Of a DNA stretch of 45,901 nt, positions 1 through 45,901 are shown one piece after another. The stretch comes from Ruminococcus flavefaciens (GTDB lineage Bacteria; Bacillota; Clostridia; Oscillospirales; Ruminococcaceae), in assembly GCA_023662725.1 (NCBI GenBank), contig JAMPIL010000012.1, forward strand, positions 1-45,901, read 5' to 3'. A model generated the notes under the pieces. It was given only the letters and a program-made list of their open reading frames with translations, made no database searches and was not told the origin of the DNA. The position numbers were made by a program, and so were the translations under genes. How positions within the stretch are numbered: position 1 is the stretch's first letter; each line of letters begins with the position of its first letter.

Positions 1-62
1 ATGCATTAATTCAAAGCGTGGAAATAACGGATTCGGCAGTTCGGGGAAGTGAATTAAAAAAT

Positions 63-88
63 GGGACTCTACTTGATTGTAGAGTCCC
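63..88. repeat. Perfect 10-bp inverted repeat upstream of the excisionase-like gene
   Basis: Arms GGGACTCTAC and GTAGAGTCCC face each other across a 6-nt loop. On the minus strand the hairpin is followed by a T-rich run (ATTTTTTAATTC), so it could stop transcription entering from the right. On the plus strand there is no T-tract. It lies 28 bp before the start of the next gene and could also be an operator or a structured leader. Confidence 0.6.
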
Positions 89-116
89 GATAAAATATTT
101 AAAAGGAGAATTAATT

Positions 117-302
117 ATGAACGATAATAATAAACAAGTATATACAGTACAGGAAATAATGGCAATATTGTCAATAAGCAAAAATGCTGCCTATAATTTT
201 ATAAAGAACGATCCTCCGTTCAAAGTTTTTAACATTGGAAACGTTTATAGAATTAATAAAAGGAGCTTTGATTGTTGGTTAAATGGTAATAGTGATGATT
301 GA
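117..302 (+). CDS. Excisionase-like helix-turn-helix protein
   Basis: A 61-residue protein resembling the small helix-turn-helix proteins (excisionase/MerR-like fold) that accompany tyrosine integrases and help set the direction of recombination. The segment YTVQEIMAILSISKNAAYN is the recognition-helix region, followed by a wing-like stretch (FKVFNIGNVYRINKRSF) typical of the family. I chose the ATG at 117 because AAAAGGAG sits 9-16 bases before it; the same frame is open back to position 18 but has no ribosome-binding site there. It is followed after 80 bp by an integrase gene, the usual xis-int arrangement of integrative elements. It could instead be a transcriptional regulator of the element. 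Family assignment is by pattern only. Confidence 0.75.
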   Translation: MNDNNKQVYTVQEIMAILSISKNAAYNFIKNDPPFKVFNIGNVYRINKRSFDCWLNGNSDD

Positions 303-327
303 CCAAACAGGTGTTATGTGGTATAAT
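299..327 (+). promoter_or_regulatory. Sigma-A promoter for the integrase
   Basis: TTGACC at 299-304 and TATAAT at 322-327 are separated by 17 bp, with TGg extending the -10 box. The -35 box overlaps the stop codon of the excisionase-like gene, so the integrase has its own promoter and can be expressed independently of it. Confidence 0.75.
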
Positions 328-382
328 GTAACTACGGTTTAGCAGTTATATTCATATCATTTAATCTTTAGGGAGGATTACA

Positions 383-1549
383 ATGTCAAGAGAATATAAC
401 AAAAAAGGAAATCCATTTAAGCGTGGCAAGACATGGACATTTATCTACTACGTTACAGACGAAAATGGAAAGAGAGTCCAAAAATGGAAAGGCGGTTATA
501 AAACAAAAAAGGAAGCAGAGGCAGATTTGAAAATATATCAGGCTAAGGCAGAATTAAATCAGATTATCCCCACAAATTATTTGACGGTTGAAAAGCATAT
601 ATGCAAATGGTTTGATCTGCACAAGAAAATGCTTGAGCCAAATACTATCAATGGTTATTACACTAATATTCACAAACATATTATACCGAGTATTGGTAAA
701 ATTAAATTGAAAGATTTGAAACCTACGACATTGGAGCAGTTCTATATTTCTCTTATGGAGGAAAAGGGTCTTTCTGCAAAAACGGTCAAATACATCCACA
801 ATGTTTTAAAAACTTCACTGAAATCAGCGGTTGATGACAGACTGCTTGATACAAATGTATGTTTAAAAGCCAAAACTCCTAAAGTTCCCAAGTTTAAGGG
901 TGAATTGTTATCAAAGGAGCAGTTAAAAACTCTCTTTGAAGCTTTAAATGGTGACAGATACGAAACTGAAATTAAGCTTGCAGCTATTCTGGGATTGAGA
1001 CGAGGGGAAGTGCTGGGATTAAAATTCTCCGATCTGAATACTGAGAAACGTACCTTACACATACAGAGACAGGTATCTATTACCAGAGATAACACTAAGG
1101 ATAAACACGAAAGCTATTATGGCTTAAAGTCCTTAAAGAGTGAGAGCAGCAATAGAGTACTCTATATATCTGAAGATATAGAAGATTTAATTTTGCGTAA
1201 ACAGATATACAATAATGCTCAGAAAGAAAATTTGGGTACAGAATATCATGATTATGATTTAATTTGCTGTAGTGATAATGGCGAGCCTATGAGTCCACAG
1301 ACATTATATCATGCTTTTAAGCGCATTATCAAAGCTTGTGGATTTTCTAACAGTGTAAGATTTCATGATTTGCGTCATAGCTATGCGACACTCTGTATTG
1401 ACTTGAATGTTCCCATTAAAGTAATATCTCAAGCGTTGGGACATTCTTCGACAGCCGTTACAGATGAAGTTTATGCTGACAGTATTGAAGCAAAGAAAAA
1501 TCTTGCTGATATAATTAGCCAAGCAGTAAAGCCGGATGAGCAAAATTAA
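383..1549 (+). CDS. int: Tyrosine site-specific integrase (phage/ICE type)
   Basis: A 388-residue tyrosine recombinase that would integrate and excise a mobile element. The N-terminal ~60 residues look like an arm-site binding domain (RGKTWTFIYYVTDENGKR), residues ~65-165 are the SAM-like core-binding domain, and the C-terminal half is the catalytic domain. The catalytic residues are visible: Arg in GLRRGEVLGL, Lys in SLKSES, HxxR in FHDLRHSYAT, His in LGHSS and the nucleophile Tyr in EVYADS. The length fits the Tn916/phage integrase family. The start at 383 has GGGAGGA upstream. The gene points at a tRNA-Ser 3' end less than 200 bp away, a common integration site for this family, and follows an excisionase-like gene. 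The rest of the element lies to the left of the window. Confidence 0.93.
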   Translation: MSREYNKKGNPFKRGKTWTFIYYVTDENGKRVQKWKGGYKTKKEAEADLKIYQAKAELNQIIPTNYLTVEKHICKWFDLHKKMLEPNTINGYYTNIHKHIIPSIGKIKLKDLKPTTLEQFYISLMEEKGLSAKTVKYIHNVLKTSLKSAVDDRLLDTNVCLKAKTPKVPKFKGELLSKEQLKTLFEALNGDRYETEIKLAAILGLRRGEVLGLKFSDLNTEKRTLHIQRQVSITRDNTKDKHESYYGLKSLKSESSNRVLYISEDIEDLILRKQIYNNAQKENLGTEYHDYDLICCSDNGEPMSPQTLYHAFKRIIKACGFSNSVRFHDLRHSYATLCIDLNVPIKVISQALGHSSTAVTDEVYADSIEAKKNLADIISQAVKPDEQN

Positions 1550-1657
1550 ACAAAGAAATATTCTTAACCTTATTCAACATTATAAAGGTAATAAGTATAT
1601 ATAGTGTAAAATACTTTATAATTGCAAATAGCACATATAATCACAAACAGTCTTTTA

Positions 1658-1687
1658 TAGCAACAAATTAGCAAAATTGATTAGCAA
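1658..1687. repeat. Three TAGCAA direct repeats between integrase and tRNA-Ser
   Basis: TAGCAA occurs at 1658, 1669 and 1682, the last two as TTAGCAA, spaced 11 and 13 bp, about one helical turn. The position between an integrase gene and the tRNA it probably uses is where arm-type integrase sites are expected. Binding is inferred only from place and spacing; in AT-rich DNA short repeats arise easily. Confidence 0.4.
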
Positions 1688-1698
1688 GCTCGAAAATA

Positions 1699-1734
1699 CA
1701 AAAAAACAACCGTCTGTGAAAAGTTCACAAACGG
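1699..1734 (-). terminator. Intrinsic terminator of the tRNA-Leu/tRNA-Ser transcript
   Basis: Read on the minus strand, CCGTTTGTGAA pairs with TTCACAGACGG (one G-U pair) and is followed by TTGTTTTTTTG. It begins 7 bp beyond the tRNA-Ser CCA end, so it ends the two-tRNA transcript. Confidence 0.85.
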
Positions 1735-1741
1735 CTATATA

Positions 1742-1833
1742 TGGCGGACAGGGAGGGATTCGAACCCTCGATACGCTATTAACGTATACACGAGTTCCAG
1801 TCGTGCGCCTTAGACCAGCTCAGCCACCTGTCC
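1742..1833 (-). tRNA. tRNA-Ser (anticodon GGA)
   Basis: A 92-nt gene including an encoded CCA. The acceptor stem GGACAGG/CCTGTCC is perfect, the discriminator is G, the T-arm contains GGTTCGAATCC and there is a long variable arm, as in class II tRNAs. The anticodon stem CACGA/TCGTG encloses the loop CTGGAAC, giving anticodon GGA (reads UCC and UCU). The 3' end faces the integrase gene, making it a likely attachment site for the element at the left edge. Confidence 0.95.
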
Positions 1834-1863
1834 ACCTATTAAATTTACAGCCATAAGGCTGAT

Positions 1864-1948
1864 TGGTGCGAGTAATGGGACTTGAACCCATACGTCGGTT
1901 GACACACGCCCCTCAAACGTGCCTGTCTGCCTATTCCAGCACACTCGC
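1864..1948 (-). tRNA. tRNA-Leu (anticodon GAG)
   Basis: An 85-nt gene with encoded CCA and acceptor stem GCGAGTG/TACTCGC (one G-U). The anticodon loop TTGAGGG gives GAG, reading CUC and CUU. A variable arm is present, and the T-arm contains GGGTTCAAGTCCC. It lies 30 bp upstream of tRNA-Ser on the same strand and shares its promoter and terminator. Confidence 0.93.
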
Positions 1949-1961
1949 AAAGTACTTTTAT

Positions 1962-1990
1962 ATTATACATGATAAAAGCGGAAATGTCAA
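1962..1990 (-). promoter_or_regulatory. Sigma-A promoter of the tRNA-Leu/tRNA-Ser operon
   Basis: On the minus strand TTGACA (1990-1985) and TATAAT (1967-1962) are separated by exactly 17 bp. This is a full consensus promoter, placing the start about 6-7 bp before the tRNA-Leu 5' end. Confidence 0.9.
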
Positions 1991-2491
1991 TAGAAAAAAT
2001 AAATTTTTATTTTTTAACTTTTGTTAGAGTGATTAGACAAAAGATCACATTTATACATGATGTGAATTGAAATAAAATTTATCTTCTGTTTTAGAAGTAA
2101 ATATACTTTTTTTACAAAATCGATGTTTAAGTTGCGTTTTCGACGCTTATTTATTGGATTCATCTTGAAAAATCTTAAATTTTATTGTAGAATATAATCA
2201 GCAAAGATCAAAAAAATAAAGACAGCTCTGAACAAAAAGTGTACTGAAGATGTTGAAGAATGTTCGGAGTGTGTTCACAAAAAAATTAATGTGCGTATTT
2301 TTTTCGGGCATGATTTTGACGGATATAAGGCTGAAAATGCCGTTTAGCTGGGACTCTGCAAATGTTTTCAATGCAGTAGCTGCAAAAGTTTGCCCTGAAT
2401 ACGTGTGTTGCATTTTATGTGAATATGCTCTGTTTTCAAAGCAATTTGGCGTTTTTGCAATGCGCTGGCTAAAAAAGAAAGGGTTTAACAA
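1991..2491 (+). other. Long AT-rich spacer and probable spo0A leader
   Basis: Five hundred bases without a convincing gene. A TATAAT at 2193-2198 lacks a well-placed -35 box. Downstream, CTCTGAACA (2226-2234) can pair with TGTTCGGAG (2261-2269; one G-U), suggesting a structured 5' leader of nearly 300 nt for spo0A. TTTTCGACGC at 2137-2146 has six of seven bases of a reversed Spo0A box (TGTCGAA), a possible autoregulatory site. An open frame at 2250-2495 overlaps the spo0A start by four bases but shows no ribosome-binding site or recognisable sequence. Confidence 0.4.
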
Positions 2492-3253
2492 ATGAACAAC
2501 AAAATTAAAGTACTTATTGGCGATGACACAGCAGAATATGGAGTAAAAATTGCATCACAGCTAAGAGAACTTGGAGTTTATGCCTACACACGCAGAAGAG
2601 ATGGAGCGGTTTTATTAGACTCTATCATCAGAGACAAGCCGGATGTAGTTGTAACAGATCTGACTTTGCAGGATTCTGATTCGATATTGCTTATGGAACA
2701 ATCTAAAAACCTGATGAAGGATCTTCCTGCTTTTATAATTATTTCTGATATAAGAAATAATTACATTGAACGCCAGGTGATTGAAAGCGGAGCATCTTAT
2801 TATCTTGTTTCTCCGTTTGAAAATGACACTCTTTGCTCCATAATAAAATCAGTAGCTAAAAAGCCTGTTAATCCGAATTGCACTGATATTGAAATTCTTG
2901 TAACGGATATTATACATAAATTCGGTGTTCCGGCGCATATAAAAGGATATCATTATCTTCGCTCAGCTATTCTGAAATCTGCTACAAACGAAAGAATACT
3001 TGATTCTATAACGAAACAACTTTATCCTTATGTTGCGAAGGAATACCAGACAACTCCTTCAAGAGTAGAACGTGCGATACGTCATGCTATTGAAACTGCT
3101 TGGGACAGAGGCGGAGCTGATGTTATTAACTCGTATTTCGGATGCAATTCAGACAGCTATAGAGGAAGACCTACAAATTCAGAATTTATTGCCCTTGTAT
3201 CTGATAGAGTTCGTCTTCAAATTAAAATGAATAATAAAAATATTAATATGTAA
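2492..3253 (+). CDS. spo0A: Spo0A, master response regulator of sporulation
   Basis: A 253-residue response regulator that, when phosphorylated, binds 0A boxes and starts sporulation. The N-terminal receiver (residues ~1-125) has the acidic pair in VLIGDD, the phospho-acceptor Asp in VVVTDLTL, the Ser/Thr switch region IIISD and a Lys in the AKK region. The C-terminal ~110 residues are the diagnostic Spo0A DNA-binding domain: FGVPAHIKGYHYLR, TPSRVERAIRHAIE, AWDRGG and PTNSEFIALVSDR are characteristic of this protein and no other response regulator. The ATG at 2492 follows AGAAAGGG. Unlike many clostridia and bacilli, no spoIVB precedes it here. It is monocistronic, ending at a strong terminator. 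The receiver is more divergent than the DNA-binding domain. Confidence 0.96.
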   Translation: MNNKIKVLIGDDTAEYGVKIASQLRELGVYAYTRRRDGAVLLDSIIRDKPDVVVTDLTLQDSDSILLMEQSKNLMKDLPAFIIISDIRNNYIERQVIESGASYYLVSPFENDTLCSIIKSVAKKPVNPNCTDIEILVTDIIHKFGVPAHIKGYHYLRSAILKSATNERILDSITKQLYPYVAKEYQTTPSRVERAIRHAIETAWDRGGADVINSYFGCNSDSYRGRPTNSEFIALVSDRVRLQIKMNNKNINM

Positions 3254-3306
3254 TTTACATATAATGTATAATTTATAATAGACATTTATTGTAGAATATA
3301 TTTTTT

Positions 3307-3346
3307 CAGACCGCTGCAAGTATTGTTTCAGCGGTCTGATTTTTAT
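3307..3346 (+). terminator. Intrinsic terminator after spo0A
   Basis: CAGACCGCTG and CAGCGGTCTG form a perfect 10-bp stem with a 12-nt loop, followed by ATTTTTATTTT. Confidence 0.9.
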
Positions 3347-3371
3347 TTTATGGCGAATTTCACAAATTCTA

Positions 3372-3400
3372 TTGACAAAATATTGAAATTGTGTTAAAAT
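3372..3400 (+). promoter_or_regulatory. Sigma-A promoter for the PAS-GGDEF-EAL gene
   Basis: TTGACA at 3372-3377 and TAAAAT at 3395-3400, spacing 17 bp, with TGt in front of the -10 box (extended -10). It gives a leader of about 40 nt. Confidence 0.85.
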
Positions 3401-3447
3401 ATGATTAACGTTCTTTGAATCGGCTATAATGAATTGGAGTGAGATAT

Positions 3448-5103
3448 ATGAATGGGGATAGTGTTAGAAAACTTGATAGCTTTTTTGAGGCTCTTTCTGC
3501 AATTGCAGAGGATAACTATGTATTTCTCTGCGATATGAAGAATAATTATTCAAGATGGTCTAAAAAAGCGGTCGATTATCTGGGACTGCCTGATGAATAT
3601 ATGCATAATGCCGGTGAGATATGGGAAGAGCATATTCATCCGGACGATCGTGAAAAATATCGTCAAAGCATTGATAATTGTTTCTCCGGAAAAGCGTCCC
3701 GCCATAATATTCAGTATCGTGCCAGAACAAGAGACGGAAGTTATGTTATCTGTACCTGTAAAGGAATTGTAATTAACGGAGCTGACGGCAAGCCGGAATT
3801 TTTTGGCGGAGCAATAAAAAATCATGCCCTTCCCAGTTATATTGATGCTGTTACAGGCTTGAGAAGTTTATACGGTTTTTTTGACGATATTGAAGCGTTT
3901 TGCCGTAAACAGCAATCAAATTCGATTCTTATGATCGGTATGAGTCAATTTTCAACTATAAACGATATATATGGATTCAGCTTTGGAAATCTTGTGCTGA
4001 ATCGTTTCGGATACCTGCTTCAGGAAAAATTTAACGGCAGGGGAAGCGTTTACAAGCTTGACGGAACAAAATTTGCTGTCATTACTCATGATTTGTCTGT
4101 TAGTGAAATTTCCGGATTATATAATAAGATCAAGGAAGATGTTATTCATGATTTTTATGTGAATGGTGAAAAAATAATTCTTTTACTGAATGCCGGGATG
4201 GTTTTTGTCGATAATTTCAACCTTTCAGGCGATACTATCTGTTCTTGTATTAAATATACGTATTACCAATCGAAAAACAACAAGCTGGGTGATCTTGAGG
4301 TTTTTCGTGATACCCTCAGCGATGATAACAGGCAGTATATTGAAATGCTCAATGTTATAAGAGGATGCGTTACCGATGAATGTAAGAATTTTTTTCTTTG
4401 TTATCAGCCTATTGTAAATGCCAGAACGGAAGAACTTATCGGAATGGAAGCTCTTATCAGGTGGAAAAACGATACCTACGGAATTGTTCCTCCGGCACAG
4501 TTTGTGGACATTCTTGAGCAGGATCCGATTTTTCCTGAACTTGGAAAATGGATTCTTCGCCAGGCGATACTTGACAGCAGGAAATTGGTTGAAAAAAATC
4601 CGAATTTTGTAGTTCACGTTAATATTTCATACGCTCAGCTTGAAAAACGTGATTTTGTTTCGGATGTTTTGAGTATTTTGGAAGAAACTAAGTTTGCAGC
4701 AAAAAATCTCTGCCTTGAACTGACTGAAAGATGCCGTCTGATAGACATAAATCATCTCAGGGCTATGTTCAAAGTTCTGAGAAGTCATGGGATAAAAATT
4801 GCTCTTGACGACTTCGGAACGGGTTTTTCGGCTATCGGTCTGATAAGAACTCTTGAAGTTGATACCATAAAAATTGACAGGGAATTCATTAAAAACATCG
4901 AACGCAGCGATTCTGATAAAAAAACGGTTAATTTTATTTCCCGTCTTGCCGGAAGTTTTCAGGCGGATGTCTGCGTTGAGGGGGTTGAAACTAAGCAGAT
5001 AAGAAATATTCTTACAAATTACGATATAAAAAGTTTTCAGGGATACTATTATTCTAAACCGCTTACCATGCACGATTTTTCTGAAAAATATCTTATTTCA
5101 TAA
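3448..5103 (+). CDS. PAS-GGDEF-EAL protein, probable c-di-GMP phosphodiesterase
   Basis: A soluble 551-residue signalling protein with no membrane segment. Residues ~15-125 are a PAS domain of the PAS_3 type (WEEHIHPDDREKY, then YRARTRDGSYV and FFGGAIKNH). Residues ~130-285 are a GGDEF-fold domain whose signature is degraded: the GGDEF position reads LDGTKF, so diguanylate cyclase activity is unlikely, though GTP sensing remains possible. Residues ~300-545 are an EAL domain with the expected metal and catalytic residues: EALIRW, HVNIS, CLELTE, DDFGTG, IKIDREF, VEGVET and QGYYYSKPL. The protein should therefore hydrolyse c-di-GMP to pGpG. I start at the ATG at 3448, which has TTGGAG 7 bp upstream, rather than the GTG at 3439. 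It has its own promoter and terminator. The PAS domain's input signal is unknown. Confidence 0.93.
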   Translation: MNGDSVRKLDSFFEALSAIAEDNYVFLCDMKNNYSRWSKKAVDYLGLPDEYMHNAGEIWEEHIHPDDREKYRQSIDNCFSGKASRHNIQYRARTRDGSYVICTCKGIVINGADGKPEFFGGAIKNHALPSYIDAVTGLRSLYGFFDDIEAFCRKQQSNSILMIGMSQFSTINDIYGFSFGNLVLNRFGYLLQEKFNGRGSVYKLDGTKFAVITHDLSVSEISGLYNKIKEDVIHDFYVNGEKIILLLNAGMVFVDNFNLSGDTICSCIKYTYYQSKNNKLGDLEVFRDTLSDDNRQYIEMLNVIRGCVTDECKNFFLCYQPIVNARTEELIGMEALIRWKNDTYGIVPPAQFVDILEQDPIFPELGKWILRQAILDSRKLVEKNPNFVVHVNISYAQLEKRDFVSDVLSILEETKFAAKNLCLELTERCRLIDINHLRAMFKVLRSHGIKIALDDFGTGFSAIGLIRTLEVDTIKIDREFIKNIERSDSDKKTVNFISRLAGSFQADVCVEGVETKQIRNILTNYDIKSFQGYYYSKPLTMHDFSEKYLIS

Positions 5104-5111
5104 AGAATGAT

Positions 5112-5159
5112 AAGGAATCCTTCGTAGACGATAGCCTTCGTTTCGTTGGATTCCTTTTT
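5112..5159 (+). terminator. Terminator after the phosphodiesterase gene
   Basis: AAGGAATCC (5112-5120) pairs with GGATTCCTT (5148-5156), followed by TTTTG; the 27-nt interior can form further pairing. The hairpin lies 8 bp beyond the stop codon. Confidence 0.8.
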
Positions 5160-5220
5160 GTCTTGCTTTAATATTCGTCATATTTACCAATGCCCTTTTC
5201 ATCATTTTAACGAAAAAGAC

Positions 5221-5257
5221 AAATGTGTGTTGTTAAAATCAACAAAAATGTGTGTTG
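5221..5257. repeat. 12-bp direct repeat with central inverted repeat, upstream of the ddl-like promoter
   Basis: AAATGTGTGTTG occurs at 5221-5232 and 5246-5257, and TTGTT and AACAA form a small inverted repeat between them. It sits about 70 bp upstream of the -35 box, where an activator might bind. This accounts for the otherwise empty 5160-5324 stretch. Confidence 0.4.
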
Positions 5258-5324
5258 AAAATTGTCTTAATCGCATTTTACGTTATAATTTTACTGTGTT
5301 TTTTTTCATTTTCGCAAAAAATAC

Positions 5325-5353
5325 TTGCAGTTTTTTGTGAAATGTGATAAAAT
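5325..5353 (+). promoter_or_regulatory. Sigma-A promoter for the ddl-like/DUF1934/argS operon
   Basis: TTGCAG at 5325-5330 and TAAAAT at 5348-5353, spacing 17 bp, with TGa extending the -10. The inferred leader is about 60 nt. Confidence 0.75.
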
Positions 5354-5420
5354 ATAGTGATACTTGAAATTGACTATAGAATATACTCAATTTGCACTAC
5401 TATTGTTAAAGGAGAATGAT

Positions 5421-6494
5421 ATGGCAAAGTTAAAGGCTGCTGTTATTTTCGGCGGTACGTCCAGAGAACATGAACTCTCTCTTGCTTCCGCAGCAGATGT
5501 TATCAGAAAAATTCCGGAGGATAAGTATGAAGTAATATGCATAGGTATTACAAAAAAAGGAAGATGGCTCTATTTTCCGGGAGATGCAGAGGAAATAAGG
5601 TCAGGAGCGTGGGAACTTAACCCCGATTGTACGTCTGCAATAATTTCGCCCGATCCTCTTCACAGGGGAATCATAACTATTGAAAACGGTGAAACTTCTG
5701 TAAAGAAAATAGACGTCGCTTTTCCGCTTCTTCAGGGAAAAAGAGGAGCGGACGGCTCTGTTCAGGGACTTCTTGATCTTGCCGGAATTCCGTATGTTGG
5801 CTGCGGACTTCTCGGCGCAGCTTCATGCATGGATAAATCACACACACATATGGTGCTCGATGACTATGGTGTTAAAACTGCCGACTGGAAGCTCATTACT
5901 CAGCGTGAGATGAGTAGGATCGAAGAAAAATGTGAGGAAATTTCGTCTGAAATGGGATTTCCGCTCGTTGTAAAACCAGCCAACAGCGGAAGTAATGCCG
6001 GAACAAGTGTTGCTGAAAATATGAACAGCTTTATAGCTGCCGTTAAAATAGCTTTTTCAAACGATAATAAGGTCGTTGTTGAAAAATATATAAAGGGAAG
6101 AAAGCTTGAAGCCGCAGTTTTTGGCTATGATACGCCTTTTTCTTCGTATATCGGAGAAATCGTTTCAGAGGACAACTCATATGATCCTACTGATTTCAGC
6201 GTAAGCACCGGCGATGATTTGATCGTTCCGGCTGATTTGCCAAACGATGTTCAGAACAGCATAAGAGAAACGGCTGTAACAGCCTATAAAGCGCTCGGAT
6301 GTAAAGGTCTTGCAAGAGTTGATTTCTTCTTAACGGAGGACGGAGAGCTTCTTCTTAATAAGATAGGAACTTCACCCGGTTTAAGAAAAAACAGCGTTTT
6401 CACCAAGCTTATGAACCATCTTGGCATGGATCATGGATATCTTCTTGATAAGCTGCTTGAACAGGCGATCGAAAATGCTGAAAGAAGCTATTAA
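5421..6494 (+). CDS. D-Ala-D-Ala ligase-like ATP-grasp protein with altered active site
   Basis: A 357-residue member of the D-alanine-D-alanine ligase family, which normally joins two D-Ala for cell-wall precursors. The overall fold is clear: IFGGTSREHELSLAS at the N-terminus, VGCGLLGAASCMDK, the ATP-grasp segment FPLVVKPANSGSNAG, and GCKGLARVDFFLTEDG. However, residues considered essential differ. The usual NExNTxPG metal-binding motif reads NKIGTSPG, with Lys314 for Glu and Gly316 for Asn, and the HGxxGED loop reads QGKRGAD, with Gln105 for His and Ala110 for Glu. Only the first metal-ligand Asp (ARVDFF) remains. It is either a paralogue with another substrate or partner, or inactive. The ATG at 5421 has AAAGGAG upstream. 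It is followed 14 bp later by the DUF1934 gene and then argS, probably one operon. Confidence 0.85.
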   Translation: MAKLKAAVIFGGTSREHELSLASAADVIRKIPEDKYEVICIGITKKGRWLYFPGDAEEIRSGAWELNPDCTSAIISPDPLHRGIITIENGETSVKKIDVAFPLLQGKRGADGSVQGLLDLAGIPYVGCGLLGAASCMDKSHTHMVLDDYGVKTADWKLITQREMSRIEEKCEEISSEMGFPLVVKPANSGSNAGTSVAENMNSFIAAVKIAFSNDNKVVVEKYIKGRKLEAAVFGYDTPFSSYIGEIVSEDNSYDPTDFSVSTGDDLIVPADLPNDVQNSIRETAVTAYKALGCKGLARVDFFLTEDGELLLNKIGTSPGLRKNSVFTKLMNHLGMDHGYLLDKLLEQAIENAERSY

Positions 6495-6508
6495 AAGGAG
6501 AGAAAAAC

Positions 6509-6928
6509 TTGAAAAAAAATATCATGATCTCTCTTGTAAGCATTCAGTGGCAGAATAACGAAAAATGCGAAACAGAATTGCTTACTAAAGCAAAATTTAC
6601 CCGTGAAAACGGATTTGATATAATTTCGTATGAGGATACGTCGGCAACAGGATTTGAAGGTTCTGTTACTACAATTAAAGTAGAAGGCGATAAATCCGCT
6701 TCAATAGTTCGTGAGGGAACAGCAAATTCAGCTCTTTCGCTTGAAATCGGAAGAAAGCATTTCTGTCAATACGGAACCCCTTATGGAAGCTTTCAGATAG
6801 GCGTTTATACGCACGCTATCGAAAATACGATCAGTAAGAACGGAAGAATATATCTTAAATATACTCTCGATTTGAATTCTTCTTATTTATCAGATAATGA
6901 AATAATTATGACCGTGCAGAATCAATGA
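6509..6928 (+). CDS. DUF1934 beta-barrel protein (YwiB-like)
   Basis: A 139-residue protein of the DUF1934 family (calycin-like beta-barrel, YwiB in Bacillus subtilis), function unknown. The C-terminal pattern, FCQYGTPYGSFQIGVYT followed by GRIYLKYTLDLN, is typical of the family. The start is a TTG at 6509, with AAAAGGAG 8 bp upstream; the next ATG, five codons on, is too far from that site. YwiB also sits directly upstream of argS in B. subtilis, so the ywiB-argS pairing is conserved across distant Firmicutes. Confidence 0.85.
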   Translation: MKKNIMISLVSIQWQNNEKCETELLTKAKFTRENGFDIISYEDTSATGFEGSVTTIKVEGDKSASIVREGTANSALSLEIGRKHFCQYGTPYGSFQIGVYTHAIENTISKNGRIYLKYTLDLNSSYLSDNEIIMTVQNQ

Positions 6929-6958
6929 TCTGCACAAAGCAGAAAGGATAAATGTTAA

Positions 6959-8728
6959 ATGTCAGATCTTATAAACAAAGCGTCGCTTCAGCTTCGTGAA
7001 CTTATAGTCGAAGCCATCGGTAAGCTTACGGCTGAGGAAACTGTTCCTGCAGTTCCGGTTCCGGTATTCAGTATAGAAATTCCGGCAGATAAATCACACG
7101 GAGATTTTGCCGCAAATACAGCTATGGTATGCGCAAAGGCCTTTAAAATGCCTCCGAGAAAAATTGCAGAATTGCTCTGTGAAAAAATAGAGCTTGAGGG
7201 TTCGCTTTTTGAAAGAACCGAAGTTGCAGGTCCTGGATTTATGAATTTTTTCCTCAGCCGCAAGTGGTTTTCGGACGTTGTTGAAAATGTTCTCGCAGAA
7301 AAAGAAAATTTTGGTAAAACTGATTTTGGCGGCGGAAAAAGAGTTCTTGTGGAATTTGTTTCAGCAAATCCCACAGGTCCTATGCATATCGGAAATGCCA
7401 GAGGCGGAGCGATAGGAGATTGCCTTGCAAGCGTTCTTGATTGGGCAGGATTTAAAGCCGAAAGAGAATTTTATGTTAATGATGCGGGAAATCAGATTGA
7501 AAAGTTCGGAAAATCACTTTCTTTGAGATATATGCAGATCTGCTCAGAAAAAGGACAGCAGGCAGTATATGACTGTCACGGCGATACAGAAAAGCTTTGT
7601 GCTGATATCTATTCAAGAAGCGGCGAGGGACAGGATTTTGAAATGCCCGAAGACGTTTATCTGGGCGCAGATATTATTGAACATAGTGCAAACTATTACC
7701 ATAAAAATATTTTCAGCCTTCAGGATCTCAGTGAAGATGAACGCAGAAAGGCTCTTGTTGATTATGCTCTTCCACTGAATATCGAGGGACTTGAACGTGA
7801 TCTGAAAAAATACCGCATAGTTTATGATAACTGGTTCAGAGAAAGCACCCTTCATGCAAGCGGAGAAACTATGAAAATTGTGGACAAGCTTCGTGAAGCA
7901 GGATATACCTATGAACAGGAGGGGGCAATCTGGTTTAAGGCTACAGAATTCGGCGTTGACAAGGACTTTGTTCTTGTTCGTGCAAATGGTATTCCTACTT
8001 ATGTCGTTCCGGATATTGCGTATCACTACGATAAGCTTGTTACTCGTGGATTCGACAAGGCTATAAACGTACTCGGAGCAGATCACCACGGTTATGTTCC
8101 GCGTCTTAAAGCGGCTTTAACTGCGCTGGGAGTGGATTCCGATAAGCTTGATGTCGTACTGATGCAGATGGTTCGACTTGTTCGACAGGGCGAAGTCGTA
8201 AAACTTTCAAAGAGAAGCGGAAAGGCAATAACTCTTGTAACCCTTCTCGATGAGATACCGATAGACGCTGCGAGATTTTATTTCAATCTCCGTGAAGCTA
8301 ATTCACAGTTTGAATTTGACCTTGATCTCGCTGTTGAGAAATCCTCACAGAATCCGGTTTACTACGTTCAGTATGCTCATGCGAGAATTTGCAGTCTTAT
8401 TTCTAATCTGAAATCCGAAGGAATAGAAATTCCGGAAACCGCTGATCTCAGTCTTCTTGATAATCCTCGTGAGATCGAGCTTATTCGCCATATCGCATCT
8501 CTTCCGAAAGAAATAAATCTTGCCGCAAAGCATTATGATCCGGCTCGAATCACAAAATATTCAATCGATCTTGCAACGCTTTTTCACCGCTTTTACGATG
8601 CTTGCAGTGTTAAAAATGCTGAAACGCCGGAGCTTATGAACGCAAGAATACTTCTTTGCCTCGCAGTCAGACAGACTTTAAGAAATGCACTTTCTATCCT
8701 TAATGTTGAACAGCCGGAGAAAATGTAA
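6959..8728 (+). CDS. argS: Arginyl-tRNA synthetase
   Basis: A 589-residue class I aminoacyl-tRNA synthetase that charges tRNA-Arg in the cytoplasm. The N-terminal Add-1 domain (residues ~1-115) includes EIPADKSHGDFAANTAM. The HIGH motif appears in NPTGPMHIGNARGG, and the KMSKS region reads VKLSKRSGK. ArgS-specific blocks include VNDAGNQIEKFGKSL and VLGADHHGYVPRL. The C-terminal ~120 residues are the anticodon-binding DALR domain, ending in LCLAVRQTLRNALSILNV. The length is normal. The start at 6959 follows AGAAAGG. No own promoter or T-box is visible, so it is probably expressed with the two genes before it. An AT-only hairpin overlaps its stop codon (8720-8741), a poor terminator. Confidence 0.97.
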   Translation: MSDLINKASLQLRELIVEAIGKLTAEETVPAVPVPVFSIEIPADKSHGDFAANTAMVCAKAFKMPPRKIAELLCEKIELEGSLFERTEVAGPGFMNFFLSRKWFSDVVENVLAEKENFGKTDFGGGKRVLVEFVSANPTGPMHIGNARGGAIGDCLASVLDWAGFKAEREFYVNDAGNQIEKFGKSLSLRYMQICSEKGQQAVYDCHGDTEKLCADIYSRSGEGQDFEMPEDVYLGADIIEHSANYYHKNIFSLQDLSEDERRKALVDYALPLNIEGLERDLKKYRIVYDNWFRESTLHASGETMKIVDKLREAGYTYEQEGAIWFKATEFGVDKDFVLVRANGIPTYVVPDIAYHYDKLVTRGFDKAINVLGADHHGYVPRLKAALTALGVDSDKLDVVLMQMVRLVRQGEVVKLSKRSGKAITLVTLLDEIPIDAARFYFNLREANSQFEFDLDLAVEKSSQNPVYYVQYAHARICSLISNLKSEGIEIPETADLSLLDNPREIELIRHIASLPKEINLAAKHYDPARITKYSIDLATLFHRFYDACSVKNAETPELMNARILLCLAVRQTLRNALSILNVEQPEKM

Positions 8729-8881
8729 AAAATTACATTTTATGATATAAAAATTACGGTTTGGTTACAAGGAGAAAATGTTGATTGTCGTAAATTAACA
8801 AATAAAAAGCAGTAAAAATGTTGAAATTGCAGGTTTTGGGATAAAAGTTAACACTTTGTTAACAAATCGCTGCTGAAAATA

Positions 8882-8890
8882 TGTTACAAT
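8882..8890 (+). promoter_or_regulatory. Possible extended -10 promoter for the CdaR-like gene
   Basis: TGtTACAAT at 8882-8890 fits an extended -10 element; no good -35 box lies 17 bp upstream. It is the best candidate within the 258-bp spacer 8729-8986, leaving a leader of about 90 nt. Confidence 0.4.
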
Positions 8891-8986
8891 TTGTAATATA
8901 TTGCAGTTGCAGTGAAATACTGCCGCACTATTCCCGAAGGCTTGCTGCGAATAAAATTATAATAAAATTCAGAAGGGATGTAAATT

Positions 8987-10072
8987 ATGTCCAACAGATT
9001 ATTTCAGGGTTTAGTTCATCAGATGCGTGATACTATCGACGCTACTATCGGAGTTGTCGATGAAACAGCAACTATCATCGCTTGCAGCGATCTTTCAAGA
9101 GTAGGTACTACAAACGAATTCGTTTCGCTTGATTTAAGTGATTCGCACGATATCTTTATTCGTGACGGCTTCACATACAAGCCTTTTGGTTCAAGAGCAA
9201 AGCCGGATTACGCTGTTTTTGTAGAGGGGGTAGACGATGCTGCCGCTAAATATGCGAGCATCCTTGCGATAACTCTTTCAAATATCAAGCAGTATTACGA
9301 TGAAAAATATGACAGAAACAACTTTATTAAAAATGTTATTCTTGATAACGTTCTTCCCGGCGACATCGTTATAAAGGCAAGAGAACTTCATTTCAATGCC
9401 GAAATAAGCCGTGCGGTTTTCCTTATCAGAATTATTTCTGCTAATGATATTTCCGCTTATGATGTTATCCAGAATCTTTTCCCGGATAAAAATAAGGACT
9501 TCGTTTTCAATATCACAGAAAGCGATATCGTCCTTGTAAAAGAGCTTAAAAGCACGGTCGATTCAAAGGATCTTGAAAAGCTTGCCCGTTCGATTGCCGA
9601 TACTTTAAGCAGTGAGTTCTATACAAGAATAAATGTTGGTATCGGAACTTCTGTTGTCGGAGTAAAGGATCTTGCACGTTCGTTCAAGGAAGCTCAGATG
9701 GCTCTTGAAGTAGGTAAGGTTTTCGATACCGATAAGGTCATTGTGAGCTACGATAACCTCGGAATCGCACGTCTTATTTATCATCTCCCGACAACTCTCT
9801 GCGAAACTTTCCTTCATGAAGTTTTTAAGGTGGGAAGCATAGAATCTCTCGATCACGAAACGCTTTTCACTATTCAGAAATTCTTTGAAAATAATCTTAA
9901 CGTTTCTGAAACTTCAAGAAAGCTCTTTGTACACAGAAATACTCTTGTATACAGACTCGAAAAAATTAAAAAGCTTACAGGTCTTGACCTTCGTGAGTTC
10001 GATCACGCTATTATTTTCAAAATTGCTCTCATGGTTAAGAAATACCTGTCGGCAAATCCAGTAAAGTTCTGA
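8987..10072 (+). CDS. CdaR/PucR-family transcriptional regulator
   Basis: A 361-residue cytoplasmic regulator. The N-terminal ~120 residues resemble the putative sugar-diacid recognition domain of CdaR-like proteins (GLVHQMRDTIDATIGVVDE). A middle GGDEF-like fold follows (residues ~190-260, INVGIGTSVVGVKDLARSF, then AQMALEVG). The C-terminal 60 residues are the PucR helix-turn-helix: FFENNLNVSETSRKLFVHRN, then TLVYRLEKIKKLTGLDLREF. Members control sugar-acid, purine or amino-acid use. Here it stands directly upstream of ftsEX, with 56 bp between, so it may act on that cluster or simply be a neighbour. The start ATG at 8987 has AGAAGGG upstream. The ligand cannot be told from sequence. Confidence 0.88.
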   Translation: MSNRLFQGLVHQMRDTIDATIGVVDETATIIACSDLSRVGTTNEFVSLDLSDSHDIFIRDGFTYKPFGSRAKPDYAVFVEGVDDAAAKYASILAITLSNIKQYYDEKYDRNNFIKNVILDNVLPGDIVIKARELHFNAEISRAVFLIRIISANDISAYDVIQNLFPDKNKDFVFNITESDIVLVKELKSTVDSKDLEKLARSIADTLSSEFYTRINVGIGTSVVGVKDLARSFKEAQMALEVGKVFDTDKVIVSYDNLGIARLIYHLPTTLCETFLHEVFKVGSIESLDHETLFTIQKFFENNLNVSETSRKLFVHRNTLVYRLEKIKKLTGLDLREFDHAIIFKIALMVKKYLSANPVKF

Positions 10073-10084
10073 TTTTAAGAACGT

Positions 10085-10102
10085 GGACGGAGCTTTCCGT
10101 CC
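10085..10102 (+). other. Stem-loop between the CdaR-like gene and ftsE
   Basis: GGACGGA and TCCGTCC pair around a GCTT tetraloop. No T-tract follows, so it is not a typical terminator; it may lower read-through or stabilise the ftsE mRNA end. Confidence 0.5.
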
Positions 10103-10128
10103 TTACAGATTAAGGTAGGTGTAAACCA

Positions 10129-11001
10129 TTGGTAGAACTTAAAAACGTATCTGTAACCTATTCCAGCGGCGTTGACGCTCTTAATAATGTCAGCCTGAAA
10201 ATTAACGACGGCGATTTTGCTTTCGTTGTAGGTTCGTCCGGTGCGGGAAAAAGTACTATGATCAAGCTTCTGCTTAAAGAAATAGACGCAACAAGCGGTG
10301 TTGTTACCGTAAACGGCTATAATCTTGGCAAGCTTAAAAAACGCAAAATACCTGAATTCCGCCGTACTCTCGGATTTGTATTTCAGGATTTCCGTCTGAT
10401 TCCGTCTATGACCGTTTACGAAAATATTGCTTTCGTTCTTCGTGTTATAGACGCTCCGATAAAATATATCCGCAAAAGAGTTCCGTATGTTATAAGCCTT
10501 GTCGGGCTTCATGCGAAAACCAATTCGTATCCCGATGAGCTTTCCGGCGGTGAAAAACAACGTGTTGCAATTGCAAGAGCGCTTGTGAACGATCCGCAGC
10601 TTATTATCGCTGATGAGCCGACCGGAAATATTGATCCCGAACTTTCCTACGAGATCGTAGAGCTTCTTAAAAGTATCAACGATCAGGGAACAACTATACT
10701 TATGGTTACTCATGAACATGATCTTGTACGTCATTTTGGAGGCAGAATAATCAATATCACTGAAGGTGAGATCGTATTTGACGAGGTTATTCTCGGCGCA
10801 AACGATGATATCACACTGCCGTCCGGCGGAGAGATTCAGCAGCCTCAGATGACTTTACAGGAAGTCGGAACATCCTTTGAGAATGTAGACGGACTTACTG
10901 AGGAAGAGTCGCTAAATACTGATATTCCGCTTGAGGAAATGAGCGCGGATGATGTTATTGCTGCAATAACCGGCGAAAAAACGTCAGGAGGTGCAGTATG
11001 A
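10129..11001 (+). CDS. ftsE: FtsE, ATPase of the FtsEX complex, with a C-terminal extension
   Basis: The ABC ATPase that partners FtsX to control peptidoglycan hydrolases at division or during elongation. Walker A GSSGAGKST lies at residues 35-43, the signature ELSGGEKQRVAIARAL near 137-152 and Walker B LIIADEPTGNID near 158-169. FRRTLGFVFQDFRL is typical of FtsE. The start is a TTG at 10129 preceded by AAGGTAGGTG; no better start fits. The normal family length is about 225 residues, but this one has 290: an acidic, probably disordered tail of about 70 residues (TEEESLNTDIPLEEMSADD) follows the ATPase core. The end overlaps ftsX by four bases (ATGA), indicating translational coupling. Confidence 0.95.
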   Translation: MVELKNVSVTYSSGVDALNNVSLKINDGDFAFVVGSSGAGKSTMIKLLLKEIDATSGVVTVNGYNLGKLKKRKIPEFRRTLGFVFQDFRLIPSMTVYENIAFVLRVIDAPIKYIRKRVPYVISLVGLHAKTNSYPDELSGGEKQRVAIARALVNDPQLIIADEPTGNIDPELSYEIVELLKSINDQGTTILMVTHEHDLVRHFGGRIINITEGEIVFDEVILGANDDITLPSGGEIQQPQMTLQEVGTSFENVDGLTEEESLNTDIPLEEMSADDVIAAITGEKTSGGAV

Positions 11002-11909
11002 AGATAAGCGGTTTTAAATATCTTGCCAATCAAGGCGTTGAGAATATCTGGAAAAATAAAATGATGGCATTTGCCACATTTTGCGTTCTTCTTATTTCGC
11101 TTTTACTTGTTGGAATGGCGTCACTTTTTTACATAAACATGAATTCGATGATTCTCGGTCTTAATGATAAAAACGAGATCGTAGTTCACTTGAATGTAGG
11201 AACGCCGGAGGACGAGGTTAGAAAAGCTGAGGAAGACCTCAGAAAGATTCCGAATGTTGATAAGATCACATTTGTGTCAAAGGAAGAAGCTCTTGTGCGT
11301 CAGAAAGCAAGTCTTACAAGCGCTGAAAAGATTTTTAATGATTATATCGGCGATGACGCCAGCTTCATGCCGGATGGATTCAGCGTTACCGTTAAAAATA
11401 ACGATATAATTGCAGACACAACTGCTGAGATAAATACAATGCCGGTGGTTCAGAAAGCGCAGTCTTCTCTTCAGGTTGCAGAATTTCTTAAAGAACTCAG
11501 AAGAGTAGTTTCGCTTATAGCCGGAGCGATAGTTATTGCGCTCGCAGCAGTATCCATAATTATGATCTCGAATACAACGAAGGCAAGCGTTTTTGCAAGA
11601 CGTGAAGAAATTCAAATCATGAAATATGTAGGCGCAACCAACTCTTTCATCCGAACTCCGTTTTTTGTTGAGGGTATGGTGACAGGTCTTTTCGCCGGCA
11701 CAGGAGCGTTTTTCATAACGTGGTCTGTTTATCAGGCAATTTTCAAAGTTATGCAGAGCGAAGAAACTCTTATGAATGCTTTCGGACTCGGTTCGCTTAT
11801 TCCATTTGAGGATATAAGATTATATGTACTGATCGCATATCTTATCGCCGGTTCATTTGTCGGCGCTCTCGGAAGCGTTATCAGTACAAGACGACACGTT
11901 GATGTATAA
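10998..11909 (+). CDS. ftsX: FtsX, membrane subunit of the FtsEX complex
   Basis: A 303-residue membrane protein with the FtsX layout: a short cytoplasmic N-terminus (YLANQGVENIWKNKMM), one transmembrane segment (~25-45), an extracellular domain of about 120 residues that would contact the hydrolase, and three further membrane segments (~170-190, 220-245 and 275-298). RREEIQIMKYVGATNSFIR is the family hallmark loop. It transmits the ATPase cycle of FtsE to the outside. The gene for the likely hydrolase partner follows directly. Confidence 0.94.
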   Translation: MKISGFKYLANQGVENIWKNKMMAFATFCVLLISLLLVGMASLFYINMNSMILGLNDKNEIVVHLNVGTPEDEVRKAEEDLRKIPNVDKITFVSKEEALVRQKASLTSAEKIFNDYIGDDASFMPDGFSVTVKNNDIIADTTAEINTMPVVQKAQSSLQVAEFLKELRRVVSLIAGAIVIALAAVSIIMISNTTKASVFARREEIQIMKYVGATNSFIRTPFFVEGMVTGLFAGTGAFFITWSVYQAIFKVMQSEETLMNAFGLGSLIPFEDIRLYVLIAYLIAGSFVGALGSVISTRRHVDV

Positions 11910-11930
11910 GAAAATGGGGTAATTTATCTT

Positions 11931-11994
11931 TTGAAAGGAGGCGGCGTCTGAACAGATCCTATAAATTCGGGATCGGTTCTGATTTGCAGCTATT
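11931..11994 (+). promoter_or_regulatory. Structured leader with displaced Shine-Dalgarno before the M23 gene
   Basis: A strong AAAGGAGG (11935-11942) lies 52 bases before the M23 start, where no ATG, GTG or TTG follows at proper spacing. A CTG at 11948 opens a 16-codon frame whose TGA overlaps the ATG at 11995 (ATGA). GAACAGATCC (11950-11959) can pair with GGATCGGTTC (11970-11979; one mismatch), bringing the site nearer the start. Translation coupled to a CTG-started leader, or a folded spacer, would explain the layout. Confidence 0.45.
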
Positions 11995-13401
11995 ATGAGT
12001 AAATTAAGCATATTCAAAAAAATTCTTTCCTTTGTTACCTGTATGACAGTTTCTGTCGGAGCTGTAGTATCTTACAATGCTTTTTCCAATAAAAACGTTG
12101 CAGAGGTTTCAGCAAAAACAGTAAGTGAAATTCAGGAGGAAAGAGCTGCTAACGAGCAGAGAATAGCTGAATATGAAAAACAAATCGAAGCTCTTGCCGA
12201 TAATGAGGCGAATGAAAAGCAGTATCAGGAAACTCTTATGGATCAGATAAAACTGATTCGTGATAATATTGCGCTTCTTAATACTGAACTTGAATCTATT
12301 GAAAATGATATCAAAGCTGCTCAGGACAATATTGAACAGCTCGATAAGACTATCATTGAACAGCAGAATGAGATTGATAACAGTGTTGAACTTTTTAAAG
12401 AACGTTTATGTGCTATGTACGTTTCGGGAAATGATAATCTTGCATCAATAATCGTAGGTTCTTCTGATTTTTACGATATAATGTCGAGAGTGGAAATGGC
12501 AAACAGAATGGCGGCTTACGATGAAGAGCTTATCAATGGTATTCTTGCAGATATTGATAACCTTGAAAAAAACAAAAGCGATCTTGAAAGCGAGAAGCTC
12601 ACTCTTAATATGAAGCTTGAAAGTCAGCAAAAGAAAAAGGAAGAAAAGGAAGATTCTATTGAAGAATATGAACAAAAAATGGAGCAGACTCAGGCTGAAA
12701 TAGACCGTATTAAGAAAGAGAAATCAAAGCTTGAGGGCGACAAGGATGATCTTGTAGCTAAAAATCAAGCGCTTCAGGCTGAAGAAGATGCGTTGATAGA
12801 AGAAGCTATCAGAAAAGAAAACGAGCGTATTGCTGAAGAAAACAGACGTAAAGAAGAAGAGGCACGTCGTCAGGAGCTTTTGCAGCAGCAAACGACCACA
12901 TCCCCAAGCAACTCTGGAGGAAATCAGCCGGTTGTTACTACTCCGTCAGTACCTGATCCGCCTATTCCTACTCCGTCGGCGGGATTTATATGGCCCGCAC
13001 CCGGCTTCTACTACATATCGAGTTATTATGGTTCAAGATGGGGAACGACTCACAGAGGAATAGATGTAGGCGATGCCGGAATTCATGGCGGAGCTGCAGT
13101 TGCTTCGCAGTCTGGTACGGTTATAGCGGTAAGTAATTCCTGCACGCATGATTATCCGAAGGATTATGGCTGCGGTTGCGGAGGTAACTACGGAAATTAC
13201 GTTCTTATCTCGCATGACGGTACATATTCAACAAGATATGCTCATCTTTCTTCGGTTTCGGTATCAGTAGGAGATTATGTTTCACAAGGACAAACTATCG
13301 GATATATTGGTTCAACGGGCTGGTCTACAGGCGATCATCTTCATTTTGAAGTTTATGTAAACGGCGCTGCTCAGGATCCATTGAATTATGTAAGCAGATA
13401 A
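11995..13401 (+). CDS. Secreted coiled-coil M23 peptidase (likely FtsEX-controlled hydrolase)
   Basis: A 468-residue exported protein built like CwlO, PcsB and EnvC partners of FtsEX. The N-terminus has a signal sequence (KKILSFVTCMTVSVGAVVS; probable cleavage near residue 40). Residues ~40-290 form a long Gln/Glu/Lys-rich coiled coil, followed by a Pro/Thr/Ser linker. The C-terminal ~130 residues are an M23 (LytM) metallopeptidase with zinc ligands in HRGIDVGD and HLHFEV. A Cys cluster (SCTHDYPKDYGCGCGG) is inserted in the catalytic domain. It should cleave peptidoglycan cross-bridges when activated by FtsX. The ATG at 11995 is the only possible start after the in-frame stop at 11980. Its place directly after ftsX supports the role, and a terminator follows. 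Confidence 0.92.
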   Translation: MSKLSIFKKILSFVTCMTVSVGAVVSYNAFSNKNVAEVSAKTVSEIQEERAANEQRIAEYEKQIEALADNEANEKQYQETLMDQIKLIRDNIALLNTELESIENDIKAAQDNIEQLDKTIIEQQNEIDNSVELFKERLCAMYVSGNDNLASIIVGSSDFYDIMSRVEMANRMAAYDEELINGILADIDNLEKNKSDLESEKLTLNMKLESQQKKKEEKEDSIEEYEQKMEQTQAEIDRIKKEKSKLEGDKDDLVAKNQALQAEEDALIEEAIRKENERIAEENRRKEEEARRQELLQQQTTTSPSNSGGNQPVVTTPSVPDPPIPTPSAGFIWPAPGFYYISSYYGSRWGTTHRGIDVGDAGIHGGAAVASQSGTVIAVSNSCTHDYPKDYGCGCGGNYGNYVLISHDGTYSTRYAHLSSVSVSVGDYVSQGQTIGYIGSTGWSTGDHLHFEVYVNGAAQDPLNYVSR

Positions 13402-13413
13402 GTAATTTTTATT

Positions 13414-13445
13414 CAGGGCGGTTAAATAAACTGCCCTGATTTTTG
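13414..13445 (+). terminator. Terminator after the M23 peptidase gene
   Basis: CAGGGCGGTT pairs with AACTGCCCTG (one mismatch) across a 5-nt loop, followed by ATTTTTG. The S41 gene begins 26 bp later, so it may depend on read-through. Confidence 0.85.
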
Positions 13446-13470
13446 CAGTGAAAATAGAAAGGTGCATAAC

Positions 13471-14646
13471 ATGAACAAAAAAATCAGTCTTGGACTTGCT
13501 TTGAGTCTTATAGCAATTGCTTCAGCAGTGACGTTTATATTAACTTCTTTTTTCTCTCTTCAAAGTTTTAATAAGAAAGTTGTTGACGTAAATGAAAAGG
13601 CTAAAAAATATAATTCTCTTCAACTTCTTGACACATATGTCCGAGATAATTACTTTGGAAAAATTGACGAAACAGAGCTTAATGACGGCATTCTTAAAGG
13701 ATATGTTGCAGGTCTTGATGATAAATATTCACGCTATCTTTCCGCAGATGAATATATTGATGAGCAGAATGAAAATGCTGGCGAGCTTATTGGCCTTGGA
13801 TTAACTCTTTCCGAGGATGAAAGCGGATATATTCGCATAGACAGTATTATAGCTGATTCTCCGGCAATCGAATCAGGAATTCAGAACGGCGATATAATTA
13901 TATCTGTCGATGGAGTAGACGTGATCGAAACTGGATTTAATGAAGCTGTAGAGGCTATGAACGGTTCAGAAGGAACGAGCATCACTCTTACTGTCAGAAG
14001 AAATGGAGTTGACACCGATTATACTTTTACTCGCCGTTCTATTGAACTCGTAACTGTAACAGGCGAACTTATCGACGGTTGTATCGGTTATATAAAAATT
14101 GATGGATTTAAGCAGAATACACCTGAACAATTTATAAATACGCTGCAGCATCTTACCTCGAATGGCGCAAAAGCTCTCATATTTGACCTGAGAGATAATC
14201 CGGGCGGACTTGTTGAATCAGTTGAGGAATGTCTTGATCCGCTTCTGCCTGAGGGAGTTATTGCAATGGCTGAATATAAAGACGGACATTCCGAAACTAT
14301 CGTTTATTCCGACAGTTCTGAGCTTGATATGCCAATGACAGTGATCGTGAATAAAAATACAGCAAGCGCAGCAGAACTGTTTGCAGCTTCTCTTCGTGAT
14401 TTCGGAAAGGCTGAACTTGTCGGCGAAAAAACATATGGAAAAGGAGTTATGCAGATAACTACTGAAATGGAAAACGGAGGAGCTGTTGTTCTTACAGTTG
14501 CCGAATATAGAACGACTGTTTCTGAATGTTATGATAAGATAGGACTGAATCCCGATTATACGGTAGTCGATGACAATGCATATGATGATTATGATGTTCA
14601 GTATTACGAAGCAATGAATATTATAAATCGTGCTTTAGCAGATTAA
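13471..14646 (+). CDS. S41-family C-terminal processing peptidase (CtpA/CtpB-like)
   Basis: A 391-residue serine protease with an N-terminal membrane anchor or signal sequence (LGLALSLIAIASAVTFILTS), a PDZ domain (residues ~90-175; LIGLGLTLSEDE, then SIIADSPAIESGIQNGDII) and the S41 catalytic core. The Ser-Lys-Gln machinery is present: Ser in NTASAAELFAASLRD, then Lys and Gln in GEKTYGKGVMQI. The family cleaves exported proteins at their C-termini; CtpB of B. subtilis acts in sporulation signalling and lies next to ftsEX there too. I chose the ATG at 13471, with AGAAAGG 8 bp upstream, rather than the GTG at 13462. Confidence 0.93.
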   Translation: MNKKISLGLALSLIAIASAVTFILTSFFSLQSFNKKVVDVNEKAKKYNSLQLLDTYVRDNYFGKIDETELNDGILKGYVAGLDDKYSRYLSADEYIDEQNENAGELIGLGLTLSEDESGYIRIDSIIADSPAIESGIQNGDIIISVDGVDVIETGFNEAVEAMNGSEGTSITLTVRRNGVDTDYTFTRRSIELVTVTGELIDGCIGYIKIDGFKQNTPEQFINTLQHLTSNGAKALIFDLRDNPGGLVESVEECLDPLLPEGVIAMAEYKDGHSETIVYSDSSELDMPMTVIVNKNTASAAELFAASLRDFGKAELVGEKTYGKGVMQITTEMENGGAVVLTVAEYRTTVSECYDKIGLNPDYTVVDDNAYDDYDVQYYEAMNIINRALAD

Positions 14647-14685
14647 AAATCGTCCGCATAAACTCAAAAATGTATTCTGATAAAA

Positions 14686-14720
14686 AAGACTGTTTCACTA
14701 AAGTGCAACAGTCTTAATTT
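14686..14720. terminator. Bidirectional terminator between convergent genes
   Basis: AAGACTGTTTCAC pairs with GTGCAACAGTCTT (one mismatch) around TAAA. A-rich sequence precedes and T-rich sequence follows, so it can end both the S41 transcript and the opposing CDF transcript. Confidence 0.85.
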
Positions 14721-15836
14721 TTATATAAAAGTATGTTCAATTGTAATAAAAGCATTTATTTTTTCGTTTTCATTAGAAAAAATTTTCTGTATATCGTTTG
14801 AAATTTCCTGCGGAGATTTTTTTTCACTAAATGGAATAACCAGTTCAAAAACCAAATTTATTTTACCATTTTCAGTTCCAAACTTAAAATCATGGAATGT
14901 ATATTCTTTATTGTAATCGCGAATTATCTGTTCTGTCAAAAGCTTGTAGCGATTTGTTTCTTCATCGTGCAGTTTAACAGGATCGATATGAATACACATT
15001 GAAATATTCAGTTCAGATTCGATTTGCTTTTCGGCATTATCAACAGCGTCGTGAAGTATTTCAACGTCTACATCTGAAGGACATTCAGCATGAGCGGTAG
15101 CCATAATCCTGTTCGGACCGTAATCATGAACAATAATATCATGCACTCCTATGATATTTTCCTGCGAAAGCATAATTCGCTTCATATCATCAACAAGCTT
15201 TTTGGACGGAGGCTGACCAAGTAGCGAACCGGATATGCTTTTCAGAACATCGATTCCCGAAAAGGCTACAAAAAATGTTACAAATAAACCGATAATACCA
15301 TCTATGCGGTTGATGCCTGAAATTTTGCAGATAAAAAGAGAAATAAGAACGGCTCCTGTTGCAATGCAATCGTTAAGACTGTCTTTCTGAACAGCTTTAA
15401 GATTGATGTTACCTGTTTTTCGATAAAATCTTCCATTCATGAAAAACATGAGAAATTTTATAATTATTGATGAAACAAGAACTAATACATATGCTAATGA
15501 GAAATTCATATTCTTAGGAGAAATTATTCTTTCAACAGAACTTTTTCCAAGCTCAAAGCTCATTAGAAGAATGAAAACTGCAATTATCATAGCAGAAATA
15601 TACTCGGCTCTTCCATGACCGAATGGGTGCTCTTTATCGACAGGCTTTCTGGAAAGAATTGTTCCGGCAATCGAAACAATATTGGAACCGGCATCAGACA
15701 AATTGTTTGCTGCGTCTGCGGTTATTGAAACCGAACCGCTCATGCTTCCCGCTATAAATTTGACAATGCACAGGATAAGATTACATATTATGCCGAATAT
15801 TCCGGCAAAAATACTTAAATTCGTTCTCTTGCTCAT
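14721..15836 (-). CDS. Cation diffusion facilitator (metal exporter, possibly manganese)
   Basis: A 371-residue inner-membrane antiporter with six predicted membrane segments in the first ~210 residues and a cytoplasmic C-terminal metal-sensing domain (VHDIIVHDYGPNRIMATAHAE). The CDF signature GSVSITADAANNLSDAGSN is present in TM2. TM2 carries NNLSD and TM5 DSLND, the N/D-xxx-D pairing associated with manganese-type CDFs, whereas zinc exporters usually have a His in one of them. A C-terminal tail of about 80 residues beyond the usual domain is present. It is monocistronic and convergent with the S41 gene. The metal is an inference from the motif. Confidence 0.92.
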   Translation of the reverse strand: MSKRTNLSIFAGIFGIICNLILCIVKFIAGSMSGSVSITADAANNLSDAGSNIVSIAGTILSRKPVDKEHPFGHGRAEYISAMIIAVFILLMSFELGKSSVERIISPKNMNFSLAYVLVLVSSIIIKFLMFFMNGRFYRKTGNINLKAVQKDSLNDCIATGAVLISLFICKISGINRIDGIIGLFVTFFVAFSGIDVLKSISGSLLGQPPSKKLVDDMKRIMLSQENIIGVHDIIVHDYGPNRIMATAHAECPSDVDVEILHDAVDNAEKQIESELNISMCIHIDPVKLHDEETNRYKLLTEQIIRDYNKEYTFHDFKFGTENGKINLVFELVIPFSEKKSPQEISNDIQKIFSNENEKINAFITIEHTFI

Positions 15837-15906
15837 ATGTTACCTCTAAAAATGGTTTTAATTTTCGTATCTGAAAATATTATATCATAATCATTATAAT
15901 AATTCA

Positions 15907-15944
15907 AGAAAAAAATATACCCGAACTGCCAAAAAGCAATTCGG
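15907..15944 (-). terminator. Terminator after spoIVA
   Basis: On the minus strand CCGAATTGC pairs with GCAGTTCGG (one G-U) around a 6-nt loop, followed by GTATATTTTTTTC. It begins 28 bp past the spoIVA stop. Confidence 0.87.
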
Positions 15945-15971
15945 ATATAATATATAAATAAACATTGTACA

Positions 15972-17447
15972 TCAGAGAATAAAACAAATAAGTCCGCTGC
16001 ATCCTTCGTTTATGACTCTTTCAAGCGTTTCCTGAATCTTCATTCTGGCATCTGTCGGCATTTTATAAAGTTTATTATGAAGTCCTTCGTTGACGAGTTC
16101 GTGTAAAGATTTTCCAAAAATATTTGATTCCCAGATTTTGGTTGGATTATCGTCAAAACCATCGAGAAGATACATAACAAGCTCTTCGGATTGACGTTCC
16201 GTTCCGACTATCGGACTTACAGTTGTATTGATATTGGCTTTCATAAGATGAATGGACGGAGCAGAAGCTCTTAGTTTTACACCGTATTTTCCTCCCTGAC
16301 GGATGATTTTTGGCTCTTCAAGAGTAAGCTCGTCAAGTTCCGGCATGACGATTCCATAGCCGGTCGCTTCAACTTCTGCAAGAGCCGGTTCGATACGCTG
16401 ATATTTTCTTCTGATATCGTTAAGCTCCATAAGAAGCGGCATAAGATCGCTTTCGCTTTCAATTTCAATGCCTGTCTCTTCGCCGAGAATTTTATAGAAA
16501 AGACTGTTGTCAAGCTCGGCATTTATTGTAACCGAACCTTTTCCAAGATCTATTGATGAAATTTCTGCTTTAATTATATGCGGACACTCCGACATTGCCG
16601 ACGCCGCAATTTCTGCTTCACGTACTATCTTTATATCTCGTGCCGCATTTCTGATGCAGCCGAGAATTTCTGATTTAAGCCAATGTCCCTTTTCAAGAGT
16701 ATTGATCCATCTTGCCGTTCTGATATTGATTTCCTTTATCGGGAACGAAAAAAGAATCTCACGGATAATTTCACGAATATCCTCTTCGTTCAGATCAAGA
16801 CAGCTAACCGGAATAACTTTAGCGTCGTAACGATCTGTTAATTGAGCGGCAAGCGCTTTGGTTTCAGCAGAATCCGGAGTTGTTGTATTAAGTATGACCA
16901 CAAACGGTTTTCCAAGTTCTTTTAATTCACGAATAACACGTTCTTCACATTCTTCATATTCAGAACGTGGGATATCTGAAATAGAACCGTCTGTTGTGAT
17001 AACAAGACCGATTGTAGAGTGGTCGGTTATAACTTTTTGCGTGCCTATTTCAGCAGCCATATTAAAAGGTATTTCCTCATCAAACCATGAAGTCATAACC
17101 ATTCTCGGCTGTTCGTTCTCAATATATCCAAGCGAACTCGGAACAATATAACCAACGCAGTCGATAAGACGAACGCTGAATGCCGCTCCGCTGCCCAGAT
17201 CAACTTCAACGGCTTCTTCAGGAATGAATTTCGGTTCAGTCGTCATGATAGTTTTTCCGGCGGCGGACTGCGGAAGTTCGTCAAGCGCACGTTCACGCTT
17301 GAATTCGCTTGGAATATTCGGAATGACAAGCGACTCCATAAAACGCTTAATAAAAGTCGATTTACCTGTTCTCACAGGTCCTACTACACCAATGTAAATA
17401 TCGCCTCCGGTACGCTCAGCGATATTGCTGTAAATATCTTTTACCAT
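15972..17447 (-). CDS. spoIVA: SpoIVA, spore coat morphogenetic ATPase
   Basis: A 491-residue protein that polymerises, driven by ATP hydrolysis, on the forespore surface and forms the base layer of the coat. The opening DIYSNIAERTGGDIYIG, the Walker A GPVRTGKS (residues 23-30), the switch-like TIMTTEPKFIPEEAVEV, the LIDCVGY Walker B and the closing GCSGLICFIL are all hallmark SpoIVA sequences. The length matches the family. The ATG follows AAGGAG. It is the second gene of a two-gene unit after the SipL-like gene, with 46 bp between. Expression under the mother-cell factor sigma-E is expected from the family. Confidence 0.97.
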   Translation of the reverse strand: MVKDIYSNIAERTGGDIYIGVVGPVRTGKSTFIKRFMESLVIPNIPSEFKRERALDELPQSAAGKTIMTTEPKFIPEEAVEVDLGSGAAFSVRLIDCVGYIVPSSLGYIENEQPRMVMTSWFDEEIPFNMAAEIGTQKVITDHSTIGLVITTDGSISDIPRSEYEECEERVIRELKELGKPFVVILNTTTPDSAETKALAAQLTDRYDAKVIPVSCLDLNEEDIREIIREILFSFPIKEINIRTARWINTLEKGHWLKSEILGCIRNAARDIKIVREAEIAASAMSECPHIIKAEISSIDLGKGSVTINAELDNSLFYKILGEETGIEIESESDLMPLLMELNDIRRKYQRIEPALAEVEATGYGIVMPELDELTLEEPKIIRQGGKYGVKLRASAPSIHLMKANINTTVSPIVGTERQSEELVMYLLDGFDDNPTKIWESNIFGKSLHELVNEGLHNKLYKMPTDARMKIQETLERVINEGCSGLICFIL

Positions 17448-17493
17448 AATCTGCTCCTTAAAATGTGCATTTTTCTTTTTGTCTGCGGTTCAT

Positions 17494-19047
17494 TCAAGTA
17501 ACTATCGGAATAAGCAGCATTCCGCCGTTTTCAAGTCTTTCTCCGTCCAGCTCGTTTTCTTCCATAACGGCTGAAACGCTTGTGCTGTAGCGTTTTGCGA
17601 TATCCCATATCTCTTCATTTTCAACTCCGAAATAGAGCTTTATAGAATAATCTCCGTCACGTTGTTTTTTAACAGAATCATCAACGTTTATCTCGGTCAG
17701 AGCTTTTATTGACGAACAATTTAAAACCGAGATTTTCGCAGTAAGATCAGCTTTAGCTGTAAGAATGCCTTCGGAAGAGATGTTATAGGAAACCTCGTTT
17801 ACAGTAACTTCAGCAGATACCTCACAGCCCGCAATATTGTCGCCAAGGTCGATAGTCTCCTCAAAAGCTTCGTCTTTATCGGGCATAACGATCATTCCGG
17901 ATGGATCCTTGGCAGCCATTGAATAGGTAAGCATCCCGGTTACAATAAGTGATTTGCCGTCATCCGCAATTCTGGTATTGATATTTTTCGGTGAACACCA
18001 CATTGAGTAAACGGTTTGCGGTACATTTTCGCTTTCGGCTATTTTAGCAGTATGGCGGAAATTTTCGTTATATATAACAGGAATCTGCTCGGCACGAATC
18101 TCAGAAATTTCCGTTTCACACGGATAAACGGTAGAGTATGCGTCAGTTCCAAGCATTACGGAAGCTGTTTTTACAGCACGGCATATGAGACGGAGTTCAG
18201 TTTCGCATTTGAGAACTCTGTTTTCGCCGTTTTTTCCGGCAGTCGGAGTTATATCGCAGCTTATTATCTCAGGAGTAACAGAACACTCGAAAGAGTCGTC
18301 GATTTCGTCTATGTCGATTATCTGGCTGAACGGAAGAGAAAAACTCATCGGTTCAATTGCACCTTCGCCGTCTTTTTCGCAGGAATACAATAAATCAATT
18401 TCGATCTCACCCTTAGCAAGAAGCTTTCCGGAAATCATCTTCTTTTCACATTCTCCGGCTTTACAGCGGCAGCTTATTATGCTTAAAATATTGGGCTGAG
18501 CAGCCGAAAGCTCGGTTTCTTCGTTTATCTGTAAAATTTTGTCAAGAGAGATTTTCCTTGCGGCAAAACGCAGGGGAGTTTTTTTAAGCTGAATATTCAT
18601 GCCGAAAGCATCCGAGACAACATCCTGATTTTTTTCGCACGATACCTTGATTTTAACCGAAACTGCACCTCTCATATCAAGACGTCGTTTATTTACAGCA
18701 CGAAAATTTACGTGGTCGGTTTTAGGTGTAAGTATTACAGCAGGGGAATCGCAGCTTCGTTTAAGCTCGACAGTTTTTGAAAAATTCTGTCGCTGAGTTA
18801 CACATCTGAGAACAGAATCTTCCTCGCCGCAGTAAAGAATCCTTATATCACAGCGTAATTCATAAGAAAGACGATCGCCGTTTACAGAAAAATCTGTGAT
18901 GACCGGAATCACCTGACAGCGAATCAGTCTGAAGATATCCGGATAATAGTCGGGAAGAATATAATCAAGCTCAATATTTTGTTCCTGAATACCATCGAAG
19001 ACACATTCAGCGGCGGGTACGGTTTCTCTGTTAATTTTAAAATCCAT
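17494..19047 (-). CDS. SipL-like SPOCS/LysM protein, SpoIVA partner
   Basis: A 517-residue protein with repeated DUF3794 (SPOCS) domains across residues ~1-420 (LDYILPDYYPDIFRLIRCQV and equivalents) and a C-terminal LysM domain (residues ~465-515; GVENEEIWDIAKRYSTSVSA, ending LLIPIVT). In Clostridioides difficile, SipL has this architecture and its LysM binds SpoIVA to anchor the coat; adjacency to spoIVA here supports the same job. The ATG follows AAGGAGG. Upstream, GAATACT (19117-19111) and AATATCAT (19096-19089) on the minus strand, spaced 14 bp, weakly resemble a sigma-E promoter. SPOCS proteins vary greatly in sequence, so orthology rests on architecture and context. Confidence 0.88.
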   Translation of the reverse strand: MDFKINRETVPAAECVFDGIQEQNIELDYILPDYYPDIFRLIRCQVIPVITDFSVNGDRLSYELRCDIRILYCGEEDSVLRCVTQRQNFSKTVELKRSCDSPAVILTPKTDHVNFRAVNKRRLDMRGAVSVKIKVSCEKNQDVVSDAFGMNIQLKKTPLRFAARKISLDKILQINEETELSAAQPNILSIISCRCKAGECEKKMISGKLLAKGEIEIDLLYSCEKDGEGAIEPMSFSLPFSQIIDIDEIDDSFECSVTPEIISCDITPTAGKNGENRVLKCETELRLICRAVKTASVMLGTDAYSTVYPCETEISEIRAEQIPVIYNENFRHTAKIAESENVPQTVYSMWCSPKNINTRIADDGKSLIVTGMLTYSMAAKDPSGMIVMPDKDEAFEETIDLGDNIAGCEVSAEVTVNEVSYNISSEGILTAKADLTAKISVLNCSSIKALTEINVDDSVKKQRDGDYSIKLYFGVENEEIWDIAKRYSTSVSAVMEENELDGERLENGGMLLIPIVT

Positions 19048-19130
19048 AATGAACCTCCTTGAAATGCTTTTGGCTATTGCCTTTATAAATGATATTCATT
19101 AATGAGTACAAGTATTCCGATGAATAAAAC

Positions 19131-19156
19131 AAAAAACCTCTCCAAGACAGGAGAGG
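19131..19156 (-). terminator. Terminator of the ABC transporter operon
   Basis: On the minus strand CCTCTCC and GGAGAGG pair around a 6-nt loop and are followed by six T residues. Confidence 0.9.
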
Positions 19157-19171
19157 CTAAATTTTATTAGC

Positions 19172-20071
19172 TCATTTTTTCTTTTTTATACTTGTAACAA
19201 GAGTGCCAGCCGCCATAAAAGCAATTCCGAAAACGAGCATTATCGTAACGCATCCTGCTGCTGAAAGGTCTTTGCCAAATAAATCTAAATCAATTCCCAT
19301 GAAGGTTTTATATTCATTAATCACTTCTGAAGGAGCGCCATAAAGAACTTCATCTGTAAGAGTGTCTGTCATGACTTGTCGGAACATTACAGTACTGTAA
19401 ATAATAGGAGTGCATTTCAGAATAGAAGCGATTACGTCTGAAAATTGTCCGATAGGAAGATAAACGCCTCCAAGGAAACCCACAAGAGTTCCAATGACTG
19501 TTCCGATAGCTCCCCATGCGCTTTCGCTTTTGATAAGAGCAGCTAAAAAATACATAATAGCTGAGTATGTAAATGAATTAACAGCTATCATTCCGAAAAT
19601 TTCAAGGTGAACAGCAGGAGAGAATATTTCCATTCCCTTAGTGCAAAAATAGATTTCAGAAAGTGCAAGAGTCAGTATGCAGACGATGACAGACGATATC
19701 CACGCCGATGCAATATATGAAGCAGAAATAACAGGTCGGCTGATAGGAGCGGTATATATCGAATTTATTTTTCCGGATGTTTTATCGCTTATCATTGAAG
19801 TAAGGGACGAAAGCGTTACCATTACAGCATTTATGGGAATAATACCTGCCGTTGTCCATGAAAGAACCAGGAGCTTTGCAGCTTTAGTTTTATTTCCTGC
19901 GTCCGGAATAGATTCAAAAATTTCATTAAGACCATCTATATACATATCGCCAAGAAAAATAAGCATAAGCCCGATAATTATTATCATTGAAAGCAGCGAG
20001 CTGAATACTGCCATTTTGTCACGGAAATAAAGCGAGGCGTTTCTTTTGGTAAGTTGGAATAATTTAAGCAT
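19172..20071 (-). CDS. ABC-2 type exporter permease
   Basis: A 299-residue integral membrane protein with six predicted membrane segments (first at ~22-42, last at ~270-290) and the ABC-2 fold (MISDKTSGKINSIYTAPISR is the typical loop after TM2). It would form the channel for the ATPase encoded just upstream. The start at 20071 has AAAGGAGG 9 bp upstream; it lies 1 bp after the ATPase stop, so the two are translationally coupled. The substrate is unknown; this two-gene type exports drugs, lipids or peptides. Confidence 0.88.
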   Translation of the reverse strand: MLKLFQLTKRNASLYFRDKMAVFSSLLSMIIIIGLMLIFLGDMYIDGLNEIFESIPDAGNKTKAAKLLVLSWTTAGIIPINAVMVTLSSLTSMISDKTSGKINSIYTAPISRPVISASYIASAWISSVIVCILTLALSEIYFCTKGMEIFSPAVHLEIFGMIAVNSFTYSAIMYFLAALIKSESAWGAIGTVIGTLVGFLGGVYLPIGQFSDVIASILKCTPIIYSTVMFRQVMTDTLTDEVLYGAPSEVINEYKTFMGIDLDLFGKDLSAAGCVTIMLVFGIAFMAAGTLVTSIKKKK

Positions 20072-20072
20072 A

Positions 20073-20978
20073 TCAATATTCCTCCTTTGTTGCGTTAATG
20101 AAAACATCATCCAGACTTCCCTGAATCATTTCAAAACTTTCAAGATCTTCGCTTACACAATTAAGAATATCAAGAGCTTTCTTTGAAGTTTGTACCGGAA
20201 TTTTAATACCGTAATTCGTATTTTCATAAGCAGAGATTTTCAGCTTGCTTATTATAGTATCTTTTTTATCCTCATTGCAGTAAATTTTAAGGTGATCCGA
20301 GGCGAATTTTTCTTTAAGTTCATATGGAATTCCCTGAGCGATGATTTTTCCCTTGTTAATAATGATGATCCTGTCAGCTTCAGCAGCTTCTTCCATGTAA
20401 TGAGTAGTGAGAAAAACTGTCATATCGGTATTTTTTCGGAGCTGTTCGATAGTATTCCAGACATATTTTCGTGCCGACGGATCAAGACCTGTTGTAGGTT
20501 CATCAAGAATGAGAACTTCCGGAGTATGCATAAGAGCGGCAGCAATTTCGCATCTTCTTTTCTGTCCGCCCGAGAGATTCCGGTATTTCTTTTTCAGAAT
20601 TTCGTTAAGCGAGAAAATTTCGCTAAGCTCTTTAAGTTTTTTTTCGGCTGAAAGCTTGTCTGCACCATGAAGAATGCCTCTGCACAATAAATTTTCCTTT
20701 ACCGTAAGCAGATCGTCCAGAACATTTCCCTGATAAACAATACCGATTTTCCGGCGGACATTGCTGCTTTCATTTTTAATATCAAATCCACATATATTTA
20801 TTTTTCCGTTTGTAGGTTCAAGGAGAGTGGACATCATATTTATGGTAGTTGATTTTCCAGCGCCGTTTACGCCGAGAAAACCAATAAGTTCGCCCTTATT
20901 AACCGTAAAGGAAATATTATCAACAGCTGTGAAATCGCCATATTTCTTCGTAAGTCTATCTATTTGAATTACATTCAT
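20073..20978 (-). CDS. ABC transporter ATP-binding protein (DrrA/CcmA type)
   Basis: A 301-residue ATPase with Walker A GVNGAGKST, signature NLSGGQKRRCEIAAAL, Walker B VLILDEPTTGLDPSAR and the switch His in LTTHYMEEA. The C-terminal ~80 residues form the extension typical of DrrA-like exporters, ending in a FINATKEEY tail. The ATG at 20978 follows GAAAGGAA. Only 32 bp separate it from the tRNA-Pro terminator hairpin, with no visible promoter, so read-through from the tRNA promoter may supply transcription. Confidence 0.92.
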   Translation of the reverse strand: MNVIQIDRLTKKYGDFTAVDNISFTVNKGELIGFLGVNGAGKSTTINMMSTLLEPTNGKINICGFDIKNESSNVRRKIGIVYQGNVLDDLLTVKENLLCRGILHGADKLSAEKKLKELSEIFSLNEILKKKYRNLSGGQKRRCEIAAALMHTPEVLILDEPTTGLDPSARKYVWNTIEQLRKNTDMTVFLTTHYMEEAAEADRIIIINKGKIIAQGIPYELKEKFASDHLKIYCNEDKKDTIISKLKISAYENTNYGIKIPVQTSKKALDILNCVSEDLESFEMIQGSLDDVFINATKEEY

Positions 20979-21011
20979 GTTAAGTTCCTTTCTGTTGTTC
21001 CTTGATTTATC

Positions 21012-21050
21012 AAAAAAAGCAGCAACTTTCTACTGAAAATTGCTGCTTTT
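21012..21050 (-). terminator. Terminator after tRNA-Pro
   Basis: On the minus strand AAAAGCAGCAA pairs with TTGCTGCTTTT, continued by further T residues. The hairpin starts 3 bp after the tRNA CCA. Confidence 0.88.
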
Positions 21051-21053
21051 AAT

Positions 21054-21130
21054 TGGTCGAGGTGACAGGATTTGAACCTGCGGCCCCTACGTCCCGAACG
21101 TAGTACTCTACCAAACTGAGCCACACCTCG
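21054..21130 (-). tRNA. tRNA-Pro (anticodon CGG)
   Basis: A 77-nt gene with encoded CCA. The acceptor stem CGAGGTG/CACCTCG is perfect and the discriminator is A. The anticodon stem CTACG/CGTAG holds the loop TTCGGGA, giving CGG (reads CCG). The T-arm contains GGTTCAAATCC. Confidence 0.95.
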
Positions 21131-21141
21131 ACAACAAAATT

Positions 21142-21170
21142 ATTATATCACAAAAAAAATAAAATGTCAA
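21142..21170 (-). promoter_or_regulatory. Sigma-A promoter of tRNA-Pro
   Basis: On the minus strand TTGACA (21170-21165) and TATAAT (21147-21142) are spaced 17 bp, with TGa extending the -10. The remaining spacer 21171-21344 shows nothing else I can support. Confidence 0.9.
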
Positions 21171-21344
21171 TACTTTTCAGTGATAAAATATAAAGTTTTA
21201 TTTTTTGCCTAAACTGATGATGGGTTATTGCTGAAAATTAAGATTTAATTATTGTATTTTAATATTGATTTGTTGCATTTGCACAGTTATTCGCTGATAA
21301 AAATGATGAATTTCACAATTTTATGCTTTGAACAAAAAACATCT

Positions 21345-21373
21345 TTGACATTTATTAACTTTTGTGATATAAT
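21345..21373 (+). promoter_or_regulatory. Sigma-A promoter of the MinD-like/mgsA-like genes
   Basis: TTGACA at 21345-21350 and TATAAT at 21368-21373, spacing 17 bp, with TGa extending the -10: a full-consensus promoter. It gives a leader of about 75 nt. Confidence 0.92.
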
Positions 21374-21454
21374 AAATAAAGAATGCTTATAAAAGAATCC
21401 GGGCCTTTTAATAGTTGCGATATTCAGGCTTGCGGATATTGGAAAGGATATAAA

Positions 21455-22192
21455 ATGTCAAAAATAATTGCTGTTACTTCCGGAAAAGGAGGTACTGGTA
21501 AATCCACTGTCTGTGCGGGATTAGGTTACACTCTTGCCAAGCAGGGACACAGAACATTAATAATAGAACTTGACTTTGGTCTTAGATGTCTTGATATAAT
21601 GTTTGGCATGGAGAATAATATCAAATATGATCTCGGAGATGTCTTGAACGGCAAGAAAACTGTTCTTGAGGCAGTTTCGCAGGTTCCAATGGCTAATAAT
21701 CTTAATGTTCTCTGCGCTCCAAAAACTCTGACAACTGTTACGGCTGAACAAATCGTTGATATCTGCCGTTCGATAAAAAAATATTTTGAATACATTATTA
21801 TAGATACAGGAGCTGGTATAAACTCTCATGTATTTGATATTGTTGAGCAGACTAATCTTATTCTTGTTATTTCAACTCCGGATCAGGTTTGTATCAGAGA
21901 CGCAAGCCTTATGTCTGATGAGTTTTATAACAGAGGAAATAAGAGTCAGCGTTTAATCATAAATAAGGTGAGTAAAAAGGTTATAGGAAACTCGCTTGTT
22001 TCAAATCTTGATGAGATTATTGATAAGGTGGGCGTTCAGCTCATCGGTGTAATTCCGGATGATTTTAAAATGACTGTTGCAACAGGAACAGGAAATCCTA
22101 TTCCTGCTGATTCAGACGCTCTCAGAGCCTTTGATGCCATTTCTAAAAGACTTGGTGGAGAATTCGTTCCTCTGACAGTGAAAACTTCGTAA
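21455..22192 (+). CDS. MinD/FlhG-family P-loop ATPase
   Basis: A 245-residue deviant-Walker ATPase. The motif SGKGGTGKST at the N-terminus, with its signature Lys, and IELDFGLRCLDIMFG match MinD, the membrane-associated regulator of division-site placement. The Walker B region reads IIIDTGAGINSH, closer to FlhG/YlxH-type relatives than to the CPAGIE of classic MinD. The C-terminus ends GGEFVPLTVKTS and lacks the amphipathic membrane-targeting helix of MinD. I chose the ATG at 21455, preceded by GGAAAGGAT; the frame is open further upstream without a ribosome-binding site. No minC or minE is adjacent. It may be a true MinD with unusual targeting or an orphan ATPase. Confidence 0.82.
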   Translation: MSKIIAVTSGKGGTGKSTVCAGLGYTLAKQGHRTLIIELDFGLRCLDIMFGMENNIKYDLGDVLNGKKTVLEAVSQVPMANNLNVLCAPKTLTTVTAEQIVDICRSIKKYFEYIIIDTGAGINSHVFDIVEQTNLILVISTPDQVCIRDASLMSDEFYNRGNKSQRLIINKVSKKVIGNSLVSNLDEIIDKVGVQLIGVIPDDFKMTVATGTGNPIPADSDALRAFDAISKRLGGEFVPLTVKTS

Positions 22193-22236
22193 TTCCGGAA
22201 AATAATTATTTAATATGGAGAAAGGGACGAATAAAA

Positions 22237-22638
22237 ATGAAAATTGCAATTATTGCTCATGATGCAAAAAAGGAACTTATGGTACAATTTTGCAGCGCTT
22301 ACTGTGGTATTTTGTCGAAACATTCGCTTATTGCAACTAATACAACAGGTAAGCAGGTAAGTGAAGCCACAGGTCTTCCTATAAAAAAATATCTCAGCGG
22401 ACAGGGCGGTGCGGAACAGATACTTGCGCTTCTTTCATGCAACGAGGTCGATGTGCTTCTTTTCTTCAGAGATCCCATCAATCCTAAGGCTTCTGATGTT
22501 CATGGCATGAATCTTTTAAGACTTTGTGATGTGCATAATGTTCCCGTGGCAACGAATATTGCTACTGCTGAGGCGCTTATTCTTGCTCTTGAAAGAGGAG
22601 ATCTTGACTGGCGTGAGGTCGGAACACCGACCATCTGA
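22237..22638 (+). CDS. Methylglyoxal synthase-like protein with altered active site
   Basis: A 133-residue protein with the methylglyoxal synthase fold, whose family turns dihydroxyacetone phosphate into methylglyoxal. Family features are MKIAIIAHDAKKELMVQFC, VLLFFRDPINP and LLRLCDVHNVPVATNIATAE. The normally invariant GGDQQ loop, which contains the catalytic Asp (Asp71 in E. coli), reads GGAEQ here (Ala59, Glu60). The downstream PHEPxD segment with its active-site His and Asp reads ASDVHG (Ser86, Gly90), and the phosphate-binding TGTTG reads TNTTG. Asp in AHD and Asp79 remain. It is therefore an MgsA relative of uncertain activity. It follows the MinD-like gene by 44 bp and ends at a hairpin terminator. 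Confidence 0.83.
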   Translation: MKIAIIAHDAKKELMVQFCSAYCGILSKHSLIATNTTGKQVSEATGLPIKKYLSGQGGAEQILALLSCNEVDVLLFFRDPINPKASDVHGMNLLRLCDVHNVPVATNIATAEALILALERGDLDWREVGTPTI

Positions 22639-22643
22639 TGCTT

Positions 22644-22669
22644 AATTGTCCCTTTTCAGGGACAATTTT
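22644..22669 (+). terminator. Terminator after the mgsA-like gene
   Basis: AATTGTCCC pairs perfectly with GGGACAATT around TTTTCA. Only four T residues follow the stem arm's end region, so it may leak into hisS, for which I see no convincing promoter. Confidence 0.65.
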
Positions 22670-22725
22670 CATGTTCGGAATCTGGCTGCGGCTAAAATAA
22701 CCAAATACAGAAAGGCTGAAAAATT

Positions 22726-24066
22726 ATGGCATTAAATATCAAACGCCCAAATGGTACTGAGGATGTTCTGCCCAAAGATGTACACAAGTGGCACACTATT
22801 GAAAAAATCGCAAGGGAAACGGCTGAAAGCTTCGGTTTCTCGGAAATAAGAATCCCGACTTTTGAAAATACAGATCTGTTCCTGCGTTCAGTAGGAGAAA
22901 CTACTGATGTTGTTCAGAAAGAAATGTATACTGTTATGGCTAAGGAAACAAAGTTTACTCTCCGTCCGGAGGGAACAGCCGGTACTATCCGTGCAATGCT
23001 TCAGAACGGACTGCTTAACGAGGCTCTTCCGCAGAGAGTTTTCTATATTCTTTCATGTTTCCGTCACGAAAGACCACAGGCAGGAAGACTTCGTGAATTC
23101 CACCAATTCGGACTTGAAATGGCTGGAAGCGCTTCTCCGGCTGCTGATGCCGAGGTTATCTCCCTTGCCAAAACGCTCCTCGACAGACTTGAAATAAAAA
23201 ATATCGAGCTTTACATTAATTCGATCGGTTGCCCGACCTGCCGTGCGAAGTACCACGATGCCCTCAGAAGTTATTTTGAAACGAGAAAAGACGAACTATG
23301 CGATACCTGCAAAGAAAGACTTGTTAAGAATCCCATGCGAATCCTTGATTGCAAAAGTCCTGTTTGTCAGGAAATAGGCAAGGACGCTCCGGTCATCATT
23401 GATTATCTTTGTGAGGAATGCAGCGAGCATTTTGAAAAGCTGAAAAAGTATCTTACAAATATGGGCATTGATTTCAAGGTCAATCCGAAAATCGTAAGAG
23501 GACTTGATTACTATACAAAAACTGTTTTTGAATTTGTAACAACGGAAATCGGAGCGCAGGGAACTGTCTGCGGCGGAGGACGTTATGACGGTCTGATTGA
23601 ACAGCTCGGCGGTCAGCATATTCCGGCTCTTGGCTTTGCTATGGGAATAGAGCGCCTTCTTATAGTTATGGATAAGCAGAACTGCCGCTATCTGACTCCT
23701 AAAAAATGCGATATTTATTTTGCAACAATGGGCGACGCTGCTCTCGAAAAAGCAATGGAGCTTTCAAAAGAACTCCGTGAGTTCGGTTATTTTTCAGAAT
23801 ATGATCTTATGGGAAGAGGTCTTAAAGCGCAGATGAAGTATGCAAACAAAAACGGTGCGCTATATACGGTAGTTCTCGGCGATAACGAACTCGCTGAAGG
23901 AAAAGCCAAGCTTAAAGATATGGAAAAAGGCGATGAGATCGAAATTGCTCTCGACAGCAAATTTGTAGGTAATTTTGATTCAGCTTATTTTAATAAAATG
24001 ATGGATAGTATTGAGGATGAGGAAACTGTAAACGCTTTCCAGAATTTAATTGAGGAGAGAAAGTAA
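22726..24066 (+). CDS. hisS: Histidyl-tRNA synthetase
   Basis: A 446-residue class II synthetase. Motif 2 lies in FYILSCFRHERPQAGR followed by LREFHQFGLE, and motif 3 in LGFAMGIERLLIVMD; the His-specific VRGLDYYTKTVFEF is present. A Cys-rich insertion (CPTCRAKYHDALRS, then CDTCKERL and DCKSPVCQE) could bind zinc; such pairs occur in several clostridial HisRS. The C-terminal ~100 residues form the anticodon-binding domain. The ATG at 22726 follows GAAAGG. aspS follows with a single base between, a common pairing in Firmicutes. No T-box is visible in the 87-bp spacer upstream. Confidence 0.97.
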   Translation: MALNIKRPNGTEDVLPKDVHKWHTIEKIARETAESFGFSEIRIPTFENTDLFLRSVGETTDVVQKEMYTVMAKETKFTLRPEGTAGTIRAMLQNGLLNEALPQRVFYILSCFRHERPQAGRLREFHQFGLEMAGSASPAADAEVISLAKTLLDRLEIKNIELYINSIGCPTCRAKYHDALRSYFETRKDELCDTCKERLVKNPMRILDCKSPVCQEIGKDAPVIIDYLCEECSEHFEKLKKYLTNMGIDFKVNPKIVRGLDYYTKTVFEFVTTEIGAQGTVCGGGRYDGLIEQLGGQHIPALGFAMGIERLLIVMDKQNCRYLTPKKCDIYFATMGDAALEKAMELSKELREFGYFSEYDLMGRGLKAQMKYANKNGALYTVVLGDNELAEGKAKLKDMEKGDEIEIALDSKFVGNFDSAYFNKMMDSIEDEETVNAFQNLIEERK

Positions 24067-24067
24067 A

Positions 24068-25852
24068 ATGGCAGATACAATGAAAGGCTTGAAACGCACA
24101 CATTACTGCGGAGAAGTTACAGAAACAGGCAAAGAAGTAGTGGTTGGCGGTTTCGTTGAAAGAATAAGAAATAAGGGCGGAGTTATTTTTATCGTTCTTC
24201 GTGACAGAACGGGCGTTGTTCAGCTTTTATTTAACGACGAAACGGACAGTGAAATTTTTGAAAAAGCTGCCGGATGTCGAAGCGAATATGTTCTTATGGC
24301 AAAGGGCATTGTCCGTGAGCGTGAGAGCAAGAACGACAAGTTGAAAACCGGAAATGTCGAAATTTTTGTTGACGATTTAAGAGTTCTCGCAAAGGCTCAG
24401 ACTCCTCCTTTTGAAATAACAAACGAAACAAAGGTTAATGAGGAACTTCGTCTGAAATATCGTTATCTTGATCTCAGAAGAGCGCCTTTACAGCAGAATA
24501 TTATAATGAGACATCAGATCGCAAAGGTAACAAGAGAGTATTTTTATGAGAATGGTTTTCTTGAAATTGAAACTCCGATGATGATGAAATCAACTCCGGA
24601 GGGCGCAAGGGATTACCTTATTCCATCAAGAGTGCATCAGGGAAAATTTTACGCTCTTCCGCAGTCTCCGCAGATTTATAAGCAGCTTCTCATGATTTCC
24701 GGTTACGACCGCTACATACAGCTTGCAAGATGCTTCCGTGACGAGGATCTTCGTGCGGATCGTCAGCCGGAATTTACTCAGATAGACCTGGAGATGTCTT
24801 TTGTCGATGCCGAGGATATTCAGGAATGCGTTGAAGGCTTTGTTCAGCGTGTTTTCAAGGAAGTTATGGGAATTGATATCCCGACTCCGCTTCCAAGACT
24901 CACTTTTGCTGATGCAATGAATCGTTACGGTTCTGATAAACCTGATACTCGTTTCGGCTTTGAGATTCAGGATATTACCGATACTGTTAAAGATATTGAT
25001 TTTGTTGTTTTCAAAAATGCAATTGAAGAGGGCGGATCTGTTCGTGCTATCAACGTTAAAAACGGCGCTGCTACATATACTCGCAAGGAAATAGACAAGC
25101 TTATTGAACACGCAAAGGGAATAGGCGCAAAGGGACTTGCGTATATTCGTTGGGCTGATGAACCAAACTGTTCTTTCAAAAAATTTCTTGCCGAGGGCGA
25201 TCTTGAAAAGATTTGTGAATCGGTTGACGCTGAGTCAGGAGATCTTGTTCTTATATGTGCTGATAAGACCAAAACAGTTTTGTCTACTCTGGGAGCGATA
25301 AGACTTATCTGCGGAAAACGTCTTGAGGTTATACCGGATGACGTTTACAATTTCCTTTGGATAACTGAAATGCCGTTCTTTGAGCATGATGATGATAACG
25401 ATACATGGGTTGCGGCTCATCATCCTTTTACAATGCCTATGGAGGAATGCATAGAGTACCTTGACAGCGATCCGGCAAATGTTCGTGCGAAAGCTTGGGA
25501 TCTTGTTCTTAACGGAACAGAGCTTTCAAGTGGCTCGATGCGTATAACTGATTTCGAGCTTCAGCAGAAAATGTTTGAAGCGCTTGGTATGACTGATGAA
25601 GAAATTCAGGCTAAATTCGGATTCCTCGTTGACGCATACCGTTATGCCGCTCCGCCTCATGGCGGAATGGGAATCGGACTTGATCGTCTTGCGATGATTA
25701 TGTGTAAAGCTGATAGCCTTCGAGATGTTACAGCTTTCCCGAAGGTTCAGAACGCAAGCGAACTTATGTCGGAATGTCCGTCTGCTGTTGATGCGGAAAG
25801 CCTTGAGGCTCTTGCAATCGGTATCACTAAAAATGAAAATGAGACTGAATAA
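24068..25852 (+). CDS. aspS: Aspartyl-tRNA synthetase
   Basis: A 594-residue class II synthetase of the bacterial type. The N-terminal OB-fold (~1-115) binds the anticodon, motif 2 is in RCFRDEDLRADRQPEFTQID, a GAD insertion domain occupies ~290-430 and motif 3 is GGMGIGLDRLAMIM. The start is the ATG at 24068, with GAGGAG inside the end of hisS; the TTG at 24050 is less likely. It is cotranscribed with hisS. Confidence 0.97.
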   Translation: MADTMKGLKRTHYCGEVTETGKEVVVGGFVERIRNKGGVIFIVLRDRTGVVQLLFNDETDSEIFEKAAGCRSEYVLMAKGIVRERESKNDKLKTGNVEIFVDDLRVLAKAQTPPFEITNETKVNEELRLKYRYLDLRRAPLQQNIIMRHQIAKVTREYFYENGFLEIETPMMMKSTPEGARDYLIPSRVHQGKFYALPQSPQIYKQLLMISGYDRYIQLARCFRDEDLRADRQPEFTQIDLEMSFVDAEDIQECVEGFVQRVFKEVMGIDIPTPLPRLTFADAMNRYGSDKPDTRFGFEIQDITDTVKDIDFVVFKNAIEEGGSVRAINVKNGAATYTRKEIDKLIEHAKGIGAKGLAYIRWADEPNCSFKKFLAEGDLEKICESVDAESGDLVLICADKTKTVLSTLGAIRLICGKRLEVIPDDVYNFLWITEMPFFEHDDDNDTWVAAHHPFTMPMEECIEYLDSDPANVRAKAWDLVLNGTELSSGSMRITDFELQQKMFEALGMTDEEIQAKFGFLVDAYRYAAPPHGGMGIGLDRLAMIMCKADSLRDVTAFPKVQNASELMSECPSAVDAESLEALAIGITKNENETE

Positions 25853-25959
25853 GACGTTATTCAACAATTTGTAAAATTATGACCTGTTTATACCAATCAA
25901 TAAACATTTTGTAATATAATGCTATTCCATATTTGAATAATTGTTTCGACCATTTTCGC

Positions 25960-25988
25960 TTGACAATTTTTATTTATGGATGTATAAT
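25960..25988 (+). promoter_or_regulatory. Consensus sigma-A promoter P1, ahead of a hairpin
   Basis: TTGACA at 25960-25965 and TATAAT at 25983-25988, spacing 17 bp. The predicted start near 25995 lies only about 20 nt before an intrinsic terminator, so it would make a transcript of roughly 55-60 nt unless termination is bypassed. Confidence 0.82.
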
Positions 25989-26013
25989 TAAGGCATAAAT
26001 TGAATAAAACAAT

Positions 26014-26053
26014 AAGGGAGCTGTCTGTAGAGATTGCTCCCTTTGTGTTTATT
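26014..26053 (+). terminator. Terminator or attenuator between aspS and the V-ATPase operon
   Basis: AAGGGAGC pairs with GCTCCCTT across a 14-nt loop, followed by TGTGTTTATTTG. It can end aspS transcripts, but it also lies directly downstream of promoter P1, so a short RNA or attenuation is possible. Confidence 0.7.
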
Positions 26054-26095
26054 TGATGAAAAATGAAAGTTGGTCACTTTTTTATCTTGAAACTA

Positions 26096-26124
26096 TTGAC
26101 TTTACAAAAATTGTATGTTATAAT
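26096..26124 (+). promoter_or_regulatory. Main sigma-A promoter P2 of the V-ATPase operon
   Basis: TTGACT at 26096-26101 and TATAAT at 26119-26124, spacing 17 bp, with TGt extending the -10. The predicted start is near 26131, just before an inverted repeat. Confidence 0.88.
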
Positions 26125-26132
26125 GGCTTTAT

Positions 26133-26153
26133 TAAATGACCAACAGTCATTTA
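26133..26153. promoter_or_regulatory. Inverted-repeat operator candidate at the V-ATPase start site
   Basis: TAAATGAC and GTCATTTA are perfect 8-bp arms around CAACA. The site covers about +2 to +22 of the P2 transcript and ends just before the ribosome-binding site. Its TGACCAAC core recurs inverted as GTTGGTCA at 26069-26076, upstream of the -35 box. A repressor bridging both sites, or an RNA stem, would fit. Confidence 0.55.
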
Positions 26154-26168
26154 TAGAGGAGGGATATA

Positions 26169-26477
26169 ATGGCATCGGAATCTGTAAAAAAAGTTCTTGA
26201 GGCAGAAGCTGAATCAGACAGAAAAATTTCAGAAGCACGGCAGCGAAGTGTTGATATCATCAGAGAAGCTGAACGAAATTCTGCTCTTGCTATTCAGAAA
26301 AAACTTGGGGAAGCATCAGCAGAAGTGGCAAAATTAAAAGCCGATTACGAAGAGAAACTCAAAGCATACACTGAAAAAGCTAATGCAGAATGTCAAAGAA
26401 AAATTTCTGATATTAAGGCGAAATCTGAAAAAAATACTAATAATGCGGTCGAAGCGATCATTAAAGATTTTTTCTGA
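26169..26477 (+). CDS. ntpF: V-type ATPase subunit G/H (NtpF-like) peripheral stalk
   Basis: A 102-residue, almost wholly helical, charged protein (Ala/Glu/Lys rich; ASESVKKVLEAEAESDRKIS) with coiled-coil character along its length. In V/A-type ATPases this small subunit pairs with subunit E to make the peripheral stalk. Its place as first gene before ntpI matches the ntpFIKECGABD order of Enterococcus hirae. The ATG follows GAGGAGG. Sequence identity in this family is low, so position and composition carry the call. Confidence 0.83.
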   Translation: MASESVKKVLEAEAESDRKISEARQRSVDIIREAERNSALAIQKKLGEASAEVAKLKADYEEKLKAYTEKANAECQRKISDIKAKSEKNTNNAVEAIIKDFF

Positions 26478-26517
26478 TTTAAAAAATATGTTATAGAAGG
26501 AGAGTGAAAGATGAAAT

Positions 26518-28960
<2,443 letters not shown>

Positions 28961-28981
28961 ACAAGAACGGAGGTTTAAACT

Positions 28982-29575
28982 ATGTCCGGACTTGATGAAA
29001 TACTCAACATAATCAAATCACAGCAAAAGGAAAACGAAGACAAAATAATAAAATCGGCCGAGAACAAAGCTGATGAAATTAAAGCTGAATCAGATCAAAA
29101 AGCGGAGAAAGCTTATAGCGATTATATGAGAAAATCCAGAGCTGATCAGGAGAGGGAATATGAAAATTCCTGTTCATCGGTTGATGCGTCTATGAAGAGA
29201 GCGATTCTCAAGTGCAAGGTTGAAATGATAGATTCTGTCATTGAAAAGACATTGAACAAACTTAAAAATCTTTCTGTTGACGAATATTTCAAACTTCTTG
29301 AAAAGCTTATAATCAAGCATCTGAGAAGCGGCGAGGGAGTTTTGTACCTTTGCGAAAACGATTTAAGCCGTGTTCCTGACGATTTTGTGAAAAAAATAAG
29401 TATCCATGCTGAAAAAAAAGGCAGTTCAATAAAATTGTCCGATGTTCCGGCAGATATAAGCGACGGATTTGTTCTGCAATATGGTCTTGTATCTGAAAAT
29501 TGCAGTTTTCGTGCGGTAATTGATTCGGAAAAAGACAGCGTAAGAGATATGGCAGCAAAAATATTATTCGGGTAG
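28982..29575 (+). CDS. ntpE: V-type ATPase subunit E (NtpE) peripheral stalk
   Basis: A 197-residue protein with a long charged N-terminal helix (residues ~1-85, rich in Lys, Glu and Ala) and a globular C-terminal domain, as in the E subunit that pairs with NtpF to hold the catalytic head. SDGFVLQYGLVSENCSF followed by RAVIDSEKDSVRD matches the conserved C-terminal segment. The start follows GGAGG. Gene order supports the call. Confidence 0.9.
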   Translation: MSGLDEILNIIKSQQKENEDKIIKSAENKADEIKAESDQKAEKAYSDYMRKSRADQEREYENSCSSVDASMKRAILKCKVEMIDSVIEKTLNKLKNLSVDEYFKLLEKLIIKHLRSGEGVLYLCENDLSRVPDDFVKKISIHAEKKGSSIKLSDVPADISDGFVLQYGLVSENCSFRAVIDSEKDSVRDMAAKILFG

Positions 29576-29584
29576 GTGATGAAT

Positions 29585-30520
29585 ATGAGCAGCACAAAAT
29601 ATGCGAGCGCCGTTGCGGCTGTTAAAGCAATGGAGAGCAGTCTCATCACTCAAAGCGAATTTGAACAGCTTATCAATGCGAAATCAGCGGCTGAAATGAA
29701 CGCAATTCTTTCGTCCGGAGCTTCGGAAAAAAATTCTCTTAACGAGGTCTGGGAAATGCTTCAAAGTTTTGCGTCTGACAGCGAGGAACTGAAAATACTG
29801 CTTTACCAAAATGATTTTCATAATCTTAAAGCTGCGTTAAAGTCAATGCTTTCCAATCGGGAACCTGAGCAATATTATATCACGCCAACTAATCTTTATC
29901 TTGATGAACTCAAATCTATTCTCACTTCAAAGGAATACGACTATCTTCCGGAGTACATGAAGGAAACGGCTGAGCAGGCATACGAGCTTATTACAAGAAC
30001 TCTCGACGGACAGCTTGCGGATTCTCTTATTGATTCATCAGCTTTATCGGCAATGCAGAAAGATTCAGACGAATTCGGAGGCGAATTTATACAGAAATAC
30101 TCGCAGCTTATAACGGTTTGCGCAGACATAAAAACCGCATATCGATGCAGTGTAATGAATAAGCCGTATGCTTTTATAGAAACAGCGATCTGCGGAAGCG
30201 AAGAACTCGATAAGGAAGCCCTTGCGAGAGCGTCCCAGAGAGGAACGGAAAGTTTATTCAGTTTTCTTGAGACCACGCCATATAATGAAGCTGCTGAAAT
30301 TTTAAAATCTTCTCCGGCGCAGTTTGAAAAATGGTGCGATGATATGATAACTGATCACGCTGAAAGCGCAAGAATGAAATCTTTTGGTATAGAACCTCTT
30401 GCGGCATATTTCATAGCAAAGGAGACTGAAATAAAAAATCTCCGAATACTCAAAGTCTGCAAGGAATGTAAAACCAATAAAGAAACTATCATGGAAAGGA
30501 TGAGAAAGCTATATGTATAA
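29585..30520 (+). CDS. ntpC: V-type ATPase subunit C (NtpC, rotor-coupling d-subunit)
   Basis: A 311-residue all-helical protein that sits on the K ring and couples it to the central shaft. The opening STKYASAVAAVKAMESSLI and the repeated helical segments match the family. I start at the ATG at 29585 because AGGTGAT, complementary to the 16S 3' end, lies 5 bp upstream; the ATG at 29579 is the alternative. It overlaps the next gene by 8 bp. Confidence 0.9.
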   Translation: MSSTKYASAVAAVKAMESSLITQSEFEQLINAKSAAEMNAILSSGASEKNSLNEVWEMLQSFASDSEELKILLYQNDFHNLKAALKSMLSNREPEQYYITPTNLYLDELKSILTSKEYDYLPEYMKETAEQAYELITRTLDGQLADSLIDSSALSAMQKDSDEFGGEFIQKYSQLITVCADIKTAYRCSVMNKPYAFIETAICGSEELDKEALARASQRGTESLFSFLETTPYNEAAEILKSSPAQFEKWCDDMITDHAESARMKSFGIEPLAAYFIAKETEIKNLRILKVCKECKTNKETIMERMRKLYV

Positions 30521-30824
30521 AGCAGCGGTTATTGGCGACAGCGCAAGCGTTTCAGGATTTGCCGCATTGGGGCTTTCTGTTTTCCGTGAAACAGATGCAG
30601 ATAAAATAAAAAAGCTTATTTCAAAGCTTGCGGCGGGAAATTTTGCTGTAATTTATATTACAGAACCTGCGGCAGAGCTTGTTAAAGAAACTATCAACAA
30701 ATACAGAAACAGTCATCTTCCTTCAATAGTTCTTATTCCTGCAATTGAGGGAAACACAGGATACGGTATGAAATCTCTTCATGAAGCCGTCGAAAAGGCT
30801 GTTGGATCTGACATATTAAATTAG
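30513..30824 (+). CDS. ntpG: V-type ATPase subunit F (NtpG)
   Basis: A 103-residue Rossmann-like subunit of the central shaft. AAVIGDSASVSGFAALGL and VIYITEPAAELV are typical, as is PSIVLIPAIEGNTG. The gene lies between subunits C and A, as in other ntp operons. Confidence 0.92.
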   Translation: MYKAAVIGDSASVSGFAALGLSVFRETDADKIKKLISKLAAGNFAVIYITEPAAELVKETINKYRNSHLPSIVLIPAIEGNTGYGMKSLHEAVEKAVGSDILN

Positions 30825-30845
30825 AAAAGAGGCGGATAAACTATA

Positions 30846-32618
30846 ATGAGCAGTACTGGAACAGTTGTAAAAATTTCAGGACCTCTTGTTGTTGCAGAGG
30901 GGATGAGAGACGCTAATATGTTTGACATGGTTCGTGTAAGCAATAAGCGTCTTATCGGAGAAATTATCGAAATGCACGGCGATCGTGCTTCTATACAGGT
31001 TTATGAAGAAACATCCGGTCTTAAAACGGGCGAGCCGGTTGAATCTGCCGGAGAACCAATGAGCGTAGAGCTTGGTCCGGGACTTATCGGAAGTATCTAT
31101 GACGGAATTCAGCGTCCGCTGGATGATATAAGAAAGCTTTGCGGAAATAATCTTCAAAGAGGAGTTGAAGTTGCTTCTTTAAAAAGGGAACGGCTCTGGA
31201 AATTCACTCCGTTCGTCAAAGCAGGGGATAAGGTTATAGGCGGAGATATAATAGGGACAGTTCCCGAAACGGATATAGTTCTTCACAAGATCATGATTCC
31301 AAATAATATCGAAGGAACGGTGAAAAAAATATCCGAGGGAGAATTTCACGCCGATGATATCGTTTGCGTAATAGAAACTGAAAATGGTGAGAAGGAGCTT
31401 TCGCTTATTCAGAAATGGCCGGTAAGACGTGGAAGACCTTACAAGAAAAAGCTTTCTCCCGATATGCCGCTGATTACAGGACAGAGAGTTGTCGATTGTC
31501 TTTTTCCTATAGCTAAGGGAGGAGTTGCTGCAATTCCGGGACCTTTCGGAAGCGGAAAAACTGTAACTCAGCATCAGCTTGCTAAATGGGCAGAAGCAGA
31601 TATAATCGTATATATCGGATGCGGCGAGCGTGGAAACGAAATGACTGACGTTCTTAATGAATTTCCGGAATTGATCGATCCTAATACGGGAAAATCTCTT
31701 ATGGAACGTACAGTTCTTATCGCAAATACTTCTGATATGCCTGTTGCAGCGAGAGAAGCGTCGGTTTATACAGGAATCACAATTGCCGAATATTACCGTG
31801 ATATGGGCTATTCCGTAGCTCTTATGGCTGATTCGACTTCACGTTGGGCAGAAGCGCTTCGTGAAATGTCCGGCAGACTTGAAGAAATGCCCGGCGACGA
31901 AGGTTATCCGGCTTATCTTGGAAGCCGTCTCGCTCAGTTCTACGAACGTGCGGGAAGAGTTATTTCTAAGGGAGCTGACGGCAGAGAGGGAGCGCTTTCG
32001 GTTATCGGAGCAGTATCACCTCCGGGCGGAGATATTTCAGAACCGGTTTCACAGGCAACTTTAAGAATAGTAAAGGTTTTCTGGGGACTCGATGCAAATC
32101 TTGCGTACCAGCGGCATTTTCCGGCTATAAACTGGCTTACAAGCTATTCGCTCTATGCCGATTCGCTTGCGGATTGGTATAGCAACAATGTTTCAGCCGA
32201 CTGGATGAAGAACAGATCGAGATTCATGAGCATTCTTCATGAAGAATCAGAGCTTAAAGAAATCGTCAAGCTGATCGGTATGGACGCTCTTTCTGCGAGC
32301 GATCGTCTTAAAATGGAAACGGCACGTTCTATAAGGGAGGATTTTCTACATCAGCTTGCCTTTCATGAGGTTGATACCTATACCAGCCTAAAAAAGCAGT
32401 TTTATATGATGAAGTTGATTCTTAATTTTAACGATGAAGCTGAGGAAGCTGTAAAAAAAGGCGCAGATATCGAAGCGATTTCTGTTCTGCCGGTTCGTGA
32501 GAAAATAGGAAGATTCAAATATATAGAAGAGGAAAAGACAGATGAAGAATTCAGTAAAATATCTGTTGAAATTTCATCACAGCTTAATGAGCTGCTGAGA
32601 AAGGAGGAAGAAAACTAA
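30846..32618 (+). CDS. ntpA: V-type ATPase catalytic subunit A (NtpA)
   Basis: A 590-residue catalytic subunit that hydrolyses or makes ATP. The Walker A reads GPFGSGKT, the A-type insertion domain is present (residues ~120-190), and [20 protein letters not shown] is the Walker B region. The arginine-rich [17 protein letters not shown] block is diagnostic. The length matches the family. Its stop shares one base with the ntpB start (A of TAATG), indicating coupling. Confidence 0.97.
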
Positions 32619-33994
32619 TGCCAAGGGAATACAGAACCATTGAAGAAGCTGCCGGACCTTTGCTTCTCGTTAAAGATGTTGAGAATATTTCGTTCGGAGA
32701 ACTTGCGGAGATAAGACTTACAAACGGCGAAAAAAGAAGATGCCGTGTTCTTGAGATAGACGGCTCTAACGCACTTGTTCAGCTTTTTGAAAATGCAGCC
32801 GGAATAAACCTGAAAGACAGCAGCGTTGTATTTTCAGGTCATCAGATGGAACTGGGCGTTTCGGAAGATATGCTCGGACGTGTTTTTGACGGCATGGGAC
32901 ACCCTATTGACGATGGACCGGAGATCATTCCGGAAATGCGGATGGACGTAAACGGATTGCCAATGAATCCTGTTGCGAGAAAATATCCGCAGGAATTTAT
33001 TCAGACAGGCGTATCGGCGATAGATGGACTTAACACGCTTGTAAGAGGACAAAAACTTCCGATTTTTTCGGCAAGCGGACTCCCGCACGCTCAGTTTGCA
33101 GCACAGATAGCACGTCAGGCTCGTGTAAGAGGTAAGGATGAGCAGTTCGCCGTAGTTTTTGCCGCAATGGGAATTACTTTTGAAGAATCCGAATATTTTA
33201 TCCAGAGTTTTAAAAGTACCGGAGCTTTGGACAGAACGGTTCTCTTCATAAATCTTGCTAACGATTCCGCTATTGAACGTCTTGCAACACCTAAAATGGC
33301 TTTAACAGCGGCGGAATACCTTGCATTTGAAAAAAATATGCACGTTCTTGTTATTCTTACCGATATAACAAACTATGCTGATGCTCTTCGAGAGGTTTCA
33401 GCCGCACGTAAGGAAGTTCCCGGAAGACGTGGATATCCCGGATATATGTACACCGATCTTGCCTCTATTTATGAACGTGCCGGAAGGCAGGAGGGCAAGG
33501 AGGGAAGCATCACCATGATTCCGATTCTAACTATGCCTGAAGATGATAAAACTCATCCTATTCCTGATCTTACCGGATATATTACAGAGGGACAGATAAT
33601 TCTATCCCGTGAGCTTTACCGTAAAGGCATAAATCCGCCGGTAGATGTTTTGCCGTCGCTTTCACGTTTAAAGGATAAGGGAATCGGAAAGGGTAAAACC
33701 CGTGAGGATCATTCTGATACCATGAATCAGCTTTTCTCTGCTTATGCAAGAGGAAAAGATGCGAAAGAGCTTATGGTAGTTCTTGGCGAGGCGGCTCTTA
33801 CTCCGACAGACCTTATTTATGCAAAATTTGCAGACGAATTTGAAAAAAGATATGTTTCTCAGGGATTTGAAAATAATCGAAGTATTGAAGAGACTCTTGC
33901 TATTGGCTGGGAACTGCTCCGTATTCTGCCAAAAAGCGAACTGCGCCGAATCAGAGAGGAATATCTTGATAAATATTATGATACTCAGGAATGA
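32618..33994 (+). CDS. ntpB: V-type ATPase regulatory subunit B (NtpB)
   Basis: A 458-residue non-catalytic subunit alternating with A in the head. As usual for B it lacks a canonical Walker A ([20 protein letters not shown]). [15 protein letters not shown]-like sequence appears as [19 protein letters not shown], the typical block near the arginine finger, and [20 protein letters not shown] is diagnostic. The ATG follows AAAGGAGG. Subunit D starts 11 bp later. Confidence 0.97.
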
Positions 33995-34005
33995 GGTGAG
34001 CGATA

Positions 34006-34656
34006 TTGTCGAGACTTAATGTCAATCCAACGAGAATGGAACTTTCAAAACTGAAGAAAAAGCTTGAATCGGCAAGAAGGGGACATAAACTTCTTAAAGA
34101 TAAACGTGATGAGCTTATGCGTCAGTTTATGAATCTCATAAAGGAAAACCGACAGCTCAGAAGTGAAGTTGAAGCGGCGATCATTGACGCAAACAGATAT
34201 ATGGCAGTTGCAGGTTCGGTCATGCAGAAAGAAGTGCTTGAAACTGCGCTCATGCTTCCGAAACAGGAAGTGGAGCTTGAAGTTGAGGAAAAGAACGTCA
34301 TGAGTGTAAATATTCCGGTTTTTAATCCAAAATACAGATCAAGCGACACAAATGATATTTACTCCTACGGCATGGCGTTTACTTCAATCGACCTTGATGG
34401 AGCGGTAAATGCTCTCAGTGGGATTTTTCCTAAAATGATACGTCTTGCGGAAGTTGAAAAGGCTTGTCAGCTTATGGCAGATGAGATTGAGAAAACTCGC
34501 CGCCGTGTAAATGCTCTTGAGCATATTATGATTCCTGACTATGAGGAGACTATAAAATATATCACCATGAAGCTTTCGGAAAATGAAAGAAACACCACTA
34601 CTTCATTGATGAAGGTCAAGGATATGGTGCTGAAACAAAGTCATAATTATGCTTGA
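34006..34656 (+). CDS. ntpD: V-type ATPase subunit D (NtpD, central shaft)
   Basis: A 216-residue coiled-coil shaft protein. The N-terminus NVNPTRMELSKLKKKLESAR and the C-terminal NALEHIMIPDYEETIKYITM are family hallmarks. The start is a TTG at 34006 with GAGGTGA 6 bp upstream. It is the last gene of the operon; the ntpH and ntpJ genes of E. hirae are absent. Confidence 0.96.
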   Translation: MSRLNVNPTRMELSKLKKKLESARRGHKLLKDKRDELMRQFMNLIKENRQLRSEVEAAIIDANRYMAVAGSVMQKEVLETALMLPKQEVELEVEEKNVMSVNIPVFNPKYRSSDTNDIYSYGMAFTSIDLDGAVNALSGIFPKMIRLAEVEKACQLMADEIEKTRRRVNALEHIMIPDYEETIKYITMKLSENERNTTTSLMKVKDMVLKQSHNYA

Positions 34657-34664
34657 TAAAAATA

Positions 34665-34696
34665 AAAGGGACAGTTCAATATGACTGTCCTTTTTG
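34665..34696 (+). terminator. Terminator of the V-ATPase operon
   Basis: GGACAGT and ACTGTCC pair around an 8-nt loop, extended by flanking A/T pairs and followed by TTTTT. Confidence 0.9.
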
Positions 34697-34701
34697 GTTT
34701 A

Positions 34702-35073
34702 TTATTTTTTACTGTCAAAAAAATCTTTAAAAATATATATAATCAGAATAGCAGCAACCACATAAACAATGTCATAACGCATTATCTGACCATACAAAGG
34801 AATATCCAGAATCAGCAATATCATACTGATGATACATAATATTACATTTGGAACGTAGATGAGTAAAAAAAACAGAAGTTCAAATACAGTCACCTGAAAA
34901 TTACTCTCGATATTAAATTTTCTTCGTAAATAGGGAAACATAAGAAAGTAAATCGACTTTGGGACACTGAAACGTTTCTTATTAAAATCACGCTGAAAAT
35001 TACGATATATGAAACATCGGATACCGAACATCCAAAGTACAATCAGCATAATGCAAAGCATTTTATCGGACAT
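34702..35073 (-). CDS. Small membrane protein of unknown function
   Basis: A 123-residue protein I do not recognise. It has three hydrophobic segments (MLCIMLIVLWMFGI near residues 5-18, LLFFLLIYVPNVILCIISM near 68-86 and YVVAAILIIYIFKDF near 105-119), with a basic stretch (NFQRDFNKKRF) between the first two. I start at the ATG at 35073, with GAAAGG upstream; the frame is open further but would run into pnp. It lies just behind the pnp terminator, whose T-tract almost touches its ribosome-binding site, so read-through probably supplies expression. It is convergent with the V-ATPase operon. Confidence 0.6.
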   Translation of the reverse strand: MSDKMLCIMLIVLWMFGIRCFIYRNFQRDFNKKRFSVPKSIYFLMFPYLRRKFNIESNFQVTVFELLFFLLIYVPNVILCIISMILLILDIPLYGQIMRYDIVYVVAAILIIYIFKDFFDSKK

Positions 35074-35085
35074 ATTTTGCCTTTC

Positions 35086-35114
35086 AAAAAAGTCACCCTC
35101 AAATGAGAGTGACT
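35086..35114 (-). terminator. Terminator after pnp
   Basis: On the minus strand AGTCACTCTC pairs with GAGGGTGACT (one G-U) around ATTT, followed by TTTTT. It lies 8 bp past the pnp stop. Confidence 0.9.
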
Positions 35115-35122
35115 TTAATATT

Positions 35123-37237
35123 TTATTTATTCTTTTTAGCTTCAATTTCAGCAAGAGCGTCTTTGCGTGAGAGATTGATCCTGCCCATACGGTCGATTTC
35201 AGTTACCTTAACGATAATTTCATCTCCTACAGAGACAATATCTTCAACTTTTTCCACTCTCTGCTTGTCGAGTTTAGAAATATGAACAAGACCATCCATA
35301 CCGGGAACGATTTCAACAAATGCGCCAAATTCCATAAGTCTTACAACCTTACCTCTGTAAAGTGCTCCTACCTCAGGACCATTAGCGATAGTTTCTACTA
35401 TCTGAATAGCCTTTTTAGTGTTGTCAGCATCAATACCGCTGATGAATACGTTTCCATCATCATTTATATCGATCTTAACGTCGCAGTCGGCGGAGATCTT
35501 CTGAATAACCTTACCGCCCTGTCCGATAACTTCACGAATCTTGTCAGCCGGAATCTTAGTCTGGAGCATTTTTGGAGCATACTTGTTTACAGTTGCTCTT
35601 GATTCAGGAATAGCCTTGAGCATTATCTCATCAAGGATATAAAGACGAGCTTTTCTGGTTTTCTCGAACGCTTCCTTGATGATAGCAGGAGTAAGACCGT
35701 CAACCTTAATGTCAACCTGAATAGCTGTGATACCCTTGTGAGTACCTCCAACCTTAAAGTCCATATCGCCAAAGAAATCCTCAAGCCCCTGAATATCGAC
35801 CATTGTCATAAAATCGTCACTGTCGGGAAGGGTAATAAGACCGCATGAAATTCCGGCAACAGGAGCTTTGATCGGAACGCCTGCGTCCATAAGAGCGAGT
35901 GTAGAACCGCAGATAGAACCCTGTGAAGTTGAACCGTTAGAGGAAAGCACCTCGGAAACGAGTCTGAGGGCATATGGAAATTCTTCAACCGGAGGAATTA
36001 CCGGAGCAAGAGCTCTTTCAGCAAGCGCACCGTGACCGATCTCACGTCTTCCCGGACCTCTGCTTGGCTTGGTTTCGCCGACGGAGTAGCTTGGGAAATT
36101 GTACTGATGCATATATCTCTTGGATTCTTCTTCATCAAGACCGTCGATTCTCTGAGCGTCGCTTACAGGACCGAGAGTTGCTATAGTAAGAACCTGAGTC
36201 TGTCCTCTTGTGAAAAGACCGGAACCGTGAACTCTTGGAAGAAGTCCGACTTCTGCTGCAAGCGGACGAATCTCATCAATGCCACGGCCATCAACACGCT
36301 TGCCCTCATAAAGCCATGCACGAACGATTTTTTTCTGAAGCTTATAAATGCACTCGTCTATCATAGCGATTTTTTCGGGATATTCCTCATCAAATTTAGC
36401 GTGAATATCGTCTACGATAGGAGCAAGTCTTTCGTCACGTACATTTTTGTCGTTTGTATCAAGAGCAAATTTAACACGTTCGGAAGCAAATTCCTCAATA
36501 GCGTCAAATAAATCGTGATCGACTTCCTGTGATTCAAAAGCAAATTTGGGTTTACCGATCTGACTGCGTATTTCATTGATAAACGCAACCATCTTCTTGA
36601 TCTCTTCATGACCTGTAAGGATCGCATCAAGCATTGTATCTTCGGGAACTTCATTAGCTCCGGCTTCTATCATAACAATTTTTTCAGCAGTACCGGCAAC
36701 AGTGAGAACGAGATCTGTTTTAGCTCTCTGTTCGAGAGTAGGATTGAGAACGATCTGACCGTCTACAAGACCGACATTGATTCCGGCAATAGGACCGTTC
36801 CACGGAATATCAGAAATGGAGATAGCTATAGAAGTAGCGATCATTCCGGCGATTTCCGGAGAATTATCCGGTTCAACGGAAAGAACGGTCATAACAACTG
36901 AAACATCGTTTCTCATATCCTTTGGGAAGAGGGGACGAATAGGTCTGTCAACGCATCTGGATGTAAGAATGGCCTTTTCTGAAGGTTTGCCTTCTCTTTT
37001 TGTGAAAGAGCCGGGAATTTTTCCAACGGAGTAAAGACGTTCTTCGTAATCAACCGAAAGAGGGAAGAAATCAATGCCCTCTCTTGGTTTAGCGCTTGCA
37101 GTAACGTTAGCCATAACAACAGTTTCGCCGTATCTTACCCAGCATGAGCCGTTTGATAATCCGCAGGCTTTGCCGGTTTCAACGATAAGCGGTCTGCCTG
37201 CATAGGTCGTTTCAAATGTTCTGTAATTTTCAAACAT
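35123..37237 (-). CDS. pnp: Polynucleotide phosphorylase
   Basis: A 704-residue 3'-5' exoribonuclease that degrades RNA by phosphorolysis. Two RNase PH domains (residues ~10-225 and ~315-545) flank a helical domain; FFPLSVDYEERLYSVGKIPG and GERALAP-like blocks (HGALAERALAPVIP) are typical. The KH domain has the GxxG loop in VIGQGGKVIQKI, and the S1 domain is at the C-terminus (GKVVRLMEFGAFVEIVPG). The ATG at 37237 follows CAGGAGGA. It follows rpsO, the classic rpsO-pnp pair. Confidence 0.97.
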   Translation of the reverse strand: MFENYRTFETTYAGRPLIVETGKACGLSNGSCWVRYGETVVMANVTASAKPREGIDFFPLSVDYEERLYSVGKIPGSFTKREGKPSEKAILTSRCVDRPIRPLFPKDMRNDVSVVMTVLSVEPDNSPEIAGMIATSIAISISDIPWNGPIAGINVGLVDGQIVLNPTLEQRAKTDLVLTVAGTAEKIVMIEAGANEVPEDTMLDAILTGHEEIKKMVAFINEIRSQIGKPKFAFESQEVDHDLFDAIEEFASERVKFALDTNDKNVRDERLAPIVDDIHAKFDEEYPEKIAMIDECIYKLQKKIVRAWLYEGKRVDGRGIDEIRPLAAEVGLLPRVHGSGLFTRGQTQVLTIATLGPVSDAQRIDGLDEEESKRYMHQYNFPSYSVGETKPSRGPGRREIGHGALAERALAPVIPPVEEFPYALRLVSEVLSSNGSTSQGSICGSTLALMDAGVPIKAPVAGISCGLITLPDSDDFMTMVDIQGLEDFFGDMDFKVGGTHKGITAIQVDIKVDGLTPAIIKEAFEKTRKARLYILDEIMLKAIPESRATVNKYAPKMLQTKIPADKIREVIGQGGKVIQKISADCDVKIDINDDGNVFISGIDADNTKKAIQIVETIANGPEVGALYRGKVVRLMEFGAFVEIVPGMDGLVHISKLDKQRVEKVEDIVSVGDEIIVKVTEIDRMGRINLSRKDALAEIEAKKNK

Positions 37238-37385
37238 AAAAAATCCTCCTGAAATTTATTTATACCGGCTTTAGCAATAAACTCTGGCGCAAACAGATAT
37301 TTTGCGTCACAATTTAATGCTAAAAGCCGTTTCCTTGTATTGACATTGATCAATACGCATAACACGTCTTGAAAATAAAGACGTA

Positions 37386-37417
37386 AAGGCAGAAAGGTAC
37401 AACGACCCGTCTGCCTT
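37386..37417 (-). terminator. Weak terminator or processing hairpin between rpsO and pnp
   Basis: On the minus strand AAGGCAG pairs with CTGCCTT across an 18-nt loop, then TACGTCTTTATTTTC. The T-tract is imperfect, which would let part of the rpsO transcripts continue into pnp. The 190-bp spacer holds no gene. Confidence 0.5.
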
Positions 37418-37427
37418 GAATACAGAA

Positions 37428-37694
37428 TTACTTACGAAGACCGAGCTTTTCTACGATAGCACGATATCTGTTGATATCCTTCTTCTTAAGATATCCAAGA
37501 AGGTTACGTCTGTGACCAACCATTTTAAGAAGACCTCTTCTGGAGTGGTGATCGTTCTTGTGGGTCTTGAGGTGAGCTGTAAGATCATTGATTCTCTTTG
37601 TGAGAATAGCGATCTGAACCTCAGGAGATCCTGTGTCGTTTTCGTGAGTTCTGTTAGCCTCAATAACGGCTGTTTTTTCTTCTTTCAGTAACAT
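37428..37694 (-). CDS. rpsO: Ribosomal protein S15
   Basis: An 88-residue small-subunit protein that binds the central domain of 16S rRNA early in assembly. [20 protein letters not shown] and [20 protein letters not shown] are hallmarks, and the C-terminus is LGLRK. The length is exactly normal when started at the ATG at 37694, which has AGAGGTG upstream; a GTG three codons earlier overlaps that site and is rejected. Confidence 0.98.
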
Positions 37695-37739
37695 TGAAAG
37701 CACCTCTTAGTATAATATTCCGCTGACGTAGATAGGGGT

Positions 37740-37767
37740 GGATTATCATGAGGACAAGCCCGAATCC
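37740..37767 (-). promoter_or_regulatory. Candidate S15 autoregulatory leader stem
   Basis: On the minus strand GGATTCGGG (37767-37759) and the later AATCC (37744-37740) pair within the rpsO 5' leader. S15 represses its own translation through leader structures in several bacteria; this fold is a candidate only. Confidence 0.35.
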
Positions 37768-37784
37768 AAGTACACGGTGATATT

Positions 37785-37813
37785 ATTATATCACAAATTC
37801 AAAACAATGTAAA
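37785..37813 (-). promoter_or_regulatory. Sigma-A promoter of rpsO-pnp
   Basis: On the minus strand TTTACA (37813-37808) and TATAAT (37790-37785) are spaced 17 bp, with TGa extending the -10. The leader would be about 85 nt. Confidence 0.85.
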
Positions 37814-37858
37814 GTAGTTTTGGAAAATTTTTTCAAAAAGATTTTCAATAGCGAACGG

Positions 37859-39343
37859 CTATAATAATATATGCTTGGTGGCAGTCTGTTCGCAGAAGTG
37901 TTTGTCATGCTCAACAAATAAAATCGAAGCTTCGGATGATTTTAGCAATTCTTCTATTTGTATTCTCGATAAAACATCAATATAATTCAGCGGTTCATCC
38001 CAGATATACAAATTTGCCTTTTCGGACAAACTTCTGGCGAGAGCAACTTTTTTCTTCTGACCCTGACTATAGCTTTCAACCGGACGCAGGAAAAGTTCCC
38101 GTGAAAAATCAAGTTTGCGGAGAATAGCTTTAAACAAGCTTTCATCCACACTATATTTTTGGGCATAATCGGACAAGCTTCCGCTTAAATTGGATGTATC
38201 TTGAGAAGCATAAGAAATTGTAAGACCGCTTCCAATTTTAAGACTGCCAGTATTTTCAATATTTTCGCCGCAAATGAGCTTTAGGAGCGTAGATTTTCCG
38301 CATCCGTTTTTTCCTGTAACAGCAATTCTGTCTCCCTGATTTATCTGAAATGAAACGTTTGAAAAAACTTCAATGCCATCGTAAAAAGCCGAAAGTTTAT
38401 CAGCTCTTACAAGAATTTTCTGCGGATATTTCAAGGGAGATAATTTCAGCGATGATATTTCTTCTGCGTTTTGCAAAAGCTTACTCTTATCCGAGATATT
38501 TCTTTCAATACGGTTTTCCATAGACTTTGCACGATTCATTAATTTAGCGGCTTTTTTTGAGATTGAAACTCGTCTGGTCAAAGATTTTTCCACTTTTTTG
38601 GGATCAAATCCTATTTTCGTAGCGGCAATTTTATCGGAATGCGCAGCAACCTTTTTTGCTGTTTGTTCCAGCTGACGAATTTCTCTTTTCAGACGTTCGT
38701 TCCGGGTTTGTTCGAACTGTTCCAAACGTTCACGATTTTCATTCCACGAGCTGAAATTTCCTTTCTGAACCTCGATATTTGTTTTATTTATAACAAGAAT
38801 GTGGTCTATGCAGGAATCAAGAAAATCTCTGTCGTGTGAAACGAGAATAAAACCGGATTTTCTTTTAAGATAAGAAGCAAGAATTTCTCTTGCATGAAAA
38901 TCCAAATGATTGGTCGGTTCGTCAATAAGAAGAAAACTATTTTCTTTAAGGAACATTCCGATAATAAGAATTTTAGTTTGTTCGCCGTTTGACAGCGAAG
39001 CAAAAGGACGGTAAAGAAGTTCTTCATCCGCTTCCAGAAGACTGAGTTCACGTCTGATCTGCCAATCTTCCGCTTGCGGAGCTATATCATGAATAACATC
39101 CGCCGCGAAATAAGAAGATTTTGATTCATATGGAAAATACTCGAAATAGACTGATGAAATTATTTTTCCGGTATATTCAAGTTCTCCCATAAGAATTTTG
39201 AGAAGAGTAGTTTTTCCACGTCCGTTACGTCCGGTAAAACCGAGTCTCCAGGCGGTATCAAGCTGTAAATCAACATTTTCAAATACGTTTTCATAGCTGG
39301 AATCGTAGCCGAATGAAAGATTTTGAATTTTTATAATAGACAT
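37859..39343 (-). CDS. ABC-F ribosomal protection protein (Lsa-like)
   Basis: A 494-residue soluble protein with two ABC ATPase domains and no membrane part, the ABC-F layout. The Walker A motifs are GRNGRGKTT and GKNGCGKST; the signatures read SLSNGEQTK and SYSQGQKKK; the Walker B motifs are FLLIDEPTNHLDF and LYIWDEPLNYID. The last, with the variant WDEPLNY, is typical of the Lsa/Vga group that frees ribosomes from lincosamides, streptogramin A and pleuromutilins. Between the domains is a charged helical interdomain linker (residues ~215-275; the antibiotic-resistance domain). The ATG at 39343 follows GGAGGG. An upstream leader peptide and terminator point to induction by ribosome-targeting drugs. 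Some ABC-F proteins serve translation rather than resistance. Confidence 0.88.
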   Translation of the reverse strand: MSIIKIQNLSFGYDSSYENVFENVDLQLDTAWRLGFTGRNGRGKTTLLKILMGELEYTGKIISSVYFEYFPYESKSSYFAADVIHDIAPQAEDWQIRRELSLLEADEELLYRPFASLSNGEQTKILIIGMFLKENSFLLIDEPTNHLDFHAREILASYLKRKSGFILVSHDRDFLDSCIDHILVINKTNIEVQKGNFSSWNENRERLEQFEQTRNERLKREIRQLEQTAKKVAAHSDKIAATKIGFDPKKVEKSLTRRVSISKKAAKLMNRAKSMENRIERNISDKSKLLQNAEEISSLKLSPLKYPQKILVRADKLSAFYDGIEVFSNVSFQINQGDRIAVTGKNGCGKSTLLKLICGENIENTGSLKIGSGLTISYASQDTSNLSGSLSDYAQKYSVDESLFKAILRKLDFSRELFLRPVESYSQGQKKKVALARSLSEKANLYIWDEPLNYIDVLSRIQIEELLKSSEASILFVEHDKHFCEQTATKHILL

Positions 39344-39361
39344 AAATATCCCTCCGTTTTC

Positions 39362-39398
39362 AAAAATAAAAGACCGCAGAAAATATCCGCAGTCTTTT
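39362..39398 (-). terminator. Leader terminator upstream of the ABC-F gene
   Basis: On the minus strand AAAAGAC and GTCTTTT pair, and the stem continues inward with GCGGA/TCTGC (about 13 bp, one G-U flank), followed by ATTTTTG. It lies 19 bp before the ABC-F start, inside its own transcript, and so acts as an attenuator. Confidence 0.85.
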
Positions 39399-39458
39399 GA
39401 ATACAAAAAGATATGCCCACTACAAAAAAGAGCATCCTATACTATAATTCAAGAAAGA

Positions 39459-39477
39459 GCGAACATTTCCTGCTCGC
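39459..39477 (-). other. Leader hairpin of the ABC-F transcript
   Basis: On the minus strand GCGAGCA pairs with TGTTCGC around GGAAA. The G-U pair is only possible in the minus-strand RNA, fitting an RNA element. It may pause polymerase or take part in an antiterminator fold. Confidence 0.5.
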
Positions 39478-39546
39478 ATATCATTATACAGCAAACAAGC
39501 CCAGAAACTATTCTGCGCTGAAAACAGTATTCGGATATGCAAAAAA

Positions 39547-39567
39547 TCAGCAAGAAATATTACGCAT
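39547..39567 (-). CDS. Six-codon leader peptide of the ABC-F attenuator
   Basis: The frame ATG CGT AAT ATT TCT TGC TGA (peptide MRNISC) starts about 32 nt after the predicted transcription start and has GAGGTGG, a strong ribosome-binding site, four bases upstream. Leader peptides of this kind precede vmlR, vga and related genes, where a drug-stalled ribosome on the leader prevents the terminator from forming. The function is inferred from arrangement. Confidence 0.6.
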   Translation of the reverse strand: MRNISC

Positions 39568-39605
39568 CTTTCCACCTCAATTCTTATAACAATAATTACA
39601 ACATC

Positions 39606-39634
39606 ATTATAACAGCAAATTTTTATATTGTCAA
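39606..39634 (-). promoter_or_regulatory. Sigma-A promoter of the ABC-F leader
   Basis: On the minus strand TTGACA (39634-39629) and TATAAT (39611-39606) are spaced 17 bp, with TGt extending the -10. It gives a leader of about 255 nt before the ABC-F start, which accounts for most of the gene-free stretch 39344-39605. Confidence 0.9.
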
Positions 39635-39695
39635 GAGAATAATTCAGTTTAAATATACGATTCACAAAAAGTTCATAAAAAAATTGTGTTTTAGG

Positions 39696-39703
39696 TGTCG
39701 AAA
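39696..39703 (+). promoter_or_regulatory. Possible Spo0A box upstream of the sigma factor
   Basis: TGTCGAAA is an exact match to the 0A-box core TGTCGAA, 68 bp before the sigma gene start. A single 7-bp match occurs by chance often; only its place before a regulatory gene makes it worth noting. Confidence 0.25.
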
Positions 39704-39770
39704 AATACTGATATTTTACGTTATTATTAATAAAGGTAAGTTAAAGAAAAACGGAGAAGGGGGAGAAAAA

Positions 39771-40292
39771 ATGGAAATATGTCTGTCTGCATCGCAGGAA
39801 TCTGCAAATCATATATCATTTGAGGAAATGTATATGAGCAATAGAAAAATTATGATGCATACTGCCATGAAGATACTTAATAATTTCAGCGATGCAGAAG
39901 ACTGCGTTTCCGAGGCATTTTTGAGAGCTTCAAAAATTTTTCCAAAAATTTCTAAGCTTGAATGTCCAAAATTAACCTCGCTGCTCGTTATAATAGTTAG
40001 AAATGCCGCAGTGGATAAATACAGGGAAAATAAACGAATAACATCTGTTGAATGTCCGGAAGAAATCTCCGGAGCGGTCAGCATTGACAGCTATTCCTTT
40101 GATTCCGTTGTGAGCGTTATAAAGCAGATGAAAGATGAATACAGAGATATTCTTATGCTTCGCTACGTTTATGGGTACTCAGTGAAAGAAATATCGGATA
40201 TATTGAATATATCAAATGATAATGCTTACAAACGTATTCAGCGTGCTAAATCATCACTTGCAAAACAGCTTGAGATAGGAGAGAAAACATGA
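39771..40292 (+). CDS. ECF-type RNA polymerase sigma factor
   Basis: A 173-residue sigma-70 family factor with only regions 2 and 4. Region 2 covers ~15-90 (FSDAEDCVSEAFLRASKIFP, then RNAAVDKYRENKR), and region 4 ~115-170 (YRDILMLRYVYGYSVKEISD, then NISNDNAYKRIQRAKSSL is the helix-turn-helix). It would direct RNA polymerase to a small regulon, released by a signal. The ATG at 39771 follows GGGGGAG; the frame is open upstream without a start signal. Its stop overlaps the next gene by four bases (ATGA), the usual coupling of sigma and anti-sigma. Confidence 0.9.
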   Translation: MEICLSASQESANHISFEEMYMSNRKIMMHTAMKILNNFSDAEDCVSEAFLRASKIFPKISKLECPKLTSLLVIIVRNAAVDKYRENKRITSVECPEEISGAVSIDSYSFDSVVSVIKQMKDEYRDILMLRYVYGYSVKEISDILNISNDNAYKRIQRAKSSLAKQLEIGEKT

Positions 40293-42532
40293 GCAAGGAT
40301 ATTTTAAAAAAGGCCTTAGAGACACAGCTTTATGAATCTTTTAATGAAATGTTGGATCAGGAAATTCCTGATTATCAGTTTTCATCGGATTTTGAAGATA
40401 AAATGGATGAGCTCCTGTCCAACCAGCAAATCAAGCCTGTTAAAAAGCATAGAGGGTTGATAAGAATAGTCTCGTCTTTAGTTGCTGCGTCAATCATTCT
40501 CGGAATATGCGCCGACGTTAAATCAGAACCTGATCTGGAACGAAAAAAAAATTATGGCATTATTCCCTCGATAGAATATCAGGTAACTACCGCAGTTTCT
40601 GAAACATCTGAATCATTTATAACAACCGCCACGTCGGCTTTATCTGAAAGTACAAAAACAACTCAAACAAATGCATTAACAACAATTCTTTCGCCAATTG
40701 AAACTACTACGATCATGTCGATGAGTTCACAAGATATCGGCACGGAACATAATTCAATTCCGAAAACAACTGCTTTGCCGGAAAATCCGAGCAGATTTGA
40801 TTCGGAAAATGAAAATCATCCGGCAGATAATAACAATAATACCGGAGATGATAAACCTCCGGAAAATAATGATAACATCGATAATGATCATGAATCGAAT
40901 AATGGCGAATCTTTTGATGAAAGGGGTTACTATATGAAAAAACTTATAACTTTTGCTTCAGCCCTTACTATCATGGGCTCAGCTATATCAAGCCCGGCTT
41001 ATGCCGCTGAAAACACCACTCCATGGTATTGGGTTTCTGAAAAGGATAAAGAAGTCATAAAATCTATGGAAAACGGCGATTTTAACTTTGATCTGGACAA
41101 CAACGGAGTTTTTGATATCGTTGATGTTTATCTGCTTGATCGTGTTACCGATCGTTTTTGCTCTAATCATAATGTAGACGAGCAGGTAGAAAAAAACTGT
41201 ATGGAAAATGCAGATTATAATTCTGACGGAACGGTTGATATGGAAGATGCAAGTTTATTGCGTGAATACTTTGTTTTGAATTATCCGATAAAATATGAGT
41301 ATTTTTCTACTAAAAGCGAAATATGGTCTGATCAGGTAAAAATAGATGAAAGTTACTTATATTATAATTTTATTTTTAGGTTAGATGGTTGTGTTGATCG
41401 ATATCATGCTTACTATAAAATATTGGAAGATTTAACAGACAGAGGCGATTTTAATCCGGATATAAACGGCGATGGTAAATTTGATATTCTAGACGTATGT
41501 GATTTATATATATATCAGTATATTTTAACAGATCACAATGGAAATCGTTCAAATCTTGATGAATCACATTTAACGCCTGAAGCAATGGAACAAATTGATA
41601 GGCTGTTAACAATTCCACGATATGCTGAAGTAACAAATAAAGATGTTCACTATGTTCTTATAAATGATTTGATAGCCTATTGTTTCTCTCAAAGTCCATA
41701 TTCTGCGCAAATGCTTAATAGTGAATATTTTAATATGTATCGTTCCGGATATGATTTTGAGACGCTGAGTTGGTTTATTTATCAATATGCATCTATAAGA
41801 GAACTGGATATGGACAGTTACTTCATAGATTATGATTTGATAAACAAATATTGTGACAGAAGTTCAGATGAATTTAAATTTGTTGAGGATTCTCATCCGG
41901 ATGTAAATATGGATGGCGCAATTGATTATTATGATTATTTCGATACTCTCATCTATTTTTATGATATTCTCGATAATACAAGTTGTGAGGATAGTATTCT
42001 TCCGGATGAAGTATGGCATAATATTGCAGAAAACTGCGACTATAGCGGAAACGGAACAAGCGGTGATATTTATGATCTGACTATTGTTCAGGTATATGTT
42101 CTGATCAATGCTCCTGATGCACCTCAAAGTTTTGAATCTGATTTCCAAGCTTATGTAAATAAACTTTCGGAAAAATCCGGAAAAAATGTTGACCTTGATA
42201 GTTATAACGGAGAAGACATTACTTTTAATTACAATAAGAAAATTGCTCTTTTAGCTGAAAATCCTGACAAATCTACAGAGGATGAAAAAAATGGTTATTT
42301 AGATCCTTCGGCTGAGCGTTCAGGCGATGCTAATTGTGACGGAACTCTAAATATGTCTGACGCCGTTTTAATAATGCAGGTGAATTCCAATCCGGATAGA
42401 TTCGGACTTAACGGTTCAGACCCAACGCATATTACTGAAAAAGGATTGTACAATGCAGATATTTATTGTACCGGAGACGGAGTAACGAACGCTGACGCAT
42501 TGGAAATACAAAATATACTTCTCAGCGAATAA
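40289..42532 (+). CDS. Anti-sigma-like membrane protein fused to a dockerin-repeat domain
   Basis: A 747-residue predicted protein. Residues 1-55 are cytoplasmic and acidic, in the place of an anti-sigma domain; 57-74 are a membrane segment (RIVSSLVAASIILGICA); ~80-210 are a Ser/Thr-rich then Asn/Asp/Glu-rich extracellular linker. At residue 216 a second hydrophobic segment begins that looks like a complete signal peptide (MKKLITFASALTIMG, ending PAYAAENT). Beyond it are at least four calcium-binding dockerin/EF-hand loops (DLDNNGVFDIVD, DYNSDGTVDMED, DINGDGKFDILD, DVNMDGAIDYYD), a degenerate one near DYSGNGTSG, and a C-terminal Ruminococcus-type pair (GDANCDGTLNMSDAVLIMQ, then GDGVTNADALEIQNILL). 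The pairing with an ECF sigma gene recalls SigI/RsgI. Whether it is one long protein, two nested products, or a recent fusion is open. Confidence 0.78.
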   Translation: MSKDILKKALETQLYESFNEMLDQEIPDYQFSSDFEDKMDELLSNQQIKPVKKHRGLIRIVSSLVAASIILGICADVKSEPDLERKKNYGIIPSIEYQVTTAVSETSESFITTATSALSESTKTTQTNALTTILSPIETTTIMSMSSQDIGTEHNSIPKTTALPENPSRFDSENENHPADNNNNTGDDKPPENNDNIDNDHESNNGESFDERGYYMKKLITFASALTIMGSAISSPAYAAENTTPWYWVSEKDKEVIKSMENGDFNFDLDNNGVFDIVDVYLLDRVTDRFCSNHNVDEQVEKNCMENADYNSDGTVDMEDASLLREYFVLNYPIKYEYFSTKSEIWSDQVKIDESYLYYNFIFRLDGCVDRYHAYYKILEDLTDRGDFNPDINGDGKFDILDVCDLYIYQYILTDHNGNRSNLDESHLTPEAMEQIDRLLTIPRYAEVTNKDVHYVLINDLIAYCFSQSPYSAQMLNSEYFNMYRSGYDFETLSWFIYQYASIRELDMDSYFIDYDLINKYCDRSSDEFKFVEDSHPDVNMDGAIDYYDYFDTLIYFYDILDNTSCEDSILPDEVWHNIAENCDYSGNGTSGDIYDLTIVQVYVLINAPDAPQSFESDFQAYVNKLSEKSGKNVDLDSYNGEDITFNYNKKIALLAENPDKSTEDEKNGYLDPSAERSGDANCDGTLNMSDAVLIMQVNSNPDRFGLNGSDPTHITEKGLYNADIYCTGDGVTNADALEIQNILLSE
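40934..42532 (+). CDS. Nested in-frame start: secreted dockerin-repeat protein
   Basis: An ATG at 40934, in frame with the longer gene, has AAAGGGG 8 bp upstream and begins a textbook signal peptide with probable cleavage after PAYA. Started here the product is 532 residues: an exported protein of dockerin/EF-hand repeats without a catalytic domain. This would be the normal third gene of a sigma/anti-sigma/target cluster if a stop codon before it had been lost. Both starts may be used. Confidence 0.5.
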   Translation: MKKLITFASALTIMGSAISSPAYAAENTTPWYWVSEKDKEVIKSMENGDFNFDLDNNGVFDIVDVYLLDRVTDRFCSNHNVDEQVEKNCMENADYNSDGTVDMEDASLLREYFVLNYPIKYEYFSTKSEIWSDQVKIDESYLYYNFIFRLDGCVDRYHAYYKILEDLTDRGDFNPDINGDGKFDILDVCDLYIYQYILTDHNGNRSNLDESHLTPEAMEQIDRLLTIPRYAEVTNKDVHYVLINDLIAYCFSQSPYSAQMLNSEYFNMYRSGYDFETLSWFIYQYASIRELDMDSYFIDYDLINKYCDRSSDEFKFVEDSHPDVNMDGAIDYYDYFDTLIYFYDILDNTSCEDSILPDEVWHNIAENCDYSGNGTSGDIYDLTIVQVYVLINAPDAPQSFESDFQAYVNKLSEKSGKNVDLDSYNGEDITFNYNKKIALLAENPDKSTEDEKNGYLDPSAERSGDANCDGTLNMSDAVLIMQVNSNPDRFGLNGSDPTHITEKGLYNADIYCTGDGVTNADALEIQNILLSE

Positions 42533-42565
42533 TAAATAATAATTCTAAGAACAAGATGAATACAG

Positions 42566-42597
42566 AAACTGCCGTACATTAGTGCGGCAGTTTTTTA
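42566..42597 (+). terminator. Terminator after the dockerin gene
   Basis: AAACTGCCG pairs with CGGCAGTTT around a 10-nt loop, followed by TTTATTA. It separates this gene from the convergent AraC gene. Confidence 0.88.
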
Positions 42598-42612
42598 TTA
42601 ATTATTATTTGC

Positions 42613-43461
42613 TTAAGTTAGTTTCAATTTTTCTTGCTTAGGAGTAATGCCTTTCCATTTTTTATAAGTTCGTATAAAATGACTGCAATCAAAGAAGCCT
42701 GTTTCTTGCGCAATAAAATTCAGGTCATAATCTGTATGAAAAAGCAAATCCTGAGCTTTATTCAATCTGATGCAGGTAATATATTCTTTGCAGGAGCGCC
42801 CATAATTTTCACGGAACAGTTTTGCAAAATGAGAATAGCTCATATGACACATTTCTGCCAGTTCATGAATCTCCAGCGGTTCTCCGGAATGTGTGTCAAT
42901 ATATTCCAGAATATGATAAAACGAAAAATCTGTATCGGTGTGATTTGCTTTTGAAGCAATGATTTCTTTTTCAGTTTTTCTTGCAAATTCTATCAGCAGC
43001 GTATAAATATTGGATTGAACCTGCAATGCGTAAAAATCTTTTTTGTCCGTATATTCCTGAATAGTACTACCTATCAAAAAGTCGACAGAGGCTCTGTCCA
43101 GCTGTTTGCCGTCTATTATCATGCAGAAGTCGGTTTCCTGTGTTCTTCTGGTAAATATATCATAGAATTTCGAGATGTATGCTTGTGGAATATTGATCGT
43201 ATGTATATCAAATTTCAATACGGCATACTGAACTTCTGTATCCTGTGCTTTAGAGAATTCATGAAGCTGTAGCGGGTAAATATAACATAAATCGCCTTCT
43301 TTTAGAACAGTTTTTCGATTGTTACAGGTAATTGTAACGGAACCCTTGGTCATATAAATTATCTCACTGTAGTAATGCCAGTGAAGCGGAGAATTAACAG
43401 AATCGGTGTAAAAAATATCGTAAGGTTTTTTCAGAATATCAATATATTCAAATAACTGCAT
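42613..43461 (-). CDS. AraC-family transcriptional regulator
   Basis: A 282-residue regulator. The N-terminal ~150 residues form a cupin sugar-sensing domain (SPLHWHYYSEIIYMTKGSVT, then GDLCYIYPLQLHEF). The C-terminal 100 residues carry two helix-turn-helix motifs (LEIHELAEMCHMSYSHFAKL and LNFIAQETGFFDCSHFIRTY) and end in the typical KWKGITPKQ. It is divergent from the epimerase/GH26/GH94 operon and is the obvious candidate to activate it on binding a mannan- or cellulose-derived sugar. The ATG follows GGGAGGG. Confidence 0.92.
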   Translation of the reverse strand: MQLFEYIDILKKPYDIFYTDSVNSPLHWHYYSEIIYMTKGSVTITCNNRKTVLKEGDLCYIYPLQLHEFSKAQDTEVQYAVLKFDIHTINIPQAYISKFYDIFTRRTQETDFCMIIDGKQLDRASVDFLIGSTIQEYTDKKDFYALQVQSNIYTLLIEFARKTEKEIIASKANHTDTDFSFYHILEYIDTHSGEPLEIHELAEMCHMSYSHFAKLFRENYGRSCKEYITCIRLNKAQDLLFHTDYDLNFIAQETGFFDCSHFIRTYKKWKGITPKQEKLKLT

Positions 43462-43547
43462 ATCATTTCCCTCCCATTACTATTTTACAGCAATCGAGCA
43501 GGAAAGTCAATCTGAAATAATAGATTTATACAATTTTTTCTTCTCTT

Positions 43548-43565
43548 TTTCATAGAAATATGAAA
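43548..43565. promoter_or_regulatory. Inverted repeat, candidate AraC-regulator site
   Basis: TTTCATA and TATGAAA are perfect arms around GAAA and overlap the -35 region of the epimerase promoter. AraC proteins often bind just upstream of, or over, a weak -35 box. Binding is inferred from position; many AraC sites are direct rather than inverted repeats. Confidence 0.45.
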
Positions 43566-43581
43566 TAAAGAAGCGTATAAT
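43553..43581 (+). promoter_or_regulatory. Activator-dependent promoter of the mannan operon
   Basis: TATAAT at 43576-43581 is a perfect -10 box, whereas the -35 position (43553-43558) reads TAGAAA, only four of six. A good -10 with a poor -35 fits a promoter needing the AraC activator. The leader is about 85 nt. Confidence 0.6.
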
Positions 43582-43674
43582 GTAATCATCGAAAGCAAAC
43601 AAGAGGTTTGATACAGCAAGAGCCGGCTTACCTTGTAATCAGACTGAACTATACAGTGAAAGGATATTTTGATT

Positions 43675-44853
43675 ATGGAAGCAAAGGTATTTCAGGAACA
43701 TCTCGAAAATAATCTGATTCCGTTCTGGAACAGAATGAAAGATGAAATAAACGGCGGTTTTTACGGTTATGCAGATGCCAAGGGAAATCCTGATATGAAA
43801 AGCGTAAAAGGAGTTATTCTCAACAGCAGGATTTTATGGTTTTATGCTTCTGCATATCAGCTCCTCCGCAAACCCGAATTGCTTGAAATGGCAGATCACG
43901 CTTACAGATTTCTTGTGGATCACTGCTTTGATTCCCAATATGGCGGTGTTTATTGGTCTGTAAACTATGATGGAACTGTATGCGATGATACAAAGCACAC
44001 ATACAATCAGGCATTTGCGATTTATGCGCTGTCGGCATATTATCATGCGAGCAAAAGAAAAGAAGCTTTGAATTTGGCTTATGTTCTCTATCGTGTGATC
44101 GAGGAAAAATGCAGGGACAGCAAGGGTTATCTTGAAGCGTTCAAGCGTGATTTTACTCCATCGTCCAACGAAAAACTTTCCGAAAACGGCGTTCTTGCAG
44201 AACGTACCATGAATACGCTGCTTCATGTTCTTGAAGCATACTCTGAACTTTATTATGCAGATCATTTTTACGAAGTGGGGGATTCTATCCGCAGTATACT
44301 TCGTTTGTTTGAAAAGAAAATATATGACTCGGAAAAACAGATTTGTGATGTTTTCTTCGATGCAGATTATCGCTCTCTGATCGACCTTGAATCCTTCGGT
44401 CATGATATTGAAACATCATGGCTGATCGATCGTGGATGCAGCGTTCTTGAAGATAAAGCGTATCAAAAGGAAATGCTGCCGATGATAAACGGTCTTGCAG
44501 AAGCTGCCTATCGGAATGCCTTTGACAAGCGTCAGAATGCTTTGAATAACGAGCGTGAAGGCGATCGCATCGACAGTCAGAAAATCTGGTGGGTTCAAGC
44601 GGAGTCTGTAGTAGGATTCTACAATGCCTATCAGAAAAATCCGCAGAAAACAGAGTATCTGCACACAGCCGAAAAAATCTGGGAGTTTATTCAGCATCAT
44701 GTCATTGATTATAAAAGCGGTGAATGGGTAGAAAGTATTCCTGCTGATCGTTTGCCGGATTCCGGTCAGGCGCTTGTACATCCGTGGAAATGTCCATATC
44801 ATAACGGTAGAATGTGCATGGAAATGATACAGCGTTTATCACAGGTTTCATAA
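43675..44853 (+). CDS. Cellobiose 2-epimerase (AGE family)
   Basis: A 392-residue (alpha/alpha)6-barrel enzyme that converts the reducing-end glucose of beta-1,4-disaccharides to mannose and back. NNLIPFWNRMKDEINGGFYG, KGVILNSRILWFYASAY, YGGVYWSVNYDGT and HPWKCPYHNGRMCMEMI closely resemble the Ruminococcus albus enzyme as I recall it. Residues expected at the active site are present: Arg in NSRILW, His and Glu in HDIETSWLID, Trp and Glu in WWVQAESVVGF, and Trp and His in HPWKCPYHN. N-acylglucosamine 2-epimerases share the fold but not these segments. I chose the ATG at 43675; a TTG at 43669, nearer to GAAAGG, is possible. It heads an operon with GH26 and GH94 genes. Confidence 0.92.
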   Translation: MEAKVFQEHLENNLIPFWNRMKDEINGGFYGYADAKGNPDMKSVKGVILNSRILWFYASAYQLLRKPELLEMADHAYRFLVDHCFDSQYGGVYWSVNYDGTVCDDTKHTYNQAFAIYALSAYYHASKRKEALNLAYVLYRVIEEKCRDSKGYLEAFKRDFTPSSNEKLSENGVLAERTMNTLLHVLEAYSELYYADHFYEVGDSIRSILRLFEKKIYDSEKQICDVFFDADYRSLIDLESFGHDIETSWLIDRGCSVLEDKAYQKEMLPMINGLAEAAYRNAFDKRQNALNNEREGDRIDSQKIWWVQAESVVGFYNAYQKNPQKTEYLHTAEKIWEFIQHHVIDYKSGEWVESIPADRLPDSGQALVHPWKCPYHNGRMCMEMIQRLSQVS

Positions 44854-44871
44854 TTACAAGGAGGAATTATT

Positions 44872-45813
44872 ATGCAGAATACAGTTAATCATAATGCAAC
44901 TCCCAAGGCAAAGGAACTGCTGAATTATCTTTCGGATATTGCAGGAAAAAAGATAATTACAGGTCAGCATACACAGACCAACCCTATGGAAGAAATTGAT
45001 TATATTGAGGAAATCGTTGGAAAACAGCCAAAACTCAGGGGATTCGAATTGCTTTCTTATTCACCGAATATCAATTACGATGATGCGGATGAATCATGTC
45101 TGACTGAGATTTATGAGAATCGTGGAACAGTAGATACTGCATTGAAATGGGCAAAAGAAAACGAAGGAATCATTACATTTACATTTCACTGGTTTTCACC
45201 TATCGGAGGACGTGATAAGAGCTTTTATGCCAAAAATACGGATTTTGATGCTGCTTGTATACTGCTTGAGAATACACCGGAACGGAAAGCGTTTTTCCAT
45301 GATATGGACGTGATTGCAGAACTGCTGAAAAAATTTCAGGAAGCGGATATTCCTGTTTTGTGGCGTCCATTCCATGAAGCGTATGGGGATTGGTTCTGGT
45401 GGGGAGAGAAAGGAGCTGAAACAGCACGTGAACTTTATAAGCTGATGTTCGATTATTATACTAATGTTCATAAAATAAATAATTTGCTATGGGTATGGAA
45501 CTGTCCCTTAAAAGAGGGATATCCAGGAGATGAATATGTTGATGTAATTTCGACCGATATTTATCTTTCTGAATATTCTGCAACGGATTATCACGAAGAT
45601 TATGAAAAAATGATTGTGGAAACTACGAAAAACAAGGTTGCTGCACTTGCAGAAGTAGGCTATATGCCGGATATTGATATACTGGAAAAGTCGCACACCC
45701 CATGGGCGTACTATATGACCTGGTCAAAAGAATTTTGTATCGGAGAGCAGTATAATCGTATTGAGCAGGTTAGAAAAATGTATAACAGTGACTATTCAAT
45801 TACTTTAAATTAA
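44872..45813 (+). CDS. Cytoplasmic GH26 beta-mannanase or mannobiohydrolase
   Basis: A 313-residue glycoside hydrolase of family 26 with a (beta/alpha)8 barrel. The acid/base Glu is in WRPFHEAYGDWFWWG and the nucleophile Glu in VAALAEVGYMPD; FTFHWFSPIGG and KIITGQHTQ are further family landmarks. There is no signal peptide, no carbohydrate-binding module and no dockerin, so it probably works inside the cell on imported manno-oligosaccharides rather than on polymer. The ATG follows AAGGAGG, 18 bp after the epimerase gene, indicating one operon. Confidence 0.92.
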   Translation: MQNTVNHNATPKAKELLNYLSDIAGKKIITGQHTQTNPMEEIDYIEEIVGKQPKLRGFELLSYSPNINYDDADESCLTEIYENRGTVDTALKWAKENEGIITFTFHWFSPIGGRDKSFYAKNTDFDAACILLENTPERKAFFHDMDVIAELLKKFQEADIPVLWRPFHEAYGDWFWWGEKGAETARELYKLMFDYYTNVHKINNLLWVWNCPLKEGYPGDEYVDVISTDIYLSEYSATDYHEDYEKMIVETTKNKVAALAEVGYMPDIDILEKSHTPWAYYMTWSKEFCIGEQYNRIEQVRKMYNSDYSITLN

Positions 45814-45846
45814 GAACAAGTTCTAAAACAGAAAGGAATTATTATA

Positions 45847-45901
45847 ATGAACTACGGACATTTTGACCTTAAAAACAAGGAATACGTAATAACGAACCCA
45901 G
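45847..45901 (+). CDS. GH94 disaccharide phosphorylase, N-terminus only (runs off the window)
   Basis: Only the first 18 codons are present, reading MNYGHFDLKNKEYVITNP. This opening matches the conserved N-terminus of cellobiose phosphorylases (GH94), which split beta-1,4-glucosides with phosphate. AGAAAGGA precedes the ATG. The gene lies 33 bp after the GH26 gene. The family call rests on a short stretch plus context; a GH94 enzyme with other specificity is possible. Confidence 0.72.
   Translation, partial: MNYGHFDLKNKEYVITNP

Follow-up and report, generated by a model that had tools for sequence, protein, structure and literature searches.

A single gene of Ruminococcus flavefaciens probably encodes a membrane anti-sigma factor and also, as a second product, a dockerin protein that is secreted in free form; we put the probability of this reading at roughly 70%. 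The gene lies in the window, the whole 45,901-nt stretch of DNA that was analysed, and it contains a ribosome-binding site under selection within an open frame, a signature of one gene with two predicted products that is strongly supported at the sequence level. A first-pass annotation of the window had offered, as one of two readings, a single gene for a sensor and a free secreted ligand, and the selected internal site argues for that part of the proposal.

The locus comprises two genes on the + strand. The first (39771..40292), assigned by Pfam, TIGR02937 and orthologs, encodes an ECF sigma factor of 173 aa; the second (40289..42532), defined by reading of open frames, is the fused anti-sigma/dockerin frame of 747 codons. 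The two share an ATGA overlap, the fused frame starting at 40289 and running without an internal stop, which confirms the coordinates and the overlap first annotated. The sigma frame stays open from 39537 at the earliest and ends at 40292; its ATG at 39771 is preceded by a purine-rich ribosome-binding site and is the start site in several orthologs too. Sigma70_r2 and Sigma70_r4_2 both score above the Pfam cut-offs in the sigma protein, TIGR02937 matches it with an E-value of 2.8e-21, and a region 3 family is absent from the 15 Pfam families listed for it. This short protein, with regions 2 and 4 and no region 3, is accordingly classified as an ECF sigma factor. Orthologs with 65–72% identity occur in eight other genomes. 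A search of positions 37000–45901 against Rfam gave no match.

Upstream of the sigma gene is an ECF-type sequence, TGTC[CG]AA and [CA]GTTAT separated by 16 nt (39696..39724, + strand), whose elements and spacing are identical in 10 of 10 aligned upstream regions (the window and nine orthologs). These conserved −35 and −10 elements at fixed spacing are a putative own promoter of the sigma gene. The exact pattern has 5 matches outside the operons in 12 genomes, against 14 for the reversed control, and with one mismatch allowed the window's own genome has 9 matches, including two in the operon, compared with 20 for the control. Because promoter matches elsewhere are not above control, no cellulosome regulon was found. 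Of the regulon that the first-pass annotation had suggested defining, the pattern search thus yields a conserved promoter of the operon itself and no wider set of targets.

The fused frame opens with a cytoplasmic anti-sigma-like domain (residues 1–55; 40289..40453, + strand), recognized by an hhalign profile match and by model helices. Specifically, residues 1–55 match the N-termini of DUF4367-type proteins adjoining related ECF sigma genes with an hhalign probability of 97.8 and an E-value of 7.7e-13, and helices are predicted at residues 2–22 and 33–45, although overall confidence in the model is low (pLDDT 64). Against solved structures, the best match of the N-terminus has an E-value of 0.036 and is not meaningful. 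The domain is followed by transmembrane helix 1 (residues 57–77; 40457..40519, + strand), whose N-terminus is predicted inside by hydropathy and charge bias; across 89 frames of the family, the mean number of Lys/Arg residues is 5.18 before helix 1 versus 2.13 after it. The protein therefore has the layout of a membrane anti-sigma factor, namely an N-terminal cytoplasmic domain, one helix and a co-encoded sigma gene. From the operon position and the profile similarity, we infer that residues 1–55 are an anti-sigma domain. DUF4367-type membrane proteins beside ECF genes, which we take to be anti-sigma factors, resemble the fused family in having a homologous N-terminal domain, one transmembrane helix and an adjoining related ECF gene, but their genes end at about 220–280 codons, carry a DUF4367 outer domain and are unfused.

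Beyond a Thr/Ser/Asn-rich linker recognized by composition and predicted to lie outside (40520..40918, + strand), the outer part is a helical region with calcium loops (41006..42319, + strand), as judged from the loop pattern and AlphaFold2, which models residues 240–747 as mostly helical with a mean pLDDT of 79. Dockerin-type calcium loops match the strict pattern at residues 268, 309, 391, 538 and 680; a further strict match at residue 523, directly before the 538 loop and without Gly, is probably due to chance. A looser pattern adds a loop at residue 584 and alignment adds the second loop of the C-terminal dockerin, bringing the total to seven, in keeping with the six or so first reported. 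At E ≤ 1, Dockerin_1 is the sole Pfam family in the entire fused protein, which bears out the initial observation that there is no enzyme domain. A figure legend in PMC3672088 names an extracellular protein of R. flavefaciens whose single known domain is a dockerin.

The C-terminal module (residues 678–745; 42320..42523, + strand) is a group 1 type dockerin by PDB and Foldseek matches. By sequence it aligns to 5m2s_B (E = 5e-21) and 5m2o_B (E = 5.4e-11), and the best Foldseek matches of the dockerin part have TM scores of 0.75 and 0.78 with E-values of 1.3e-3 and 0.07. At the positions that contact cohesin in group 1 dockerins, given as 39, 43, 47, 83 and 87 in PMC5429695, where Met39 is an accepted substitution, the window has Met39, Val43, Gln47, Gln83 and Leu87 (Doc1a numbering), as counted by hand on the alignment to 5m2s_B and 5m2o_B. 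The window's genome encodes cohesins, in eight clusters, and contains modules related to the C-terminal dockerin in 29 other places. Unlike the known group 1 dockerins, with which it shares the contact positions, this module is attached to no enzyme, and its carrier is a regulator with a predicted secreted twin. The proposal that the outside part docks on cohesins is thus supported for the C-terminal dockerin by the group 1 match, the retained contact residues and the cohesins in the genome. In 25 of 87 long fused frames, however, the final 100 residues have no first-loop dockerin motif, and cohesin docking is therefore not a common function of the entire family.

Between the linker and the outer part lie the signals for a second translation start. 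A Shine-Dalgarno site, AAAGGGG (40920..40926, + strand; duplex energy −8.1 kcal/mol), stands 7 nt upstream of an internal ATG that opens a predicted signal peptide (residues 216–239; 40934..41005, + strand) with MKK, a hydrophobic core and an AYA/AE site. In the window, the site reads gaaaggggttactatATG (core AGGGG, spacing 7 nt, Met at residue 216) and is followed after the internal Met by MKKLITFASALTIMGSAISSPAYA with an AxA site, giving a predicted mature N-terminus at residue 240 (or 241). The nested ribosome-binding site, start and signal peptide first annotated here are thus all present between 40920 and 41005. The position of the signal peptide is conserved in the family, and in all 89 frames its hydrophobicity is below that of helix 1.

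A strong site, defined by a duplex energy of ≤ −7.5 kcal/mol, is present in 70 of 88 distinct fused genes, compared with a mean of 10.9 and a maximum of 23 in 1000 synonymous codon redraws; these statistics count related genes as independent, for which clustering at 50% identity is a partial correction (of 51 clusters, 41 are uniformly positive, 3 mixed and 7 negative). Among the 1361 other in-frame Met codons in these genes, just 50 have an equally strong site. The spacing is exactly 7 nt in 63 of the 70 genes, and the start codon that follows is ATG in 69 and GTG in one. The Arg codon of the ER[S/N] tripeptide encoded over the site is AGG in 55 of 57 genes, versus 5 of 41 elsewhere in the same genes (Fisher p = 6e-19). 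Given this AGG bias, the excess over synonymous redraws and the encoding of the site by other peptides as well, comparison across the family indicates that the internal ribosome-binding site and start codon are under selection within the open frame. For 17 frames, fused and free-standing, the start was chosen by hand on the basis of the peptide, with the DNA already known; an automatic choice gave the same start in 84 of 89 frames, with a strong site then in 68 of 89. mRNA structure is minimal at the start in site-bearing genes, a feature confounded by low GC and accompanied by a similar dip 15 nt upstream in genes without a site.

The same segment might instead slow the ribosome or be read at the protein level, with ERS..MKK acting as a cleavage or membrane motif of the full-length protein and not as a translation start. 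ERS is indeed the most frequent tripeptide (53 of the 70 genes with a site), and a weakened hydrophobic segment persists in genes lacking it. Against this improbable reading stand the codon bias, the retained start codon and 7-nt spacing, and peptide variants that keep the DNA site and not the peptide: ten forms of the tripeptide occur over the site, with the Shine-Dalgarno core in all three registers. On the strength of the Arg codons and these variants, the protein-motif version is rejected.

The site is missing in strong form from 18 of the 88 genes, 8 of which are intermediate (−5.5 to −7.0 kcal/mol) and 10 weak, and a second product is therefore not universal; in L112 (genome G002) and L113 (genome G010), Glu-Arg-Ser is retained but its Arg codon is AGA. 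The genes without a strong site bear on the explanation that only the full-length membrane sensor matters and that the internal start and signal peptide are left over from a secreted gene that was once separate and lost the stop upstream of it. Their signal peptides have eroded too, the AxA cleavage motif being found in 10 of 18 as against 64 of the 70 genes with a site; free-standing homologs with signal peptides exist; and of 7 outgroup loci that were read, 5 have an anti-sigma gene closed by a stop and, after it, a second gene that begins like a signal peptide. Relics would be expected to decay, however, whereas 70 of the 88 genes, and 41 of the 51 clusters, retain the site at fixed spacing and with a biased Arg codon, and we consider this explanation unlikely.

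The fusion itself is a property of the family. Of 59 further genomes sampled in the genus, 8 carry the same fused frame, named R. flavefaciens strains among them, and an ECF sigma gene lies directly upstream of 87 of the 88 distinct fused genes (window included; L136, probably free-standing, and a second copy of one gene, the second frame of L143 being the same as L166, were left out of this set, while the hydrophobicity, charge and automatic-start counts used 89 frames). With residues 1–215 as query, all eight strong matches found in other genomes lie in long fused frames, and so do all eight further strong matches to a profile built from the first eight. Separate genes in relatives, named at the outset as the result that would point to a stop removed by a read error, did not occur among the close relatives, all of which are fused. 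The chance that two genes were joined into the 747-codon frame by an assembly or read error is negligible: nothing was found in favour of it, and the fused frame recurs in independent assemblies; a read error or lost stop is ruled out by relatives that include the records of R. flavefaciens FD-1, ND2009, XPD3002 and SAb67, whose stretches are identical to the loci used wherever they overlap.

The outer part also exists alone. Twelve free-standing secreted homologs, each with its own site, have no sigma gene within about 2.2 kb upstream (15 frames are unfused; L116, cut by a contig end, and two short frames, L193 and the reverse frame of L161, are omitted from the set). Such loci lend some weight to a reading in which two ordinary products stand in series, their covalent link is a by-product and the outer part has no role in sensing. 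We regard this as improbable, as every close relative retrieved with the N-terminal half is a fusion and the linker, although highly variable in sequence, is open in every fused relative, even though its two other frames contain 514 and 769 stops across 10,779 linker codons from 88 genes. No locus was met with a stop directly before the internal start, a count that is not independent because the fused set is itself defined by the open frame.

In the reading with two products, translation from the upstream start would yield a membrane anti-sigma factor whose N-terminal domain holds the co-transcribed ECF sigma factor and which continues through the transmembrane helix and a wall-crossing linker to an outer part with the terminal dockerin. 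Translation from the internal start would yield the outer part alone, which its signal peptide would export as a free dockerin protein. When the protein is made in full length, that signal peptide would be carried passively across the membrane, since export has by then been opened by helix 1 and the second segment is weakly hydrophobic. By inference, the cell makes both products, the N-terminus inhibits the sigma factor, and the two forms bind the same scaffold cohesins. The free form would compete with the tethered form, so that the system would report or set the number of filled docking sites, with the operon itself as main target. One tentative version, which we think possible but with the odds clearly against it, is a thermostat of cohesin occupancy, with sensor and competing ligand in one frame: the membrane form would plug into empty cohesins of the cell's own scaffold, releasing the ECF factor and turning on its own operon, and the free form would fill those cohesins and turn the signal off, the ratio of sensor to ligand being set by the two ribosome-binding sites.

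The system is reminiscent of RsgI/SigI of Clostridium (Acetivibrio) thermocellum, where a sigma gene is likewise paired with a membrane anti-sigma partner bearing a cellulosome- or polysaccharide-related outer part, but here the sigma factor is of the ECF type, the outer part has a dockerin and not a carbohydrate-binding module, and an internal start is present for a free outer part. No RsgI family was found up to E = 1 for the window protein (Pfam and NCBIfam) or for eight related sequences (Pfam), and membership of RsgI is rejected, as the protein has no RsgI N-terminal domain and, with Dockerin_1 alone, no carbohydrate-binding or enzyme outer domain. A 2024 survey describes RsgI receptors as restricted to Acetivibrio-type cellulosome makers (PMC11557425). 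In the open-access literature searched, mostly at the level of titles and abstracts, no account of such a system was found. In-frame internal starts are known from bacterial genes such as clpB, which give a long and an N-terminally shortened product; here, by contrast, the predicted shorter form carries its own signal peptide, and the two forms would therefore differ in place, one tethered to the membrane and the other free outside.

The family offers a clear case in which selection retains a ribosome-binding site inside an open frame, making a membrane regulator and a free secreted outer part possible from one gene. It is also a concrete candidate regulator of Ruminococcus enzymes and scaffolds, whose regulation was still to be understood according to a comparative study of six strains (PMC4081043), and the thermostat, if true, would be a Ruminococcus answer to gauging cellulosome assembly. 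The outer module, fused or free-standing, was not found in 125 other genera sampled from the family Ruminococcaceae at one sensitivity setting and is present in 67 of 125 genomes of the genus. The gene family belongs to cellulose-digesting Ruminococcus bacteria, in which the dockerin would be the plug that fits the enzyme scaffold.

The ECF sigma gene of the window (39771–40292) contains sigma regions 2 and 4 by Pfam and shares an ATGA overlap with a second frame of 747 codons (40289–42532) that is open throughout, as the first-pass annotation had described. The second protein is composed of a 55-residue N-terminus, a transmembrane helix (helix 1) and a Thr/Ser/Asn-rich linker, 3′ of which the frame carries AAAGGGG, seven bases, an ATG, a predicted signal peptide, calcium loops and a C-terminal dockerin. 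Its only Pfam match is Dockerin_1, in accordance with the earlier remark that the fused protein has no enzyme domain.

In a genus sample of 60 genomes, the window's own included, a search with residues 1–215, which precede the internal Met, gave strong matches (below E 1e-12) in 8 of the other 59 genomes. Every one of these sits in a single uninterrupted frame (740–1291 codons) directly 3′ of a sigma gene 65–72% identical to that of the window. Run against 125 genomes, a profile built from eight of the strong fused matches (A2) gives 16 matches below E 1e-30, one of them the window; all eight that lie outside the profile rows are also in fused frames. A profile limited to residues 1–90 (A5), which excludes the linker end and the internal start, recovers the same 16 as its top matches (below E 1e-23). 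Every one of them is fused, down to a shortest frame of 359 codons; 13 of them were A5 rows, so only three are new there. Among close relatives of the window this N-terminus is fused, and the search for a stop codon between the two parts, proposed earlier as a check, finds none in them. At E 1e-8 and above, many unfused proteins about 200–280 codons long occur among the matches, together with some more distant fused genes. DUF4367 is present in all five unfused proteins scanned, the adjoining sigma genes are 37–41% identical, and the N-termini of the DUF4367 proteins align with that of the window by profile (probability 97.8, E 7.7e-13), which together place the fused N-terminus, as judged from sequence, with membrane proteins beside ECF sigma genes.

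In five related ECF operons (L073, L075, L076, L077 and L079), the anti-sigma-like gene ends at a stop of its own and a distinct gene with a signal-peptide-like start comes next; the order is that of the fused genes, but the two parts are not joined. The anti-sigma-like genes scanned, those of L075–L079, contain DUF4367. Locus L101, with two fused genes, and locus L097 show that paralogous systems can combine different anti-sigma N-termini with internal signal peptides that are almost identical (ERSI.MKKFLASAAAAA), a pattern that suggests module swapping with a break near the internal start.

In the window and the eight first orthologs, the DNA leading into the internal Met reads GAA AGG (A/G)G(T/C) NNN NNN ATG AAR AAR. 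To tell selection on DNA from selection on protein, we searched with a profile (A1) spanning the internal signal peptide and the first loops, which matches in 67 of 125 genomes, and analysed 80 further stretches (mostly best A1 rows, three from the A2 search), 20 earlier ones and locus L023. Of 106 matching frames, duplicates, one doubtful frame and 15 that were unfused were set aside, leaving 88 distinct fused genes, a sample drawn mostly from the best A1 matches of a longer list, weaker rows being left out. An ECF gene lies just upstream or overlaps in 87 of the 88.

A strong internal site, defined as anti-Shine-Dalgarno pairing at −7.5 kcal/mol or better, is present in 70 of the 88 fused genes, compared with a mean of 10.9 and a maximum of 23 in 1000 synonymous redraws of the eight codons from the genes' own codon use, and with 50 of 1361 other in-frame Met codons. 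The Arg of the ER[S/N] tripeptide is encoded by AGG in 55 of 57 genes, against 5 of 41 at other positions in these genes. The core (AGGAG, GGGAG or AGGGG) occurs in the identical 70 genes and ends exactly 7 bases 5′ of the start codon in 63 of them; the start codon is GTG in one gene and ATG in the other 69. The tripeptide takes ten forms, and the core is found in all three registers. At 50% identity the genes form 51 clusters, 41 of them positive throughout, 3 mixed and 7 negative, indicating that the result is not due to a few close relatives. With the start chosen automatically, 68 of 89 have a strong site, and all 15 unfused frames, free-standing homologs included, have their own site at −6 kcal/mol or better. 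Dual coding by the fused gene is well supported at sequence level, in favour of the suggestion that one gene yields two products, one of them free; the sensor function assigned to the fused protein is hypothetical.

The 18 genes lacking a strong site comprise 8 intermediate (−5.5 to −7.0 kcal/mol) and 10 weak ones. With related genes counted as independent, the AxA motif occurs in 10 of these 18 versus 64 of the 70 with a site (p 0.001), and the segment is less hydrophobic (p 0.002), as would be expected if lineages without the site had lost the second product. Two weak-site genes, L112 and L113, retain Glu-Arg-Ser with the Arg codon AGA. The ten fused genes with a weak site (above −4 kcal/mol; L105, L109, L110, L112, L113, L126, L141, L152, L171 and L182) offer a natural comparison set for the role of the free product.

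In all 89 frames, helix 1 is predicted to insert into the membrane more readily than the second hydrophobic segment. On the scale used, the segment in site-bearing genes (mean 5.4) is weaker than signal peptides taken from 12 free-standing homologs (mean 3.1; p 1e-5). Such a weak segment could be cleaved as a signal when N-terminal, and in the long form it could cross the membrane via the export channel.

The outer part is largely helical in the AlphaFold2 prediction (mean pLDDT 79, pTM 0.59), and a Foldseek comparison with the PDB gave nothing below E 0.001. Its top two hits, 5m2s_B and 5m2o_B (E 0.0013 and 0.07; probability 1.00 for each), cover the C-terminal module only and are R. flavefaciens group 1 dockerins complexed with cohesins; a sequence search recovers the same two (E 5e-21 and 5e-11). 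At the Doc1a contact positions described in PMC5429695, the window has Met39, Ser40, Val43, Leu44, Met46, Gln47, Arg54, Gln83 and Leu87 (alignment, hand count); Val or Met is accepted there at 39, and position 54 is Lys. The window's genome has nine cohesin matches, eight of them grouped on contig 11, in three frames (304, 1344 and 561 codons) that look like a scaffoldin cluster; the ninth lies outside it, below the family cut-off. A dockerin first-loop motif near the end is missing from 25 of 87 long fused frames, so docking of the outer dockerin on scaffold cohesins cannot cover all members.

The promoter pattern TGTC[CG]AA, 16 bases, [CA]GTTAT is common to all 10 aligned upstream regions and has two exact matches in the window's genome, one upstream of the sigma gene and one inside it. 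The inner match (39963–39991; coding CPK.TSLLVI), a stretch that matches in 7 of the 12 genomes searched, may arise by coincidence from the coding sequence or serve the fused gene as an internal promoter. With one mismatch allowed, the genome has fewer matches than the control. Read most simply, the operon would be its own principal target; the search covered exact and one-mismatch patterns and would miss a looser regulon. An A/T-rich element (about TTNACAAAANGTTCANAATT; about 39665–39690) lies 5′ of the −35 element and is conserved in most aligned orthologs.

A family-level search (297 genomes, 126 genera; at most 15 candidates scored per genome) found the module in the window's own genome only, and in none of four other Ruminococcus members among the genomes listed. 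Loci of the family are present in R. flavefaciens FD-1, ND2009, XPD3002 and SAb67 and in eight metagenome assemblies. The system is best placed with the known ECF/anti-sigma kind, as a variant, and not with RsgI. Directly downstream (42613–45813) are an AraC-type regulator on the minus strand, an N-acylglucosamine 2-epimerase family protein and a GH26 protein with no obvious signal peptide, which look like a small mannan-oligosaccharide module.
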